Positions 1 to 64,000 of a stretch of 64,000 nt of DNA are shown here, one piece after another. A program made the position numbers and the translations under genes. Origin of the DNA: Candidatus Sulfotelmatobacter sp. GTDB taxonomy: Bacteria; Acidobacteriota; Terriglobia; Terriglobales; Acidobacteriaceae. The first letter of the stretch is position 1; each line of letters begins with the position of its first letter. The notes beneath the pieces were generated by a model that saw only the letters and a list, made by a program, of their open reading frames with translations, had not been told where the DNA came from and made no database searches. The DNA lies in NCBI GenBank assembly GCA_030041475.1, contig JASHNU010000040.1, forward strand, positions 1-64,000, in the 5' to 3' direction.

Positions 1-280
1 TTTCGCCGATCACAACCCCTAAACCGTGATCAATGAATAATCGTCTGCCGACCTTCGCACCGGGATGGATTTCGATTCCGGTGAGGAAGCGCGCCACTTG
101 CGAGAGCCATCGCGCCAGAAGCAGGAGACCATGGTTCCAGAGCCAGTGATTGATGCGGTAGAACCAGACCGCATGTAGCCCCGAGTAGCACAAGTAAATT
201 TCCAGGCGCGACTTGGCCGCGGGATCGCGCTCCAGTACAGTGGCCACGTCTTCGCGAATTAGGGCGACAAGGTACGGCAT
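1..280 (-). CDS. cysE: Serine O-acetyltransferase (5' part; 3' end outside window)
   Basis: CysE acetylates L-serine with acetyl-CoA to give O-acetylserine, the substrate of the cysteine synthase encoded just upstream. The visible 93 residues begin [20 protein letters not shown] and continue with the helical N-terminal segment ([20 protein letters not shown]) and the start of the left-handed hexapeptide repeat ([19 protein letters not shown]). The His of IDHG is the conserved catalytic histidine region of the family. The ATG lies 4 bases after the cysK stop, so the two genes form a cysK-cysE operon that makes cysteine in two steps. The gene runs off the left edge of the window, so its C-terminus and length cannot be judged. 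Confidence 0.9.
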
Positions 281-284
281 AAAC

Positions 285-1256
285 TCAGGCCGCGAGCGCC
301 GCCGTGGGAACCTTCAGCGCCTCGTCCCGCAGCGCTTGAAACAAAATGCTCGTCAAGTAGCGCTCACCGAAATCCGGCAAGACGACGACGATCAGCTTGC
401 CGGCATTCTCTGTCCGGCTCGCGACTTTGAGAGCGGCGACCACCGCAGCTCCCGACGAAATACCCACCAGGAGACCTTCCTCTTTGGCGAGGCGGCGCGC
501 CATGTTGATGGCGTCGTCGTTCGTCACCGTAATGATCTCGTCGATGTAATCGGTGCGCAAAATGCTGGGCACAAACCCTGCACCGATGCCTTGTATCTTA
601 TGCGGCGCAGGCTTTCCCCCGGAGAGGACTGGACTATCCGCCGGTTCGACCGCAACCGCCTTAAACGAGGGCTTCTTCGGCTTAATGTATTCACAAACAC
701 CGGTGATGGTCCCGCCCGTGCCAATCCCCGAGATCAGGATGTCAGCACGCCCGTCGGTGTCGTTCCAAATCTCCGGTCCTGTAGTCTCCAGGTGAATTTT
801 GGGGTTAGCCGGGTTGTCGAATTGTTGCAGCATGAAACCGTTCGGAGTCTTGGCCAGAATCTCCTCGGCTTTGGCGACAGCGCCCTTCATTCCGTTTGGA
901 CCGGGCGTCAGTACGATTTCCGCGCCGAAGGCAAGCAGCAGAACGCGTCGCTCCAGGCTCATGGTTTCGGGCATCGTCAGAATCAACTTGTATCCCTTCA
1001 CCGCCGCGACAAAAGCCAGCCCGATGCCCGTGTTACCGCTCGTCGGCTCAATGAGCACCGTCTTACCCAGTTGAATTTTCCCGGCACGTTCGGCTTCGGC
1101 GATCATACTGACGCCGATGCGATCTTTGACGCTGGCACAGGGATTCTGGCTTTCCAGCTTTGCCACGACTTGTGCCGAGCAACCTTCAGTCACTTTGTTA
1201 AGCCGTACGAGCGGTGTGTTCCCAATCAACTCTGTAACGTCATTTGCGATTTTCAT
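285..1256 (-). CDS. cysK: Cysteine synthase A (O-acetylserine sulfhydrylase)
   Basis: This PLP enzyme converts O-acetylserine and sulfide to L-cysteine and acetate in the cytoplasm. The product is 323 residues, normal for CysK. Visible hallmarks are the N-terminal [12 protein letters not shown], the PLP lysine at about residue 44 in SVKDRIG, the substrate loop [10 protein letters not shown] and the phosphate-binding [10 protein letters not shown]. The ATG at 1254-1256 was chosen because it gives the usual [15 protein letters not shown] start and has a purine-rich GAGG about 6 bases upstream; an in-frame GTG 33 bases further upstream would add 11 unrelated residues. It is followed after 4 bases by cysE. 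An inverted/direct repeat near 1323-1335 may be its operator. Confidence 0.95.
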
Positions 1257-2037
1257 AGTCGGCCTCGATCCCCTCCGGAAATTGGACACAACAGATTTGC
1301 CCCCGCAATAATAACTAAGCCGACTAGAATACTAGACTATAACGCGTAATACAAATAATCTCGATAAGCGTTTCAGAGGGGTGTTTTAGTTTTCTGCCAA
1401 CCCCAAGAAGGAGAACATTAAGATCTGTCGCCTGCTTGTTTGTTAAGGCCGACCGAAGGTCGCCGCTTTCAAGGGCACGCGCCTTGACAGAGTTTGCTCA
1501 ACCCGCGGCAAAATCTTCCGGCTATTCCGGGCAGGCAGTAAAAGGCACGACAAGTCGTCCCGGACAGTTCAGCAGCACGCCTCGGTTTGCAGTGGCCATC
1601 GCCGCCGATGCAGTGTCCGCTCTGCGGGGATCAAGCTAACTTACAGAATTCCTCTAATCAACTCTTGGGGACATCCAGACGGTTCCACCATCCACCGCCA
1701 AGAGCCCGCAGGCCATCGTACTGATCAAGGCCACTGTTCACGAGGCACTTTTTCAGGAGTGTAGGTGTCAGAATCGACCTAACAGATGGAAAAAAGCCTC
1801 AAATTACGCAAAACACTGCATCTTGCTAGGGACAAAGACTGAGGAAATTTGGATTGAGAAAATCCACCCCCCGCAACCAACCCAAACCGCCGATTCTCAG
1901 GCTGTCCCAGCCTCGATCCAACTGGCGCACTCCCCATCAGATCCCAAGTTCCCTCCGCAAAATAGCAATCCGGACCAGAACAGGCGTAGAAGATCCTGGG
2001 AGAGGTTTGGAGACACGGATGCAAGGCCCGAACGGAG
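1257..2037. other. Intergenic stretch without a supported gene
   Basis: About 780 bases separate the cysK start from the end of the GH13 gene. No frame gives a protein I recognise or one with a convincing start. One short plus-strand frame at 1608 opens with a zinc-knuckle-like MQCPLCGDQ preceded by a purine-rich stretch, but it reads into low-complexity sequence and stops after 38 codons; it could be the remnant of a small CxxC protein. Confidence 0.4.
1323..1341 (-). promoter_or_regulatory. Candidate cysK promoter/operator
   Basis: On the minus strand a -10-like TATAGT (1336-1341) is followed immediately by CTAG-TATT-CTAG (1324-1335), a small inverted repeat that also reads as direct repeats of ACTAGA. 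A repeat over the -10/+1 region upstream of a cysK-cysE operon would suit a sulfur-responsive repressor of the Rrf2/CymR kind. That is inference: no such regulator lies in the window and the -35 is weak. Confidence 0.25.
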
Positions 2038-4014
2038 TCAGGCGTGCGCAAATACAACGAAGCCGTTGGCCGGGATCACGATGTTTGCCGAAGCGGGGAA
2101 GCCATGCAATGGCGGGCCGGACGCAGTGATACCTCCGCCGTTGCCGGCTACGATTGGGTTCACCCAATTGTCGTAGACGTCGCTATTAAATATTTCGCGC
2201 CACGGCCCAGGAAACGGGAACCCGATGCCGTAGTTGTACCAGGTATCTTCCGCGAGCGTCGCGACCACGATCACGTCCTGCCCGGTGCCCTCGAGCCATC
2301 GGTGAAATGCAATCACACGGTTCTGGTCGTGAACGTGAAACGGATTCACGTTATTTCCGCGTAGCGCCGGATAATTCCACCGCAACCGGATCAGATCCTG
2401 CGTGAAACGCAGGTGATTCACGCGAGCGGTATCCGTTCCCGTATTCAATCCAGCCCACCAGATCAGATTTGGGGAAGCAGGATCCCAGCTCCATTGCTTG
2501 TCCTCCAAAAACTCTTGCCCCATAAAGATCTGGGGAATTCCGGGAGCGGTGAGCAGCAACCCTGTAGCGAACCGGGAGCGGCTGCGGGCGTACCACGACT
2601 CATGATTTGATCCGTCGGCGAGGGCGGGGATACGCAAGTCTGTTCCGACTTTTACGATGTCGTGATTCTCAACGCAAGGCACCGCCTGCCAGCCATGAGC
2701 GAACCCCTGCGGATAGAGGTTCCCGGCGATGGCATCGAAATTAACGGCGGCGCTCTGCCCATAGGAAGCTGCCTGCACCGCATTGCGAAGCGCGCCGCGC
2801 AACCCATCGTGCTGCACCACGTCGAATCCAGCACCTCCATCTGCGGTCGGTGTCACGATCGTCGGCCAGGATTCTGGATAGTTGCCGAACTCGAACGGCC
2901 AATACTCGGCGTTCTGCAAGAGTCGTGGCTTCACGTAGCGAAGGGTGTCCGTGAGATTGCAGCAAAAGGTCCAGCCGGAGTCGCAATTCATCGAAAGCAG
3001 AGCGCTGATTTCGTCATAGCGGAAGCCATCGACGTGGAATTCACCGATGAAGTACAGGGCATTGTTGATGAGAAACTGGCAGACGTCGTTTTTCCAAAGC
3101 GCAAAAGAGAGCCCGCCGGTTCCCCGGTCCTGATCGGTGAAATAGAGGCTATCGTTGTTGTTGCCGACGTTTCTGGCGCGGTCCCAGTAGTAGATGCAGT
3201 TGTCGTCCAGTTGCCCGTTCACGGTGAATCCGCCAGCGTGGTTGTAAACTACGTCGAACGCGACTGCGATGCCGTAGACGTGGCAGAGGTCGACCAGGGC
3301 CTTCAACTGAGCAGGTGCCGGAGCAATATCCTGAATGCGAAGTGGCTGCAGGCCTTTAGCCGTGAGCAGGCCATTGATCGTGGTCAGGTAACCGTTGAGA
3401 GCAGTCGGGTCGGTGACCACGTACGGAAAGTCCGGCGAAAACAAATCTGCGCCGTTATAGCCCATTGAGGGGTCGGTCTCCATTTCATCGATGGGCAGTG
3501 GCTGCAGGACATTAGCGCCGAGTGCGACCAGATAGGGGATTTTCCCGATTACATCGAGAAACGTTGAAGCCACTGCGGGCGCGCTGGGGTTATAGGTTCC
3601 GACGTGCAGTTGATAGATGATCATGTTGCTGAAGTCAGGCGTCACGAATGCGGAGTCGTGCCAGGGATATGCCGTGGCGGAGCGAACCAGGCTGTTGCAA
3701 TCCGGAAATGCCGAAGCTGGCGCTAGCTCTCGCGCGTATGGATCGCGCTTGTTCCCGCTGCCTCCCGGGCCCACGACCATGAATGTATAAGGATCGCCTT
3801 CCTGCGCGGTGCCGACAAAGCCTGTCCAGTATCCGTTTGCATCCTTGGCAAGCAGAAGATCGGCGGTCTGTCCGGTGGTTGGCGTGCCGCCGAAAGTGCC
3901 GTTGATGTAGACCGACGTAGCCAGAGGTGCCCATGCGCGAAACGTGGCGCCGCCTCCGTTGACAAGATTTGCACCCATGGGAGTATTTGCCGAGATGTTT
4001 TCCTGGGAAATCAT
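2038..4014 (-). CDS. GH13 alpha-glucan enzyme, branching-enzyme/alpha-amylase type
   Basis: This is a glycoside hydrolase family 13 enzyme acting on alpha-1,4-glucans. The 658 residues contain an N-terminal E-set/CBM48-like sandwich (about 10-100), the TIM barrel and a C-terminal beta domain ending in FVVFAHA. The four family motifs are present: DVVYNH at 254-259, GFRYDE with nucleophile Asp334, the acid/base Glu370 in LLQNAEYW, and VENHD with Asp452. Together they resemble 1,4-alpha-glucan branching enzymes and trehalohydrolases more than secreted amylases, and no signal peptide is seen. The ATG at 4014 starts MISQENISANTPMG after AGGATGAG; an upstream in-frame start would add 35 arginine-rich residues. 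No glycogen genes sit beside it, so the exact reaction is open. Confidence 0.75.
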   Translation of the reverse strand: MISQENISANTPMGANLVNGGGATFRAWAPLATSVYINGTFGGTPTTGQTADLLLAKDANGYWTGFVGTAQEGDPYTFMVVGPGGSGNKRDPYARELAPASAFPDCNSLVRSATAYPWHDSAFVTPDFSNMIIYQLHVGTYNPSAPAVASTFLDVIGKIPYLVALGANVLQPLPIDEMETDPSMGYNGADLFSPDFPYVVTDPTALNGYLTTINGLLTAKGLQPLRIQDIAPAPAQLKALVDLCHVYGIAVAFDVVYNHAGGFTVNGQLDDNCIYYWDRARNVGNNNDSLYFTDQDRGTGGLSFALWKNDVCQFLINNALYFIGEFHVDGFRYDEISALLSMNCDSGWTFCCNLTDTLRYVKPRLLQNAEYWPFEFGNYPESWPTIVTPTADGGAGFDVVQHDGLRGALRNAVQAASYGQSAAVNFDAIAGNLYPQGFAHGWQAVPCVENHDIVKVGTDLRIPALADGSNHESWYARSRSRFATGLLLTAPGIPQIFMGQEFLEDKQWSWDPASPNLIWWAGLNTGTDTARVNHLRFTQDLIRLRWNYPALRGNNVNPFHVHDQNRVIAFHRWLEGTGQDVIVVATLAEDTWYNYGIGFPFPGPWREIFNSDVYDNWVNPIVAGNGGGITASGPPLHGFPASANIVIPANGFVVFAHA

Positions 4015-4212
4015 ATGTGGCTCATCCTGGAGTTGGAAGGCACTCAACCTATTCGAGAATCGAGCACATTTTCTTGTGGGTCGTGTCGGTATCCTTCCCG
4101 GCCACCGAATACGACACACGTAGCCCTTTGGTCAGGAGACGCTCGCCTCAGACGGTGCGCTCCTGTTATGCGGTCCTTGGGTTCTTCCGACGAGGTATCC
4201 GCCTGTGCACGC

Positions 4213-7200
4213 TCAAAAGGATTCCAAATTCGGCAGACCGAAGCGACGGCTGCAGAATCGTCGAAAATTGCGACCATAGGACCAGGAATAGCGGCTCCAG
4301 GCCTGCCGAAAAAGCGGGGCTTCGGACCAAGCCTGAAAGATCTGAATCCAGCCTGCGCAGTGAGGATGATCCGCGTTTGCTTCCAGTTCGAGATCCAGAT
4401 AGATGTTTTCCATCAATTGGATCACGGAGGACAGGAACAAGAACACCTTGGGCTCATCCTCCTTCTCAATTTTTGGGGGAACAGCCCCCATGACGGGAAT
4501 CAGCACCGTATCCAGCTTGACCAGAGTGTCATCGGAGCGCATTTCCTCGACGAGATTATCGAGGGCTTGCGCGTGGCGCGTGAAGTTCTTCTGGATGGCT
4601 TTGACCGGAGGGTACCAGTTGTCTCGCAGTTCCTCAAACAACAGCTGCCGATAACCGGGGTTTCCAATTTGACCTTGCTGGTCCTCTACGGCGCGTTGGA
4701 ACGTCGTCTCTGCAATGTGCAGGCCAAGCCGACGATAGCTTTCAAACTGCGATTCGGTAAACCACTGATCGCCGGTCGACTGATGAGGAAAATCGTGGTG
4801 TGCGACGTGGTACTGCAATACGTCCTCCGGTTCGTCTCCCACCAGGGAAGCCTTGAGGTATACAAGGTATCCCAGGCCCACCTGATCAGGGTACTGAATC
4901 GTCCCGACCACGCAGTGACTGCGACTCAGCAGAGTTGCGCCCTCTGGCTTGATCAGATCAACTCGCAGATCGATCTCGACCCCAAAATCTTCGCGGCACT
5001 TTCGAATCGCGTTACCCAAACCGTTGAACTCGAACTTGGCGTCCTCCTCGGCATCGCAGGCGACGATGAAGCGGCATCGTCGCCGTACCAATTCATAGAC
5101 GGCAAGATTCTCGAAGTGACCGCCATCAGAAACGTAGACGAAGCCGGCGCGATCGCTGGTGAGTCCCAGCAATTCCTTGGTAAGGTAGGCAAGGCCCTGG
5201 GTCGGGCTGGCTCTGTGCCGGGTGGCTTTGTGCCGGGGATTGCCCAACCACCAGCCCAGACGAGCGTTGAAAATGGTCATCAGAAAGCCGGTGGCCGCGC
5301 GGGTATAGAAGCCCATGTTCGGACTCAGCGCCGCCCCGGAGATGGACATGGGAGTGCCGAGATGCATCCCGGGTAGGGGGTAGGCATAATCACGGGTTTC
5401 TCGATATCCGAGGAACTCCAGCTGCGCAAAGGGTTGCGGATTGGCAGGGGCGTGCCATGGGGTCTCATACCCACACACTTCAGGTGTGAAGGTGAATGAC
5501 GCGCCGCGGCGTTCCTGCCAGGCCAGTTCGTCTCCGTGGACGAGGTTCAGCGTGGCATTAAAAACCGGGAACGGTCCTTCGTATTTCGGGCTATGGCCGT
5601 CCTTCTTGAATTCCGAGAGCGCCCAGCGGTCATCCTTCGGATCAAAACCGGTAAATGGATTGGGGCGGCGTTCCTTGTTGGCTGCTCCCAGATAGCAGCG
5701 CACCAGTCGGCCGCGATAGAAATTGTTCAGCGAAAATTCGTTGACGTCGAACCAGAACGATAGCCAGAAGGCAAGGGTAATCGCGGAGCCCAGACAAAAC
5801 AGCACCGCCCAGGTGCGCTCGTGTCCAGTCACGCCAATCGGCAACATCATCACGATGCAGGAGTGGGCGAGGCTATGGAGGGAATTGGCGGTGGAGCTTA
5901 CCGCCGACTGCGCGGCAAGCGACAGCGCCAACAACAACCCAACAATGAATACGTAAGGCCCGACGGTGGCGTAGAAGCCCAAAGACGTCTTCCAGTCGGC
6001 TTTGCTGCCCTCGGTCTTTTCGCTCTTACCTGCGAGCACACCACGAATTGTGGTCCACGCCCACACCGCAACCGCGGGCAATACTTTCAGACGCCACCAT
6101 CTATCGAGGAGCCAACGATCCAGTGCCGGACCGTAGATCGCGATTGCTGACCACGCCAGCCAAAGCGTGGAATAGATAGCAATATAGGCCCGCAGCCGGA
6201 CTAACCACTTGGAGGCGCCGTCGGGTAAGTTCCGGCTCATGAAGCCGACCATGAGGATCAAGGCGAGAAATAAGGCCAGCACAAGCAGCGGAATGCCGAA
6301 AACAGTTACGGCCGGGGCGCTCGTATTGGGCTGACTTGATCCGCGACGCCAAACTCCGAAAACCGCCTCCAGCCCCATCGTAAGCAAGGCAATCACTGCG
6401 CCAAGAGTCAAAGCAATGACCACCATTGCCACGACGCCCAGGGAAGTAGCTCTCACTCCCCCACCGTGACTCGATCGAAAGCAACGCAGGTAATTGGCAT
6501 TCCACAGCAGGAGGCCCGTCATGATGGCACCGAACACGCCCACTCTGGTCCATTCCCAGTAACCAGAATCTCCGGCGTGACACCACAGTTCGAGCGATGC
6601 CAGCCAGGCTGCAGCGAACACTGGCATAGCGATAAAAGTGAGCACGCCCCACGGGCGCGAATAAAAACGTTGGCGAGTGCTTGGCGGCGCTGCGGCTACA
6701 TCACCCGCGTTGGCAGGAAATTGGCGGAGATTCAGGCCGACGAGAGTAGCAATCCAAACGATCGTCAGCACAAGGGCCCACAGGTAGGCAGGGTGAAGAC
6801 TGCCACCGACCTTCGTGTCCTGGGTTATTACAAGCGACTGGGCCCACAATTCCGGTACCCGGGGAACCAGCAGAACGGCAAGCATTGCGGGCAGCAGGAC
6901 CAACAGATTCAGAAGAGTGTTTCTTACCCAGACTACAGCCATCACCCACATATCTGCGCTCAACAGGCCCATTTGCGGGGTCAGGTAGTTGCTGAAATCG
7001 CGCAGGAATCGGATAGGTTCAAGGCGTAGATCTCTCGGATCCGGGCTGAACTCAGGACAGAGGCGCCGCTCGACCTCACCAACACCTTCTCGCTTGATCC
7101 AGTTGATGAGCCAGGAGCCGATGTAGCCACCTCCCGAAACCGTTGACAGATAATTGAACTCGCGGAGCAGTTCAAGCTTGGCCAATCCTTGCAGGATGCC

Positions 7201-8160
7201 GAGATTGAAAGTTGCGCTGCGAATTCCTCCTCCGGAGAAAGCCAGTCCCATCAGATCTGCTCTCCAGGCTCTGTCTTTCGGTGTCGTGCTGGTCTGCCCG
7301 GGATTGCCTGGAACGCTCGCCCGGCCGCCAAAATGCTCCTCGCCGCCCAAACCCTGGCTTGAAAGTTCGCGAGCCAAGGCCCAGGTGGAAGGCATGTAGT
7401 CAAGGGCTGTCGCAAGTTCCTGAGCGAAGGATCCGCCGACAGCAGCGCACGGCCATCCCTTGAATTCTTCTTGATTCATCCTTTCCGGAATGGCATCCCC
7501 TGCGAGGATGGTGCTCAGATTCCTTTCGTCGTCGATGCCATCTGGCTCGAAACCATATTTCTTGAAAATCTCCGAGATGCGGTCACGGACCGTCAGGTCT
7601 GCCGCCAGACGACGCGCCACGAGCGGTGTGTAGGAATCGACCAGGACGTTCACATCATGCAAGCGATTTAGCGCCTGCAGGCGAATTCTGTGGCCTGCTT
7701 CTTTGTGAGTCAGGTCCGCCGTTGCCTTTATAGGTCTGAGGAACTCGGACCAGTTGGGCAGCGCGCCGACCTGCCGGGTGGGATCGTGCTTCTTACGAAG
7801 ATAAGCAGCTTGTTCGCCCCAACCCCAATCCCCTAGCTTGTTGTGGATCTTTCCCACCAGTTGCTCAATCCGGCCGAGGCGTGATTCGAGCGCACTGGTC
7901 TGGACTTCCAGAGTGCGAGCTTGCACTTCATGCGTAGATTGGGATTTGTCGAGGTAATCGGAGCGGGGAGAGAGGGCCTGGTGGAGTGCCTCTTGCAAGT
8001 CATCGCACGCCTTTTCGGCTGTGTGCGATTCCTCCCGCTGTGGCAACGCGTATCCCCACTGGTCGAGGAGTGTCGCAACATCGCGCTGCAATGCGGAGAG
8101 GTCACTCGTCGTGGCCCGCAAAGCCTTCTCAGCCAAGCTTACAAAATAAGGTGTGTCCAT
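4213..8160 (-). CDS. Large multi-pass membrane protein with split patatin-like lipase domain
   Basis: A 1315-residue protein whose catalytic dyad comes from two distant segments. Residues 1-250 are mostly helical and charged. Residues 304-350 hold the patatin oxyanion loop (FSGGGIRSA) and a nucleophile elbow STVSGGGYIG with Ser342. About ten hydrophobic segments follow between roughly 400 and 830, and the dyad Asp1012 comes in SDGGHFENLAVYEL. Patatin-like proteins are lipid acyl hydrolases; here the lipase would be anchored in the membrane and interrupted by the transmembrane block. The elbow departs from the textbook GxSxG, having Thr two residues before the Ser. An in-frame TGA lies two codons upstream of the ATG, fixing the earliest start. 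Substrate and role are unknown. Confidence 0.75.
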   Translation of the reverse strand: MDTPYFVSLAEKALRATTSDLSALQRDVATLLDQWGYALPQREESHTAEKACDDLQEALHQALSPRSDYLDKSQSTHEVQARTLEVQTSALESRLGRIEQLVGKIHNKLGDWGWGEQAAYLRKKHDPTRQVGALPNWSEFLRPIKATADLTHKEAGHRIRLQALNRLHDVNVLVDSYTPLVARRLAADLTVRDRISEIFKKYGFEPDGIDDERNLSTILAGDAIPERMNQEEFKGWPCAAVGGSFAQELATALDYMPSTWALARELSSQGLGGEEHFGGRASVPGNPGQTSTTPKDRAWRADLMGLAFSGGGIRSATFNLGILQGLAKLELLREFNYLSTVSGGGYIGSWLINWIKREGVGEVERRLCPEFSPDPRDLRLEPIRFLRDFSNYLTPQMGLLSADMWVMAVVWVRNTLLNLLVLLPAMLAVLLVPRVPELWAQSLVITQDTKVGGSLHPAYLWALVLTIVWIATLVGLNLRQFPANAGDVAAAPPSTRQRFYSRPWGVLTFIAMPVFAAAWLASLELWCHAGDSGYWEWTRVGVFGAIMTGLLLWNANYLRCFRSSHGGGVRATSLGVVAMVVIALTLGAVIALLTMGLEAVFGVWRRGSSQPNTSAPAVTVFGIPLLVLALFLALILMVGFMSRNLPDGASKWLVRLRAYIAIYSTLWLAWSAIAIYGPALDRWLLDRWWRLKVLPAVAVWAWTTIRGVLAGKSEKTEGSKADWKTSLGFYATVGPYVFIVGLLLALSLAAQSAVSSTANSLHSLAHSCIVMMLPIGVTGHERTWAVLFCLGSAITLAFWLSFWFDVNEFSLNNFYRGRLVRCYLGAANKERRPNPFTGFDPKDDRWALSEFKKDGHSPKYEGPFPVFNATLNLVHGDELAWQERRGASFTFTPEVCGYETPWHAPANPQPFAQLEFLGYRETRDYAYPLPGMHLGTPMSISGAALSPNMGFYTRAATGFLMTIFNARLGWWLGNPRHKATRHRASPTQGLAYLTKELLGLTSDRAGFVYVSDGGHFENLAVYELVRRRCRFIVACDAEEDAKFEFNGLGNAIRKCREDFGVEIDLRVDLIKPEGATLLSRSHCVVGTIQYPDQVGLGYLVYLKASLVGDEPEDVLQYHVAHHDFPHQSTGDQWFTESQFESYRRLGLHIAETTFQRAVEDQQGQIGNPGYRQLLFEELRDNWYPPVKAIQKNFTRHAQALDNLVEEMRSDDTLVKLDTVLIPVMGAVPPKIEKEDEPKVFLFLSSVIQLMENIYLDLELEANADHPHCAGWIQIFQAWSEAPLFRQAWSRYSWSYGRNFRRFCSRRFGLPNLESF

Positions 8161-8731
8161 TCCTCAACTCGCAGACGGCGGCTTGCGAAAAGTGTCCGGG
8201 CCACCGTCACTCCAGCACCAATTCCCCGAAAAGCACAATTGTGCGCTTTCGATGCAGGTGCAGGTGCAGGTTCACACCCCTTCCCTGTCCCGATTTTTGA
8301 GGGGAAATCGGCCGGTGGAAACCCCCTTGGACGTGGACCCAGGCGGGTCCACTCTTCCACCTCCCGAAATCGCATCCAAGGTATGCCTCTGCGTTTCGCA
8401 TGTCAAGAACAGCCAAGCATGATTCGTTCAGCTTCTGAGTGACTCCGCGTAGCCACATCGGCTTCAGACTCCTTGGTGGAAATCCGTTTGGGTGGCGGTG
8501 AAGACTCTTGGAGTTCAAGAGAGACGGCACGCGAGCTTCATCGCAATTCCGTTTTCGAGCAACGGCCGCGCTGACCCTCGCAGTAGCGAACTATTCATGT
8601 TGAAGATATTGTGGTGGCCTTCAAACGCGCCCACCAACACCGTCATCTTCAACGTGACCGAGCAGGCGAATGGAACAACGCGAAGCGGCTGGGCAGGCAC
8701 CACTCAGTGGGATAGCTCAGAATTCGTCAGG
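8161..8731. other. Intergenic stretch with palindromes
   Basis: No supported gene in about 570 bases. It holds a perfect 12-base palindrome GCACAATTGTGC (8233-8244) about 73 bases upstream of the lipase start, three tandem GCAGGT hexamers (8254-8271), and a perfect hairpin GTGGACCC-AGGC-GGGTCCAC (8333-8352). The hairpin lies downstream of the TonB receptor gene and could slow or end its transcript, but there is no T-run. The palindrome could be an operator for the lipase gene. Confidence 0.4.
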
Positions 8732-11700
8732 TCAGAAGCTGAACTTCAGCGCAGCCTGCAGAACGCGAGCTTGAGCCGCGCTGATCACTTTGCCGAAGGT
8801 TTTGGGATTGCCGATATCGCCATCTACCGATGCAGGACCGAAGAATTGCGCGTGATTGAAAAGATTGAAGGCTTCAAGGCGGAACAGGAGTGTCTTGGAC
8901 TCCGCGAAGTTCAAATTCTTGGCCAGAGCCATATCGAAGTTGTTGGATCCCGGACCATAAAAGAAGCGCCGCTTGGCGTTGCCCGGAGTGCCCCACACAT
9001 TCATTGAGAAGTCCGCAGTATCGAAATATTTCAGGTTGTCCTTGCGCGGGTCATGGTTGAGAAGAAGCGGTGCGCCGCTGTAATCGGGCAAATCGATTCC
9101 ACTGTTATTCACGCCGTTGGGATTGGTTCCGAGCAGCGAATTGTCGCCGTTGTTGATAAGCGTGACCGGGAATCCGGTGCTGAAGCGAGTAATGCCAGAG
9201 AGCTTCCACCCGTTGGTCCACAGATTGGAGCCGCGAAAAACCTGTGCGATGGGCAGCTCGTAGTCGTAACTGAAAACAAGGTTGTGCTTTACGTCAAACG
9301 AGGACAGAGCGTAACTCAGCGTAGGGTTGAATGGATTCACTTCATCGCCAATGTTTGAAGATTCGTCCAGCGCTTTGCTGTAGGTATAGGAAGCAAAAAA
9401 TTGCAGCCTCCCGCTCGTATGACGTGCGCTCAGTTCCAGCGCGTTGTAGTTCGAGATTCCGATGGTGGACTGATAGGCGTCACTTCCGAAATTCGGGCCG
9501 AGCGGGCCGCGCGTGCCATTCACAGTCTGCCCAGAGGCAGTTGTGAAGATATTGTTCTCGCCAAAGGGACCGCAAGTCGCCGATCCGGGCGCTACTTGGT
9601 TTTGCTGACTTAGGCTGAGACAAAGGGCGGGATTGCCAGGATTGGCCTCCAGCAGCACGCGCAAGCGCCGGCCGATATTCCCAACGTGGCTGGCATTGAC
9701 CACAGTGTTGGAACCGAATTGACGCTCCACTGAAAGCATCCACTGATTGCTGTACGGAATTCGGTTCTGAATGTCGTAGGCGGGAATTCCACTGATCGGT
9801 TCGACCGAGCTCCAATCGAAGCTTGGGTCAGGGTGCGATGCCGACGAGTTTCGAGGCGCGAACCTATAGGGAAACGGCTGTCCAAAATTCTGACCGTTCG
9901 ACGCCGTGATAAAAGGATCGGAAAACAACGGAGGTGCCGGGCTGGTATAGGTTGTTCCGTACGGGCTGTTTGCTGCCAGCACACTGATCGACAGCGCCTC
10001 GATCGCAGAATAGAACTTGCCGAATCCAGTTCGAATGCTGGTGGTGCCTGCGCCGCCCAGCAATCTGCCGAGGACATTATCCTCTGGCGCATGCGGGGAC
10101 CATGCCAGGCCGACGCGTGGAGAGAATCCGAGGTTGCTAATCGGCGCGAGTGTGCGCGGCACTCCCGGATCGGTAGGAAACAGAAACCCATCGGGAGCGG
10201 TCGGAAAGACGACTGATTGTCGACCCGGCACGAAGGTTGAAATCTCATTGTATTTTTCTGTCCATGGCTCGGTGCGGTCCCATCGCAAACCATAATTCAA
10301 ATTGAGCGTGGGCCTGATTTTCCAGCTGTCCTGGGCAAACACTCCCGCATATCGATTCCGCGCGTAAAACGGATTGAGCTGGCTCTGATTGTATTGGCTC
10401 GGAACGCCGATCAGAAAATCGGCGAAATCATTTCCCGTCTCGCTCCCGGTAAAAACGAAGTTGCCGTTGAACTGAGCGATGGGCGCAACATTTACCTGAT
10501 CAAAATGCAGGTCCCCACCGAACTTCATCGAATGAGTTCCGCGAACTTTGGACACCGTGTCGGACAATTCGTAGGTGTTGTTGGCCTGTTTCAGTTCGTT
10601 CGCAGCCGCGCCGATCGAGTAGCCGTTGAACACAATGTTCTCGACGCTCTGGCCTCGCGGATCGAGCGGTACGATGCTCGGCGCGTCTTGCGGTGTGACA
10701 AATCCCTGGGAAACCAGACTGACGCCGAGGCCGCCCAAGGGCTGGCCGAGATCGTTATAGTTGCGCATGTAGCTCAAGTGAAACTCATTGACCGAACTTG
10801 CGCTCAAGACTTTTGTGTCTCCGACCGTAAAGAGCTGAGCTCGGCCCGTTGAGAGGGCGTTGAAGCCAGGAACGTTCGCGCCACTCTGCGCCGTTGGATA
10901 AGGATTGTCGAGGCTGTAATCGTCCAGAAAGTAGTAGGCGGAAATCAATCCCCAGCGGGTGTCTCCGTCAATGCGCACCGCTCCTTTGTGGTCGTGCACG
11001 ATTTGGTCGTACGACGAAGTGGAGAAAGTACCGGACGGGTTGTTAGGAAAGGGAATGTAGTGCAATAGATTCTGTGCAGGTCCGGACCAGGCGGCCATCG
11101 GTATCAGCGCGTTCGGGAACACGCACTGCGAGCTGAGGGCGCAGTTCGGAGCGTAGTAGGGCTCTCCGGCGGTGACGGTATGGCCAAGTTTCGGCGACAG
11201 AAGGCTGGCCAAGTAAGGACCGCTGACGACTCCCGTGAGCGTGGTCGCCTGATCTGACAGGTTTCCGATACGATCCGCGTTAGACGGCACACCGATGTCG
11301 GGCGTATCGATGCCGTGGGTCTGCAATGTCCCTTGATAGTCCGCGAACAGAAAGAGTTTATTATGCCGGATGGGACCGCCCAGAGTTCCGCCGAATTGAT
11401 TCTGCTGGAACGTGCCGCGCGTCAGTGAAAAGAAGTTTCTCGCATCAAGATCGGTGTTCCGCAGAAACTCGAACATGCTGCCATGCCACTGGTTTGTTCC
11501 GGACTTGGTCACGACCAGCACTTGCCCACCGCTGTATTCCCCGTACTCGGCGTCGAAGTTGTTTGTGATGATGCGGAACTCGGCAATCGAATCGAGGTTG
11601 GGAACGATGGACGTCCCAGAATTCACATCCTCTTGCGCGTTGCTGCCGTTCACGACGAAAGCATTCGCGAATTCCCTTTGTCCGTTCACGGAAATCGTTC

Positions 11701-12307
11701 CGGGATTGAGCGTGCCTGATGGTTGCAGAACGGTTGCCCCGACGTCCTGCACGGTATCGGCAGTGATCGACGTCCCCGGTGCGACTCCCGGCTGAAGGCT
11801 CAGAAGGTCAGTGAAGCTGCGCCCGTTGAGCGGAACGGCGGAGATCTGACGGGCGCTCACTGTTTCTCCCATCTGCGTGCTGGATGTTTCGACGTGAATG
11901 GAATCGTCGGTGACCTCGATGGTTTCCACGTCGCTGCCGACGGTGAGTGTTGCGTCGATCGTCAGGGCTGACGCGGTATCGAGGGTGATCCCCAGACGCC
12001 GGTATGCTTTAAAGCCGGGTGCTTCAATGCGTAGTTCATAGCTTCCGACCGGCAGGACCGGGAACACGTAATGTCCCCGGCTGTCGGATTGGGTTTTTTG
12101 CACGAATCCTGTGTTCGTTTCTCGGATCGTGATTCTGGCGTCGGAAACGACGCGATCGGCTGGATCCTTAACAGTGCCCGAAATGCTGCCTTCTGCACTG
12201 CCCCAGGCCAGGAGGGCAGAAAACAGAACGCAAGCCAGTAACTCCCCAGTGCCCCGGTCGATAAGACGGGCGAAGTTGTATCTTGCGGTGCAGTTGAGTC
12301 GTGGCAT
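8732..12307 (-). CDS. TonB-dependent receptor, Oar-like, with carboxypeptidase-regulatory domain
   Basis: An outer-membrane receptor of 1191 residues of the Oar-type family that is expanded in Acidobacteriota. A signal peptide (about 20-39) is followed by a carboxypeptidase-regulatory-like Ig fold (ISGTVKDPADRVVSDARITI... GHYVFPVLPVGSYELRIEAPGF), a plug domain (about 135-250) and a long 22-strand-type barrel ending in the outer-membrane C-terminal signature ALKFSF. Such receptors take up large or scarce ligands with energy from TonB. The divergent Fur-family gene and the TGCAAC/GTTGCA repeats in the shared upstream region suggest metal-responsive control (inference). The ATG lacks a clear Shine-Dalgarno sequence. 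The ligand cannot be told from sequence. Confidence 0.92.
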   Translation of the reverse strand: MPRLNCTARYNFARLIDRGTGELLACVLFSALLAWGSAEGSISGTVKDPADRVVSDARITIRETNTGFVQKTQSDSRGHYVFPVLPVGSYELRIEAPGFKAYRRLGITLDTASALTIDATLTVGSDVETIEVTDDSIHVETSSTQMGETVSARQISAVPLNGRSFTDLLSLQPGVAPGTSITADTVQDVGATVLQPSGTLNPGTISVNGQREFANAFVVNGSNAQEDVNSGTSIVPNLDSIAEFRIITNNFDAEYGEYSGGQVLVVTKSGTNQWHGSMFEFLRNTDLDARNFFSLTRGTFQQNQFGGTLGGPIRHNKLFLFADYQGTLQTHGIDTPDIGVPSNADRIGNLSDQATTLTGVVSGPYLASLLSPKLGHTVTAGEPYYAPNCALSSQCVFPNALIPMAAWSGPAQNLLHYIPFPNNPSGTFSTSSYDQIVHDHKGAVRIDGDTRWGLISAYYFLDDYSLDNPYPTAQSGANVPGFNALSTGRAQLFTVGDTKVLSASSVNEFHLSYMRNYNDLGQPLGGLGVSLVSQGFVTPQDAPSIVPLDPRGQSVENIVFNGYSIGAAANELKQANNTYELSDTVSKVRGTHSMKFGGDLHFDQVNVAPIAQFNGNFVFTGSETGNDFADFLIGVPSQYNQSQLNPFYARNRYAGVFAQDSWKIRPTLNLNYGLRWDRTEPWTEKYNEISTFVPGRQSVVFPTAPDGFLFPTDPGVPRTLAPISNLGFSPRVGLAWSPHAPEDNVLGRLLGGAGTTSIRTGFGKFYSAIEALSISVLAANSPYGTTYTSPAPPLFSDPFITASNGQNFGQPFPYRFAPRNSSASHPDPSFDWSSVEPISGIPAYDIQNRIPYSNQWMLSVERQFGSNTVVNASHVGNIGRRLRVLLEANPGNPALCLSLSQQNQVAPGSATCGPFGENNIFTTASGQTVNGTRGPLGPNFGSDAYQSTIGISNYNALELSARHTSGRLQFFASYTYSKALDESSNIGDEVNPFNPTLSYALSSFDVKHNLVFSYDYELPIAQVFRGSNLWTNGWKLSGITRFSTGFPVTLINNGDNSLLGTNPNGVNNSGIDLPDYSGAPLLLNHDPRKDNLKYFDTADFSMNVWGTPGNAKRRFFYGPGSNNFDMALAKNLNFAESKTLLFRLEAFNLFNHAQFFGPASVDGDIGNPKTFGKVISAAQARVLQAALKFSF

Positions 12308-12371
12308 GAGCGGCGTTTGGCGGCCTGCCCTATTTCGATTGTCACAGGAGGCCGCGTTTTATTAAGATAGC

Positions 12372-12394
12372 TAGATGCAACTGTGTTGCATCTA
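12372..12394. promoter_or_regulatory. Perfect 10-bp inverted repeat, putative Fur-family operator
   Basis: TAGATGCAAC-TGT-GTTGCATCTA is a perfect inverted repeat with a 3-base spacer, about 65 bases upstream of the TonB receptor ATG and 180 bases upstream of the Fur-family ATG. Its position in the divergent region makes it the best candidate binding site for the regulator. The TGCAAC-GTTGCA core is unlike the classical E. coli Fur box. Confidence 0.6.
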
Positions 12395-12455
12395 TCAGTG
12401 GAATTGATTTCTCGTTGCCTGTCAAGAAAGGACGCCATTTTCTATTGCAGTCACG

Positions 12456-12471
12456 ATGCAACCAGTTGCAA
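12456..12471. promoter_or_regulatory. Second TGCAAC/GTTGCA repeat
   Basis: TGCAAC-CA-GTTGCA repeats the core of the site at 12372-12394 but with a 2-base spacer; single TTGCA half-sites flank it at about 12445 and 12561. It lies nearer the Fur-family gene and could mediate autoregulation. Confidence 0.45.
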
Positions 12472-12574
12472 CAATGCGAGAGGTACCTTCAGCGAACGGC
12501 GGCGCTGCGCAGCGATTGGTGGGGCCAGCCAGTCAAACAGAGTTTGCGACTTGCAACAAGAAGAGGAGTTAAAT

Positions 12575-13021
12575 ATGCCCTTACCCCACACAGAAGCGCC
12601 AGGATATCTCGTTTCCAACCTCGCGTCTCGCGGTGTTCGCATGACGAGGCAGCGCCGTGCGATTCTTGGCATCATAGAGACCGCCAGCCACCATCTCGAT
12701 GCCGCACAAATTCTGCGCAAGGCGCAGAAGCAAGAACCGGAAGTCGATCGCGTCACGATCTATCGGACCTTAAGCCTTTTGAAACGACATGGCCTGATTG
12801 ATGAACTCGATCTGATGCACCTACAGGGCGAGAAACATTTTTACGAGCGCAAGACTCCACGCGAGCATGTGCACATGACCTGTTTGCGTTGTGGCCGAGT
12901 CACGGAGTTTGAAAGCAGGCTCTTTGACGGCCTTAAAAAGCAAGTGCAGAAGGAGTGCCGCTTCCAGATTGCCGTCGCACGCATGGAAATCGGTGGATAT
13001 TGCTCCTCCTGTCGCGCCTGA
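12575..13021 (+). CDS. Fur-family transcriptional regulator
   Basis: A 148-residue metal- or peroxide-sensing repressor. The N-terminal winged helix (residues about 15-90, RGVRMTRQRRAILGIIETASHHLDA, then VDRVTIYRTLSLLKRHGLI) and C-terminal dimerisation domain with HVHMTCLRCGRV and GYCSSC are typical of Fur/Zur/PerR; the two CxxC pairs would bind structural zinc. The ATG at 12575 follows AAGAGGAG at ideal spacing; an earlier GTG in frame would add 64 residues read out of the operator region. It is divergent from the TonB receptor. Sequence alone does not decide between Fur, Zur and PerR; a Zur-like role would fit a TonB receptor target equally well. Confidence 0.92.
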   Translation: MPLPHTEAPGYLVSNLASRGVRMTRQRRAILGIIETASHHLDAAQILRKAQKQEPEVDRVTIYRTLSLLKRHGLIDELDLMHLQGEKHFYERKTPREHVHMTCLRCGRVTEFESRLFDGLKKQVQKECRFQIAVARMEIGGYCSSCRA

Positions 13022-13040
13022 CCGGACGAGAGGGAGCGCG

Positions 13041-13304
13041 CCCGTTCCTGCGGCACCGCTTTTCGGCATCCCGAGCGACAAGTGGGGCGAGGCCCCATTG
13101 GCAGCGGTCAACCTGAGGCCAGGAGAGACGATTGCTGCCGGAGAACTCTGCGAGTGGATCAACAACCGCGTTGACGCCAAGAATCAGCGCGTCTGCGCGG
13201 TAAAGATTCCCGCGGACTTTCCCCGCAGCACCGCGGGGAAAACCCTCAAGCAAATTCTCCGGGAACCATACTGGGCCGGGCGAAAAAGAAACGATTTGAT
13301 GGCA
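13041..13304 (+). pseudogene. C-terminal remnant of an AMP-binding acyl-CoA synthetase
   Basis: In one plus-strand frame the DNA reads LFGIPSDKWGEAPLAAVNLR, then GETIAAGELCEWIN, then a family-typical DFPRSTAGKTLKQILREPYW. This matches the C-terminal lid domain of acyl-CoA synthetases: the GIP(D/S)xKWGE strand, the PRxxxGK(T/I)LK hinge with its catalytic lysine, and the REPYW end. The large N-terminal AMP-binding core is absent, the frame has no start of its own, and it is squeezed between the Fur stop and the convergent oxidoreductase gene. It is best seen as a leftover from deletion or rearrangement. The family match is by eye. Confidence 0.65.
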
Positions 13305-13314
13305 GCATGGCGGG

Positions 13315-15552
13315 TCAGGCCTTCTGGAGAGCAGCACGCACCTTGGCCGGCGTGAAAGGCACGGAGCGCAATCGCACGCCGACGGCGTCAAACACTGCGT
13401 TCGCAATCGCTGAGGGCACAACGGCGGATGAGGGCTCGCCCACGCCCCATGGCTTTTCCGTCGGCCGATCGATCAAATCGATGTCCACGTCCGGGATGTC
13501 AGGGAACGTCAGGATGGGATAGCTGCCCCAGTCCAGGCTGGTCACACGGGAGCGGTCGAAGGTAAGCTCCTCCTTCAGCGTGCGGCTGACGGTCTGGAGC
13601 ACGTTGCCTTCAATCTGGTTTCGGACGCCATCAGGATTAATGATCTGCCCGCAGTCCTGCACGATGGCAAAATGCTTGACGCGAATCTCGCCGCGGGTGC
13701 GGTTTACTTCCACGTCGGCCACCGCTCCGACGTAGGTTCGTGCCAGTTCATACTTGACGTAGGTGATCCCGCGGCCGGAGGAGATTTCGCCGGTGGCTTG
13801 CTTTGCAGATCGCTCCGCGGGACTTCGGCCTTGCCATTGCGCGAGATGCACCAGCCGCTTCAACACTTCCGTGCCGCGCGGATCGTTGAGGTAACGCAGC
13901 CGGAACTCCAGGGGATCAGCATCGGCTGCTGCCGCCAATTCGTCCAAAAACGCTTCATTGCAGAAAGTGTTCTGCATGCGACCCGGGGCGCGGATCCAGG
14001 ACGGACGGAACGGCGTCTCCGCCAGGCGATGGGCCACGGTCCGCACGTGAGGAAAAGCATAGGGAATTGCCGAGTTATTAATGATGTTACCGGGGAACAT
14101 CCCCTTCTCAAAGGGCAACCCCGCCGCCTCTGCTGCCAGCAGCCTCACATTGCCGCCGCCGCCCTCTGGGACATAGAGCTGGGAATACCAGGCGACAACG
14201 CTGCCGCTGGCGTCTAGCCCGGCCTGGAGATCCATCAGCGTGGGTGGCCCCTTCGGGTCGCAGCCGTGTTCGTCTTCGCGCATCCACTGAACGCGTACCG
14301 GGCGATCCACGGCGCGGGCCAGCAGCGCTGCGTCCGCAGCCGCGTCTTCATGGCCGTTGCGGCCGTAACAGCCGGAACCGTCCATGTAGATGACCCGCGC
14401 GTCGCTGTCCTTCATGGAAAGCATGGCCGCAAGCTGAAGGCGGAGATCGTGGGGGGCCTGGCTGGCCGACCAGCACGTGAGCTTGCCATCCTTGAATTCG
14501 GCGACCGCGCACGATGGCCCGATCGACCCGTGAGTGTGGATGGCAAAGTCGTAAGTTGCGCTGATCCGCTTGCTGGCTTGCTCCAGAGCTTGCTCAGCGT
14601 TGCCGATGTTACTGGTCACATCGTCCTTGTTGATCTTGGTAGCGCGGACGTACTCCCAAAGCTTGCTCTGCTCGGGCAGGCCCTCCCAGGTGGACCAGCT
14701 TGCCTTGAGTTTCTGCACTGCTCGGATCGCGCCCCATTCGCTTTCGGCCACCACGCCCACGAAGTTGCCCTGGCGCACCACCTTGACCACACCCGGAATA
14801 TCCTTGACCGAGTTCTCATCGACGCTCTGCAGATTGGCGCCGATTGCGGGCGGACGCAATACGCGGCCATGTAACATGCCCGGCAGCTTGAAATCATGTA
14901 CGTACGTAAATTGGCCCGTGACTTTGGGCGGGATGTCATTGCGAGGAACTGGCTGTCCCACGATCCGGTAATTCGCTGGATCCTTCAGCGGCGCCTGCTT
15001 GTCGAGTTTCAGGGAAAAGTTCTTGCCGCCGATAAAATCGCCATAGGTTTTTGGCTTGCCGCCGCTGCGCGGTCGCACCGTGCCTTGCTCAACGATAAGA
15101 TCACTGACGGGCGCCCCCAGCTGTTTCCCCGCTTCCTGCAGCAAAGCTTGCCGGGCGGTGGCAGCGGCCTGGCGAATCTGCACCCCACCAGCCTGGATCG
15201 TGAGGCTGCCCCACGTCTTGCCCTGCGCCGGCGTGAGGGCTGAGTCCCCCTCGATGACTCCGATGCGCGTCAGCGGCACGTCCAACTCCTCGGCCACGAT
15301 TTGGGTCAAGGCCGTCCTTACGCCCGTGCCCAGCTCCACCTTGCCGGAGTAAAGGGTCACGCGGCCGCTGGAATCGATGGCTAAGTAGGCATCCACCTCG
15401 TCCAGAGCTACGGTCTTGGCCGGAGTTGCGCTCAAATCCGCGCTCTGGGCACGGGCCGTCCCGGGGGGAGATGGAAGGGGGAAAGAGAAGCTGACGACCA
15501 GGATGCCGGTGCCTTTCAAGAAGTCGCGGCGACTCGGTTTGTCGGAAAACAT
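13315..15552 (-). CDS. Molybdopterin-binding subunit, isoquinoline 1-oxidoreductase/aldehyde oxidase type, Tat-exported
   Basis: The large subunit of a molybdenum hydroxylase, 745 residues, similar to IorB and periplasmic aldehyde dehydrogenases. A twin-arginine signal (SRRDFLKGTG, residues about 7-16, then a hydrophobic stretch) sends the folded enzyme to the periplasm. The body has two repeated Ald_Xan_dh_C2-type segments with glycine-rich cofactor loops and ends with AIANAVFDAVGVRLRSVPFT, the family's C-terminal signature. The ATG at 15552 follows AGAAGGGG and lies 13 bases after the small-subunit stop; the earlier in-frame start would overlap that gene. It forms a two-gene operon with the 2Fe-2S subunit. 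The substrate, an aldehyde or N-heterocycle, cannot be told. Confidence 0.88.
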   Translation of the reverse strand: MFSDKPSRRDFLKGTGILVVSFSFPLPSPPGTARAQSADLSATPAKTVALDEVDAYLAIDSSGRVTLYSGKVELGTGVRTALTQIVAEELDVPLTRIGVIEGDSALTPAQGKTWGSLTIQAGGVQIRQAAATARQALLQEAGKQLGAPVSDLIVEQGTVRPRSGGKPKTYGDFIGGKNFSLKLDKQAPLKDPANYRIVGQPVPRNDIPPKVTGQFTYVHDFKLPGMLHGRVLRPPAIGANLQSVDENSVKDIPGVVKVVRQGNFVGVVAESEWGAIRAVQKLKASWSTWEGLPEQSKLWEYVRATKINKDDVTSNIGNAEQALEQASKRISATYDFAIHTHGSIGPSCAVAEFKDGKLTCWSASQAPHDLRLQLAAMLSMKDSDARVIYMDGSGCYGRNGHEDAAADAALLARAVDRPVRVQWMREDEHGCDPKGPPTLMDLQAGLDASGSVVAWYSQLYVPEGGGGNVRLLAAEAAGLPFEKGMFPGNIINNSAIPYAFPHVRTVAHRLAETPFRPSWIRAPGRMQNTFCNEAFLDELAAAADADPLEFRLRYLNDPRGTEVLKRLVHLAQWQGRSPAERSAKQATGEISSGRGITYVKYELARTYVGAVADVEVNRTRGEIRVKHFAIVQDCGQIINPDGVRNQIEGNVLQTVSRTLKEELTFDRSRVTSLDWGSYPILTFPDIPDVDIDLIDRPTEKPWGVGEPSSAVVPSAIANAVFDAVGVRLRSVPFTPAKVRAALQKA

Positions 15553-15565
15553 AAGCAGCCCCTTC

Positions 15566-16030
15566 TCAGACGCCGGCAGCAGCACGCTTGACCGCGCGCA
15601 CGATACGCAGATGGGTGCCGCAACGGCAGAGGTTGTGAGCCAGAGCCCGTTTGATCTGAGCTTCGCTTGGGTTCTGGTTGTGCGCCAGGAAAGCAGCTGC
15701 CTCCATGATCATGCCGTTAATGCAATAACCGCACTGCGCGGCTTGTTCTGTGATAAAGGCCTTCTGCAGGGCATGCAGCTTGTCGGGCGCGCCCAGGCCT
15801 TCAAGGGTCACGATCTTCTTCTTGCCCACGGCCGAGAGCGGCGTTATACAGGAGCGCACTGCCTCGCCGTCAATATGCACGGTGCAGCTCCCACACTGTC
15901 CCAGGCCGCAGCCGAAGCGAGGTCCGTGCAGTCCCAGGTTGTCTCGCAAGGTGTAGAGCAACGGCATGTCGGGATCATCGACCGTTACTCTTGTGGCCCG
16001 GCCGTTGACGTGGAGTGGAATCGTCTTCAC
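15566..16030 (-). CDS. (2Fe-2S) small subunit of molybdenum hydroxylase
   Basis: A 154-residue electron-transfer subunit similar to IorA. The N-terminal plant-type ferredoxin fold carries CGLGQCGSC plus the later SCITP cysteine for the first cluster, and the C-terminal helical domain carries CGYC and CRC for the second. It would pass electrons from the molybdopterin subunit encoded directly downstream. The GTG start at 16028-16030 has GGAGGG five bases upstream and gives the family length; a start at 16222 would add 64 unrelated residues. It has no signal peptide and is probably exported with the Tat-targeted large subunit, as in related enzymes. Confidence 0.88.
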   Translation of the reverse strand: MKTIPLHVNGRATRVTVDDPDMPLLYTLRDNLGLHGPRFGCGLGQCGSCTVHIDGEAVRSCITPLSAVGKKKIVTLEGLGAPDKLHALQKAFITEQAAQCGYCINGMIMEAAAFLAHNQNPSEAQIKRALAHNLCRCGTHLRIVRAVKRAAAGV

Positions 16031-16679
16031 CGGTCCCTCCTTGTCTGGCTTCAAAAACGGGAACGATTGTACACCCATTTCGAAGCGCCCCATCTGCATG
16101 GGTTGGACTTTCAGCCAGCCCCCGATGGAAGGGTGGGGTGGCGACAGTGAACAGCTGCTGGAGGGGATCGCGAGGGTGGACCGCAGGATCGCTGAGGCGG
16201 CGGCCCATCGGGATTTTTTCATTTTCCAGTCGCTGCCGGAGCTGGGGCGTCATTGGCGCCGCGTTTGCTGGCCGCTTTCGGTTGGCAACGAGATCGGGGT
16301 GCTATACTCACACGAGGATGTCTCTTTTGACGCACTTAATCAATAGGTATCAGAGGAGCACTGTCCGAAAGGTCGTGTCCTTTTGGTGCCAAGAGGAAGA
16401 CCATCTACGAACTTTAAAGAAACGAATGGGACCGGCCCTATCAGGTAAGCAATAGGTCTCTTGCGGGATTTCGGGCGTCCAGCCTCGTCCTTGATCTCGT
16501 TCCGGTAACAGTGTTTGTAATACAAACTGCGAGTCACTTCGTAACTCTCCCAACTGGCCATTAGACGGGTTGGCGGTAGGCACCTCGGATATCTACCGCG
16601 GTGGCGCCGCCGACCGCAAACTAGTGTGACTGAACGGCGCAGGCTCGCGCCCGCCATCAGTGTCGAGGGATGCTCCAAG
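16031..16679. other. Intergenic stretch with short palindrome
   Basis: About 650 bases upstream of the molybdenum hydroxylase operon (minus) and the envelope lipoprotein gene (plus), so promoters for both should lie here. I found no recognisable gene. A 45-codon frame at 16318 with GAGG upstream of its ATG is not recognisable. The clearest structure is the 15-base palindrome at 16514-16528. Confidence 0.4.
16514..16528. promoter_or_regulatory. Operator-like palindrome GTTTGTA-A-TACAAAC
   Basis: Perfect 7-base arms around one base, with CAGT/ACTG extending the symmetry after one bulged base. It lies about 150 bases upstream of the lipoprotein gene and 480 bases upstream of the oxidoreductase operon. 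The form suits a dimeric repressor site; the cognate regulator is not evident. Confidence 0.35.
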
Positions 16680-17708
16680 TTGACTCTGCAGACGACAAAA
16701 GAATTTGGATGGAAGGACAAGTCGTGGGCAACGACCGTGTTGCTCTTTGCGGCCTTGCTGTTCCTCGTAGGCTGCCAGGGCGTGAGCGCCGGCCCAAACA
16801 TCCAGCAACAGCAATACGGAACCCTCTATCTACCGCAAACACTTAATTTTGGTACTGTCGCGGCGGGGAATAGCTCGACGCTGACCCTCACCGCGACGAA
16901 CTCCGGTCAGGGAGCCGTCACCGTAAGCAGCGCCACTATCTCGACCCAATATTTTTTGCTGACTGCACCCACTCTTCCTGTCACGATCGCCTCTGGACAA
17001 GCCGCCACGATCAGCATTGCTTTTTCGCCCAATGTCGCCGGGACCTTCGATGCTACGTTGACCGTTGTGAGCAATGCGACGGATGCGCAGACCAGCGTGT
17101 CGCTCTCTGGAACAGGCTCGAGCGTGACGACGCCACCCGGCCAGTTGAGTGCCAGTCCGGCCACTATTCCGATCGGCAACGTGACCGTTGGAAGCAGTGG
17201 GACAGGATCGGGAATTCTTGCGGCAAGCAATGAGGCTGTCACAGTTACCGCGGCCAGTTCGAATAATTCCGCTTTCACCATCAGCGGCTTGTCATTTCCG
17301 GTGACAATCCCAGCCGGAGATAGCGTTCCGTTCACCGTGACCTTCACTCCACAGGCAACTGGTTCGGCCAGCGCTACTCTCAGCTTCACCAGCAATGCTG
17401 AGACGAGTCCCAGCACCGGAACTGCGACGGGGACCGGCACCGCGCCGCCGACCTATACGGTCAGCCTGGCCTGGGATGCCAGCTCCTCGCCGGACATCTC
17501 CGGCTACAACATTTATCGCGCCGTGTACAGCGGATCGTGCGGGACTTTCTCCAAGCTCAACGCTTCACTTAACACGGGACTTTCGTATTCCGACACGGTG
17601 GTCGAGGACGGCACGTCCTACTGCTACGCCACGACGGCGGTGAATACCAGCAACGAGGAGAGCGGCTACTCGAATGTCGTTTCCAACGTTCAAATTCCTG
17701 CTCCGTAG
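16680..17708 (+). CDS. Lipoprotein with choice-of-anchor-D (ASH) repeats and fibronectin III domain
   Basis: An envelope lipoprotein of about 342 residues. A hydrophobic stretch ends in the lipobox LVGC, then come two ASH/HYDIN-type Ig repeats (LNFGTVAAGNSSTLTLTATN; IPIGNVTVGSSG..., each ending in a FSP/FTPQ...SATLSFTSNA strand) and a C-terminal fibronectin III domain (VSLAWDASSSPDISGYNIYR). Such proteins are thought to be surface or periplasmic binders in Acidobacteriota. The TTG at 16680 is proposed because GAGGGA sits nine bases upstream and gives a normal signal peptide; a GTG at 16626 has no Shine-Dalgarno sequence. A paralogue follows on the same strand, pointing to tandem duplication. 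Confidence 0.75.
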   Translation: MTLQTTKEFGWKDKSWATTVLLFAALLFLVGCQGVSAGPNIQQQQYGTLYLPQTLNFGTVAAGNSSTLTLTATNSGQGAVTVSSATISTQYFLLTAPTLPVTIASGQAATISIAFSPNVAGTFDATLTVVSNATDAQTSVSLSGTGSSVTTPPGQLSASPATIPIGNVTVGSSGTGSGILAASNEAVTVTAASSNNSAFTISGLSFPVTIPAGDSVPFTVTFTPQATGSASATLSFTSNAETSPSTGTATGTGTAPPTYTVSLAWDASSSPDISGYNIYRAVYSGSCGTFSKLNASLNTGLSYSDTVVEDGTSYCYATTAVNTSNEESGYSNVVSNVQIPAP

Positions 17709-17732
17709 TCCCGAATCAGGAAAGACGATGTA

Positions 17733-17757
17733 CTATCGAGTTTTGATTGTTCGATAG
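17733..17757 (+). other. Hairpin between the two ASH-domain genes
   Basis: CTATCGA and TCGATAG, 7-base arms around 11 bases, 24 bases after the first ASH gene. There is no T-run after it, so it may be a weak terminator, processing site or operator. Confidence 0.3.
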
Positions 17758-17923
17758 CGCCTGCCTGTCATCCATTGCTCCTCCCAGCCCAGCTTTTCAA
17801 GTACTTTGAGGCTCGATCCTTTGAGAAGCCGGCCTTCGTACGACCGGCCATCTGCCTTAGCGCCGCAAGTACGTGTACTAGCAGCATCTTTTCTCTCGGC
17901 GCAGAGGGTCTCAATCTAGCTTC

Positions 17924-19192
17924 ATGAGACTCCCCCAGTCCAGCCGTCGACCTCTCTTTCCTCGTTTTGCTTCCATCGTTGTTCTCATAATCTTCTTCAC
18001 CCTGCTGCCTACCGGCGCCGGGGCGACGACGCCCCAGTTGCAGTGCTCGCCGGCGAATATGCGCTTTGGGGAAGTCGCCATTGGCCAATCGGAGAGTCAA
18101 CTCATTACTCTGACGAACACCGGTACAACCAGCATCACCATTTCAGGAATGAGCTCGAACGATTCCGAATTTAGCCCGTCCGGTTTGAGCCTTCCACTCG
18201 TTCTTGCGGCCGGTCAGACCGTCAACGTAAACGTGATTTTCGCCCCGTCCCAGACTGGAATTGTCACCGGCGAAGTGACGTTTACGAGCGACGCATCCGA
18301 CCTCACACTCAGACTGGGAGTGGTGGGCACCGGTGTAACCAGTGAAGCTCTGACTGCCGAGCCCGCGAGTCTGGCTTTCGGACAGCTGGCGGCAGGAAGT
18401 AAGGCAACGCTCTCGGTTACGCTGAGCAATGCGACAGCGTCGAACGTTACTCTGACGGCGCTACAGACGCTGGGGAACAACTTTTCCGTCCAGGGGCCCG
18501 GCTTCCCTTTGGTTCTCAGCCCGAAGCAAAGTATTGCTCTAAGCGTTACTTTTGCTCCACAAGCTGCTGGTGTGACCAGCGGAAGCGTCTTCATTTACGG
18601 GCCAAGACTTAACATACCCCTGACCGGAATGGGTACGGCCAACGGAACGCTTGCCATCAGCCCGACGGCGCTGAATTTTGGCAACGTTAATATTGGATCC
18701 ACTGCGACGCAGGCTGTGAGCCTGAGTGCGAGCGGCGGAAGCGTCACCATTTCTTCCGATGCCAGCAGCAATTCGCAGTTCGCACTTTCCGGCGCCTCCC
18801 TTCCGCTGACCATCGGTGCGGGACAGAGTGTGTCGCTCAACGTGGCCTTCTCACCGGCTCAAAGCGGACAAGCCTCCGGAACTTTGACCTTCGCGAGCAA
18901 TGCGTCCAGCGGGCAGGCTGTCGAATCGATGACTGGGACAGGTGTTGCCATGCAGTACTCCGTGAACTTGTCCTGGAGCCCCAGCACCTCTTCTGTCATC
19001 GGCTATAACGTATATCGTGGCACCGCAGTGGGTTCCTATTCCAAAATCAACAGCACTTTGGACACGAGTACGATGTACACCGATAACGCGGTCAGTTCTG
19101 GGGTCACTTATTACTATGTAGCGACCTCGGTGAATTCCGGTGGAGCAGAAAGTGGCTACTCCACGCCGCCGTTGCAGGTTGTAGTTCCGTAA
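17924..19192 (+). CDS. Secreted choice-of-anchor-D (ASH) repeat protein with fibronectin III domain
   Basis: A 422-residue exported protein, paralogue of the preceding gene. A Sec signal peptide (residues about 1-33, cleaved after GAGA) precedes three ASH repeats (MRFGEVAIGQSESQLITLTN; LAFGQLAAGSKATLSVTLSN; LNFGNVNIGSTATQAVSLS) and a C-terminal fibronectin III domain (VNLSWSPSTSSVIGYNVYRG). It has one more ASH repeat than its neighbour and lacks a lipobox, so it is probably free or loosely bound in the envelope. Role unknown; adhesion or polymer binding is possible. The start is supported by the signal peptide rather than by a strong Shine-Dalgarno sequence. Confidence 0.8.
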   Translation: MRLPQSSRRPLFPRFASIVVLIIFFTLLPTGAGATTPQLQCSPANMRFGEVAIGQSESQLITLTNTGTTSITISGMSSNDSEFSPSGLSLPLVLAAGQTVNVNVIFAPSQTGIVTGEVTFTSDASDLTLRLGVVGTGVTSEALTAEPASLAFGQLAAGSKATLSVTLSNATASNVTLTALQTLGNNFSVQGPGFPLVLSPKQSIALSVTFAPQAAGVTSGSVFIYGPRLNIPLTGMGTANGTLAISPTALNFGNVNIGSTATQAVSLSASGGSVTISSDASSNSQFALSGASLPLTIGAGQSVSLNVAFSPAQSGQASGTLTFASNASSGQAVESMTGTGVAMQYSVNLSWSPSTSSVIGYNVYRGTAVGSYSKINSTLDTSTMYTDNAVSSGVTYYYVATSVNSGGAESGYSTPPLQVVVP

Positions 19193-19601
19193 AGTGAGCT
19201 GGTGAAGTCGAGGTGGCAAGTGCAAATCCGTTGCTGGAGTGATCACCTCACTTGTGGCACCAACCAATAACGCACCCTGTGAAGATATGCCTTGTAGCCC
19301 TCCAGGTCGCGTGCCAACACGCTCTCCTCGCGAAAAATGCCCCATCGACTGAGTAACCGGGATCCTCTTTAGGACTTCTTTACCCCGGCGCCGCTGGCAA
19401 ACGGGTGAAGAATAGGCTTGAACGAGAATGGGGATTCCCCCAAATTATATCGTGTGACGATACAACTAAAATTTGGCCCATGGAATCCCATTCTTTGCGC
19501 GGCGGGATCACGTCCCGTGAGTACACCTGCCGGCTCAGAAGTGTGGCAACCATGCACCGTGAGCAAGTCCAGTGAACCTGAAATTTCCAAGGAGATTCCA
19601 A
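19193..19601. other. Intergenic stretch holding a large imperfect palindrome
   Basis: About 410 bases between the ASH protein and the OmpA-like gene. No gene is supported. The middle is occupied by the inverted repeat at 19425-19494, listed separately; the end contains the AAGGAG of the OmpA-like gene. Confidence 0.4.
19425..19494. repeat. 70-base nested inverted repeat
   Basis: Three arm pairs are nested around one centre: AGAATGGGGATTCC with GGAATCCCATTCT (one extra G on the left), CCAAATT with AATTTGG, and TATCGT-GTG-ACGATA in the middle. A transcript would fold into a long hairpin; the DNA could extrude a cruciform. It ends about 107 bases upstream of the OmpA-like ATG. It could be a miniature mobile-element remnant or a leader structure. 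Confidence 0.55.
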
Positions 19602-21371
19602 ATGAAATTCTTCAAGCATCAAGCTCATTTCGCGTCTCTGATTTTCGTTGCGTTCCTGTTAGCCGCATGGCCCGTCTTTGCACAAAGCGATTCAGGCACC
19701 GGGGAGTTGAAGATTCATGTAAGCCCGAAGCAAGCGTACGTTTTCGTGGACGGGAAGGCCATCCGGGATGGAAGTCAGACGATCAAGCTTTCGGCTGATT
19801 CTCACGAAGTGAGCGTCCGTAATTACGGGTACATTCCGTACACCGAGGCAGTGCGTATTAGCGCGGGTAACACGACCGAGGTTCCGGTGACGCTACAAGC
19901 ATCCGGCGATAAGGTGTCAGGCCCGTTTGGAGACATCGAATTCAAAGGGCACCCGCGTGCGGCGGTGTTGCTCAACGGCACGACGCCAGATTACTTCGTC
20001 GGCCATGTGGATGAATTTGACTGGGACTGGATCTGGCATCAGCGTCTGCTGGTGAAACCCGGTAACTATCAGGTGGAAGTTACACGGAAAGGAAATACGA
20101 TCTGGTCAGGCCCGGTACAGGTCAAAGCCGGTGAAAAAGTGATTGTTGACCTCAACCACGATGGCACGATCAAGACCAGGGACTGGGCCCAGGGGAACAC
20201 TCTCGGACCGCGGCCGCGGTTCGAGGCGGGAATCGCCAGCGCGGAAATTCCGATCGCGCCGGTTACCGCGCAGCTCGCCGCACAGTCGGCTCAACTGGGC
20301 TGTGGACAATCGGATCAGTTGAACTGGACATCGGCGAACGCGGTGGCTGTATCCATCACGAACCTGGGATCGGTTATGGCAAACGGCAGCCGCCCGATCT
20401 CCCCCACCAAAACGACGACCTATGAGTTGGTTGCCAAAGGTCCAGGCGGCGACGCGATGCGGACAGCCACGGTCAGTGTCAATCCACAACCGACCGTGAC
20501 TCTAACGTGGAGCCAGCCGGAAGTGCGCTTTCACAAGATCGGGGATAAGGTCGTCCAAGACGACTCGGCCACATTGAGCTGGACTACCTCCAATGCGAAC
20601 CACGTGACGATCAGCTCGCTGGGCAGCGAGGGTATGAGCGGCAGCCAAACCATCAACGCGCAGCCGAAGCAGACCAATATCGGCCCCGTCAACGAGATGG
20701 TCAACTACACACTCTCAGCTTCCAACGCCTGCGGTGGAACAACGACGCAAACTGCAGCACTGCATGTAGTTGGCTCCATTGATCCGGTGCCTCCGGTTAT
20801 CCTTGCCAGCGTGTTCTACCCGACGAACTACCCCACATCCAAACACTCGGAGATCGGCCTTGTAGCAACCGAGAAGGAGGCCCTGTCGGAGGCTGCGAAC
20901 CGCTTCAAGAATCACGAGCAGTACGACAACGACCATGCCAGCCTCATGGTGGTTGGACACGCTGACATTCGCGGGTCCAAGGAGTACAACCTGAAGCTCA
21001 GCGAGAGAAGGTCTGATCTGGTGAAGAGGTATCTGGTGTCCCAGGGAATCCCCGCCGACAAGATCCAGACTTGCGCTCAAGGGAAACAGCAGGAACTGAG
21101 TAAGAAGGATGTTTCGAAACTACAGACGGAGGACCCGCAAAAGCCAGAGAAGTGGATGACCCATCGTTCCGCGGCGACCTGGCTGGCCTACAACCGTCGC
21201 GTCGACATCATCGTAGAACCGACGGGAAAGCAATCTACTGAAGCGTACCCGAACGATGCCTCCGATGCGCGGATTCTGTGGCAGAGGGCCCAACCCAGCT
21301 TGCACAACGTCGAATCGGCTGCAAATCAGGCGACCACCGCTGCGTCGTTACACGCAGCGCTAGAACACTGA
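19602..21371 (+). CDS. OmpA-family envelope protein with PEGA and Ig-like domains
   Basis: A 589-residue exported protein. A signal peptide ending WPVFAQ is followed by a PEGA domain (LKIHVSPKQAYVFVDGKAIRD), a second beta domain, two Ig-like modules with the LxWTTSNA signature (DQLNWTSANAVAVSI; ATLSWTTSNANHVTI), and a C-terminal OmpA/MotB peptidoglycan-binding domain (VVGHADIRGSKEYNLKLSERRSDLVKRYL split at GHAD and NRRVDI). The last domain would grip peptidoglycan, so the protein probably links cell wall and outer membrane. The ATG at 19602 has AAGGAG eight bases upstream. It is the third envelope protein in a row here. Confidence 0.85.
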   Translation: MKFFKHQAHFASLIFVAFLLAAWPVFAQSDSGTGELKIHVSPKQAYVFVDGKAIRDGSQTIKLSADSHEVSVRNYGYIPYTEAVRISAGNTTEVPVTLQASGDKVSGPFGDIEFKGHPRAAVLLNGTTPDYFVGHVDEFDWDWIWHQRLLVKPGNYQVEVTRKGNTIWSGPVQVKAGEKVIVDLNHDGTIKTRDWAQGNTLGPRPRFEAGIASAEIPIAPVTAQLAAQSAQLGCGQSDQLNWTSANAVAVSITNLGSVMANGSRPISPTKTTTYELVAKGPGGDAMRTATVSVNPQPTVTLTWSQPEVRFHKIGDKVVQDDSATLSWTTSNANHVTISSLGSEGMSGSQTINAQPKQTNIGPVNEMVNYTLSASNACGGTTTQTAALHVVGSIDPVPPVILASVFYPTNYPTSKHSEIGLVATEKEALSEAANRFKNHEQYDNDHASLMVVGHADIRGSKEYNLKLSERRSDLVKRYLVSQGIPADKIQTCAQGKQQELSKKDVSKLQTEDPQKPEKWMTHRSAATWLAYNRRVDIIVEPTGKQSTEAYPNDASDARILWQRAQPSLHNVESAANQATTAASLHAALEH

Positions 21372-21614
21372 ACGAGGAGGTCATGCGACGGGCCGTGAGC
21401 AGCGTGGGTGAATTTGGCTGCAGAAGCGTTGCTTGATGTAAGCGCTTCATGGAATAGACCTTCCACTTGGAATGCGCCGGCACATTGTGGATGCCAGGGT
21501 GATCTCCTGTCTACCAGCCGGCATCAGGCGCCAATTACGGCGATCTGAGGATTGTGATCCGCGTCATTGCTCGGTCTCGGCGGCAATGGTCCACTTGGCA
21601 CGAGGGAACATCCA

Positions 21615-23627
21615 ATGCCGGCCGAACTGATCGATACCAAAACTCTTCCCGAAAATGCCTATAAGCCGCTGCATGACGGCGAATTTTATCTGCCCATCGT
21701 TCCGGCTTCTGCTAAATTACCAGAACTCACTTCACGCTCCATCGTCTGGGGCGTCCTGTTTTGCGTGATCTTCAGCGTAGCATCGGCCTATTCCACTCTC
21801 AAGGTTGGCCAGGGAATGGAGGCCGCGATTCCCATCTCCATCCTCGCCATCGGCCTGGCGCGCATGTACCAGCGCCGTTCGTCCCTGCTGGAGAACGTCA
21901 TCATCACGGGCATGGGCGGAGCCTCCGCCGCTGTAGTATCAGGCGCGGTCTTCACGGTGCCGGCGCTTTACGCTCTCCACCTCGATCCGCATCCGGTGCA
22001 GACCATTTTCATCTGCCTGGCCGGCGGGTGCCTTGGCATCCTCTTTCTGATCCCGCTGCGGCGCTATTTTGTGTGCGAAATGCACGGCAAGTTTCCCTTC
22101 CCGGAGGCCACGGCCATCACCGAAGTCCTCGTGACCGGTGAAAAAGGCGGCTCGCAAGCCAAACTTCTGCTTCAGGCTACTGTTGTCGCAGCGATCTACG
22201 ACTTTTTTGTCACAACTTTTCATGTTTGGAAGGAATATCTGAACTTCCAGTTTCTGCCCCTTATGCGGTCAGTGGCCGAGCGCGGCCGCATGGTCTTCAA
22301 TTTCGATGCGGTCAGCTTCATTCTCGGTCTCGGATATGTGATGGGTTTGCGCGTCGCCCTCATCTTTTGTGCCGGCGGTGTGCTGGTGAACTTCGTGCTG
22401 GTGCCGATGATCTGGTTTGTTGGCAGCCACCTGGGTGAGGTCACCGTCTATCCCGCCACGATCCCCATTTCACACATGGCGGCTGCGGATATTTACCGCA
22501 ACTATGTGCGCTTCATCGGCGTAGGTGCCATCGCCAGCGCGGGATTTGTCGGAATCCTCAAGTCCCTGCATGTGGTTGGGGGGTCGTTTCGCATCGCGAT
22601 GCACGCCTTTCGCCACGGTGAAACACCGCGCGTGGAGCGCACGGACCGCGACATTCCCGTTCTCACCATCCTGCTCGGAGTTGTGCTGGGCGCCCTCGCC
22701 GTGGCCGCCTTCTTTGGACAGCTTCACGTTTCATGGACGGTGGTTGGTTTAGGCCTCGCACTGACGCTGCTGTTCTCATTCTTCTTCACCACGGTAGCTG
22801 CCAACGCCATTGCCACGACAGCCAACAACCCAGCCAGTGGCATGACGTTGCTCACCGTGATCGTTTCGGCGATCGTGCTGCTGAAGTTCGGGCTTTCCGG
22901 GGCCACCGGCATGTTCTTCGTGATGGCCCTGGCTGGCATGGTTTGCGTTGCCCTGTGCTCGTCCGGACAATTCATCACCGACCTGAAGGCCGGTTACTGG
23001 ATCGGTTCCACGCCCGCGGCGCAGCAGAAGGTGAAGTTCATCGCGGTGGTCGCGTCGGCCCTGACTGCGGGGTTCACCATCATTCTGCTGGCCAAGGCAT
23101 TCCAGTTCGGAGAGGCCGTGCCCGGCGACCCAAGGCAGGTGCTGGTCGCGCCCCAGGCCTCAGCGCTGAAAGCCGTGGTCTCGGGATTCATGAGTGGCCA
23201 GCCGGCCCCCTACATATTGTTTGGTCTCGGTGCCATGGTCACTGTGGTGCTGGAAATGCTCGGCCTTTCTTCGATGGTCTTCGCACTCGGAATTTATTTG
23301 CCGCTGCAGCTGACCACGCCCATCCTGGCCGGCGGATTCCTCTCGCACCTTGTGAACAAGCGCGCTGAAAAGACCGGCGGCGAGCACGGCAGAACAATCC
23401 GCGAGCGAGGTATCATCATTGCGGGTGGGCTGATGGCTGGCGGCGCGCTTGGCGGCGTGATTGGTGCGGCGCTGCGCGTGCTGCCGCACTTCAAGGAAGA
23501 ATGGATTCAAACGCCGTTCTACCAGAACATGCCGGTTTCGCAGATGCTCTCCGCGCTCGGGTTCGTGGGTCTCTGCGTGTACACCTATCTGAACTCGATG
23601 AAGAGATCGAAGTCCGAAAACGAATAG
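21615..23627 (+). CDS. OPT-family oligopeptide transporter
   Basis: A 670-residue inner-membrane transporter with about 14-16 hydrophobic segments. The N-terminal part (SRSIVWGVLFCVIFSVASAY, then LKVGQGMEAAIPISILAIGL) and the conserved ENVIITGMGGASAAV and GKFPFPEATAITEVL motifs mark the OPT superfamily, whose bacterial members import peptides or metal-chelate complexes. The ATG at 21615 follows GAGGGA by eight bases; an upstream in-frame start adds 16 residues with no Shine-Dalgarno sequence. The next gene encodes a putative metallopeptidase, so import and cleavage of small peptides may be coupled. Confidence 0.9.
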   Translation: MPAELIDTKTLPENAYKPLHDGEFYLPIVPASAKLPELTSRSIVWGVLFCVIFSVASAYSTLKVGQGMEAAIPISILAIGLARMYQRRSSLLENVIITGMGGASAAVVSGAVFTVPALYALHLDPHPVQTIFICLAGGCLGILFLIPLRRYFVCEMHGKFPFPEATAITEVLVTGEKGGSQAKLLLQATVVAAIYDFFVTTFHVWKEYLNFQFLPLMRSVAERGRMVFNFDAVSFILGLGYVMGLRVALIFCAGGVLVNFVLVPMIWFVGSHLGEVTVYPATIPISHMAAADIYRNYVRFIGVGAIASAGFVGILKSLHVVGGSFRIAMHAFRHGETPRVERTDRDIPVLTILLGVVLGALAVAAFFGQLHVSWTVVGLGLALTLLFSFFFTTVAANAIATTANNPASGMTLLTVIVSAIVLLKFGLSGATGMFFVMALAGMVCVALCSSGQFITDLKAGYWIGSTPAAQQKVKFIAVVASALTAGFTIILLAKAFQFGEAVPGDPRQVLVAPQASALKAVVSGFMSGQPAPYILFGLGAMVTVVLEMLGLSSMVFALGIYLPLQLTTPILAGGFLSHLVNKRAEKTGGEHGRTIRERGIIIAGGLMAGGALGGVIGAALRVLPHFKEEWIQTPFYQNMPVSQMLSALGFVGLCVYTYLNSMKRSKSENE

Positions 23628-23699
23628 GTCGGACGGCGAATCACATTAACGGAGCGCTACAACGTACCTGATAAGAACGATTTCAACGGAGACATTCAA

Positions 23700-25067
23700 A
23701 TGAACCAAGCCGATCTTTCCATCGCAAACGCAATTCTTGGTATCGACACCCTTTGGGGAGGCGACGTCATGTGCCCCTCGGGAACAGGCCGGTTCATCGC
23801 CGATTCCTGGTTTTCCGACGAGCCGCTACCTGCGGCTTACACCCATCCGGCCGCTGCCCGCCTGCGAGCTGCGGGCGGCGTTACCGGCAAGGACAGCGCT
23901 GCCGTCGCGGACTACCTGAGCGAAATGAGCACAGAGATCATCCGCTCGATGGATGCGATCAACGTCGAAGCCCGCCGCGTGGGCGGTCAACGCAGGGCTT
24001 TTCTTGAAGGCCTGAACACCTGCCTGACAACGATGTGGGAACTTGCCATGGAAACCACTGGCAAGGGCAACCGCGTGCCTTATGAGCGGAGCGTCGAGGC
24101 CTCCACCGGCCGACCGCCGGAGCCTTCGCGACCCGAGGCAAAGCGCGAACGCGTTGCCGAATTGCTGGGCCGCGCCGGATATCAGCCTTCTGGCCCGGCG
24201 GGCATCCTGGACGCTGTGGATCGATGGCGCCGCGAACGACTCGTCCCCATGGCCTCTGTGCGTGCTCTGGGAGCGGCCGTCATTGCTCGCATGAATGAGC
24301 TCTGCGAGAAGAACCTTGTGCCATATATTCCGACAGAACTCGTGCGGGTGCCGCGCGCCAACATCGAATTCCTTCCGATCAAGGACGCATGGTTCTCTGG
24401 CTCGATGAATTACATTGGCCGGGCGAGAAATGCGGACGGCACACCGAAATACGAGGCCACGTACGAGATCAACGCTTCGTTGCAGATTTCGGTGCCGGAG
24501 TTCGAGCATCTCGTCAGCCACGAGGTCGTGCCGGGGCATGTAACTACTTTCGCCTATCTTCAAGACCTATATGTGCGCAGCCTGGTCGGATTCGAGGCTA
24601 CTGTTCTGACCATGAACACACGCGCCGCCACCCTTTTTGAAGGAATCGCCAACAACGCAATTTTGATCGCCCATGGGGTCACGGAAGTGGACCAGCTTCC
24701 AGATGACGATTTGCAGATTGGCGTGCTGCTCGCGCTCTTGCAGGATGACGCCAAGAACGAAGCTTCGTATCTCACCTGGGGCGAGAAGATGCAGAAAGAA
24801 GAAGTCGCCGCCATTCTGCGGCGGGATTACCTGGTCACCGAGGAGCGCGCCGACAAACTCTCGGGCGCCTGGGGACGTCATCCGCTGCTGGGGCGGATGT
24901 ACCTACCGGCTTACCGCTGCGGCACGGAGAAAGTCGCAGAACTCCGCCGCAAGCATCGGGCTAGCGAGGTGCTGCCGGTGCTCTATGGTGCAGCCGGATT
25001 GGTGGATTGCGAGACCGTAGAAGCCGCGTGCGCACAGCCGGCTTATTCCGGTCAAACGGTTGGTTGA
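23700..25067 (+). CDS. DUF885-like HExxPGH metallopeptidase-type protein
   Basis: A 455-residue cytoplasmic protein with LVSHEVVPGHVTTF at about residue 270, the HExxPGH zinc motif of DUF885-like gluzincin peptidases, and FEGIANN about 45 residues later, where the third ligand Glu is expected. It is shorter than the usual 550-600 residues of DUF885 proteins and has no signal peptide. GGAG sits nine bases upstream of the ATG. It begins 72 bases after the OPT transporter stop on the same strand, which suggests a peptide-use operon (inference). The N-terminal half has no motif I recognise. Confidence 0.65.
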   Translation: MNQADLSIANAILGIDTLWGGDVMCPSGTGRFIADSWFSDEPLPAAYTHPAAARLRAAGGVTGKDSAAVADYLSEMSTEIIRSMDAINVEARRVGGQRRAFLEGLNTCLTTMWELAMETTGKGNRVPYERSVEASTGRPPEPSRPEAKRERVAELLGRAGYQPSGPAGILDAVDRWRRERLVPMASVRALGAAVIARMNELCEKNLVPYIPTELVRVPRANIEFLPIKDAWFSGSMNYIGRARNADGTPKYEATYEINASLQISVPEFEHLVSHEVVPGHVTTFAYLQDLYVRSLVGFEATVLTMNTRAATLFEGIANNAILIAHGVTEVDQLPDDDLQIGVLLALLQDDAKNEASYLTWGEKMQKEEVAAILRRDYLVTEERADKLSGAWGRHPLLGRMYLPAYRCGTEKVAELRRKHRASEVLPVLYGAAGLVDCETVEAACAQPAYSGQTVG

Positions 25068-25162
25068 CGGTCACATCCAGGCGGAAGCTCTGGCGCACGT
25101 CGCCAGGTCCATCAAAACGGGACAGGAGCGATCACTACCGATCCATGCCACGCCTGCAGCTT

Positions 25163-26752
25163 TCAGGTCATCCGATCTGCCAGATCATCTATCTGCCAGA
25201 TCGTGTCAAGCACTGTGCCGTCCACCCACTTGACGACAGCGACCGGTCGATCGGTGTGAGTGGGTCTCGCTGGCTTACCGCCGCAGATGCGCTCGACTTC
25301 GTCTTTGATCTCCCGCAGCGGGCGGATCGGGAGTTTTGAGTTTCGGACGGCATCGATGAGATCCTGCCTTCGCGGGTTGATAGCAATGCCGCGCTCGGTC
25401 GCGATGACGTCAATCAACTCACCCGGACCACAGAGGGTCGTGACCTCGTCCACGATAACCGGGATGCGGTCGCGGAACGAAGGAACCGCCAGAATTGTGC
25501 ACCCGGCAGCCAGACAGTTCTGCCATCCTCCGATTCCGTGCAGAAGGCGCCCGTCGGAGTGCGTGACCACGTTGGCGTTGAAGTCCACGTCGACCTCTGT
25601 CGCGCCTAAAACGACAGCATCCACCATAGAGGCGAAATTGCCCTTGCCGTGGTAGTTGTAGGACGTGAAGGGAGAAGTCGCCACATGGCGTGGATTGTTC
25701 GCGATGGATCGCACCCCGTCGAGATCGAAGGTTTGCCCGTCGAGAATGCAGTCAGTCAGGCCTTCTTCCAGCAGTTCGACCAGATATTTTGTGGAGCCGC
25801 CGCGGACAAAGTGCGCTCGTATGCCGGACTCTCGCATCATCCGCTTGAGATAGCTGACAAAGGCCAGCGCAATTCCCCCAGCTCCGGCCTGGAAGGAAAA
25901 ACCGTTGCGCATGATCCCGGCATCTCTGAGGAAAAAGGCGACAAACTCGGCGATGCGAAGGCGGTCCGGCGAGCGCGTGATTTGCGTTGTGCCGGAAACG
26001 ATTTTCGTGGGGTCTCCGATGGCATCTACTTCCACAACGCAGTCCACGTTGTTGCCCTGAATTTGCCAGGGAATACACGGGAAGGGTACGAGGTTGTCGG
26101 TAACGACAATCACGTGGTCGGCGTAGATGGAATCCGCCAGCGCAAAGCCAAGCGAGCCGCACGCGGATTTTCCATGAGATCCGTCACAGTTGCCGAATGG
26201 GTCAGCGGTCGGCGCCGCGATGACTGCAATGTCGATGTGAACCTCGCCGTCCTGGATTGCCTGCCAGCGGCCGCCGTGGGAGCGCAGAACGCCCATGCCT
26301 CGCATTTTGCCCTGCGTGCAGTAATCGCCGAGCGGTCCGTTCATGCTGCCTTCGATGTGATCGATCACCCCGGCTTCCATCAGTTCGATCGCGCCCTGCT
26401 GGGAGGGAAAGGACGCACTGGGAAACCACATCAGGTCCTTCACACCGATGCGGGAAGCGGCCTCCAGAGCCATAAGCGCAACACGATCGCCGTCGCGCAA
26501 GTGATGATGCGACGAGAGGACCATGCCATCGCGCAGGCCGCATTTCCGCAGAGCCGTTTCAAGATCGGCCACTCTCTTGTCGCCGTTCGCTGGATAGTCG
26601 GCGATTATGCTGATTGGCGGGGCTGCTTTTCGTCCGCTCGGACGATATTTGCCTACGCCGAGGTAGGGCGTTTGTGAACGGCCGTTCACCCGATTCGGCA
26701 CCATGCGCCCGGCTGCGTTCTGAAGCATCTCGGTCTTGGTCAGAGTTGGCAT
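25163..26752 (-). CDS. citF: Citrate lyase alpha subunit-like CoA/ACP transferase
   Basis: CitF-type proteins transfer the acyl carrier between acetate and citrate and belong to the CoA-transferase superfamily. The 529 residues align in order with CitF: MVPNRVNGR near the N-terminus, ISIIADYPANGDKRVADL-type sequence not shown in full, DGMVLSSHHHLRDGD, GHGK-like glycine loops, and VTERGIAINPRR-type C-terminus (VIATERGIAINPRRQDLIDA). It is the last gene of the seven-gene operon, 45 bases after the CitD-CitE fusion. In normal citrate lyase it works with CitD and CitE; whether the substrate here is citrate is uncertain because the other genes of the operon are foreign to citrate fermentation. Confidence 0.85.
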   Translation of the reverse strand: MPTLTKTEMLQNAAGRMVPNRVNGRSQTPYLGVGKYRPSGRKAAPPISIIADYPANGDKRVADLETALRKCGLRDGMVLSSHHHLRDGDRVALMALEAASRIGVKDLMWFPSASFPSQQGAIELMEAGVIDHIEGSMNGPLGDYCTQGKMRGMGVLRSHGGRWQAIQDGEVHIDIAVIAAPTADPFGNCDGSHGKSACGSLGFALADSIYADHVIVVTDNLVPFPCIPWQIQGNNVDCVVEVDAIGDPTKIVSGTTQITRSPDRLRIAEFVAFFLRDAGIMRNGFSFQAGAGGIALAFVSYLKRMMRESGIRAHFVRGGSTKYLVELLEEGLTDCILDGQTFDLDGVRSIANNPRHVATSPFTSYNYHGKGNFASMVDAVVLGATEVDVDFNANVVTHSDGRLLHGIGGWQNCLAAGCTILAVPSFRDRIPVIVDEVTTLCGPGELIDVIATERGIAINPRRQDLIDAVRNSKLPIRPLREIKDEVERICGGKPARPTHTDRPVAVVKWVDGTVLDTIWQIDDLADRMT

Positions 26753-26797
26753 CGACGATTCGGCCTCTTCACTTCTTATCTCTTCAAGCCAGTCCCT

Positions 26798-28027
26798 TTA
26801 CTTCTTGTCTTTTGACTCCAGCAATCCCATCTCCTGCGCTCGTGCCATCAACTTTAGTGCACGATGTACAACAGGAGGGTCAATCATCTTCGACCCCAGG
26901 CTCACCACACCCAAGCCCTTCGTCTGCGCCTCGTCGTAGGCGGCGACAATCTTTCTGGCTTTCTCGAGCTCTGCGGCAGTGGGCGCGAAAGCCTCATGAA
27001 TCACGCGAATCTGGAGGGGGTGAACACAGCCCATGCCTTCAAATCCCATGGCGCGGGAGTTCTGTCCCCATGCACGCAGGCCCTCCATGTCGCCGACATC
27101 GCCGAAAACAGAATCGATTGCTTGCACGCCGGCGGCGCGAGCCGCGTTCACAACGCGCTGGCGGGCATAGAGGGTTTCCGCCCCAGTTGAGGTTTTAACG
27201 ACGCCGAGATCAGCCGTGTAATCTTCCAGCCCGATCGTGAGGGCGACGATATTGGCGCTGGCCCTGGCGATGGAGAATGCGTTCTCGATACCGAGCGCCG
27301 ACTCCAGAATCGGCATGAGCCAGACTGTACGATCGATTCCGTAATTCTCTTTGATAGTGGCGATACGAACATCGGCCTCAACGATCTGCTCCGGAGTTTC
27401 GACTTTCGGAAGAAGAATTAAGTCCGGCAATTCGGGGACCATTTCATTCAGATCCTCCAACCCCAGCGGAGGCTGATTGATGCGCACCATGCGCTCGCAG
27501 TCGAGGAAGTCCACGGCTCGCAGGGCGTTCCGTACCAGAAGCCGCGCAGCATCCTTTTCGCTGGGATGCACGGAGTCTTCCAGGTCGAGAATGATGGCAT
27601 CGGCTCCATGCAGGGCAGCGTTGATGAAGTACTTCGGCTCGCTGCCTGGAACGTACAACCGGGAACGTCGCAGACGATCGCGAGCGGAGACGGGTCGCAG
27701 GGCAACCTGATCTGGCAGAACGCGCGTGCCTTGCCCTAACCCGGCCTGCCGCACAGCCGCTTCGATGCGGGCAGCAATTACAAACGGCAGCGCACCCTCA
27801 TCGTGAACCTGCACTCGCGCATGGCGCACTCCCAGTGCTTCGAGCACATCTTCGGTCTGCCTTTGAATCGATTCTCCGTAATAAGGTTTCACCCGCGATT
27901 CGAGCTCGATTTCAATTCCGCCCCGATCGCGCGGTTCGACCCTCACGTGCAGATCGGAACGGATTTCTGCACCGCAGTGCCCTGCCTCGCCTGTGCGTCT
28001 CGCCGCGACCTCAGTTGTGCCGCTCAT
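26798..28027 (-). CDS. CitD-CitE fusion: citrate lyase carrier domain joined to HpcH/HpaI-type lyase
   Basis: A 409-residue fusion. Residues 1-100 resemble the citrate lyase acyl-carrier protein CitD (EIELESRVKPYYGESIQRQ, VQVHDEGALPFVIAARIEAA). Residues about 130-409 are a CitE/HpcH-type aldolase barrel (SRLYVPGSEPKYFINAALHG, ADAIILDLEDSVHPSEKDAA, ending near GMGCVHPLQIRVIHEAF). CitE cleaves citryl-thioesters to oxaloacetate and acetyl-thioester; relatives cleave citramalyl- or malyl-CoA. In Klebsiella CitD the prosthetic group sits on the first Ser of a SSD motif; here the aligned residues 23-25 are RSD. The ATG overlaps the upstream gene's stop as ATGA, showing coupling. The fusion keeps carrier and lyase in equal amounts. 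Confidence 0.85.
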   Translation of the reverse strand: MSGTTEVAARRTGEAGHCGAEIRSDLHVRVEPRDRGGIEIELESRVKPYYGESIQRQTEDVLEALGVRHARVQVHDEGALPFVIAARIEAAVRQAGLGQGTRVLPDQVALRPVSARDRLRRSRLYVPGSEPKYFINAALHGADAIILDLEDSVHPSEKDAARLLVRNALRAVDFLDCERMVRINQPPLGLEDLNEMVPELPDLILLPKVETPEQIVEADVRIATIKENYGIDRTVWLMPILESALGIENAFSIARASANIVALTIGLEDYTADLGVVKTSTGAETLYARQRVVNAARAAGVQAIDSVFGDVGDMEGLRAWGQNSRAMGFEGMGCVHPLQIRVIHEAFAPTAAELEKARKIVAAYDEAQTKGLGVVSLGSKMIDPPVVHRALKLMARAQEMGLLESKDKK

Positions 28028-28500
28028 GGCTCCGATTCCCGTGTGTCGAAGATAGCGATCGCCTCTTCCGATCGCACATCTTTTGCAACCCATTCCTCGT
28101 CGGGCCTGACAGTGTGGAAACGAACCGTGCACGAGGTACCGTCAAACGAGACGATGATTCGAAAATACTTCGTACCATGCAGGTGGGAAAGTTTGGCTTT
28201 GAGTAGCTGCGCCAGGGCAAGGCCGCGGCCAAGCATTTCCAGGGGAGGAAGGCCGCCATTCTCCAAGTAATCTTCGACGCGAATCAAATTTACGAAGCAC
28301 TCGAAAGCGGTGCGATCGGGAAAGTCCATCCGCTGAACGGGCACCGCTTGCTTCAGTGCCGACAGGAACACGCACTGTTCCTCTTCCACGAAGCCTGCGT
28401 CCACGAGCGCCAGCAGTTCTTGCGGCAGGGCCTGAGGATCGTCAAGGTTGTCTTCGCGAATCTCTTCGTAAAGAACGTCCATTTGCTGGTTTGTCTTCAC
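28024..28500 (-). CDS. Unrecognised 158-residue protein within the citrate-lyase-like operon
   Basis: I do not recognise this family. The protein is acidic and mixed helical/strand, with DALPQELLALVDAGF-like helices, FECFVNLIRVEDYLENGGLP in the middle and a C-terminal strand pair around KYFRIIVSFDGTSCTVRFH and VAKDVRSEEAIAIFDT. No signal peptide, membrane segment or metal motif is seen. The start is taken as the GTG at 28500, which overlaps the dehydrogenase stop as GTGA; an ATG six codons later (28482) is the alternative. Its stop overlaps the CitD-CitE start as ATGA. Being coupled on both sides points to a part in the same pathway or complex, perhaps as an assembly factor or small subunit (inference). 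Confidence 0.75.
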   Translation of the reverse strand: MKTNQQMDVLYEEIREDNLDDPQALPQELLALVDAGFVEEEQCVFLSALKQAVPVQRMDFPDRTAFECFVNLIRVEDYLENGGLPPLEMLGRGLALAQLLKAKLSHLHGTKYFRIIVSFDGTSCTVRFHTVRPDEEWVAKDVRSEEAIAIFDTRESEP

Positions 28501-29729
28501 ACCGACGTCACCATGGAGCCCGCATAGTCTATCTCTCTCTCCGTTTGCAACTTGTCGAGGACGGCGTCCGTCATCTGAGTCGTGCTGGCCGCGCCCTGGC
28601 TGATGGCTTTTGGGCCGCCCGGAATTCGCATCATGTCGTAGGTTCGAACCTGCCCTTCTTTCACCACGGCCGCGATCGCATTGCGAATGCGGGTGGCTTT
28701 CGTGGTTTCGCCAACATGGTCGAGCAGCATGGCGGCGGACAAGAACATGGCAATCGGATTCACGATCGGAGGGTCCAGTTCCGCGTACTTGGGGGCTGAG
28801 CCGTGGGTCGGCTCGAAAACTGCAACCTCGTCGCCGATGTTGCCGGACGCCGCAAAACCCAGACCACCAACCAGGCCTGCAAAAGCATCCGAAATCACAT
28901 CTCCAAACAGATTCGATGCCACCACCACTCCGTAATCCTCGGGATTCTTGGTCAGCCACATGGTTTGCGCGTCAATATTCGTAGACCAAAGTGCAATCCC
29001 GGGATATTCCTTGGACACCGCTTTGGCTTCGTCCTCCATCAGGCCTGAGGTTTCACGCAGGACATTAGGCTTCTCGCAAATCGTCACGGACTTGTAACCA
29101 TATTTCTTCGCCCAGTCGAACGCCGCGTTGCAGATCTTGCGGGCTGCGGCTCGAGTGATGATGCGCACGGAAATCGCAAGGTCCGGCCCGGGCACAGATG
29201 TGAATGGTTTGAACTTGGAATGCGTGGCCAGGGCCGCACGAACTTGCTCGGGCGGATTCGTCCACTCCACTCCGGCGTACAGGCCTTCGGTGTTCTGACG
29301 AAACGCCACCACGTTGACGAACGGCTCTTCGTATCCACCACTCGGCTTCTTGCGGATAAAGTTCAACGGATTGCCAGGGAAAGAAATGCAGGGCCGGATG
29401 CAAGTATCCAGGTTGAATCGCTGCCGCATGGTCACGATCGGGCTGAAGTACGAATATCCCTTCCCTCTCAGTTCCGGGTTCAACTCCGCTTCCGCCTCTT
29501 TCTTCGGCTTGGATGTAATAGCGCCGAACAATCCCAGCTTATGCTTCGCCAACAGATCGACCGTCGGTTGCGGCAGCGCAATGCCCTGGCGGCGCCAGCA
29601 ATCCCACCCGATATCGGCGTGAATGTATTCCGCGTCGAAGCCAACGGCTTCGAGAAGACGCAACGCCTCGGGCAGAACCTGGTTGCCGATTCCATCGCCG
29701 GGCATGGTAACGACTGTGTGCTTCGCCAT
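28497..29729 (-). CDS. Isocitrate/isopropylmalate dehydrogenase-family enzyme
   Basis: A 410-residue beta-decarboxylating dehydrogenase. These enzymes oxidise a (2R,3S)-hydroxy-diacid with NAD(P)+ and lose CO2. Family features are the N-terminal MPGDGIGNQVLPEAL, the substrate-binding arginines in RQRFNLDTCIRP, NTEGLYAGVE, the metal-binding Asp in NLFGDVISDAFAGLVGGLG, and the nucleotide loop FEPTHGSAPKYA. The GPDLAISVRIITRAAARK segment carries the conserved Arg. GGAG lies seven bases upstream of the ATG, two bases after the aconitase stop. Pairing with an aconitase-like protein suggests isocitrate, homoisocitrate or a methyl analogue as substrate; the sequence does not decide. Confidence 0.85.
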   Translation of the reverse strand: MAKHTVVTMPGDGIGNQVLPEALRLLEAVGFDAEYIHADIGWDCWRRQGIALPQPTVDLLAKHKLGLFGAITSKPKKEAEAELNPELRGKGYSYFSPIVTMRQRFNLDTCIRPCISFPGNPLNFIRKKPSGGYEEPFVNVVAFRQNTEGLYAGVEWTNPPEQVRAALATHSKFKPFTSVPGPDLAISVRIITRAAARKICNAAFDWAKKYGYKSVTICEKPNVLRETSGLMEDEAKAVSKEYPGIALWSTNIDAQTMWLTKNPEDYGVVVASNLFGDVISDAFAGLVGGLGFAASGNIGDEVAVFEPTHGSAPKYAELDPPIVNPIAMFLSAAMLLDHVGETTKATRIRNAIAAVVKEGQVRTYDMMRIPGGPKAISQGAASTTQMTDAVLDKLQTEREIDYAGSMVTSV

Positions 29730-29731
29730 AT

Positions 29732-31720
29732 CTAGTCTCCTGAGGTAACGACCGGTTGCAGGTTGTGCGGTTGAGAAGTCAGTCCCAGTTTTTGCGCGAC
29801 TACGTTTTCTGCGCCCCCGGCAACGACCAGCAATTGCGGAACGCTGCCCAACGCAGGGAATGCAAATCTTTCCCCGTTCCAGACAACCGTGCCGGAAGTG
29901 AAATCGATTGCGATGTGTTCACCGGGAATCACGGTCTTGTCTTTCGCCGCGATTTCTGCCGCAAACTGCCGGCGCAAACGTTCCACCAGCGCCGGAACTT
30001 CAATGCACAGAAATCCGTTGTTGTAGGCGTTGCGCAGGTAGGTCTGCGAAAAGCTGCCGGCGATCACGAGTGGAAAGCCTTTTGCCTTCAAGCAGGTTAC
30101 GGCTTGCTCGCGGCTCGAACCGGTGCCGAAGTTGAATCCGCCCACGATCACGTCCCTGGGGCGTGTGCGAAGGGAGAATTCGGGATCGTAGTTCTGCATG
30201 ACAACCTGCGCCATCATGGCCGGCGTCATGTCATCGCGATAGGTGTAATCTTTGCCATAAATGGCGTCGGTATTCACGTTGTCCTGCGTCATGAAGACAA
30301 GGCGGCCCTCGATCTTTTCCGGAAAGCCGGGCAGAATTTCGACTCGCTCGTGCGGGCGCCCATGTGTCGAAAGCTCGGTGTAGTTGCGCTCGACCGTGCG
30401 CGCAGTCCACTCGCACGGTCCTGCAATGTAGCCTGCTGCTGCCGAGGCCGCAACGACCTCAGGACTGGCGAGATAACACTGCGCGTCACGTGATCCCATC
30501 CGGCCTTTGAAGTTGCGGTTCGTGGCCGAAATGCCGACTTCCCCTTTCTCCAGCAGCCCTGTTCCAAGACCGATGCAGGGCCCGCAACTGGGCGGCAGCG
30601 GGATTGCGCCAGCATCGAGCAGTTGCTGCCATGCGCCTCTGGTTTCCGCTTCCTGCTGCACCCAGGCACTGGCCGCGCCGACGTAAAACTTCACTCCCGG
30701 CGCGATCTTGCGCCCGCGCAGCACCTCTGCCGCGGCTTGCAGGTCGTCCGCCCGCGAGTTCACGCACGAAAGCAGATAGGCTTTCTGGATGGCAATTTTC
30801 TGCTTCTCGATCTCAGCCAGGGAGTGCATGGTCTGCACAGTGTCGGGCCCGGAGACATGCGGCGTGACCTGACTGAGATCCAGCACGATGCGGGCGGCGT
30901 AGTTCGCATCCTCATCGGGGCGCGGCGGATCGGTTGTCCACCGGTAGAAGTCGCGCTCGCTGAATCGTTCTACACCCAGCGCGAGCAATCGCTCGTGCAT
31001 CTCCCGCAGATAATCGATCGTCACCTCGTCCACGGGAAACCAAGCAACAATCGGTCCCCATTCGGTACTCATGTTAGAGATTGAGAAGCGTGCATCCATC
31101 GAAAGGCTGGCCACGCCCGGGCCACAAAACTCAACGGCCGCGTTCAGAACTTCGTCGTGGTTGTATAGCCCGCAAAGCGTGATGATCACATCCTTGCCGG
31201 TCACGCCCTCGGGCAGCTTACCCTCCAGCACCGCCTGCACCGTCCGCGGAATCTGCCACCAGAACTCACCGGTGGCCCAAACGGCAGCCGCATCGGTACG
31301 CACAATCGGAGTCCCGATGGCGCCCAGGGCTCCGTACATGTTCGAGTGTGAATCGGAGGCAACCACGAACGACCCCGGCAGCACGTATCCGCGCTCGACC
31401 ATAATCTGGTGGCCGATGCCCGAACCGGCGGGGTAGAAATCCACTCCGTGCTCGCGGGCAAAAGCCTCGATCGAGCGATACTTCTTCACGTTGGCCTCGT
31501 CGTGATTCTGAATGTCGTGATCGAGCGCGAAAATCAGCTGTCGGGGCTCGTGAATCTTGCGCGCGCCGATGGCTTTGAATTTGCTCATCACCGCCGAGGT
31601 GTTGTCATGCGTCATGACATGAAACGGCCGGATGGAAAGAAAGTCGCCCGGGCGCAACGGCCGGTCCGGGCCTTCGGTCATGTGAGCTTGCGCAATTTTT
31701 TCAACGATTGTCTGCGGCAT
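29732..31720 (-). CDS. Aconitase/homoaconitase-family hydro-lyase with fused swivel domain
   Basis: A 662-residue single-chain enzyme that isomerises a hydroxy-tricarboxylate by dehydration and rehydration. The 4Fe-4S ligands are Cys319 (LLSCVNSR) and Cys379/Cys382 (PPSCGPCIG). The substrate loop DSHSNMYGALGA and the swivel-domain NFGTGSSREQA with its active-site Arg are intact. Its length, with both LeuC- and LeuD-like parts in one chain, resembles homoaconitase and the shorter AcnA-like enzymes. GGAG is eight bases upstream of the ATG. It is encoded two bases ahead of the dehydrogenase, so the two act in sequence: isomerise, then oxidatively decarboxylate. Confidence 0.88.
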   Translation of the reverse strand: MPQTIVEKIAQAHMTEGPDRPLRPGDFLSIRPFHVMTHDNTSAVMSKFKAIGARKIHEPRQLIFALDHDIQNHDEANVKKYRSIEAFAREHGVDFYPAGSGIGHQIMVERGYVLPGSFVVASDSHSNMYGALGAIGTPIVRTDAAAVWATGEFWWQIPRTVQAVLEGKLPEGVTGKDVIITLCGLYNHDEVLNAAVEFCGPGVASLSMDARFSISNMSTEWGPIVAWFPVDEVTIDYLREMHERLLALGVERFSERDFYRWTTDPPRPDEDANYAARIVLDLSQVTPHVSGPDTVQTMHSLAEIEKQKIAIQKAYLLSCVNSRADDLQAAAEVLRGRKIAPGVKFYVGAASAWVQQEAETRGAWQQLLDAGAIPLPPSCGPCIGLGTGLLEKGEVGISATNRNFKGRMGSRDAQCYLASPEVVAASAAAGYIAGPCEWTARTVERNYTELSTHGRPHERVEILPGFPEKIEGRLVFMTQDNVNTDAIYGKDYTYRDDMTPAMMAQVVMQNYDPEFSLRTRPRDVIVGGFNFGTGSSREQAVTCLKAKGFPLVIAGSFSQTYLRNAYNNGFLCIEVPALVERLRRQFAAEIAAKDKTVIPGEHIAIDFTSGTVVWNGERFAFPALGSVPQLLVVAGGAENVVAQKLGLTSQPHNLQPVVTSGD

Positions 31721-31759
31721 AACGACTCTCCGAAGTAGTGGGCGCCTGCGGCGAAGACC

Positions 31760-33250
31760 TCAGGCGAGTACTGGTTTTGGGCGTTTCTGACTCTTCGCGC
31801 GCGAGCGCACGTTCTTTCTGTCCTTGCTCTTGGGGCGGCGGGCAGCTTGAACATCCGCTTCCATCAGCGCCATTAGTTCCGTTACCGAGCCAACGCGCTC
31901 CAGGTTCCACACGGCATCTTTGACTCCCTTTTGCGCAGCCGAGGTCAGCACCCCGTCCGCGAGGGCGGAAAACTTTTCTTCAATCTCCGCATCGGTCAGC
32001 CGATTGCGCGGATCTCCCTTGGGAAAGTCCAATTGCTTGTCGAAACAGCGGCCATCTTTAGTCTTGATCTGCACGATTACCCTCTGTAAAGCAGGAAAGA
32101 CCTTTTCAATCTCTGGATCTGCAACCACCTCCACCTTCCGGAGTTGCTCCCTTACCTTCGGCTCCAGGATGGCTTCGCTGGTGAACTGCGCCGGCGTGAC
32201 TCTGCGGTGTACGAGAGCAGCAGCAATCACGTAGGGCAGAGAGTGGTCGGCGGTCTCCTTGGTATGCGGATCGTATTTGCTCGGGTCCGAGAGAATGTCG
32301 GCAGCGCGGGCCAGGGAGCGAATCTGCACTTTCTCGACGCTGTCGGGATGCAGGTCGTTGGTCTTGACCAGGTCGAGCACCGCGGAGATGGGCGTATGCG
32401 TGAGCGCCTCTGTGGGAAACGCCTTCATTCCGCATTGAGTGATGCGCCAGGATTCGCCGAGGCCTGCTGTAAGCAGGTCGAGTTTCCAGTCCGGGCCAAA
32501 GACATGCGTTAGTCCCTCTTTGCCGTCAATGATGTGCTCCGGGCCCGTATAGCCTTTCTGCGCCAGTAGAGCCGCAAGCACACCGCTCTGCGTTGCCATG
32601 GGATCGACGGTGTTCTTCATCATGGTGAGCTTGCCCGCGGTCACCGCGCCCAACGTGCAATGGCGACTCGCCGAGATTCCGATGGCGTGCTGAATCTGCT
32701 CCCACGGGAGGTGCAGCGCCCTTCCGGCAACGATCGGTGAAACAAACGCGGTCAGCGTGGCGTGATGCCAGCCGCGCTCGCGAACTCCGGGAAATGCCGC
32801 CTCGCAGAAGCGCATCTCGAATTCGTGGCCGAGCACGAGGCCGACGATCAGTTCCCGGCCATCGCTCGCCGCGCGTTCACAGCACGCGAGAGCGGCAGAA
32901 AAAATGTCCGAAGGATGGCAGGGATCCTGTTTCCAATAAATGTCGTTGTAGTCCATGCACCGAATCATCAGCGCATTGGCCAGAGACGCAGAGACCGGGT
33001 CGACCCGCTCGCCGGTGCCGATGACAGTCGCAGGCCCTGACGCGGCAATCTCGTCCAGCACGTCCAACGCAATCTTTACATCGTGTTGCTGGTAGCCACC
33101 CAGCGCGCAACCGAGCGAGTCGAGCAGAAATCGTTTCGCCTGATAGACAGCCTCTTTCGAGAGATGCTCAACCCGCAAATCGGCCGCCCAGCGTGCCATC
33201 GTGGCGCTCACGGTCTCCCTGGCAGGAGCCACCGGGTTTGTGTTGGTCAC
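31760..33250 (-). CDS. MmgE/PrpD-family protein (methylcitrate dehydratase type)
   Basis: A 496-residue protein of the MmgE/PrpD family, whose characterised members dehydrate 2-methylcitrate or isomerise aconitate or iminodisuccinate-type acids. Visible family segments are RFLLDSLGCALGGY, ANALMIRCMDYNDIYWKQDPCHPSD (shown in parts), AIGISASRHCTLGAVTAGKL and the helical C-terminus with QIKTKDGRCFDKQLDFPKGD. The GTG at 33250 is chosen because AAGGAG lies seven bases upstream; a longer frame would overlap the HD gene and add arginine-rich residues. The C-terminal 25 residues are unusually basic (RRPKSKDRKNVRSRAKSQKR), a tail I would not expect in the family. Confidence 0.85.
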   Translation of the reverse strand: MTNTNPVAPARETVSATMARWAADLRVEHLSKEAVYQAKRFLLDSLGCALGGYQQHDVKIALDVLDEIAASGPATVIGTGERVDPVSASLANALMIRCMDYNDIYWKQDPCHPSDIFSAALACCERAASDGRELIVGLVLGHEFEMRFCEAAFPGVRERGWHHATLTAFVSPIVAGRALHLPWEQIQHAIGISASRHCTLGAVTAGKLTMMKNTVDPMATQSGVLAALLAQKGYTGPEHIIDGKEGLTHVFGPDWKLDLLTAGLGESWRITQCGMKAFPTEALTHTPISAVLDLVKTNDLHPDSVEKVQIRSLARAADILSDPSKYDPHTKETADHSLPYVIAAALVHRRVTPAQFTSEAILEPKVREQLRKVEVVADPEIEKVFPALQRVIVQIKTKDGRCFDKQLDFPKGDPRNRLTDAEIEEKFSALADGVLTSAAQKGVKDAVWNLERVGSVTELMALMEADVQAARRPKSKDRKNVRSRAKSQKRPKPVLA

Positions 33251-33267
33251 GGAAAATCTCCTTCGTT

Positions 33268-33825
33268 TCAACTCATTTTGATGTTCTTCGGATTCTTGAA
33301 GGGCAAGAAAGCCATAAAGTCGGCGTGATGGACGATGAAAGCCTCGGTGGTCCGCCTGACCAGGTCGCCCTCGGCCGCATGCGCAGCGATGATGTGGCAA
33401 ACCGCGTCGGGGACCCCGCACTCCATCGCCAGAGCTACGCCGGTGAAAGGGTGGCGCAAAGCCTCGCCCCGCTCACTCTGGCGGCTTTTTCCGTCCGGAC
33501 CGAGTTCGTATTCCAGCAGCTTGCCAACGTCGGCCAGAATGGCCCCCGCGATGACCGTATCCGTGTCGATCGGCAACGCGCGCCCCATGAATGCCTGCAT
33601 TGCCTTGGCGCTTTCGCGGGCGATGTGCACCACGCAACGCTTGTGTTCCATGAACGTGATGGGGCAGTTCGGCACCAGCAGCGTGAACGGGATCTGGTTC
33701 AGATCCTCAGGCTTTAGGGGACTGCGCTCGAATGCTTTGACCCATGTCTCGGTAACTTGTTCTCGTAATTGCAGATTGCTGATCCACGCGATCTCCGGCC
33801 AAAGCTTCTGGATGGCATCTCGCAT
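33268..33825 (-). CDS. HD-superfamily protein with altered HD motif
   Basis: A 185-residue protein with the helical layout of HD phosphohydrolases: EHKRCVVHIARESA (first His), GAILADVGKLLEYEL where HD-x-GK is expected, then RHPFTGVALAMECGVPDAVCHIIAAHAAEGD and a final VHHADFMAF. The His of the HD pair is replaced by Ala (ADVGK) while the Asp stays, which may weaken metal binding or change the reaction. It is the first gene of the operon, 17 bases before MmgE/PrpD. The ATG at 33825 lacks a strong Shine-Dalgarno sequence; an upstream TTG is possible. A regulatory, nucleotide-hydrolysing or purely structural role cannot be told apart. Confidence 0.7.
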   Translation of the reverse strand: MRDAIQKLWPEIAWISNLQLREQVTETWVKAFERSPLKPEDLNQIPFTLLVPNCPITFMEHKRCVVHIARESAKAMQAFMGRALPIDTDTVIAGAILADVGKLLEYELGPDGKSRQSERGEALRHPFTGVALAMECGVPDAVCHIIAAHAAEGDLVRRTTEAFIVHHADFMAFLPFKNPKNIKMS

Positions 33826-33978
33826 CGCACGTGCGTCCCGGGCCAACGTTCAGACTAGCGTGGGCAGAAGAACCAAAACGACGATTAGGATCACACTGGC
33901 CTGTGATTCTGGTGCCAACGTCTTGCCAGGTGATTGCTCGCTCAAGGGTTGCGCCCCCGCCTGCCCACTGGACGGTGC

Positions 33979-34017
33979 CGTATTTTGCATGAATAACGGC
34001 GTATTTTTGCATAACGG
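33979..34017. repeat. Imperfect tandem repeat in divergent promoter region
   Basis: Two near-copies, CGTATTTTGCATGAATAACG and CGTATTTTTGCATAACGG, lie side by side between the operon at 25163-33825 and the divergent oxidoreductase gene. A doubled AT-rich TTTTGCAT core in an intergenic region could be a paired regulator site; it may also serve as the -10 region of the plus-strand gene. Confidence 0.4.
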
Positions 34018-34059
34018 CGGATCGGGCGAGCATCTAAATTAGTTCTATGTGGAGTGCAC

Positions 34060-34431
34060 ATGACAACGCAGATCAATGCTCTCCGAGACCGACTTTCCCG
34101 TTACCGTGAAATCAACGTCAGCGTAACCGGCAGGAAGTCAGGACGCACGATATCGAACCCAGTTTGGTTCGTCTACGATGGCGACAAGCTTCACCTGCTG
34201 CCAGTGCAGGGATCGTATACACAGTGGTACAAAAACGTGCTGAAGAATCCGCGCATTCGGGTCGATGCGCGGGGCACGCGAGTCGACGTCGATGCCGTTC
34301 CCATCACTGACGCCAGGGAGGTGTCGTCCGTGGTGGAAAAATTCCGCGAGAAATATGGAGCCGGCGACGTGAAAAAGTACTATTCCAAGTTCGATGTTGC
34401 CGTGGTCATCTATCTTGCCAAGTCTGCGTAG
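34060..34431 (+). CDS. Nitroreductase/deazaflavin-dependent oxidoreductase-like protein (split-barrel fold)
   Basis: A 123-residue protein similar to the F420/FMN split-barrel family typified by mycobacterial Ddn and pyridoxamine-phosphate-oxidase-like proteins. The opening SRYREINVSVTGRKSGRTISNPVWF (the TGRKSGR loop binds the cofactor phosphate), LHLLPVQGSYTQWYKNVLKNP and IRVDARG follow the family pattern. The ATG at 34060 has GGAG six bases upstream; a GTG two codons earlier is less likely. It is divergent from the citrate-lyase-like operon, and 119 bases upstream of the aldo/keto reductase, which may be co-transcribed. Cofactor choice (F420 or FMN) is not decided by sequence. Confidence 0.75.
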   Translation: MTTQINALRDRLSRYREINVSVTGRKSGRTISNPVWFVYDGDKLHLLPVQGSYTQWYKNVLKNPRIRVDARGTRVDVDAVPITDAREVSSVVEKFREKYGAGDVKKYYSKFDVAVVIYLAKSA

Positions 34432-34541
34432 CTCACTGACTAAGCACTTTCGCTTCACGCATGACTCTCACAAAAGATTCGAAGAGATGGCAAGATGCAG
34501 CGTGCACAGGTGACGTTTTAATCGGACAGTTCGATTCTTAA

Positions 34542-36773
<2,232 letters not shown>

Positions 36774-37052
36774 GAATCAAGCTCCCGCGAAGATTTCGCG
36801 CCTTCATTATAGATGCATCGCCGCGAACTTTGCTTCAGGGCACGTTTGCGGCGGGCGAGTTCCGGCGCAAAATAGAACCGTGGCTGGGCGCGTGGGTTTC
36901 TGCGCGCGGTATCAATCTGCGCCCCGAGTTCTTGCACTCAGAGCCGGCAGTTCGATGCGATGTTCGAAGAAATCAGTTGACATTCGCACGGAAATTTCTC
37001 TCGTCGTGACTTTGGTACAACGACTTCGCGCAACTGGAGCATCATTTTTTTC

Positions 37053-37081
37053 TTGACTTCATTTTTCATTAACTCTATACA
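37053..37081 (+). promoter_or_regulatory. Near-consensus sigma-70 promoter
   Basis: TTGACT (37053-37058) and TATACA (37076-37081) are separated by exactly 17 bases, with an AT-rich spacer. This is the best housekeeping promoter I see in the window. Transcription would start near 37088 and read into the tiny ORF and terminator. Confidence 0.7.
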
Positions 37082-37146
37082 TCAACTAGTTGCAGTAGAA
37101 GACCACTGCACATTTTCCATGAAGAATGGAAGGGAGAATAGGAACA

Positions 37147-37188
37147 ATGGCAACCAAGAAGAAGGCGAAGAAGAAAAAGAAACACTAA
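37147..37188 (+). CDS. 13-residue lysine-rich peptide ORF
   Basis: The frame encodes MATKKKAKKKKKH, nine lysines in 13 residues, then TAA. Upstream is AAGGGAGAATAGGAACA, which offers purine-rich ribosome-binding sequence at usable spacing. It lies about 60 bases into the transcript predicted from the promoter at 37053 and ends 24 bases before the terminator stem. Tiny very basic peptides could bind nucleic acid; equally the ORF could be incidental in a structured small RNA. No homology can be claimed for so short a sequence. Confidence 0.4.
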   Translation: MATKKKAKKKKKH

Positions 37189-37211
37189 GAAGGCTCAGTA
37201 CCAAGGCAAAA

Positions 37212-37243
37212 AGGGGACGCAAAATGCGTCCCCTAAGTTTTTT
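37212..37243 (+). terminator. Strong intrinsic terminator
   Basis: AGGGGACGCA-AAA-TGCGTCCCCT is a perfect 10-base-pair stem with a 3-base loop, followed by AAG and six Ts. It ends the short plus-strand transcript from 37088 and, with A-rich sequence on its other side, may also work for the minus-strand helicase gene that would read through from the right. Confidence 0.85.
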
Positions 37244-37305
37244 GGCGCCGAAGATTCTGCCGCCACGAGGACTCTGGGGAACGATGTTTCTGCCGAACGG
37301 GCGAT

Positions 37306-40287
37306 TCAGTTCACGTTCTTCAAAATCTCGCCGGAAACGGCTATGTGCTTCTCCTTCGCCGGGCACAAACTCCGGTAGGCGCAGAATGCGCAGTGAATAC
37401 CGGGCTTCGCGTCGAATTTTCCAGAGGCAATTCCCGCAGCGGCCGCTTCCACCCGCTCGCGAGCCTTGCTTAAGTCCGCTTCGCTCCGCGTCGTGACAAC
37501 CGGAATGTTGTCTTCGAGATTGTGCAGGATCAGCGAGCCAACCTTGTATCCCCAAGTTTCGCGAGCTGCAATCGCATAAAGGGAAAACTGCAGGCTTTTG
37601 TCAGCGAAATCCTGGTCTTTGGCCTTGCCGGTCTTGTAGTCAACGATGGATACCGTACCGTCGGTACGATCGTCGATGCGATCCATGCGCCCCGCAATAG
37701 TCGTTGCTCCGATGCGAATCTGGAAGGTCTGCTCGGTGTGAAGGACATGCGGCGGACGCTGGGATCGCACCTTGGCCAGAAAGTCACGGAGTTGGGCGAC
37801 TCCCTGCTGCTCGTAGAGCTCGTGCTGATATTTTTCGTGGATTCCGGCGGCCGCGAGGTCCTCACGGAACTGATCGAACAATTCTTCGTCGGTCTTCGGG
37901 CGCCCGGCGTGTATGGAGTCGAAATAGGTCTTCAGCACGCGATGCATGGCAGCGCCGTACTGCATGGCCGCTGCTGGCTTAGAGGCAAGATGCCAGTCGC
38001 GCTCCAATTTGAACTGCAGTGCGCAGCGCTCGTAGGAATCTACCGCTGAGGCACTGAGCTGCGTGTGCAAGCCCTCCAATACGGGTAACTCTAGCCACTG
38101 GTTCACCTGCGACTCGGCCGGATAGGCGGCGGACGCTCCCGCTTGAATCTCGAGGCTCTTCTGCGACCCACGCGCTGGAACGGCTTTCAGCCAGCCAGAG
38201 AGGCCGCGGTTCTCAATCAAGTCGCGCATGTAACCGTCTGGATTTTTGTTCTTTCCTTTCCCCTGCCGGGCATAAATGCGCAGCGACTCACGAGCCCGGG
38301 TCATGGCGACGTAGAAGAGGCGGCGCTCTTCCTGGTCGTGGAGCGTCTTGTCGTCAGCCTCGGTAATCGAGTCGGCATCGCGCAGTTCCTTCGGAAACGC
38401 CACCAGCGTTTCTTTGTACGAACTGGGAAATGAGTTCGAGTTGGCGTGCAAGATGAAGACGTGCTGGAACTCTAAACCCTTTGCGCCGTGCACGGTCATC
38501 AGGCGGACAGCATTCTCTGCTTCCCTAGCTTCGTCGCGAAGAGTGAGCGGTATCACGCCACCGGCATCGCGAAAATAAGCAAGGTAGTCGACCAACTCCT
38601 CGAGGTCAGTGGTCTTGTTGATCTCCTTTTTTTCCCATGCCTCGGCGAATTTCAGAACCGCCTGTGTCATCGGAGAAGTTGCATCGAGCTCAAAGTGCCT
38701 CGCGATGATTTCCAAAGCCGAGCGCCCCTTGGCTTGGCGATGGTGAATGTCCTCTCTTGCGGATTGAATTGTCCGCAAGACGTCGCCACCGCCATCGACG
38801 CGGTCGAGTGCAGAAGAAAGCGGCACGATGGGACCTTCGCGTGACTGCCCGCCAATAGCGCGCATGACTTGGCGCAGTTGTTCGGCACTCACCCGGAATC
38901 GAGGTAAGCCTGCCACGCGAAACAGACTCACATCATCCCCCGAGGAAACAACCGCATGCAGGCAGGAGAGTAGATCGCGAGCCTGCGGTGTATCGAATAC
39001 GTCCATGCTTTCGATCGCGTAGGGGACGCCGGCGTCGGCCAGTTCCTCCACGACATCGTCGCGGTGGAGATGCGAGCGGTAGAGGATTCCAAAGTCGGAC
39101 CATTTGCATTTCAATTTCTTCTGCAGGTCGCGAAGTTGCCCCACGACCTCGGGACCTTCACTGGATTTGTCAGTGAGAACGACCAGTTCGACCGGAGGGC
39201 TGGGGAGCGGGATGCCCGCGGCTGCGGCTTCCTCCTCTCGAACCGAATGGAGCGGAGCACGCTGATAACGGATGGTGCCGTCGTTGCGATCGAATACGGG
39301 CGGATTTTCGTTGATCAATGCGAACGCGCTGCGCAGGATCGGAGTGGTCGAACGGCGATTCTTCTCGAGGACCAGGAGTTTGGTGTCGGAAAACTGATGC
39401 TGAAAGAGTTTGAAGGCCGCGCTGGAAGCTCCGCGAAAACGGTAAATCGACTGGTCAGGATCGCCAACGGCGAAGATGTTGCCGTTTGCGGTAGCCAAAC
39501 GCCGGAGAATTCGGACCTGGGCGAAGTTGGCGTCCTGAAATTCGTCAGCCAGAATGAAACGAGCGCGTGACTGGGCTTCGGCCAGCGCCTTTTCGTCGCT
39601 CTGCAGCAAAGCATAAGCGCGCACGATCATGTGGCTGAAGGTGCCCAGATTCTCTTCTTCCAGCCACCGCTCGACCGCGACGAAAACGCGAGTGATTTCC
39701 CGGCAACGTCCGATCACCTCCTCACGATCCAGCGACTCCTTCGACTTCGCCACTCGCGGCAGTGGCACCTCGCCGCGCTCGAGGCGCTCGACGTATTCGG
39801 CGTACTTCTGAGGCATGACTAACTCGTCGTGGCAGCGGTCCATGAACTCAATCAGATCGCGGAGAAACTTCCCAAGATTGGGGGCGCTCACAAAGTGCTC
39901 GAGATGGAGATCGCGAATGCGGCGGCGAAGATAAATCCAGAGGTCCTGTTCATCGAGAACGCCAAAATCTTTGTGCACGGTCCTGAGCAGCTCGAGGCAG
40001 TAGTCATGAAACGTGGTGGCCTGGACTTCCCTGCCTTCGAGCAATTTGCGCAGCCGGTCCTTCATCTCCTTGGCCGCGTTGACGGTGTAGGTGAGCGCAA
40101 GGATTTCCTCCGGCTGGGCGTGGCCTTCGTGAACGAGATGTGCAATACGGTGCGTGAGCACGGAGGTTTTGCCCGTACCCGCACCGGCGACGACCAGCAA
40201 TGGACCATAAATGTGTTCGATGGCGATCCGCTGTCGCTCATCGGCAGCGAATGGAGCCTTGCGGTAATTCGCCTTCACAACGGGCAT
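37306..40287 (-). CDS. UvrD/Rep-type helicase fused to PD-(D/E)XK nuclease
   Basis: A 993-residue ATP-dependent 3'-5' helicase-nuclease for DNA break processing. The helicase half has Walker A GAGTGKTS (about 36-43), the DEFQD Walker B, GDPDQSIYRFRGA, and motif V-VI sequences VMTVHGAKGLEF-type (LMTVHGAKGLEFQHV) and LFYVAMTRARESL. The C-terminal half is a RecB/AddB-like nuclease: GRMDRIDDRTDG and IVDYKTGK hold the active-site Asp and Lys, and YERC plus CAFCAYRSLC give four cysteines suited to the AddB-type iron-sulfur staple. One chain thus combines the work split between AddA and AddB. It follows rsmE on the same strand. Confidence 0.88.
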   Translation of the reverse strand: MPVVKANYRKAPFAADERQRIAIEHIYGPLLVVAGAGTGKTSVLTHRIAHLVHEGHAQPEEILALTYTVNAAKEMKDRLRKLLEGREVQATTFHDYCLELLRTVHKDFGVLDEQDLWIYLRRRIRDLHLEHFVSAPNLGKFLRDLIEFMDRCHDELVMPQKYAEYVERLERGEVPLPRVAKSKESLDREEVIGRCREITRVFVAVERWLEEENLGTFSHMIVRAYALLQSDEKALAEAQSRARFILADEFQDANFAQVRILRRLATANGNIFAVGDPDQSIYRFRGASSAAFKLFQHQFSDTKLLVLEKNRRSTTPILRSAFALINENPPVFDRNDGTIRYQRAPLHSVREEEAAAAGIPLPSPPVELVVLTDKSSEGPEVVGQLRDLQKKLKCKWSDFGILYRSHLHRDDVVEELADAGVPYAIESMDVFDTPQARDLLSCLHAVVSSGDDVSLFRVAGLPRFRVSAEQLRQVMRAIGGQSREGPIVPLSSALDRVDGGGDVLRTIQSAREDIHHRQAKGRSALEIIARHFELDATSPMTQAVLKFAEAWEKKEINKTTDLEELVDYLAYFRDAGGVIPLTLRDEAREAENAVRLMTVHGAKGLEFQHVFILHANSNSFPSSYKETLVAFPKELRDADSITEADDKTLHDQEERRLFYVAMTRARESLRIYARQGKGKNKNPDGYMRDLIENRGLSGWLKAVPARGSQKSLEIQAGASAAYPAESQVNQWLELPVLEGLHTQLSASAVDSYERCALQFKLERDWHLASKPAAAMQYGAAMHRVLKTYFDSIHAGRPKTDEELFDQFREDLAAAGIHEKYQHELYEQQGVAQLRDFLAKVRSQRPPHVLHTEQTFQIRIGATTIAGRMDRIDDRTDGTVSIVDYKTGKAKDQDFADKSLQFSLYAIAARETWGYKVGSLILHNLEDNIPVVTTRSEADLSKARERVEAAAAGIASGKFDAKPGIHCAFCAYRSLCPAKEKHIAVSGEILKNVN

Positions 40288-40363
40288 TGCGGCTCAGGAT
40301 AACACTTGACGAGTTGAGGAAGGCGGTGCGAAAACAAGCCGCAGGGAGGAATCGGCAGTTCGG

Positions 40364-41077
40364 CTAGCTCAGTTCTGAGATCAGAATCGCCGAGGCGGCA
40401 ATAGCAGCAGTCTCAGCGCGCAAGATTCTTGCGCCCAGCGAAGCAAATACCCATCCCCCTGTGCGGAAGAGCGCCAATTCGTCGTTCGTCCAGCCGCCCT
40501 CGGGTCCTACTGCCAGGAGAACTTCGTTGGCGCTGCCAGCTGAGGAAACAACATCCCGCAATTGAGTTTGCATCTCTGACTCGGCCAACACGATGCGCAA
40601 GTCGGCAGAGAGTCCCGCGGCTTCCTGCAGTCGAAGGGGGCTGCCGACTTCCGGCGCGGCTGAGCGACGCGACTGCTCCGCAGCCTGCAACGCAATGCGC
40701 CGCCAGCGCTCCACGCGCTTCGCCGATGCCGAGGCAAGGTGCGCATCGGTACGACGGGCGATCAAGGGCAGGATTCGTGCTACACCAAGTTCTGTGCACT
40801 TTTCGATCGCCCACTCCATCCGGTCGAATTTGAAAATGGAGAGCAATAACGAGACGGAGGCTGTGGCGACCCCAGGAATTTCTTCGCCGAGTTCAAACTC
40901 CACCCGGCCGTCGGCGACCGTGAGAACACGTCCCCGACGCACCCGGGTTCCGGCAGCGATGTCGAATTCCTGCCCGGCTCGGGCACGCAGCACGCGCACC
41001 AGGTGATCGGCATGATCACCAGTCAGGGCTGCCCGATTGTCCGAGAATTCGTCGGCGATCCATCTTCGGCGGGTCAT
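40364..41077 (-). CDS. rsmE: 16S rRNA (uracil-1498-N3)-methyltransferase
   Basis: RsmE methylates U1498 of 16S rRNA with S-adenosylmethionine. The 237 residues have the N-terminal PUA-like part (HLVRVLRARAGQEFDI) and the SPOUT knot with KFDRMEWAIEKCTELGV, ALQAAEQSRRSAAPEV (shortened here) and the SAM-binding LLAVGPEGGWTNDELALF and SLGARILRAETAA. It lies 51 bases after dnaJ; the dnaJ-rsmE order is common in bacteria. Nothing unusual is seen. Confidence 0.95.
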   Translation of the reverse strand: MTRRRWIADEFSDNRAALTGDHADHLVRVLRARAGQEFDIAAGTRVRRGRVLTVADGRVEFELGEEIPGVATASVSLLLSIFKFDRMEWAIEKCTELGVARILPLIARRTDAHLASASAKRVERWRRIALQAAEQSRRSAAPEVGSPLRLQEAAGLSADLRIVLAESEMQTQLRDVVSSAGSANEVLLAVGPEGGWTNDELALFRTGGWVFASLGARILRAETAAIAASAILISELS

Positions 41078-41128
41078 CGCGGCGGGTCATGGGGTTCAGA
41101 AAAATCACAGACCACCCTGCAGGTCCAC

Positions 41129-42268
41129 CTATCCAAACATGTCTTTCATCTTGCCCAACAGGGAGCGCAGCAGCGGTTGATTATCTACTTTGGAGAGTGC
41201 ATCAAGCTCCTGCAGTAATTCCCGCTGGCGTTTGTTCAGCTTGCTTGGAACCTGCACCCGAACCTCGACATATAAATCGCCCTTGCCGTGACCGTTCAGC
41301 ACGGGCACACCCTTGTTGCGGACGCGAAATGTTGTGCCGGGCTGCGTGCCTTCGGGAATTTTCAGCGCGTGCTCGCCGTCCATGGTGGGCACGCGGATTT
41401 CCGCGCCCATCGCAGCCTGGGTCACAGAAATGGGGACGACGCAATGAAGGTCGTTGCCTTCGCGCGCAAAGAACGGGTGTTCCTTGACGTGGAGCACAAC
41501 ATACAAGTCGCCGGCCGGACCACCGAACTGACCGACTTCACCTGCCCCGGCAAAACGGATGCGCGTGCCGTCCTCGACGCCGGGTGGAACCTTGGCGTCT
41601 ACGGAGCGTTGGCGAAGAGTGCGGCCTTCACCTTTGCATTTCGGGCACGGATCGGTGATGACGCTGCCTGTCCCCTGGCACGCGGGACAAGTGCGCGCGA
41701 TGCTGAAAAATCCCTGCTGATACCGAACCTGCCCGCGCCCAGCGCACGAACGGCAGGTCGTGGGCCCCTTTCCTGCCGCTGCGCCCGAGCCGCGGCACTC
41801 TTCACAAGCTTCGTGACGGCGCACTGTAACCCGCGTTTCTTTGCCGAAAAATGCCTCTTCGAATTCGAGCGTCAGGTCTTCGCGCAGATCAGCGCCCCGC
41901 TGCACGCGGCTGCGGCGGCGTCCGCCTCCGCCGCCGAACAAGTCGCCGAACCCGAAGAAGTCGCCAAAGATGTCGCTGAAATCCTGGAACACAGTTGGAT
42001 CGAAGCCAGCCCCCGCCGCAGGTCCTCCACCTAGGCCGGCGTGGCCATAGCGGTCGTAGACAGATCGCTTCTCCGAATCGGCGAGCACGGCGTAGGCTTC
42101 GCTGACTTCCTTGAATTTTTCCTCGGCGTCGGGATTGTTGGGATTGCGGTCGGGATGGTATTGCAATGCGAGCTTGCGGTATGCGCTCTTCAGCTCCACC
42201 TCAGAGCAGGTGCGAGCCACTCCCAACACTTCGTAGTAATCGCGTTTTGTATTCGTGGCCAGAATCAA
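41129..42268 (-). CDS. dnaJ: Chaperone DnaJ
   Basis: DnaJ delivers unfolded proteins to DnaK and stimulates its ATPase. The 379 residues show the J domain ([23 protein letters not shown] at about 39-41), a Gly/Phe-rich linker, four CxxCxGxG zinc repeats ([32 protein letters not shown]) and the C-terminal substrate domain. The start is odd: the first possible codon is a TTG directly abutting AAAGG, and the usual protein start ([12 protein letters not shown]) corresponds to a CTG two codons later with AAAGG at six bases. Either is a non-ATG start. dnaK is not in the window. Confidence 0.95.
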
Positions 42269-42298
42269 CCTTTCTTTTCGGGTTCCAGGCTTCCGGGT

Positions 42299-42682
42299 CT
42301 ATTCAGCCGGACGAAACGTACCAAACGTCCAAGAATGGCCCTCGGGATCGCGCACGTGGTAGCTCCGTGCGCCGAAGTCGGTATCGGCGGGCGGCGCCAG
42401 GATCTCTGCTCCTGCGGCGCGCGCCCGGTCGCAATGGGCGTCGGGATTCTCAACGTGCAAACTCTGAGTAACAGCGCCCAGCGTTAGCGGCCTCGCCATT
42501 CCGTCGTGCGGCCGGTCTGAGCCGAGCATGATGATGTTCGTACCCAGCTTCAGCTGGGCGTGCCGGACATACTTCCCGGTCTCAGGAACCGAAAATACCT
42601 CCACGAAGCCAAATGCCGAGCAGAGCCACCGAATCGCTCCGCGGGCGTCGTTGTAGCGAAGAATGGGAAAGATCGTCTGCAT
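42299..42682 (-). CDS. VOC-family (glyoxalase/bleomycin-resistance-like) protein
   Basis: A 127-residue vicinal-oxygen-chelate fold protein with the two beta-alpha-beta-beta-beta modules of the family (IFPILRYNDARGAIRWLCSA; YHVRDPEGHSWTFGTF). The DPEGHSW motif near the C-terminus is typical of the PhnB-like/glyoxalase branch. It lies between grpE and dnaJ, inside a heat-shock operon, which is not a usual place. The ATG at 42682 has AAAGGG six bases upstream; an ATG at 42718 overlapping the grpE stop (ATGA) is an alternative that adds 12 residues. Substrate unknown. Confidence 0.8.
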   Translation of the reverse strand: MQTIFPILRYNDARGAIRWLCSAFGFVEVFSVPETGKYVRHAQLKLGTNIIMLGSDRPHDGMARPLTLGAVTQSLHVENPDAHCDRARAAGAEILAPPADTDFGARSYHVRDPEGHSWTFGTFRPAE

Positions 42683-42714
42683 GCCTGCCCTTTGAAATGC
42701 AGATAGCGCCATTC

Positions 42715-43317
42715 TCATTTCCCGGGATTCTTTGCCACTTTCACCATTGCGGGGCGCAGCAGGCGGTCCTTAAATTTGTAACCGCGCTGCAGTTCTTCGA
42801 GCACCTCGTGATCGGCGGCGTCCCGGGTGTCCACCATTTCGATCGCCTCATGGTAGCGGGGATCGAACGGCTCACCCTTTGCTGGAATCGCGCCCAATCC
42901 GATCTTCGACAGTGCGTCCTGCAACTGCTTGTAGATCAGTTCCACGCCACTGCGGAAGTCGCCGGGATCGGACTTCACCTGCAGGGCGCGCTCGAAGCTG
43001 TCGAGCACAGGCAGCAACGGTTTGATGGCGTCGGCAGCCGCGTAGTCGCGAAACTCCTGCTGTTCTTTCGCGGCTCGGCGGCGGGCGTTTTCAAATTCAG
43101 CCTGGACGCGCGCCAGACGGTCGAGCAGGGTGTCGCGCTCCACTTTCAGTTTTTGCAACTCTGTGCTCGACACTTCGCCCGTGCCGACCGCACTCTCCGC
43201 TGGCGCGGCCACAGGATTCTCATCTGCATCAGCAGGCGGAAGTTCATGATCCAGATCAAACCCGGCAGTCTTGGTCTCTGGTTTTCCGTTCGATTTCCCC
43301 ATAACTCCGTAGGTCAC
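42715..43317 (-). CDS. grpE: Nucleotide exchange factor GrpE
   Basis: GrpE releases ADP from DnaK. The 200 residues have a disordered acidic N-terminus (1-50), a long coiled coil (ELQKLKVERDTLLDRLARVQ), the dimer helix segment FENARRRAAKEQQEFRDYA and the beta domain with the signature PFDPRYHEAIEMVDT and VLEELQRGYKFKDRLLRPA. The GTG at 43317 overlaps the hrcA stop as GTGA, suggesting coupled translation; an ATG five codons later is possible. Confidence 0.93.
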   Translation of the reverse strand: MTYGVMGKSNGKPETKTAGFDLDHELPPADADENPVAAPAESAVGTGEVSSTELQKLKVERDTLLDRLARVQAEFENARRRAAKEQQEFRDYAAADAIKPLLPVLDSFERALQVKSDPGDFRSGVELIYKQLQDALSKIGLGAIPAKGEPFDPRYHEAIEMVDTRDAADHEVLEELQRGYKFKDRLLRPAMVKVAKNPGK

Positions 43318-44354
43318 TCCGACTCATTCAGAATCTTGTCAAACAGGCGCGCGATGTAGCTGACAGCGGTGATCGTGTGCTGATAATCCATGCGCGTAGG
43401 GCCGATCACCGCTAACGATCCCATGACTTCGTTTCCCGCGTGAGCAGGCGCCCCGATCAGCACGAAATTGCGCATCGACGGCAGAGTCTTGTCGAGTCCA
43501 ATCACCACGCGTACAGCTTCCTGCTTTACGTCGAGGTACGCGCCAAGCAGTTGCACGACTTTTTCCTTCTCCTCCAGCGTCTTCAGCATATCCTGAAGAC
43601 GCTGGCGGTCCTGTTCGCCGGCCACCAGATTGGCTGCGCCTTCCACAAAGACCACCTCTGCTCCCTGCTCGGTGGCCAGCGCGCCCTGCTTGTAAAGTTG
43701 CTCGATGGAGTTCATCAGGCGGTCATATTCGCTGCGCTCGTGCTCCAGGCGCCGCACCAGTTCCGACCGCATGGCTTCCATCGTCCAGCCGCGAAAGTTC
43801 TCGTTGATGTAGCACGACGCCAGATCCAGATCGGCTTGCGACAAGTCGAGCCGCAACACGCGATCCCGCACCAACCCGGAACGCGTTACAACCACCGCCA
43901 GAACTTTCTGATCCCCCAGCCGCGAGAAGTAGACGTGCTCCAGAGCGTTCCTCGGGCCACTGGTCGCCACCGTTACGCCCACATTCCGCGAAATCAGCGA
44001 CAGAACGTGCGAAGTACGCTCCATGAACTCCTGCACATCGCTGACGCCGGCCAGCGATTCCGAGATCATGGACTCTTCCTGCGGCGCCAGGCGGGCAGTA
44101 CCTGAAATCTGTTCGACGTAATAACGGTAAGCCTCCGTCGTGGGAACGCGACCAGCCGAGGTGTGCGGCTGCTCCAGGAATCCGGCATCCGACAAGTCGG
44201 CCATGACGTTGCGGATGGAGGCCGGGCTGAGTCCCTCGCGATTCGAGCGCGCCAGCGTGCGCGAGCCGACCGGTTCGCCCGTCGAGATGAACGTCTCGAC
44301 GATGGCGGTCAAGATTTCGCGTTCACGCGTACCGATATTGGTGTCAATTGGCAT
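43314..44354 (-). CDS. hrcA: Heat-inducible transcription repressor HrcA
   Basis: HrcA represses class I heat-shock genes by binding CIRCE elements. The 346 residues have the N-terminal winged helix (REREILTAIVETFISTGEPV, SPASIRNVMADLSDAGFLEQ, then PHTSAGRVPTTEAYRYYV) and the GAF-like C-terminal domain ending GPTRMDYQHTITAVSYIA. It heads the operon hrcA-grpE-VOC-dnaJ-rsmE, with the helicase-nuclease gene possibly included. I looked for a CIRCE repeat (GCACTC/GAGTGC) upstream and found none in the window, so the operator may be elsewhere or diverged. Confidence 0.95.
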   Translation of the reverse strand: MPIDTNIGTREREILTAIVETFISTGEPVGSRTLARSNREGLSPASIRNVMADLSDAGFLEQPHTSAGRVPTTEAYRYYVEQISGTARLAPQEESMISESLAGVSDVQEFMERTSHVLSLISRNVGVTVATSGPRNALEHVYFSRLGDQKVLAVVVTRSGLVRDRVLRLDLSQADLDLASCYINENFRGWTMEAMRSELVRRLEHERSEYDRLMNSIEQLYKQGALATEQGAEVVFVEGAANLVAGEQDRQRLQDMLKTLEEKEKVVQLLGAYLDVKQEAVRVVIGLDKTLPSMRNFVLIGAPAHAGNEVMGSLAVIGPTRMDYQHTITAVSYIARLFDKILNESE

Positions 44355-44510
44355 GTGCTGTTTCGCTCTGCTGTGTCAATCGGACGGTCCCGCCGGCGGA
44401 AGCAACCGCCTACCCCTATTTTACCGGACTATTTTAGATGCAGAGCGTTAGCTTTTTGGATCAAATGTGAGCTTGCCCTGGGCAGGTATCATAGGCAGCG
44501 GTCGAAGAAA

Positions 44511-45695
44511 ATGAAACCAAGAGTTCATGTCGCAGTGATCGGAGCAGGCGCTTTTGGCGGGTGGACGGCGTTGCATCTGCAAGAGCGCGGTGCTCGCGTG
44601 ACGCTGCTCGACGCGTGGGGCCCGGGAAATTCACGCGCGTCCTCAGGCGGAGAAACGCGCATCATGCGCTGCACCTACGGTCCCAATCAGCCCTATACCG
44701 AAACGGCCGCGCGCTCGCTGAAGTTGTGGCAGAAATATGAACGGCGCTGGAAGCGCCGATTCCTGCATCGCACCGGTGTGCTGTGGATGGCATCGGACCG
44801 CAAGCACGAAACCGCCTTCGAGCGCGGTTCGATCGAAATGCTGCGCAGCGCGAAGGTGAAGCATCTGGAACTTTCTGTCGCAGCAATGGGCAAACGCTGG
44901 CCGCAGATCAACTTCTCGGGAATCGAATGGGGAATCTTCGAACCGGAGTGCGGATATCTGGATGCGCGTGCCAGTTGCCGGGCGGTCGTAAACGCATTCG
45001 TTGCCGGGGGAGGCCGCTATCGGCAGCTGGCTGTGAAGTCTGAGGGTTTAGAGGACCGCGCTGTACGTGCTCTCGCCCTCTGGGATGGCTCGCGGCTCAA
45101 GGCTGATTGCTATATCTTTGCGTGCGGGCCGTGGCTAGGCGAGTTGTTCCCCTCAGCGATCGGGAATCTGGTCCGGCCCACGAAGCAGGATGTCTTTTTC
45201 TTCGGCCCTCCCGCGGGAGACGCCCGCTTCAGCGATGAGCGTATGCCCGTCTGGGCAGATCATCGCGATCACTTTTTCTACGGAATCCCGGGCAGCGGTC
45301 GGCGCGGATTCAAAGTTGCCGATGACACCCGTGGCCCGATCTTCGATCCCACGACGGGCGAGCGCGTAGTCAGCCAGGAGACGCTCAAGGGCGTCCGCGA
45401 GTACGTCTCCTTCCGCTTCCCTGCCCTGAAAGGCGCGCCGCTGATCGAGACTCGCGTTTGCCAGTACGAGCAGACCCCTGACAGTCACTTCATCATCGAC
45501 CGTCATCCGGAGAATGGCAACGTTTGGCTGCTTGGTGGAGGCTCAGGGCACGGCTTCAAACACGGCCCCGCGCTCGGGGAGATGATGGCAGAGTTGATTC
45601 TGAAGGAGAAGGAAGCGGACACGATCTGGAGGATCGACAGATTTCGAAACAGTAACCACAGAGAGCACAGAGACTCACAGGGCGATCCTCAGTGA
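44511..45695 (+). CDS. FAD-dependent amine oxidoreductase, sarcosine oxidase/N-methyltryptophan oxidase-like
   Basis: A 394-residue flavoprotein of the DAO superfamily. The Rossmann FAD site is VAVIGAGAFGGWTALHLQER with a following LLDAWGPGNSRASSGGETRI, which matches monomeric sarcosine oxidases. WLLGGGSGHGFKHGPALGE near the C-terminus is the conserved segment over the covalent-flavin side; the usual Cys before it is not obvious here. These enzymes oxidise N-methyl or secondary amines to imines. The ATG at 44511 begins MKPRVHVAVIG. The last 15 codons (NSNHREHRDSQGDPQ) are read from an intergenic-type inverted repeat, so the tail is probably an insertion-derived extension. Confidence 0.82.
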   Translation: MKPRVHVAVIGAGAFGGWTALHLQERGARVTLLDAWGPGNSRASSGGETRIMRCTYGPNQPYTETAARSLKLWQKYERRWKRRFLHRTGVLWMASDRKHETAFERGSIEMLRSAKVKHLELSVAAMGKRWPQINFSGIEWGIFEPECGYLDARASCRAVVNAFVAGGGRYRQLAVKSEGLEDRAVRALALWDGSRLKADCYIFACGPWLGELFPSAIGNLVRPTKQDVFFFGPPAGDARFSDERMPVWADHRDHFFYGIPGSGRRGFKVADDTRGPIFDPTTGERVVSQETLKGVREYVSFRFPALKGAPLIETRVCQYEQTPDSHFIIDRHPENGNVWLLGGGSGHGFKHGPALGEMMAELILKEKEADTIWRIDRFRNSNHREHRDSQGDPQ

Positions 45696-45713
45696 CTCTG
45701 TGCACTCTGTGGT
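45655..45713. repeat. Inverted repeat of ACCACAGAG-GCACAGAG type, overlapping gene end
   Basis: ACCACAGAGAGCACAGAGACTCA on the left pairs with TGACTCTGTGCACTCTGTGGT on the right, with one insertion, around about 15 bases. It lies between convergent genes and overlaps the 3' end of the oxidoreductase gene. It may act as a bidirectional terminator; its sequence looks like a dispersed repeat of the REP/MITE kind. Confidence 0.6.
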
Positions 45714-45721
45714 GAGAAGTC

Positions 45722-46570
45722 TTACTGAATCTGAATCACGCCCGCCGGCGCACTGGCCTTGATTTCGCCCACCCGCTCCACAACTTTCCGCGCGAAGTCA
45801 TAGATCGATTTGGCGTGCGGCGAGTTCTCGCCCTCCAGCACAACCGGCTTGCCGCCGTCCCCGGCCTTGCGTACCTCCGGATCAAGCGCGATGCTGCCAA
45901 GAAAAGGCACGCCGAACTGGTACGCAGTCTTTTCTGCCCCGCCGCGGGAAAAAATGTCGATCTCGTGCTGACAGTGCGGGCAAACGAAATAGCTCATGTT
46001 CTCCGCTACGCCCACCAGGTCGACCTTCATCTGGCGAAACATCTCGATTGCCTTCCGCGCATCCTGCAGCGAAACATCCGACGGCGTCGAGACCACGACC
46101 GCACCCGTCAGCGGCACAGTCTGCACCAGGGACAGCGCCACATCGCCCGTGCCCGGCGGCAGGTCGACAATCATGTAATCGAGACGGCCCCACTCCACCA
46201 GTCCCAAGAACTGGCGCACGATCTGGTGCAACATCGGACCGCGCCAAATGACCGGCTTGTCGCCGGGGTTGAGAAACCCCACAGAAATCACTTTCAGGCC
46301 GAACACCTCGATCGGCTCAATGTGGTTCTCCCCGATCATGCGTGGTTGCGAGTTCACGCCCAGCATCAGCGGAACGTTGGGGCCGTAGACATCGGCGTCG
46401 AGCAAGCCGACTTTGTGTCCCATGCGGGCGAGAGCGACGGCCAGGTTGACGGCCAGCGTGGTTTTGCCGACGCCGCCCTTGCCCGATCCGACGGCGATGA
46501 TGGCGTCGACGCCCGGAAGCGGTTGCGGTCCCGGCTGCGCCGGCCCGTGTTGATGCGAATGTGCGCTCAA
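45722..46570 (-). CDS. Mrp/NBP35-family iron-sulfur carrier ATPase
   Basis: A 282-residue P-loop ATPase (ApbC/Mrp) that carries 4Fe-4S clusters to target enzymes. It has the deviant Walker A GSGKGGVGKTTLAVNLA, DADVYGPNVPLMLG, LPPGTGDVALSL and the cluster-binding pair CPHC near residue 198. It lacks the N-terminal DUF59/MIP18 domain of many bacterial Mrp proteins and instead has a short His/Pro/Gln-rich lead (SAHSHQHGPAQPGPQP). The start is a TTG at 46568-46570 with GGGAG about ten bases upstream, as an ATG in that leader is followed at once by a stop. Several Fe-S proteins in the window could be clients (inference). Confidence 0.9.
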   Translation of the reverse strand: MSAHSHQHGPAQPGPQPLPGVDAIIAVGSGKGGVGKTTLAVNLAVALARMGHKVGLLDADVYGPNVPLMLGVNSQPRMIGENHIEPIEVFGLKVISVGFLNPGDKPVIWRGPMLHQIVRQFLGLVEWGRLDYMIVDLPPGTGDVALSLVQTVPLTGAVVVSTPSDVSLQDARKAIEMFRQMKVDLVGVAENMSYFVCPHCQHEIDIFSRGGAEKTAYQFGVPFLGSIALDPEVRKAGDGGKPVVLEGENSPHAKSIYDFARKVVERVGEIKASAPAGVIQIQ

Positions 46571-46631
46571 AGGATCATGCTCCCGACTAGAAGACTAGGG
46601 CGATGCAAGCGGCAAATCAGAACCCTCTTCG

Positions 46632-46637
46632 ATTATA
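46632..46637 (-). promoter_or_regulatory. Consensus -10 (TATAAT) upstream of the Mrp-type gene
   Basis: On the minus strand TATAAT stands 62 bases before the TTG start, preceded by TTG. The -35 at the right distance is poor, so strength is uncertain. It lies just downstream of the thioesterase gene and would give the Mrp-type gene its own transcript. Confidence 0.4.
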
Positions 46638-46747
46638 CAAGGCGTGATTCGCAGCCGTTCAGTACCGTTCCCCCCTTCCAGCCGCACCTTGCCTTTGAAC
46701 ATGCGGAACAGGAAGTCTTTGGTGATGCCAACCGCAATAAAGAGGGT

Positions 46748-47245
46748 TCATCGAACTCTGCGCCGGCGTTCCAGTTCGGAACGGCGTATCTCCCGGCGGC
46801 GGCCGGCATCGTCATACCGACGACGCTGATCGTCGCTCTCGGGAATCACGGGCGCGACCTTCAGACGATTGCCCGTACCGTCGATGGCTACAAATGTCAG
46901 GTAGGCAGAGCCCACGTGCTGGGCTGTATCGGCGATGTAATTCTCGACGAAAACTTTCACGCCAACTTCCATTGAGGTGGTGAAGACGCGATTCACCGAC
47001 GAGCGCAGAATCACCAGGTCGCCCACGCGCACCGGCACCAGAAAGTCAATGTGATCGACCGAGGCTGTGACTACATAGTTGCGCGAGTGACGATGCGCGG
47101 CCATGGCGCCGGCAAGATCGATCCAGTGCATGAGCCGGCCGCCCAGCAGTGCGCCCAGCGGATTCGCGTCGTTGGGGAGCACGATCTCGGCCATCTCCGA
47201 TTGCGAATCTCGAACCGGGCGAGGCACCAGGGCATCGTCTCTCAT
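46748..47245 (-). CDS. Hotdog-fold acyl-CoA thioesterase
   Basis: A 165-residue YciA/BACH-like acyl-CoA thioesterase. The family pattern is clear: VLPNDANPLGALLGGRLMHWIDLAGAMAAHRH (in part, with the catalytic N-x3-G...GG...D), SVDHIDFLVPVRVGDLVIL and EVGVKVFVENY. It hydrolyses acyl-CoA to acid and CoA. AAGGAA lies nine bases upstream of the ATG. The C-terminal 25 residues are very basic (RRREIRRSELERRRR), beyond the normal fold, and may be a disordered tail. The next gene on the same strand, a small Cys-rich protein, lies 19 bases upstream. Confidence 0.88.
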   Translation of the reverse strand: MRDDALVPRPVRDSQSEMAEIVLPNDANPLGALLGGRLMHWIDLAGAMAAHRHSRNYVVTASVDHIDFLVPVRVGDLVILRSSVNRVFTTSMEVGVKVFVENYIADTAQHVGSAYLTFVAIDGTGNRLKVAPVIPESDDQRRRYDDAGRRREIRRSELERRRRVR

Positions 47246-47264
47246 GTTGGGTTCCTTCGGCGTT

Positions 47265-47720
47265 TCAGATCTTCTTCTTCAGATACGTCTCCAGAAAACA
47301 TTCGGCCATTTTCTGTAGTCGCGGGTCGTCATGCTGCCGCAACCATCTCGCGTTCGCGAGGTCGAACTCCAACTCTCCGTCGGTGACCGGCCGATGATCC
47401 CGCTCGCATACATAGCGCAGCCGAATCGTGCAGGCCGCATTGCCAGGGACCGATTGCCCGCTCGCGCGGCCATTTAGGTTCTGCGGCGCACAAACGGCGA
47501 ACCGGACTGCATCCCAGGCTCGTTCCCGCGGCGCCCACGGACAACTGCTGGCATAACCCAGATTGCAGAAGGCCTCGAGTACATCCTGTGGCGGCACTTT
47601 GCCCTCATGCCCCGGAGCCGTGCAGTGGCCGCGCCATCCCGCTCCCAGCGGAAGCCTTGCGGGATGAGGCCACGAGCCGCCTTCAAGCTTGTGCAGGGGC
47701 ATGAAATAGGGACAGGCCAT
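47265..47720 (-). CDS. Unrecognised Cys-rich 151-residue protein
   Basis: I do not recognise this family. It begins MACPYFMPLHKLEGG and carries eight cysteines spread over its length (C3, C33, C52, C60, C76, C97, C105, C140), suggesting a metal or disulfide role; no regular CxxC spacing is seen. No signal peptide or membrane segment is visible. It ends 19 bases before the thioesterase ATG on the same strand, so the two are probably co-transcribed. The even GC and absence of rival frames support it as a real gene. Confidence 0.65.
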   Translation of the reverse strand: MACPYFMPLHKLEGGSWPHPARLPLGAGWRGHCTAPGHEGKVPPQDVLEAFCNLGYASSCPWAPRERAWDAVRFAVCAPQNLNGRASGQSVPGNAACTIRLRYVCERDHRPVTDGELEFDLANARWLRQHDDPRLQKMAECFLETYLKKKI

Positions 47721-47852
47721 CGGTTACGCTCCAAGCCGCCAATGATGGGGAAGGGCAATTGTATCTATTGCCGCAATGTCTGACCAGTTCCTTTCAGGCT
47801 CAGGCTGAGCAGGTTTGTAGTAATCTTCTGTTCGGGAACGCCTCAGGATTCT

Positions 47853-48161
47853 ATGGATCGCATCGCCGCTTTAAACGAAGTTCTGACCGAGAATCCGAAG
47901 GACGCTTTCGCGCGCTACGGGCTTGCGATGGAGTACACGAAGCAGGGCGATTTCGATCGCGCGCTGGCGGAGTTCTCGATCCTGCTGGAAAACCATCCCG
48001 ATTACACCGCTGGATATTTCATGGCAGCGCAAACGCTGGTGCGGGCCGAAAGGGGCGACGAGGCGAAGAAGATGCTTCAGGACGGAATCGCATCGGCCCG
48101 TCGTACGGGCAACCTGCATGCGCAGTCCGAGATGGAAGCCATGCTGGGCGAGCTGGGATAG
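47853..48161 (+). CDS. Small tetratricopeptide-repeat protein
   Basis: A 102-residue protein built from about two and a half TPR units (AFARYGLAMEYTKQGDFDRAL and AGYFMAAQTLVRAERGDEAK), a scaffold for protein binding. AGGA sits eight bases upstream of the ATG. It is flanked by convergent and divergent genes and seems to be a single-gene unit. Partner unknown. Confidence 0.8.
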   Translation: MDRIAALNEVLTENPKDAFARYGLAMEYTKQGDFDRALAEFSILLENHPDYTAGYFMAAQTLVRAERGDEAKKMLQDGIASARRTGNLHAQSEMEAMLGELG

Positions 48162-48167
48162 AAGATT

Positions 48168-48950
48168 TCACTTCGCCATCTTCCCCATCCCCCATTCCAC
48201 CAAAGCTGGAAAAAGCTGGTAGAGCTTTAGGGGAATGTGCATCGTCCAAGGGACGATCACTTCCCTCTTACGTTTCAAATAGCCATCTACTGCGGCGCGT
48301 GCCACGCGCTCGGCCGTGATGCCGCGGGCCGATGCAGGTCGGACCCTCTTCAGTTCGCTTCCGCGCACGGCGTTCTCGGCGAAGGCGGTCGCCACATATC
48401 CCGGACACACCGTCAGCACGTTGATGTTGTCTTTCTTCAATTCGATCCTCGCCGCTTTGCCGATGGCGTTGAGCGCGAACTTAGTCGCGCTGTAAGCCGC
48501 ATGAAAGGGCAGCGGAATATGCCCTGCGACGCTGGAAATGTTGATGATCGTCCCGCCCCCCTGCTGTCGCATCACGGGAATTATTGCCTGCATGGCGGAA
48601 ACGGCACCGAAGAAATTGGTTTCGAACATATCGTGGCAGGCGTGCATGTCCATCTCCGCGACTGAGTCAAGCAGGCCATGACCGGCATTGTTGACCCAGA
48701 CGTCGACGCGCTTGAAGTGATGCAACGTGAGTGCGAGTACGCGGTCAATCTCTTCGGAATGACGCACGTCGCAGGAAAAAGCGGCGGTGCGCTCGGGAAA
48801 TCCCACCCGCAGACGCGCTGCTTCGACTCGCGCCGCGTCGCGCGAGAGCAGAACCACGCTGGCTCCTTCCTGGGCGAAAGCCTTCGCGATGGCTTCGCCG
48901 ATGCCCATCGACGCTCCTGTAACCACCACCACTTTCCCTGTAGCGTTCAT
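48168..48950 (-). CDS. Short-chain dehydrogenase/reductase
   Basis: A 260-residue classical SDR. Cofactor loop TGASMGIGEAIAKAF, NNAGHGLLD, catalytic Ser in INISSVAGH and Tyr/Lys in YSATKFAL are all in place. The C-terminal part with a PWTMHIPLKLYQLFPALVEW hydrophobic stretch resembles SDRs acting on lipids at the membrane. The ATG at 48950 gives MNATGKVVVVTG; an earlier in-frame start would add 43 residues that overlap the divergent LON-domain gene. Substrate unknown. Confidence 0.9.
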   Translation of the reverse strand: MNATGKVVVVTGASMGIGEAIAKAFAQEGASVVLLSRDAARVEAARLRVGFPERTAAFSCDVRHSEEIDRVLALTLHHFKRVDVWVNNAGHGLLDSVAEMDMHACHDMFETNFFGAVSAMQAIIPVMRQQGGGTIINISSVAGHIPLPFHAAYSATKFALNAIGKAARIELKKDNINVLTVCPGYVATAFAENAVRGSELKRVRPASARGITAERVARAAVDGYLKRKREVIVPWTMHIPLKLYQLFPALVEWGMGKMAK

Positions 48951-49078
48951 GCTCGGGTTGTATGCTCTCGGGAAGAAACAAGTCAAGAGCACGAAGTGAA
49001 CCGGATGGCGGAATCCGCCGCCCGCACTCCATGGCGTACAATCGGAAGACTCGCCCGCTTCCGCCTGAGGGACATTCA

Positions 49079-49684
49079 TTGCCTCTGCTTCCCTTGTTTC
49101 CGCTCGATGTTGTGCTGCTTCCCGGCACTCCCCTGCCGTTGCACATCTTCGAGCCGCGTTATAAAGAAATGATCGGGGAGTGCCTGGCCAACGAAACGCA
49201 GTTCGGCGTGGTGCGTGCTGTGGAGCAAGGAATCTCCGAGATCGGGTGCGCGGCAGAAATCATTACGGTAACGAAGCAATATCCGGACGGGCGGCTCGAT
49301 CTGGTCGCGGAAGGTCGCTCGCGCTTTGAAGTGGTCACCCTCAACCGGGAGCGCTCATTCCTGCGCGCCGATGTGCTGTTCATCCCCGACGAGGCGGGCG
49401 CAACAGATGCCGCCGAGAGCGCGCGGGCAGTCGAGCTGCATCGCGAAATTCTTTCTCTCGCGGGAGCCGTGCAGGACTTGTCCGCAGCTGATGTAGGATC
49501 GCTCTCGTTTCATCTGGCCGGTTCATTGCCGCTCGATCTCGACTTCAAGCAGCAGTTGCTGGCCACGCGTTCGGAGAGCCAGCGCATGCAGGCGTTGGCG
49601 AAATATCTCGAGTCCATCATGCCCAACCTGCGGCGCGCGGCTCGGGCGCGCGAGAAGTCCGGCGGCAACGGCCACATTCACTGA
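49079..49684 (+). CDS. LON peptidase substrate-binding-domain protein
   Basis: A stand-alone Lon N-terminal (LAN) domain protein of about 201 residues. It opens LPLLPLFPLDVVLLPG and has PLHIFEPRYKEMIGECL, the domain's signature; the second half is helical (FKQQLLATRSESQRMQALAKYL). Such proteins lack the ATPase and protease parts of Lon and may present substrates. The TTG at 49079 is proposed because GAGGGA lies about seven bases upstream and gives the family's normal N-terminus; an ATG at 49031 has no Shine-Dalgarno sequence. It is 68 bases upstream of the MoxR gene on the same strand, so the two may be co-transcribed. Confidence 0.82.
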   Translation: MPLLPLFPLDVVLLPGTPLPLHIFEPRYKEMIGECLANETQFGVVRAVEQGISEIGCAAEIITVTKQYPDGRLDLVAEGRSRFEVVTLNRERSFLRADVLFIPDEAGATDAAESARAVELHREILSLAGAVQDLSAADVGSLSFHLAGSLPLDLDFKQQLLATRSESQRMQALAKYLESIMPNLRRAARAREKSGGNGHIH

Positions 49685-49752
49685 AACCGGCGCCCATCGA
49701 CCGTGCACGGCGCGGGTTATAATCTGAGAAAGTCTGTTTGGGGGTTCCCTTC

Positions 49753-51264
49753 ATGAGTCTTCCGCGCACACTGGGCGATCTGCGCCGCAGCCAGTTTTCC
49801 GAACAGCGTCTACGCACCCGGCGCGTGAAAGACGAATTGCGCGAGAACCTGATGGCGCGTCTTCGCAGCAAGGGCGATGGGGCAGTTTTCCCCGGCATCG
49901 TGGGCTATGAAGATACCGTGGTGCCGCAGATCATCAATGCGATTCTTTCCCGGCACAATTTTATTCTGCTCGGACTGCGCGGCCAGGCGAAAAGCCGCAT
50001 CCTGCGGGCGTTGACGAGCCTGCTTGATCCCCAAATGCCATATCTGGCCGGCTGCGAAATTCACGACGACCCCTATAATCCGATCTGCCGGCGCTGCCGC
50101 GAGGAAATCGCCCGTCGCGGCGACGAAGCGGCGATTGCCTATCTGACGCCGCACGAACGTTACGTGGAAAAACTGGCCACGCCGGATGTGACGATCGCCG
50201 ACCTGATCGGCGACATCGACCCGATCAAGGCGGCGCGCGGCGGACACGAATTATCCAGCGAACTCACGGTTCACTATGGCCTGCTGCCCCGCGCCAATCG
50301 CGGCATCTTCGCGATTAACGAACTGCCGGATCTTGCGGGGAAGATTCAGGTCGGTCTGTTCAACATCATGCAGGAAGGCGACGTGCAGATTAAGGGATAC
50401 CCGATCCGGCTGCCGCTCGATGTGGCACTCGTGTTCAGCGCGAATCCGGAGGATTACACGGCTCGGGGCAAAATCATCACGCCGTTGAAAGACCGCATCG
50501 GATCAGAGATTCGTACCCATTACCCCGCGACGGTTGAGGAAGGAATCGCCATCACGGCGCAGGAAGCGTGGACCAATCGCAACGGCCACGATCAACATCT
50601 GCCAAACCTGCACCTCCCGAACTACGTGCAGGAAGTCATTGAGCGCATCGCCTTCGCCGCACGCGAAGACAAAAAAATCGACAAGCGCTCGGGCGTGAGC
50701 CAGCGGCTGCCCATCAGCGCCATGGAAAATGTCATTTCCAATGCCGAGCGGCGCGCTATACGCAATGGCGAAAATAAGGTCGTGCCGCGCATCAGCGATG
50801 TCTACGCCGCCTTGCCCGCGATTACAGGCAAGCTGGAACTGGAGTATGAAGGCGAGATGAAGGGCGCGGACCACGTGAGCCGTGAACTGATCCACTCCGC
50901 TATCGCGAAAACTTACGACGAATATTACACCGGCGCCAACATGCAGCAGGTCGTCCAATGGTTCGACCTGGGCGGCGAGATTCAGCTCTCGGATTCCGTT
51001 TCGGCAGAAGAGGCCCTCGATAATTTGAAGAGCATTCAAGGATTGACCGAGAAGCTCGGCCCGGTGCACGTCTCGCAGAAGGACGGGCCCGAACAGCAGG
51101 TCTCGGCGGCCGAGTTTATCCTCGAAGGATTGCACGCGCACAAGCGCATCGGGCGCAGCGAAGAACGCGTGTTCAAGGCGGGAGAGAAGAAGCCGGAACC
51201 GGTGCGGGAAAAGTCCTTCGAGCCGGACGAACGGCCATACAGGCCGAGAAGACAGTTTAACTGA
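49753..51264 (+). CDS. MoxR-type AAA+ ATPase, magnesium-chelatase ChlI-like
   Basis: A 503-residue AAA+ ATPase. Walker A is GLRGQAKS (residues 74-81), Walker B is in RGIFAINELPDL, followed by VFSANPEDYTARGKIITPLKDRIGSEI-type sensor and arginine-finger sequence (shown in part). A cysteine cluster CEIHDDPYNPICRRC sits between the Walker motifs and could bind zinc. The C-terminus is long, basic and proline-rich. MoxR ATPases work with vWA proteins to insert metals or remodel complexes; here the vWA gene follows 45 bases downstream on the same strand. The ATG at 49753 begins MSLPRTLGDLRRSQF after GGGG. Confidence 0.88.
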   Translation: MSLPRTLGDLRRSQFSEQRLRTRRVKDELRENLMARLRSKGDGAVFPGIVGYEDTVVPQIINAILSRHNFILLGLRGQAKSRILRALTSLLDPQMPYLAGCEIHDDPYNPICRRCREEIARRGDEAAIAYLTPHERYVEKLATPDVTIADLIGDIDPIKAARGGHELSSELTVHYGLLPRANRGIFAINELPDLAGKIQVGLFNIMQEGDVQIKGYPIRLPLDVALVFSANPEDYTARGKIITPLKDRIGSEIRTHYPATVEEGIAITAQEAWTNRNGHDQHLPNLHLPNYVQEVIERIAFAAREDKKIDKRSGVSQRLPISAMENVISNAERRAIRNGENKVVPRISDVYAALPAITGKLELEYEGEMKGADHVSRELIHSAIAKTYDEYYTGANMQQVVQWFDLGGEIQLSDSVSAEEALDNLKSIQGLTEKLGPVHVSQKDGPEQQVSAAEFILEGLHAHKRIGRSEERVFKAGEKKPEPVREKSFEPDERPYRPRRQFN

Positions 51265-51309
51265 GTCCTGAGCGGCGAGCTAAAGGAGTGCTCGCGACTC
51301 GCAGCTACC

Positions 51310-52554
51310 ATGAAGCGCATTCGCTACTCCAAATACGTTCCCGATCCTGCCAGCGAGATGAGCCTGGAGGATCTGCTCAGCGCCCTCTCCGACTATCTGC
51401 TGCAGAGCGGTTTCCAAGATTCCATGTGGTATGAGCTGCCACAGGGAGAGCAGACGCTCGACGAACTGAAGCGCGCCATCGAAGAAGCGCTGCTCAATGG
51501 CGATATGTTCGACGAGAACCTGCGTGAGCAGATCGAGCAGATGCAGATGGAAGGGCAACTCGATGAACTAATCGAAAAGCTCATCGAGCGCATGCAGCAG
51601 GAAGATTACATCTCGGTCGATGAGCATGACCCAGCGCGCCGCTCCAGCGTCGGCGGGCAGACCGGCGATCGAGCTAATAACGCCCAGCAGGCGCGATTCG
51701 AAATCACCGACAAAAGTCTCGACTTTCTGGGTTTCAAGGCGTTGCGTAACCTTCTCGGCTCGTTGGGGAAATCGAGTTTTGGATGCCACGATACCCGCGA
51801 CCTCGCCACCGGCATCGAGACCAGCGGTGCTTCCAAGGGCTACGAATTCGGCGACACGTTGAATCTCGATATCACGGCAACGCTTTCGAATGCGATCCAG
51901 CGCGAAGGGCTTGCGTTGCCCCTGAACATCGAATATTCAGACTTGCAGGTGCATCAGTGCGAGTATCAGTCGTCCTGCGCAACGGTGCTGATGCTCGACT
52001 GCTCACACTCGATGATTCTGTATGGCGAGGACCGCTTCACTCCGGCGAAGAAAGTGGCGATGGCTTTGTCGCATCTGATTCGCACGCAATATCCGGGGGA
52101 CTCGCTTTCGCTCGTGCTGTTCCACGATTCCGCCGAGGAGATCCCTCTGTCGCAACTGGCGCGAGTGAAAGTCGGCCCTTACTACACCAACACGCGGGAG
52201 GGCCTGCGGCTGGCGCAAAGAATTTTGCAGCGACAGCGCAAAGACATGAAACAGATCGTGATGATCACCGACGGCAAGCCGTCGGCGCTCACGCTCGAAG
52301 ACGGGCGCATTTACAAAAATGCCTTTGGGCTCGATCCGCTGGTCGTGAGCCAGACGCTGGAAGAAGTCTCGAAGTGCAAGCGCGCCGGCGTGCTGATTAA
52401 CACGTTCATGCTGGCCTCTGATTACGGATTAGTCCAGTTCGTGCAGAAAGTCACCGAGATGTGCCGCGGCAAGGCCTACTTCACGACGCCGTATACCCTG
52501 GGCCAGTACCTGCTCATGGATTACATGTCGCGCAAGACCAAGACGATCCACTAG
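51310..52554 (+). CDS. von Willebrand factor type A domain protein, partner of the MoxR ATPase
   Basis: A 414-residue cytoplasmic protein, partner of the preceding ATPase. Residues 15-100 form an acidic helical region rich in Glu/Leu ([20 protein letters not shown]). The vWA domain (about 222-410) has a complete MIDAS: DCSHS at 230-234, the Thr in YYTNTREG and the Asp in ITDGKPSAL. By analogy with the ChlI/ChlD pair, ATP hydrolysis by MoxR and metal-dependent binding by vWA act together on a client protein; the client is unknown. The rhomboid-TPR gene follows after 126 bases. Confidence 0.87.
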
Positions 52555-52568
52555 CAGCCGGTACCTCA

Positions 52569-52621
52569 GAGGCTAAAGCCGATATCACTTGCGACCTTTA
52601 CGGCACGGCTAAAGCCGTGCC
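52569..52621. repeat. REP-like element with GGC-TAAA-GCC cores
   Basis: GGCTAAAGCC at 52571-52580 is followed by the longer perfect hairpin GGCACGGC-TAAA-GCCGTGCC at 52602-52621. The same core in two sizes side by side resembles extragenic palindromes common in Acidobacteriota. It lies after the vWA gene and may end or stabilise that transcript. Confidence 0.65.
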
Positions 52622-52680
52622 CTTCCCACAACCTGCTCCGACACCTGATACTCTCTTAAGGCGACCCTTCTTACGTAAAT

Positions 52681-54129
52681 ATGGCGAATTGTGTTCAATG
52701 CGGCCGCAAACTCCCTCCGCTGACGTTTGGAAAGAAGATCTGCCAGTGGTGCGTGCAGCACGAGCGCGCGCAGCAAGGCGAACTCGACGACGACGCACCA
52801 CAACCGGTAATGGCTGCGCCCTGGGTGCGGCGGGGCGAATCCACAATCACGCTCACGCACGTGATTTTCGGCGCCAATCTCGCGGTATTTCTGGCGATGG
52901 TAGCCGCCAGCGGCTCGGCGATGGACTTCCCCGGCCCGGTCATGTTTCACTTCGGCGCCAACTTCGGCCCTTATACGCTATCCGGCCAGTGGTGGCGGCT
53001 ATTCACCTACATGTTTCTGCACGGCGGCATCATGCACATCGCCTTCAACATGTGGTGCCTGTGGGACCTTGGGGCGCTTTGCGAGTCGCTCTACGGCCGC
53101 TGGACCTACGCCGCAATCTATCTGCTGACGGGTGTCTCCGGGGGACTGGCGAGTGTGGCGTGGAATCCGCGAGTGCTCAGCGTGGGGGCATCTGGGGCAA
53201 TTTTCGGCCTGGCGGGCGCGCTGATTGCGTCCTTTTATCTGGGCGAATTTTCGCTGCCTAGCGTCGCTATCAAAGGCACGCTCAGAAGCCTTCTATTTTT
53301 CGCGGGCTTCAACCTCTTTTTTGGAAGCCTATTTCCGGGCATTGACAACGGCTGCCACATCGGCGGCCTGGTCAGCGGTCTGATCCTCGGCGCGCTGATC
53401 GCCCGTCTTGCCCCCCAGTCTGATGCCCCACTGCGCCGAGCGGGCGTGTTGGGGCTGGTCGCTCTGGCGGTGCTTGGCGCCGGCCTGGGCGTGCGCCAAT
53501 GGCGCAGTGCGCCGTTTCGCATGGCACGGGCGTTCGAATCCTTATCGGAGAATAGGCCTGACCGGGCCATCGCTAATCTGCAGGCCATCGTGAAGGAGAA
53601 GCCCAACTTCGCTGAGGGCCACTACGTGCTCGCCCATGCGTATTTCAACCAGGAGAAATATCCGCAGGCGGAGGCTGAATTCAAGCGGGTTCTCGAACTG
53701 AATCCGCAGTACAAGGATGCCCGCTTCAATCTTGGCCTCGTGTATTTGAGTGAGAGGCGCCTGGACGATGCCAGAACTGCCTTCAGTCAGGTCCTCGCTA
53801 ACGATCCGAACGACGCCGACGCTCACTACGGTCTGGGGTTGGTCTTGGCTGAGAGCGGGAATTATGAGGCCGCCATCCCGGAGCTGAAACAGGCTATCAG
53901 TCTAGGGCCGCAGGTACCGGGAGTTTATTCCGAACTCGGCAACGCCTATGCCAACCTCAAGATGTACGACGACGCCATTGCCGCCTACATCGGGAGCAGG
54001 GAGAAGGACGGCGACAGTCCTGATCTGGAAAAGGCGTTAGCGGAGTGCTATCAGGTCAAAGGCATGACGCAGCAAGCGCAAGAGGCGAGGAACAGAGCAG
54101 CGCAACTCGAGAGCGGGCAGCACAATTGA
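52681..54129 (+). CDS. Rhomboid-family intramembrane protease with N-terminal zinc ribbon and C-terminal TPRs
   Basis: A 482-residue protein in three parts. A zinc ribbon (C4, C7, C21, C24) opens the chain. Residues about 55-245 are a six-helix rhomboid domain with catalytic Ser171 in SVGASGAIFGL and His226 in NGCHIGGLVSG; WWRLFTYMFLHGGIMHIAFN is the conserved loop-1 region. After another hydrophobic helix (about 257-272), four to five TPRs follow (e.g. AEGHYVLAHAYFNQEKYPQA). Rhomboids cut membrane proteins within the bilayer; the ribbon and TPRs probably recruit substrates. It follows the MoxR/vWA pair on the same strand. Confidence 0.88.
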   Translation: MANCVQCGRKLPPLTFGKKICQWCVQHERAQQGELDDDAPQPVMAAPWVRRGESTITLTHVIFGANLAVFLAMVAASGSAMDFPGPVMFHFGANFGPYTLSGQWWRLFTYMFLHGGIMHIAFNMWCLWDLGALCESLYGRWTYAAIYLLTGVSGGLASVAWNPRVLSVGASGAIFGLAGALIASFYLGEFSLPSVAIKGTLRSLLFFAGFNLFFGSLFPGIDNGCHIGGLVSGLILGALIARLAPQSDAPLRRAGVLGLVALAVLGAGLGVRQWRSAPFRMARAFESLSENRPDRAIANLQAIVKEKPNFAEGHYVLAHAYFNQEKYPQAEAEFKRVLELNPQYKDARFNLGLVYLSERRLDDARTAFSQVLANDPNDADAHYGLGLVLAESGNYEAAIPELKQAISLGPQVPGVYSELGNAYANLKMYDDAIAAYIGSREKDGDSPDLEKALAECYQVKGMTQQAQEARNRAAQLESGQHN

Positions 54130-54141
54130 TCGCGTGAAAAT

Positions 54142-54177
54142 GGAGCCTTCCGCAGGGATCGAGTAGCGGAAGGCTCC
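54142..54177. terminator. Bidirectional hairpin between convergent genes
   Basis: GGAGCCTTCCGC and GCGGAAGGCTCC form a perfect 12-base-pair stem around 12 bases. It starts 13 bases after the rhomboid stop and ends 17 bases before the stop of the convergent secreted-protein gene. There is no long T-run, so termination may need Rho or the stem may protect both 3' ends. Confidence 0.7.
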
Positions 54178-54193
54178 TCACGCTCGACCGGCA

Positions 54194-54610
54194 TCAATTC
54201 TGCGGTTTCTGTCCGAGAACTGCGAAGTATTTTCCGCTTTCCTCCTTTGCCAGTTCTGACTCGGCCCTCGAGGTAAGCAACTGGCGTCCGTTCTGCTGAA
54301 CGGGCGACCACAATTCCCGGAGAAAGCAGCGGTTTCTGTAGCACTGAAAGACAATCTGACCGGTCGCCCCTGCAGAACGGCCTGAAACCTGGTTCGCCAA
54401 GACCATCGCGACCGGCTTGCCCTTGGCATCTTCGATTCTGATTTGTTCCGACGCGGCGACCATGGTGTATTCGCCAGCGGGAAAAATCTTGTCGGAGACT
54501 GCAAAATCGAACGGCACTTTCGCTCGGACTCCACCCACTTGGGCCGAGGCTGAAATGGCTAATCCGAATGTGGCGCCCAGGAATGCGACGAACGGGAAGT
54601 GCTTCCTCAT
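54194..54610 (-). CDS. Secreted protein of unknown function (acidobacterial type)
   Basis: A 138-residue exported protein. The ATG at 54610 has AGGAG eight bases upstream and starts a signal peptide (FVAFLGATFGLAISASAQ). The mature part opens RAKVPFDFAVSDKIFPAGEY, a pattern I associate with small beta-rich proteins abundant in Acidobacteriota, followed by IVFQCYRNRCFLRELW with two cysteines that could form a disulfide. Function unknown. It is divergent from the winged-helix/propeller gene, 248 bases apart. Confidence 0.75.
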   Translation of the reverse strand: MRKHFPFVAFLGATFGLAISASAQVGGVRAKVPFDFAVSDKIFPAGEYTMVAASEQIRIEDAKGKPVAMVLANQVSGRSAGATGQIVFQCYRNRCFLRELWSPVQQNGRQLLTSRAESELAKEESGKYFAVLGQKPQN

Positions 54611-54857
54611 TGATGTTCTCCTTTTCTGATTTGCCCAGCCGGCTGCGCAGCCGCTTTTCGGCGCGAACCATCCCCACTCTTGGCTGGCAACCCCCAGCAC
54701 AACAATGGATGGGCGGTGGTTTGCATCAGAAACGAATGTGACCCGCCAATCGACTGAAAAGACAGTGGAATAGACAGAAATATGACTCACCCTTCGGATG
54801 GCTATGGCTGGCCCACGAGGTGTAAACTCACTGCAAGATCACTGGGGTGATGTGGGA

Positions 54858-57002
54858 ATGCCGCTGCCTGCGACAAATCCGAGAGCGGTACGGTTTGGCC
54901 TTTTCGAGCTCGACCTCGAGACTCGCGAACTGCGAAAGTCTGGTGTCAGGGTCAAGCTACACGACCAGCCCTTGCAGATACTGGAAATGTTGCTGGAGCG
55001 GCCCGGAGCCATCGTTACAAGGGAGGAACTACAAAGGAAACTCTGGCCGGAAGGAACTTTCGTAGACTTTGACCTCAGCCTGAACAGTGCGATCAAGAAG
55101 CTACGGCAAGCACTGAACGATGATTCGGAGAACCCACGCTTCATCGAGACTCTCTACCGGCGAGGTTACCGGTTCATAGCTCCGGTGAACGGGGCTGCCG
55201 GCAACGACAATCTCCAGTTAGTGAATAGCGGATCCAGCGCTGTTGCAACTCCGGCATTTCCAATTCAGGCAGAAGCCAAGGCTTCGGCACAGCGCAAACA
55301 CCTTTTTTTATACTCGACCGTCCCCATCTTGCTCCTTCTGGTAGGCGTGGTTGTATTCCGCCTCGCACGTTCGCCCCAGCCAACCGTGCTTGGCTATACC
55401 CAGATTACGCGCGACGCGCTCCTGAAAGGCGGAAGCGTGACCGACGGCGAACGGCTCTATTTTCAGGAATTGCAGGGCGACCGTTTTGTAATCAGCCAGG
55501 TCTCGGTTGCCGGTGGCGAGACCAGTGTATTGCAGACTCCATTCCAGAATGCCGGCGTTGCCGACGTCGCTCGCAACGGCTCAGCGCTTCTAGTAGGCCA
55601 GTTTCAAGGCACAGCCAAGGGGATGGAAATGTGGTCCTTGCCTTTGCCAACCGGGGCGCCACGACGGCTGGGCGACTATGTCACTAATTCGGCCACCTGG
55701 TCGCCCGATGGAGACCGGTTGGCGTACTCGCGCGGCACGGACATCTACCTGGCAAAAAGCGACGGCACCGAGTCGCAAAAGCTCGTGAGCGTGGGCGGTC
55801 TGGCTTTCGGGCTTCGCTTTTCACCCGATGGCAGTCGCTTTCGTTTTGAGGTCGAAGATCCGAGGAATGGCTCCAGCGCGTTATGGGAGATGCGCCGCGA
55901 TGGAAGCGGCCTGCATCCGCTGCTTCCCGGTTGGAGCACTGACCCGCGAGAATGTTGCGGCAAGTGGACTCCTGACGGGAAGTACTACCTCTTCCAGAGC
56001 TTTCGCAATGGCCGGCTCGGACTGTGGGCGCTGGCCGAGAAATCGCCCTGGCTGGGCCGCAAGGCCGAGCCCGTGCAATTAACCAACGGCCCACTGGATT
56101 TTGGGTCTCCCGTGGCCAGCACCGACGGCAAGAGGATCTTTGCGGTGGGCGTGCAGCCGCGCTGTGAACTGGTTCGCTATGACGGCAAATCGGGCTTCGC
56201 AGCATTTCTTGGCGGAATATCCGCCAGTGACCTGGCTTTTTCCGCGGACGGCGAATGGGTAGCATACGTGTCTATCCCGCAACACCAACTGTGGCGAAGC
56301 AAAATTGATGGCAGCGAACGAGCCTTGCTCACGTTTGCTCCGATGGATGCGGCATTGCCGCGCTGGTCGCCCGACGGAAAACAAATTGTGTTCATGGGCA
56401 GCACACCGAAGACGGGGTGGCGCGCCTACCTGATTTCGAGCGAGGGCGCCGGCCTGCACGAGCTTGTTCCCGGCGCAGACGCTGGATACGATCCGGGCTG
56501 GTCGCCGGATGGCAAGTCTGTTGTGTTGACGCTGAATGCAGCAGGTATGCCCGAAATTTCGCCGGACGGACCCGGCATTGCGATCGTCGATGTGGAAACA
56601 GGGAAAACTTCGTTAATTCCGGCCGCGAAGCAGCTGTTCTCTCCGCGCTGGTCACCGGATGGTCGCTATATCGCAGCCATTACCGACGACTCAATGAAGC
56701 TCATGCTTTTCGATCGGATCAAGCAGCAATGGCATGAACTGACGAACATGCCCATTGGCTATCCCAGTTGGTCTCATGACGGGCAATACATTTATTTCGA
56801 CACGACACTTGTCGAGGACGCCAACTTCTTCCGCATCCGGATTTCCGACGGCAAGCTGGAACGGCTGGTCAGCCTGAAGGGGCTGCGGCAGTACTGGGGC
56901 GACTTCGGATCGTGGACAGGGTTGGGGCCTGATGATTCTCTCCTCTTGGTTCGCGACACCAGCAGCCAGGAAATCTACGCCATCGACTGGCAAGCGCCTT
57001 AG
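54858..57002 (+). CDS. CadC-like winged-helix transmembrane regulator with TolB-type propeller
   Basis: A 714-residue membrane-bound regulator. Residues about 10-107 are an OmpR/PhoB-type winged helix (RFGLFELDLETRELRKSGVR, then DLSLNSAIKKLRQALNDD, and FIETLYRRGYRFIAPV at the wing). A single membrane helix spans about 149-169. The rest is a periplasmic propeller with eight WSPDG-type blades (e.g. WSPDGDRLAYSRG, WSPDGRYIAAIT). Such one-component sensors bind DNA from the membrane, the propeller sensing an outside ligand. The ATG at 54858 gives a family-type N-terminus; the earlier start adds 20 residues. Target genes are unknown. Confidence 0.87.
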   Translation: MPLPATNPRAVRFGLFELDLETRELRKSGVRVKLHDQPLQILEMLLERPGAIVTREELQRKLWPEGTFVDFDLSLNSAIKKLRQALNDDSENPRFIETLYRRGYRFIAPVNGAAGNDNLQLVNSGSSAVATPAFPIQAEAKASAQRKHLFLYSTVPILLLLVGVVVFRLARSPQPTVLGYTQITRDALLKGGSVTDGERLYFQELQGDRFVISQVSVAGGETSVLQTPFQNAGVADVARNGSALLVGQFQGTAKGMEMWSLPLPTGAPRRLGDYVTNSATWSPDGDRLAYSRGTDIYLAKSDGTESQKLVSVGGLAFGLRFSPDGSRFRFEVEDPRNGSSALWEMRRDGSGLHPLLPGWSTDPRECCGKWTPDGKYYLFQSFRNGRLGLWALAEKSPWLGRKAEPVQLTNGPLDFGSPVASTDGKRIFAVGVQPRCELVRYDGKSGFAAFLGGISASDLAFSADGEWVAYVSIPQHQLWRSKIDGSERALLTFAPMDAALPRWSPDGKQIVFMGSTPKTGWRAYLISSEGAGLHELVPGADAGYDPGWSPDGKSVVLTLNAAGMPEISPDGPGIAIVDVETGKTSLIPAAKQLFSPRWSPDGRYIAAITDDSMKLMLFDRIKQQWHELTNMPIGYPSWSHDGQYIYFDTTLVEDANFFRIRISDGKLERLVSLKGLRQYWGDFGSWTGLGPDDSLLLVRDTSSQEIYAIDWQAP

Positions 57003-57010
57003 TCCTCGAT

Positions 57011-57547
57011 CTATTTCGCAGGCTGCTTTCGCGCCGTCCACTCCAGGTAGGTTGAGAAGGGTTTGCCGGGCGGAGCGATCTCGAACTTTCCCGCCAGCGT
57101 GGTCTCTCCCGCCTTCTCGTATGTCAAGCGGAAGCTGGGCGCTCCGGCCGTGCTGTCGCTGGTAAATACTGCCTTGGCCGGGTCCATTGACAGGTTGATC
57201 CCATAACGAATCACGTGGCCTTCATTGTCGAAATAGATCGCTTTAAAGTTATCGCCCTCGCGAAATATCACCATGAGATCATCGTGACGATAGGCAGCTT
57301 TTTCGACGGTGGCCGGATATTCCGCAAAACTCTTGCGGATCAGAATTCTTGCTTGAAGGTCGGGTTGCAATGAGAAGCTGCCCGCTCCTTGACCCGGCGC
57401 GCCGCTCCCGGATCCCGTCCAGTCGCCGATCAGCCACGCAAGCGGCTTCCATTCGTCGCCGGATTTCGTTTGCGGGCGGGCAGCGATCGGCAAGAGGGCG
57501 ACGCTCAGAATGCAGGTCGCAAGAATCTTGCGGATAGCAAGTGTCAC
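57011..57547 (-). CDS. Exported protein with DUF1579/nitrobindin-like beta-barrel pattern
   Basis: A 178-residue exported protein. The GTG at 57547 has GGAG six bases upstream and begins a signal peptide (IRKILATCILSVALLPIAARPQ). The mature protein starts WKPLAWLIGDWTGSGSG, the WLxGxW motif of lipocalin-like THAP4/DUF1579 barrels, and continues in short strands (RKSFAEYPATVEKAAYRHDD; FKAIYFDNEGHVIRYGINLS). Function unknown; small hydrophobic ligand binding is possible. A longer frame would run into the neighbouring flavoprotein gene, which ends 26 bases upstream. Confidence 0.7.
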   Translation of the reverse strand: MTLAIRKILATCILSVALLPIAARPQTKSGDEWKPLAWLIGDWTGSGSGAPGQGAGSFSLQPDLQARILIRKSFAEYPATVEKAAYRHDDLMVIFREGDNFKAIYFDNEGHVIRYGINLSMDPAKAVFTSDSTAGAPSFRLTYEKAGETTLAGKFEIAPPGKPFSTYLEWTARKQPAK

Positions 57548-57572
57548 AAAATACTCCTGGCTCCTTGATGTT

Positions 57573-59468
57573 CTAGCTCTTGGTGATCTCTCCCACTGCG
57601 CGGTATGCCTGATTGATCGCCTCGTCGGTGTAGGCGTAAGCGCCCGCGTCGCAATTGGCGATCGCGATCCGGCCGAAAGGTTGGCGCGCTTTCTCACACG
57701 GTTGTTCGCCACCCTCCAACACAAATTTGTCCCACAGGCTGCTGTACTCGTAGGCGTAGCCGTGCGGCCACCGGTTCACGGTGATGGCCAAAATGTCGCG
57801 GGCGGGATCGAAACCGCCCGGCCCGAGCGTTCGCTCCAGTTGTTCACGAATCTTGCGTTCCATGGTTTCAAAGCTGGTGCTGTAGAGCTCGATGCGGCCG
57901 GCAGCGTGCTGATCGCGTGCAGGCAATCCGGCGCGGCAAGGAGCTTTGCTCATATGCACCACGACCGGCTCTCCCGTGGGGCGCGGGCAGCGATATTCAC
58001 CAATGCTGACCGGCAGGTCGAGGTCGACATGGGTGTGGTAGCCGCCGGGGGCATAAATCGAATTCGCATGCAGCTCTTGAAAGGCAGTCGCGTCGCGCAA
58101 TACGACGTTGGTGTAGAGCAGCGGAACTTTCTGCGCTGAGGCTAGCGCTTCCTTCTGCGGTTCGGGGAGTTCCTCGCAGAGGTATGGAATGATGACGTGC
58201 CAGCAGGCCAGGATTGCATTCTTCGCTTTAGCCGTGTACACCTTCCCCCCGCGCGCGTAGCTGACCTCAACTTCTTTCGCGCTGGCCGGATCGCCACGGT
58301 GCTTCACCCGCACAACCGTGCTGTTCAGTCGAATGCGCACGGGGGATGCATCCTCGTCCAACTTTCCGTAGTTCGTCCGTGTCGTAACCGCGTCAGCTGC
58401 GGAATTGCCGGGCACGGCAGCCGCAATCAGTTTGCGCACGAGCAAGCGCGCGATTGTGGCATTGCCGTCCGGAAAGTGGAAGAAATACTCGCGCTCGTGC
58501 TTCAGCCCGTCCGCCTCGATGCCCATTCCGCTGAAGCCCGGATAGCCCGTCTCCGCCGCGTCCTGGGCAGCGATTGCCTCAATCCCAACGCCGAACAGGG
58601 TCTGCGAAACAGTTTGATACAGGCGAATCACATCCGGATGAACGCCCACCAACTCTGTTAGAAAACGCGCGTAGCTGATGCGCGCAAGCCGGTCCTTCTT
58701 CTGGTCGGCGTTGAGCCCCGGAAGATAGTCTTTCTGCTCCCGGCACAAACGCGAAACGTCCTTGCGTGCCTGTTCCGCAATCGGCGCTTCAGCCAGGAAA
58801 TGAGCCCACGCATCTGGTCCGGCAGTCGCAAGATCGAAGGTTTCGCCCCCGGGAAACGGATAAGGGTCATCGACGAGCCTGTCAGTGCCAAAGGTCTCTT
58901 TGTCGAAGAAAATCTTGGGCACACGGCCGAGAGCGCTGTAGAGATCACGCTGCAGGTATTTCGAAAAACTCGCTACATCGATTCCCAATTCCTGAATCAC
59001 TCCCGCCGCGAGTGCGCTGTACGATTCGGGGCTCTCGATGGAATACGTCCCGCCATATCCGATGAGCGTTCGATTTCCCACGCGGAATTCGTTCCGCTTG
59101 GCGTGCCCGCCGAAGTCGTCATGATTTTCGAGGATGAGAATGCGCGCCTGCGGACCTGCAGACTTGCGGTAGAAATGGGCCGCGGCCAGGCCGCTGAGTC
59201 CCCCTCCCACCACAATCAGATCGTATGTTTCGCCGGTGTCCTGGGGCTTGCCGGCCAAATCCCAGAAGGTACCGTCGCGCAGGCTGTGGGCAGGTTCGAA
59301 CGAACCGATGTGGTCGCCGCGCAAACCGGTGAGCAGCGGCGGATAGTAGTTAGTGGAGTTCTGAGTATCTGTAGGGCGTTCAGAGAAGAGGTGCCAAGGC
59401 ATCAACGCCGCCCCGGCTGTCACCGCAACGCCATTGAGAAAGTCACGGCGAGTGATCTTGCGGCTCAT
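57573..59468 (-). CDS. Tat-exported FAD-dependent oxidoreductase, spermidine dehydrogenase-like
   Basis: A 631-residue flavoprotein. The twin-arginine signal (KITRRDFLNGVAVTAGAALM) marks export of the folded enzyme. The FAD site is DLIVVGGGLSGLAAAHFYRK followed by ILILENHDDFGGHAKRNEF, and YGGTYSIESPESYS and NRWPHGYAYEYSSLWD near the C-terminus fit periplasmic spermidine/polyamine dehydrogenase-like oxidoreductases. The ATG at 59468 gives MSRKITRRDF; a GTG 30 bases upstream is possible. Its electron acceptor and substrate are not shown by context. It is followed by the DUF1579-like gene on the same strand. Confidence 0.83.
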   Translation of the reverse strand: MSRKITRRDFLNGVAVTAGAALMPWHLFSERPTDTQNSTNYYPPLLTGLRGDHIGSFEPAHSLRDGTFWDLAGKPQDTGETYDLIVVGGGLSGLAAAHFYRKSAGPQARILILENHDDFGGHAKRNEFRVGNRTLIGYGGTYSIESPESYSALAAGVIQELGIDVASFSKYLQRDLYSALGRVPKIFFDKETFGTDRLVDDPYPFPGGETFDLATAGPDAWAHFLAEAPIAEQARKDVSRLCREQKDYLPGLNADQKKDRLARISYARFLTELVGVHPDVIRLYQTVSQTLFGVGIEAIAAQDAAETGYPGFSGMGIEADGLKHEREYFFHFPDGNATIARLLVRKLIAAAVPGNSAADAVTTRTNYGKLDEDASPVRIRLNSTVVRVKHRGDPASAKEVEVSYARGGKVYTAKAKNAILACWHVIIPYLCEELPEPQKEALASAQKVPLLYTNVVLRDATAFQELHANSIYAPGGYHTHVDLDLPVSIGEYRCPRPTGEPVVVHMSKAPCRAGLPARDQHAAGRIELYSTSFETMERKIREQLERTLGPGGFDPARDILAITVNRWPHGYAYEYSSLWDKFVLEGGEQPCEKARQPFGRIAIANCDAGAYAYTDEAINQAYRAVGEITKS

Positions 59469-59527
59469 GCCCAGTTCCCGATCTCGCGAATCGTGCACGG
59501 ATCCCCCGGATTGCCTGCGACTCGCGT

Positions 59528-59764
59528 CTAGGCCTGGCCTTCCGCTTTTTTAACAGCCAGTTCTGCACCCTGAAAACCGACCTTGCTGTGAGTCCCATCG
59601 CAGAAGGGCTTGTTGATCGATCCGCCGCAGCGGCAGAGCGAAAACGCAGTCTTGCCAGTGAGATCGAACTGGTTGCCGTTAATATCCACGAGTTCGACTG
59701 CTCCTTCGGGAGCTTCCACCCTGAGCGGGCCGTTCGGCCGGACGGTGATTTTCACCTGAGCCAT
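59528..59764 (-). CDS. CDGSH-type iron-sulfur protein
   Basis: A 78-residue protein with one CDGSH domain: CRCGGSINKPFCDGTH fits C-x-C-x2-S-x3-P-x-C-D-G-T-H, whose three Cys and one His bind a redox-active 2Fe-2S cluster. A short N-terminal beta segment (VKITVRPNGPLRVEAPEGAV) precedes it. GGAGG lies eight bases upstream of the ATG. It lies 59 bases before the Tat flavoprotein on the same strand; an electron-transfer link is possible but not shown. Confidence 0.88.
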   Translation of the reverse strand: MAQVKITVRPNGPLRVEAPEGAVELVDINGNQFDLTGKTAFSLCRCGGSINKPFCDGTHSKVGFQGAELAVKKAEGQA

Positions 59765-59838
59765 GAAGATGCCTCCAACCTTACTGGTTTCTAGTAAGCA
59801 TACGAAGATATCACGACTGCGGCAGGGTTCGCAGCATG

Positions 59839-60957
59839 CTACGCGGCGGCCGATCGCACTGCGATGAGGCTGCGATAGAGCTGCAGGTAATCGTCGATCA
59901 TGCGCTTGGTGGTGAAGCGTTCGCGGGCCCGGGAATAGGCGAGTTCGGCGTAGGCGCGTCGCATGGTGCGGTCCTGATTCAGGCGATGAATGCTCTCGGC
60001 GAGGCTGGCGGCATCGTTGGTGCGGAAGTAAAGAGCTGCATCGCCCCAAATCTCGCGGAAGCTGGGAATGTCGTTGGCCACGATGGCGCAGCGTGAAAAC
60101 GCGGCCTCCAGAGCGCTCATGCCCAGCGGCTCATAGCGTGCCGTGGCAGCGTAGATCGTGGCGCGGCTGTAAAGTGCGCGTAGTTGCGCTTCGGTTTGTG
60201 GACCGCGAATGGCTACCGATGTCTGTTCTGTCGCAACCTTAACGTCGGCGCGGATCGGAATTCGCGGCACCGGTACGGTATGCTCCGCGCCGACAATGCA
60301 GACTGGAACAGCGAGCACATGCTGGGTAAGCAGGAACACCTGCTTGCCCGCATCCACCAGCCTGCCCACAGTCAGCACGCAATCTTCTTTTTCAACATAG
60401 GGATTGAAGAAGATAGGATTGCGGCCGGGATAAATCACTTCCGCGCGCTGCGGAGGCCCGTAGCACTCACGAATGCGGTCGCGCATCCAGGCGGAGGGAG
60501 CGACAACCGCGTCAGCCCGGGCGATGCCGCGCACAATCGTGTCGCGGTACCACTTGGTCGCGCGGCTCGTTCGAGAAGCGGGCTCCTGCACCGCCTCGCG
60601 GAAGGTGATCAAATCGCCATGCGCCATCACCACGCGGGGCGTGCTCACCGGCAGATCACCATAGCAGAACTGGTTGAAGTGCAACAGGTCCGGCCGCAGT
60701 TCGCGAATCAGGTTGGTCAAATAGACCGAGGATTCTGGCAGATCTTCTTCCGCCTCCTGCATCCATTCCAGACGGAATGCTGTCGGACGATAATCAAGCC
60801 CATGCAGATGCTCCATCCAGGCGGTCTGATCAGGAAGTGGAATTTCGCCGAAGCTGACCAGGGTCACACGCACGCCGCGCGTTACCAGCCCTGTGACCAG
60901 TTCCCGAGTGTAGGTCCACGAACCCGACAGCGTGTCGCCTGTTACCAGGACGTGCAC
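59839..60957 (-). CDS. Glycosyltransferase family 4-like protein
   Basis: A 372-residue GT-B fold enzyme. The N-terminal half (VHVLVTGDTLSGSWTYTREL, HFNQFCYGDLPV, RVVMAHGDLITFREAV) and the C-terminal GT1 domain (DCVLTVGRLVDAGKQVFLL, ATARYEPLGMSALEAAFSRC with the E-x7-E nucleotide-sugar motif) are clear. It would transfer a sugar from a nucleotide donor to a glycan or lipid. The GTG at 60957 has GGAGGG five bases upstream; a TTG four codons earlier falls inside that sequence. It stands alone, without other polysaccharide genes nearby. Confidence 0.87.
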   Translation of the reverse strand: MHVLVTGDTLSGSWTYTRELVTGLVTRGVRVTLVSFGEIPLPDQTAWMEHLHGLDYRPTAFRLEWMQEAEEDLPESSVYLTNLIRELRPDLLHFNQFCYGDLPVSTPRVVMAHGDLITFREAVQEPASRTSRATKWYRDTIVRGIARADAVVAPSAWMRDRIRECYGPPQRAEVIYPGRNPIFFNPYVEKEDCVLTVGRLVDAGKQVFLLTQHVLAVPVCIVGAEHTVPVPRIPIRADVKVATEQTSVAIRGPQTEAQLRALYSRATIYAATARYEPLGMSALEAAFSRCAIVANDIPSFREIWGDAALYFRTNDAASLAESIHRLNQDRTMRRAYAELAYSRARERFTTKRMIDDYLQLYRSLIAVRSAAA

Positions 60958-61199
60958 AGAACCCTCCAAGAGGAGCGCCGGATGCGGTTGCGGCCGTATC
61001 CGGCATGTGTGCAGTATTTTAGTGGGAACAGGCTTGAAGAGCGAGGGATTTTGCGATTTTTAGATGCAAAATCCTGCCTACCCGCTTCTTGTCAGCCTAA
61101 AAGGCCCCGGGGCACTCTTGCTGTCGATGGTCGGTTGGGCGGCTGGCGTCCAGATTCCGGGGCCCGGCTTTCTACAACCTGCTTCGTGCAATTCGGAGC

Positions 61200-61685
61200 T
61201 CAGCGCGCCTGCAGCCGCAGCCTCATCTCCCGTGCCAGATTATCAATGCTGCGGATCTTCTCCACGGCGGGCAAGGGAACGTCAGGCACGGACATTGCAA
61301 GTTCACAGGACAGCAGCAGAGCCGTCAGCGTCTCGCGCATCTCGCAGTGCATCTGCTCGGCGACGGCGCGACGGGCGACTAACTCCTCGCGACTGCGCCG
61401 ATGCAAGGCGGCCCGTACTTCGCGCACCAGGCGTTCCATGCCAGTGACTCCAAAATTGACATAGACCGGAAAAGCGGTGGCGAGATGTTCGATGACCTGC
61501 TGGCTTTCCTCCGGTTCCGTCTCAAGCAGGAACTCGTCAATCACTGCGAAGGTATAAGTTTGTTCGCGCAGGCGGGCGGCGGCCTCCTGCAGGTTGCGGG
61601 CCCAGTGCGTTTGCTGTCCGGTGGCGGCGGACAAGGAATCTGAGCACTGTTGGCCCCGTGCTGAAGGTGTGATGAGTAGAATCAT
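61200..61685 (-). CDS. Degenerate receiver-like protein with helical C-terminus
   Basis: A 161-residue protein on the same strand as the NtrC-type regulator. Residues 1-90 resemble a response-regulator receiver (ILLITPSARG, then FAVIDEFLLETEP, where Asp50 sits at the phosphorylation site), but the N-terminal acidic pair is missing and the conserved Lys is not evident. Residues 90-161 form helices (EQMHCEMRETLTALLLSCEL) recalling a kinase dimerisation domain. It may be a modulator of the adjacent two-component pair. AGGAG is only three to four bases before the ATG. Function unknown. Confidence 0.6.
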   Translation of the reverse strand: MILLITPSARGQQCSDSLSAATGQQTHWARNLQEAAARLREQTYTFAVIDEFLLETEPEESQQVIEHLATAFPVYVNFGVTGMERLVREVRAALHRRSREELVARRAVAEQMHCEMRETLTALLLSCELAMSVPDVPLPAVEKIRSIDNLAREMRLRLQAR

Positions 61686-61755
61686 GCTCTCCTAACAAGC
61701 ACGTCTGCCGCCACGTCCCATGCGCTGAAAACACAGAACTTACAGATGTCAACCG

Positions 61756-61775
61756 CGCAACGGCTTCCCGTTGCG
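61756..61775. other. Hairpin after the NtrC-type gene
   Basis: CGCAACGG-CTTC-CCGTTGCG, a perfect 8-base-pair stem, lies between the NtrC-type gene and the receiver-like gene. It has no T-run; it could separate the two cistrons' expression. A TTGACA -35-like sequence on the minus strand sits beside it (61748-61753), so a promoter for the receiver-like gene may overlap. Confidence 0.35.
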
Positions 61776-61832
61776 GCACTCATCGTTCACGCTACAGTTC
61801 GGATTCGGACGCTTAGATTCAGGCGTTCTGTT

Positions 61833-63263
61833 TCAAACTTGGCAACCTTCGGAAGCATAGTCCTTCAGCTTGCGATAAAGCGTGGTTTTCCCGATGCCGA
61901 GAAGCCGCGCCGCTTGCAGCTTGTCCCCGTGGAGCTCCGCTATCGCATTTAGGATCGACCGTCTTTCCAGTTCCGCCATCGGAATGATTTTAGTGTGTCC
62001 ATTGCCGTTGCCGTTCCCAGGCGTCGTTTCCGGACCAGGCAGCTTGGCAATTTCGCGAGGCAGATCTGTGGTATGGATCAGCGGGCCGCTGGTAAAAGCG
62101 TAAGTGCGTTCTAGGCAGTTCTCCAGTTCACGGACGTTCCCCGGCCAGTCATAAGCCAGCAGCGCCTTCAGGGCTTCGTCGCTCAGCACTTTTTCGATGC
62201 CGGACGCTTTTGCCATCCGCTCCAGGAAGTGCGTGATCAGCAAGGAGATATCCTGACGGCGCTCGCGCAAGGCGGGAATGCGCAGGCTGAGGACGTTCAG
62301 GCGGAAATAGAGATCACGGCGGAAGGCGCCTTGCATCACTGCCTGCTCAAGATCGCGATTCGTGGCGGCCAGGATGCGGACGTTGATGGGCACGCGGCGC
62401 GTGCTGCCGACAGGTCGAATTTCCTTCTCCTGGATCGCCCGTAGCATTTTCGCCTGCAGGTCCACCGGGAGCTCGCCGACTTCATCGAGGAAGATGGTTC
62501 CACCCTCCGCCATAGCCAGGAGTCCGTCTTTCGCCTGATTGGCGCCGGTGAATGCTCCTTTCACGTACCCGAAGAGCTCGCTCTCGATCAGCGTGGGCAC
62601 GAGCGATCCGCAGTCGACAGGAATGAACGATTTGTCGCGGAAGGGGCCGGAATAGTGAATGGAACGTGCAACCATCTCTTTGCCCGTGCCGCTCTCGCCC
62701 AGGATCAACACCGGATGAATGCTGTTGGCAGCCTTGGCGATGATGCGGTAAAGCTTCTCCATCTCAGGCGCGCGGCCCACGATGCCGCCAAATCCCTGTT
62801 TGGACTTCACTTTCTCACGCAGCAGACGGTTTTCTGACTTCAGCTTCAAGTGGCTGGCCACGCGCTCGAGCAGCAGCTTCAGCTCGTCAACGCTAAAAGG
62901 CTTGGTGACGTAGTCATAGGCGCCATTTTTCATGGCCTGCACCGCAGACTGCACCGTTCCATAGCCGGTCACGACGATGACGATCGACTCGGGCCGGCGC
63001 TCCTTGATGCGCCGCAAGGCGTCGAGCCCTCCCGCTCCGGGCAGGCGCAGATCAAGCAGAACAGCGTCGAAGTTCTGCGTCTCTAGCAGACGATAGGCGT
63101 GCTCGGCTGAGTCGGCAACATACGCTGTGTACCCTAGCGAGTGCGCGACTTCGCGGCAGGCTTCGCGAATGGACCGCTCGTCGTCGACGATCAGAAGGTT
63201 AAGAAAGTTGGCTGGCTCAAGCTGGGGCGTGGTCGTGACTGGGCTGAAAGCTGGTGACGTCAT
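61833..63263 (-). CDS. NtrC-family sigma-54-dependent response regulator
   Basis: A 476-residue enhancer-binding response regulator. The receiver (about 20-135) has the acidic pair VDDE and phospho-acceptor Asp71 in VLLDLRLPG, with TKPF carrying the Lys. The AAA+ domain (about 160-395) has Walker A GESGTGKE, the sigma-54-contacting GAFTGA and Walker [11 protein letters not shown] Fis-type helix-turn-helix ends the chain ([20 protein letters not shown]). It is encoded seven bases after the histidine kinase and is its likely partner. No -24/-12 promoter is obvious in the window. Confidence 0.95.
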
Positions 63264-63269
63264 GGTGTT

Positions 63270-64000
63270 TTATTCCTTTTCTTGTGGAAGTCCCCCCTCG
63301 TGTTTCTCGGGTCTGAACTCGTTACTGTTCTTCGCGGCCATCTGCGGAACCAATGGCAAAAGCATGGTGAAGCGCGTGCCCGTTCCTGGAGCGCTGTCCA
63401 CGTGGATCAGGCCTCCGTTTCCGGTCACAATGTCGTGGACCGTCGCCAAGCCGAGACCCGTGCCGCTTGCCGCCTTGGTCGTGAAAAAAGCCTCGAACAG
63501 ATGCGCGCGGGTTGAGTCATCCATGCCCGTGCCGTTATCGGCCACCGCAAAGAGAGCGCACGGGATGGAGTTGCTCTCTGCCCGGCCGCGCTCGGCAAGA
63601 ACCTGCACCCAACTGTTCCATGTCTCGATCGTGACCTCGCCGCCGCCAGGCATGGCGTCACGCGCATTGATCACAAGATTCAGGAAAATCTGCTGGGCTT
63701 GCGTGGGGTCTATGTTCACCAGGCCAAGATTGGGATCGAGGCGAAGTTTGAGCTCAATGTTTTCGCCGATTAACCGGGTGAGCAAACTCCGCATGCCTTC
63801 AACGATTTCGTTGAGCGAAAGAAGACGCGTTTCGGAGTTGGTGGGACGGGCTACCGCGAGTAGCTGCTTTACCAATCCCGTGGCCTGCATCCCCGCATTT
63901 CGAATCTCCTCCGCATACTTGCGCGCGCGATGCGCCGGCTCCAGGCTCGCCATGAGCAGATCGCAGTACAACAGCACTCCAGTCAGCAGATTGTTGAAAT
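63270..64000 (-). CDS. Sensor histidine kinase (3' part; 5' end outside window)
   Basis: The C-terminal 242 residues of a kinase. The left-over dimerisation segment reads FNNLLTGVLLYCDLLMASLE; the phospho-His of the H-box should lie just outside the window. The ATPase domain has the N box LVINARDAMPGGG, G1 ADNGTGMDD, the F box FEAFFTTKAASGTGLGL and G2 APGTGTRF. It is followed seven bases later by the NtrC-type regulator, forming a two-component system. The sensor domain cannot be seen. Confidence 0.93.
   Translation of the reverse strand, partial: FNNLLTGVLLYCDLLMASLEPAHRARKYAEEIRNAGMQATGLVKQLLAVARPTNSETRLLSLNEIVEGMRSLLTRLIGENIELKLRLDPNLGLVNIDPTQAQQIFLNLVINARDAMPGGGEVTIETWNSWVQVLAERGRAESNSIPCALFAVADNGTGMDDSTRAHLFEAFFTTKAASGTGLGLATVHDIVTGNGGLIHVDSAPGTGTRFTMLLPLVPQMAAKNSNEFRPEKHEGGLPQEKE

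Follow-up and report, generated by a model that had tools for sequence, protein, structure and literature searches.

A citrate lyase-like gene module shared by distant relatives among soil and sediment bacteria: a possible undescribed pathway, probably for breaking down an amino-acid-derived acid

Gene content of the operon

On the minus strand of the window (the 64-kb stretch of Candidatus Sulfotelmatobacter sp. DNA analysed here), seven open reading frames make up an operon in the gene order given by a preliminary description, and a check of the frame positions confirmed its coordinates, single strand and short gaps and overlaps. From the HD gene to the CitF gene, the spacing consists of gaps of 17, 39 and 2 bases, two overlaps of 4 bases each and a gap of 45 bases. 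The frames are as follows.

33268..33825, minus strand: HD-domain protein, 185 aa (TIGR00277 HDIG), module member with role unassigned
31760..33250, minus strand: MmgE/PrpD-family dehydratase, 496 aa, GTG start (PF03972, 240 bits; PF19305, 153 bits)
29732..31720, minus strand: homoaconitase (LYS4)-type aconitase-family hydratase, 662 aa (Pfam Aconitase; TIGR00139)
28497..29729, minus strand: isocitrate/isopropylmalate-family dehydrogenase (Iso_dh), 410 aa, with SPIV motif (PF00180, 245 bits)
28024..28500, minus strand: 158-aa protein, GTG start, without Pfam or NCBIfam match
26798..28027, minus strand: CitD-CitE fusion, 409 aa (ACP PF06857, 74 bits; HpcH_HpaI PF03328, 186 bits)
25163..26752, minus strand: CitF-type transferase, 529 aa (PF04223, 425.9 bits)

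The PrpD, Aconitase, Iso_dh, ACP plus HpcH_HpaI and CitF assignments were all supported by the Pfam scan. Promoter-like and terminator-like sites (1 and 9, versus 2.4 and 8.0 in shuffled sequences) were uninformative.

The HD protein has no Pfam match and passed the TIGR00277 model narrowly (30.9 versus 27.6 bits). In an alignment of 38 length-filtered HD proteins, the window protein has Ala where the His-Asp signature calls for His, and the structural model (pLDDT 92.9) resembles generic HD folds only, with YhaM as the nearest (Foldseek E 1.2e-4). The 158-aa protein was modelled poorly (pLDDT 46.9), and among the loci scanned its gene was found in the window and in one other locus (L068) only. 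Because of this restricted occurrence, we count the module as six genes rather than the seven proposed previously: six recur in several phyla, and the 158-aa gene appears to travel with the operon as a lineage-specific passenger.

Conservation of the six-gene module

This type of CitF is accessory in Acidobacteriota, where it occurs in 43 of 297 genomes (including the contig-end fragments G255, G100 and G058), and 80 further loci with 64–88% identity were kept from other genomes. Locus counts use 110 of 117 sequences, after removal of L034, L041, L052 and L058 as duplicates of other loci; L044, L110 and L115 also fall outside the 110 (CitDE-CitF, Acn-CitDE-CitF and CitDE-CitF, respectively) and are not true duplicates. 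Three classical loci and three loci at roughly 32% are included in the 110.

The HD, PrpD, aconitase-type, dehydrogenase, CitD-CitE and CitF genes were all present in 25 of the 110 loci, and 16 loci shared the gene order of the window (counting L072, in which CitDE is in two pieces). Same-order loci come from Acidobacteriota, with one from Gemmatimonadota and one Bacteroidetes record, and other phyla carry the same module genes in permuted order. The preliminary description had staked its proposal on a conserved gene order, and that order was recovered in these 16 loci. Since the six-gene set returns in several phyla with permuted order, its recurrence goes beyond chance; outside the module, the most widely shared neighbour cluster was found in 16 loci and the remaining clusters in at most 8. 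Gene absences among the 110 loci are often contig cut-offs because many contigs are short, and genes were called by a simple open-frame method that mis-chose some frames. Two hydro-lyases are not universal, as L078 and L084 have the arrangement HD-Acn-IDH-CitDE-CitF with no PrpD in the available stretch. In some other loci a second aconitase-family protein would take the place of PrpD.

The wide conservation supports the earlier proposal of a dedicated pathway combining dehydration or isomerisation, oxidative decarboxylation and a lyase acting on a tricarboxylate, the substrate of which we infer below. No description of this gene set was found in the open PMC literature among the matches listed, a literature that leaves subscription journals mostly uncovered.

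A lyase that appears to lack its carrier

In the CitD part of the window fusion, Arg occupies the position of E. coli CitD Ser14, which we take to be the attachment site of phosphoribosyl-dephospho-CoA. Across 79 aligned CitDE proteins (the classical L048 and L056 and the incomplete L140 were dropped), this column holds R in 73, K in 3, and A, N and S in 1 each, giving Arg or Lys in 76. The CitE part keeps the conserved core in the alignment, scores 276 bits against TIGR01588 (cut-off 443) and also matches RipC (165 bits, cut-off 375). The window CitF reaches 480.9 bits against TIGR01584, below the cut-off of 501.45, versus 817 for E. coli CitF. Among 93 CitF proteins, 123 columns are at least 98% conserved, of which E. 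coli CitF agrees at 81 and differs at 42; judged by its sequence, CitF belongs to a divergent multi-phylum clade.

As reported earlier, citC, citX and citG are missing from the surroundings of the operon: none was found in the 64-kb window. citC was likewise not found in the fetched module loci and is present in the three classical loci, which were the only matches to citC, citX and citG queries among the 117 sequences tested. As to the possibility raised earlier that maturation genes lie elsewhere, neither CitX nor CitG was found in the whole window genome (99.56% complete). None of the 43 Acidobacteriota genomes that carry this CitF type had CitG, an absence that reaches only p 0.087 when set against the whole phylum sample. 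CitG was likewise not detected in any of 47 other genomes drawn from the 80 kept loci. It was detected in 3 of 3 Acidobacteriota genomes with classical citF, and in 4 of the 9 genomes whose CitF matches lay below 40% (G113, G250, G258 and G274). The lyase appears to work without a phosphoribosyl-dephospho-CoA carrier, and we consider a conserved module with a carrier-free lyase very likely.

Homo-series signatures of the hydratase and dehydrogenase

The aconitase-family protein of the window scores as a fungal-type homoaconitase (TIGR00139, 744.8 bits versus a cut-off of 529.9), and the three full-length LYS4-type proteins scanned (window, L090 and L114) score 745–844 bits. By the same model, AcnA of the window genome scores 95.8 bits and the HacA/HacB-type versions of the hydratase (L040 and L138) only 233–301 bits. 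Cys319, Cys379 and Cys382 are conserved at the 97% level in 28 aligned LYS4-type proteins. The PrpD protein, which is the only PF03972 match in the window genome, falls well short of the 2-methylcitrate dehydratase model (TIGR02330, 69.9 bits versus a cut-off of 458) and has cis-aconitate decarboxylase among its PDB relatives; we propose that it may act as a homocitrate/homoaconitate dehydratase.

All 33 aligned dehydrogenases (length-filtered), including that of the window, carry SPIV and not the S-x-N-V of isocitrate dehydrogenases, and SPIV is also found in the homoisocitrate dehydrogenase of S. pombe (3ty3). The four other Iso_dh proteins of the window genome have SLNV, SINV, AGLL and EILL. 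Methanogen homoisocitrate dehydrogenase models ranked first for each of the three dehydrogenases scanned, with the window protein below every NCBIfam equivalog cut-off (AksF2, 267 versus 540 bits; AksF, 249.5 versus 500 bits).

A possible homocitrate route and its alternatives

Our best explanation, to which we give somewhat less than an even chance, is that the six genes encode a catabolic route in which 2-oxoadipate and homocitrate are interconverted and homocitrate is cleaved. The SPIV-type dehydrogenase would interconvert 2-oxoadipate, CO2 and NAD(P)H with homoisocitrate; the LYS4-type hydratase would interconvert homoisocitrate and homoaconitate; and PrpD, or elsewhere the second aconitase-family protein, would interconvert homoaconitate and homocitrate. 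CitF would then charge homocitrate with CoA taken from acetyl-CoA, after which the CitE domain would split homocitryl-CoA into acetyl-CoA and 2-oxoglutarate, so that the net lyase reaction would be homocitrate to acetate and 2-oxoglutarate. Such a lyase would be CoA-dependent, with the CitD domain as a structural remnant without a prosthetic group. Taken separately, the homocitrate series as substrate is about evenly balanced, and the cleavage direction is evenly balanced at best. It also counts against this reading that carboxylating a 2-oxo acid reductively is energetically uphill.

The module is probably catabolic, and several loci adjoin peptide- or amino-acid-degrading genes. Overall the neighbouring genes are diverse, and those in single loci include a dipeptidase, a prolyl oligopeptidase-type protein, M28 and FTCD, and further IorA with butyrate kinase and an alanine-dehydrogenase-like protein with a CoA-transferase. 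Lysine 6-transaminase was considered as an upstream partner and dropped, as it showed no association with the module (14/43 versus 69/254 genomes, Fisher p 0.47) and none exceeded the cut-off in the window genome. L142 has, upstream, a set of sodium-pump decarboxylase genes (an MmdA-like protein that scores below its cut-off, a biotin carrier and OAD beta), and genes of the same clusters occur in L141; we regard this as a Bacteroidales locality and not as evidence. The Melioribacter genome paper describes a TCA cycle, reports no ATP-dependent citrate lyase and contains neither the word homocitrate nor the word lysine (PMC3534657).

Alternatively, in a C6 reading, the module could take ordinary substrates backwards through the opening third of the TCA cycle. 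Glutamate-derived 2-oxoglutarate would be carboxylated reductively to isocitrate, which would be turned into citrate and finally cleaved to acetate and oxaloacetate in a redox-balancing amino-acid fermentation. This would suit the CitE and CitF parts, which score best against citrate lyase models, and the neighbouring FTCD, which yields glutamate. It would also suit four genomes of one family (G045, G081, G070 and G091; f31) in which the aconitase family is limited to two genes per genome, in the module arrangement, and of which G045 and G081 gave no citrate synthase (aconitase-family/TCA and citrate synthase searches covered sets of 20, 14 and 14 genomes). The two genes of G091 sit on another contig than CitF, and L087, on the same contig as G070:C1, carries the title Thermoanaerobaculum aquaticum. 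However, besides the module the window genome holds two genes of the citrate synthase family, AcnA and an isocitrate dehydrogenase of the SLNV type, the isocitrate-motif Asn is replaced in 33 of 33 dehydrogenases, and the hydratase is homoaconitase-type, all of which make this reversal unlikely in our view. One aconitase suffices for citrate, whereas six-gene modules hold two hydro-lyases. Against the homocitrate reading, in turn, stand the arrangement of L078 and L084 and the homoaconitase of Methanocaldococcus, which is reported to do both hydro-lyase steps alone (PMC3556520).

Sequence types that match the alpha-aminoadipate route are also what would be expected if the module built 2-oxoadipate out of acetyl units and 2-oxoglutarate to supply lysine or 2-aminoadipate, with CitE and CitF replacing homocitrate synthase. 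In a LysA search of 20 genomes, 7 of the 12 Acidobacteriota module genomes tested (G161, G092, G082, G046, G045, G081 and G070) gave no convincing match and an eighth (G263) only a fragment of 87 residues, counts that describe module carriers only. Yet LysX exceeded its cut-off in 2 of 43 carriers (G002 and G032) and in none of these eight genomes, a LysA of 504 bits and no LysX (E 1e-40) turned up in the window genome, and the CitF type is accessory. Lysine biosynthesis was rejected as the module's role since LysX is rare among carriers, and a biosynthetic direction in general seems very improbable. Still less probable is a methylcitrate- or itaconate-like substrate, which the preliminary description had suggested beside homocitrate and for which the PrpD-family protein, its cis-aconitate decarboxylase relative and the RipC match would speak. 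2-Methylisocitrate is a tertiary alcohol that an isocitrate-type dehydrogenase cannot oxidise, and with PrpD far below the 2-methylcitrate dehydratase cut-off and the CitE part below that of RipC, methylcitrate fits badly; itaconate has no positive evidence beyond a weak family resemblance, and homocitrate fits best of the three. As for the lyase, it could still carry a prosthetic group, attached by a maturation enzyme that has escaped recognition, for instance the HD protein (found in 42 of 110 loci), perhaps on the Ser adjoining the lost one. The CitD domain persists and has conserved positions, and a shifted attachment site is conceivable because 76 of 79 proteins have the adjoining Ser; but 3 of 79 lack this Ser too, the known position holds Ser in one protein only, and the 158-aa protein occurs in just two loci, and we judge such a modification improbable.

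Implications and comparison with known systems

If the homocitrate route is correct, genes that standard models would place near citrate lyase, in 43 of 297 Acidobacteriota genomes and 80 loci elsewhere, do not use the known mechanism to ferment citrate, and an entire pathway has been hidden under ordinary family names. Identifying the substrate would show whether bacteria have a catabolic counterpart of the fungal lysine enzymes, and the module could give soil and sediment bacteria a new terminal route for amino acids of the lysine or glutamate type. In its fullest form, which we offer tentatively and with some doubt, this would be a so far undescribed, multi-phylum amino-acid degradation running the upper alpha-aminoadipate pathway in reverse, from 2-oxoadipate through homoisocitrate, homoaconitate and homocitrate to 2-oxoglutarate and acetate, and the lyase would be the first of the citrate lyase family to depend on CoA and do without the carrier, with a CitD that is only structural.

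Like the citrate lyase system of E. coli (citCDEFXG, NC_000913.3), the module has adjacent genes for CitF and CitE homologues and a CitD-like domain; unlike it, CitD is fused to CitE and lacks the attachment Ser, no CitX or CitG was found, and the partners are an HD protein, PrpD, a LYS4-type hydratase and an SPIV dehydrogenase. The methylcitrate cycle (PrpD with AcnB or AcnD) similarly pairs a PrpD-family dehydratase with an aconitase-family hydratase, whereas the module adds a dehydrogenase and its PrpD lies well below the methylcitrate cut-offs. Some loci share a split HacA/HacB-type hydratase with the homoaconitases of Thermus and methanogens, and models of methanogen AksF, a homoisocitrate dehydrogenase, rank first for the module dehydrogenase, but the module scores below the equivalog cut-offs and has other gene partners. 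The fungal alpha-aminoadipate pathway (Lys4 and Lys12) resembles the module in its TIGR00139 match, the SPIV of 3ty3 and its two hydro-lyases, whereas the module is a bacterial operon with a lyase, and LysX exceeds its cut-off in few of the Acidobacteriota carriers.

Six conserved genes and a passenger

The operon runs from 33825 to 25163 on the minus strand of the window, where all genes, gaps and overlaps of the preliminary description were reproduced:

33825–25163, minus strand, entire operon
33268–33825, minus strand, HD protein
33250, minus strand, GTG start of the PrpD frame, preceded by an AAGGAG site
28024–28500, minus strand, 158-aa gene, between the dehydrogenase and CitD-CitE fusion (CitDE) genes

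That description had taken the operon as a seven-gene unit. Six genes (HD, PrpD, aconitase-type, Iso_dh-type dehydrogenase, CitDE and CitF) hold together, all six occurring in 25 of 110 CitF-bearing loci including the window, and the 158-aa gene drops out, being present in two (window and L068:8253-8732; proteins 68% identical). Near CitF in these 110 loci we found CitDE in 93, aconitase-family genes in 49, HD and dehydrogenase in 42 each and PrpD in 33. The window's gene order is present in 16 of 110 loci, and permuted orders include IDH-HD-Acn-PrpD-CitDE-CitF (six loci) and CitDE-CitF-HD-Acn-IDH-PrpD (one locus). Of the neighbour clusters outside the module, the most widely shared reaches 16 loci and each of the others 8 at most. 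The six genes are thus a real module. All its enzymes fall in known families; for the 158-aa passenger neither a family nor a confident fold was found.

CitF protein matches were present in 55 of 297 Acidobacteriota genomes, at identities of ≥48% in 43 (the carriers, including three with contig-end fragments), 40–41% in 3 and <40% in 9. The nearest named records to the CitF of the window, among the matches listed, are Terriglobia/Acidobacteria (83–88% identity), and on this basis the host is assigned to Acidobacteriota. A profile search of genome contigs, from which the best 80 of at least 550 confirmed relatives were retained, gave loci with record titles from Acidobacteria, Gemmatimonadota, Bacteroidetes, Ignavibacteria, Chlorobiota, KSB1, WOR-3, Planctomycetota, Krumholzibacteria, Zixibacteria, Neomarinimicrobiota, Cloacimonadota and Chloroflexota, among others. 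The 25 six-gene loci comprise Acidobacteriota plus records titled Gemmatimonadota (L081), Planctomycetota (L090), Neomarinimicrobiota (L119), Chloroflexota (L138), Bacteroidetes or Ignavibacteria types (L085, L096, L108, L114, L125, L126) and 'Bacterium BMS3Abin04' (L097). We found no description of the gene set in the open-access library searched, which covers few subscription journals.

Incomplete loci follow several patterns. Five genomes with a CitDE-CitF locus free of dehydrogenase were examined (G045, G081, G294, G016, G248), and all five encode elsewhere a dehydrogenase with the module's substrate-helix motif SPIV, in G016 within a second cluster, HD-HacA-HacB-IDH. In L040, L043, L087 and L089 an aconitase-family fusion and a split HacA/HacB-type pair (NCBIfam scan covering L040 only) replace PrpD and the LYS4-type (fungal homoaconitase-like) gene, and L078 and L084 have the other five genes and no PrpD within the available stretch. 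Small genes encoding 23S rRNA intervening-sequence family proteins lie between module genes in Ignavibacteria/Melioribacter-type loci (PF05635 confirmed in L126 and L132, by cluster in L096, L097, L108 and L106), twice each in L097 and L126.

Of 38 aligned HD proteins, 31 have lost the signature His to Ala or Ile, so metal binding may have changed; the seven that keep it (L040, L043, L061, L087, L088, L089, L123) come from loci with an aconitase-family fusion. The HD protein gave a confident structure model, whose fold matches are generic HD domains.

A lyase probably without the citrate lyase carrier system

Classical citrate lyase requires CitC, CitX and CitG. Neither CitX nor CitG was found in the window genome (4.63 Mb, 112 contigs, 99.56% complete), and E. 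coli CitC, CitX and CitG queries against 117 sequences matched only the three classical loci L048, L056 and L057. CitG was found in 19 of 297 Acidobacteriota genomes: in none of the 43 carriers, all three with 40–41% CitF (G097, G193, G292) and 4 of 9 with weaker matches. Nor was it found in 47 further genomes drawn from the best-80 loci. Its absence from the carriers is by itself not significant against the whole 297-genome sample (Fisher p 0.087); it is the contrast with the three classical genomes that carries the weight.

E. coli CitD reads ESGD at Ser14, which we take to be the carrier attachment site. This column is Ser in three classical CitD proteins; in 79 CitDE proteins it is Arg (73), Lys (3), Ala, Asn or Ser (1 each). 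In 76 of 79 proteins a Ser follows directly, which leaves a shifted attachment site conceivable. The CitE core is conserved and mostly common with E. coli CitE. The simplest account is a CoA-dependent pair of CitF transferase and CitE lyase with CitD a remnant, and we consider it very probable that the module is conserved and its lyase carrier-free.

In six Acidobacteriota genomes outside the carriers, CitG-family genes adjoin RimK/LysX-like genes (G011:C19, G039:C176, G113:C198, G153:C8, G169:C6, G128:C137). They probably belong to another cofactor pathway, and CitG matches there therefore need not imply citrate lyase. Separately, L047, L055, L062 and L064 hold an orphan CitF-like gene (53–57% identical, no CitDE nearby) adjoining UPF0102, YchF GTPase and ferredoxin genes; these neighbours were named in each case from one scanned protein and cluster membership.

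Direction and physiological setting

The genes found beside the module in individual loci or small sets of loci suggest a role in breaking down peptides and amino acids. They include a beta-Ala-His-type dipeptidase (confirmed upstream of CitDE-CitF in L107; by cluster membership in L109, L111, L122), prolyl oligopeptidase-type and M28 peptidases (L032, L085), glutamate formiminotransferase (L078, L082) and butyrate kinase with indolepyruvate ferredoxin oxidoreductase (L081). In G081 (L161:5333-8959) a SPIV dehydrogenase is followed, in one apparent operon, by alanine-dehydrogenase-like and butyryl-CoA:acetate-type CoA-transferase genes, both scoring under equivalog cut-offs. Directly upstream of CitDE-CitF at L142:5055-8712 lie decarboxylase genes of the sodium-pump type (MmdA-like, biotin carrier, OAD beta), and L141 has members of these clusters ahead of CitDE; we regard this as a local Bacteroidales feature and do not count it as evidence.

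LysA had no convincing match in 7 of 12 Acidobacteriota carriers tested and only a fragment in an eighth, and LysX was found in none of these eight, a pattern that amino-acid-dependent bacteria would be expected to show (the figures cover carriers only). Lysine is a hypothetical source of 2-oxoadipate, because lysine 6-transaminase shows no association (14 of 43 carriers versus 69 of 254 other genomes). Membership of the lyase family, the neighbouring genes and the patchy distribution favour cleavage over synthesis, as does the fact that most carriers lack a LysX-type lysine pathway.

Homocitrate or citrate as substrate

We propose, at roughly even chances, that the module acts on the homocitrate series; the pathway would then link 2-oxoadipate with homocitrate and end in a CoA-dependent homocitrate lyase. 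Against the homoaconitase model TIGR00139 (cut-off 529.9) the aconitase-family protein of the window reaches 744.8 bits. Its counterparts in L114 and L090 reach 844 and 746, whereas the HacA-type and fusion proteins from L040 and L138 stay at 233–301 and the window genome's own AcnA at 95.8. Two hydro-lyases with a lyase drawing homocitrate away fit this proposal; the Methanocaldococcus homoaconitase, however, performs both hydro-lyase steps alone (PMC3556520).

Action on the C6 citrate series is the less probable, rather doubtful reading. For its TCA cycle the window genome does not depend on the module, since it also has AcnA, an isocitrate dehydrogenase of the SLNV type and two genes of the citrate synthase family. 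In G045 and G081 citrate synthase was not found, and their only two aconitase-family genes are both inside the module.

The dehydrogenase bears on the homocitrate proposal through its substrate helix, which is SPIV in 33 of 33 aligned module proteins; the window genome's four other Iso_dh-family members read SLNV, SINV, AGLL and EILL. Methanogen homoisocitrate dehydrogenase models ranked top for all three module dehydrogenases scanned, with scores below cut-off. The S. pombe homoisocitrate dehydrogenase 3ty3 has SSPIVALR at this helix, as in the module, whereas E. coli isocitrate dehydrogenase has Asn (N115) at the third motif position.
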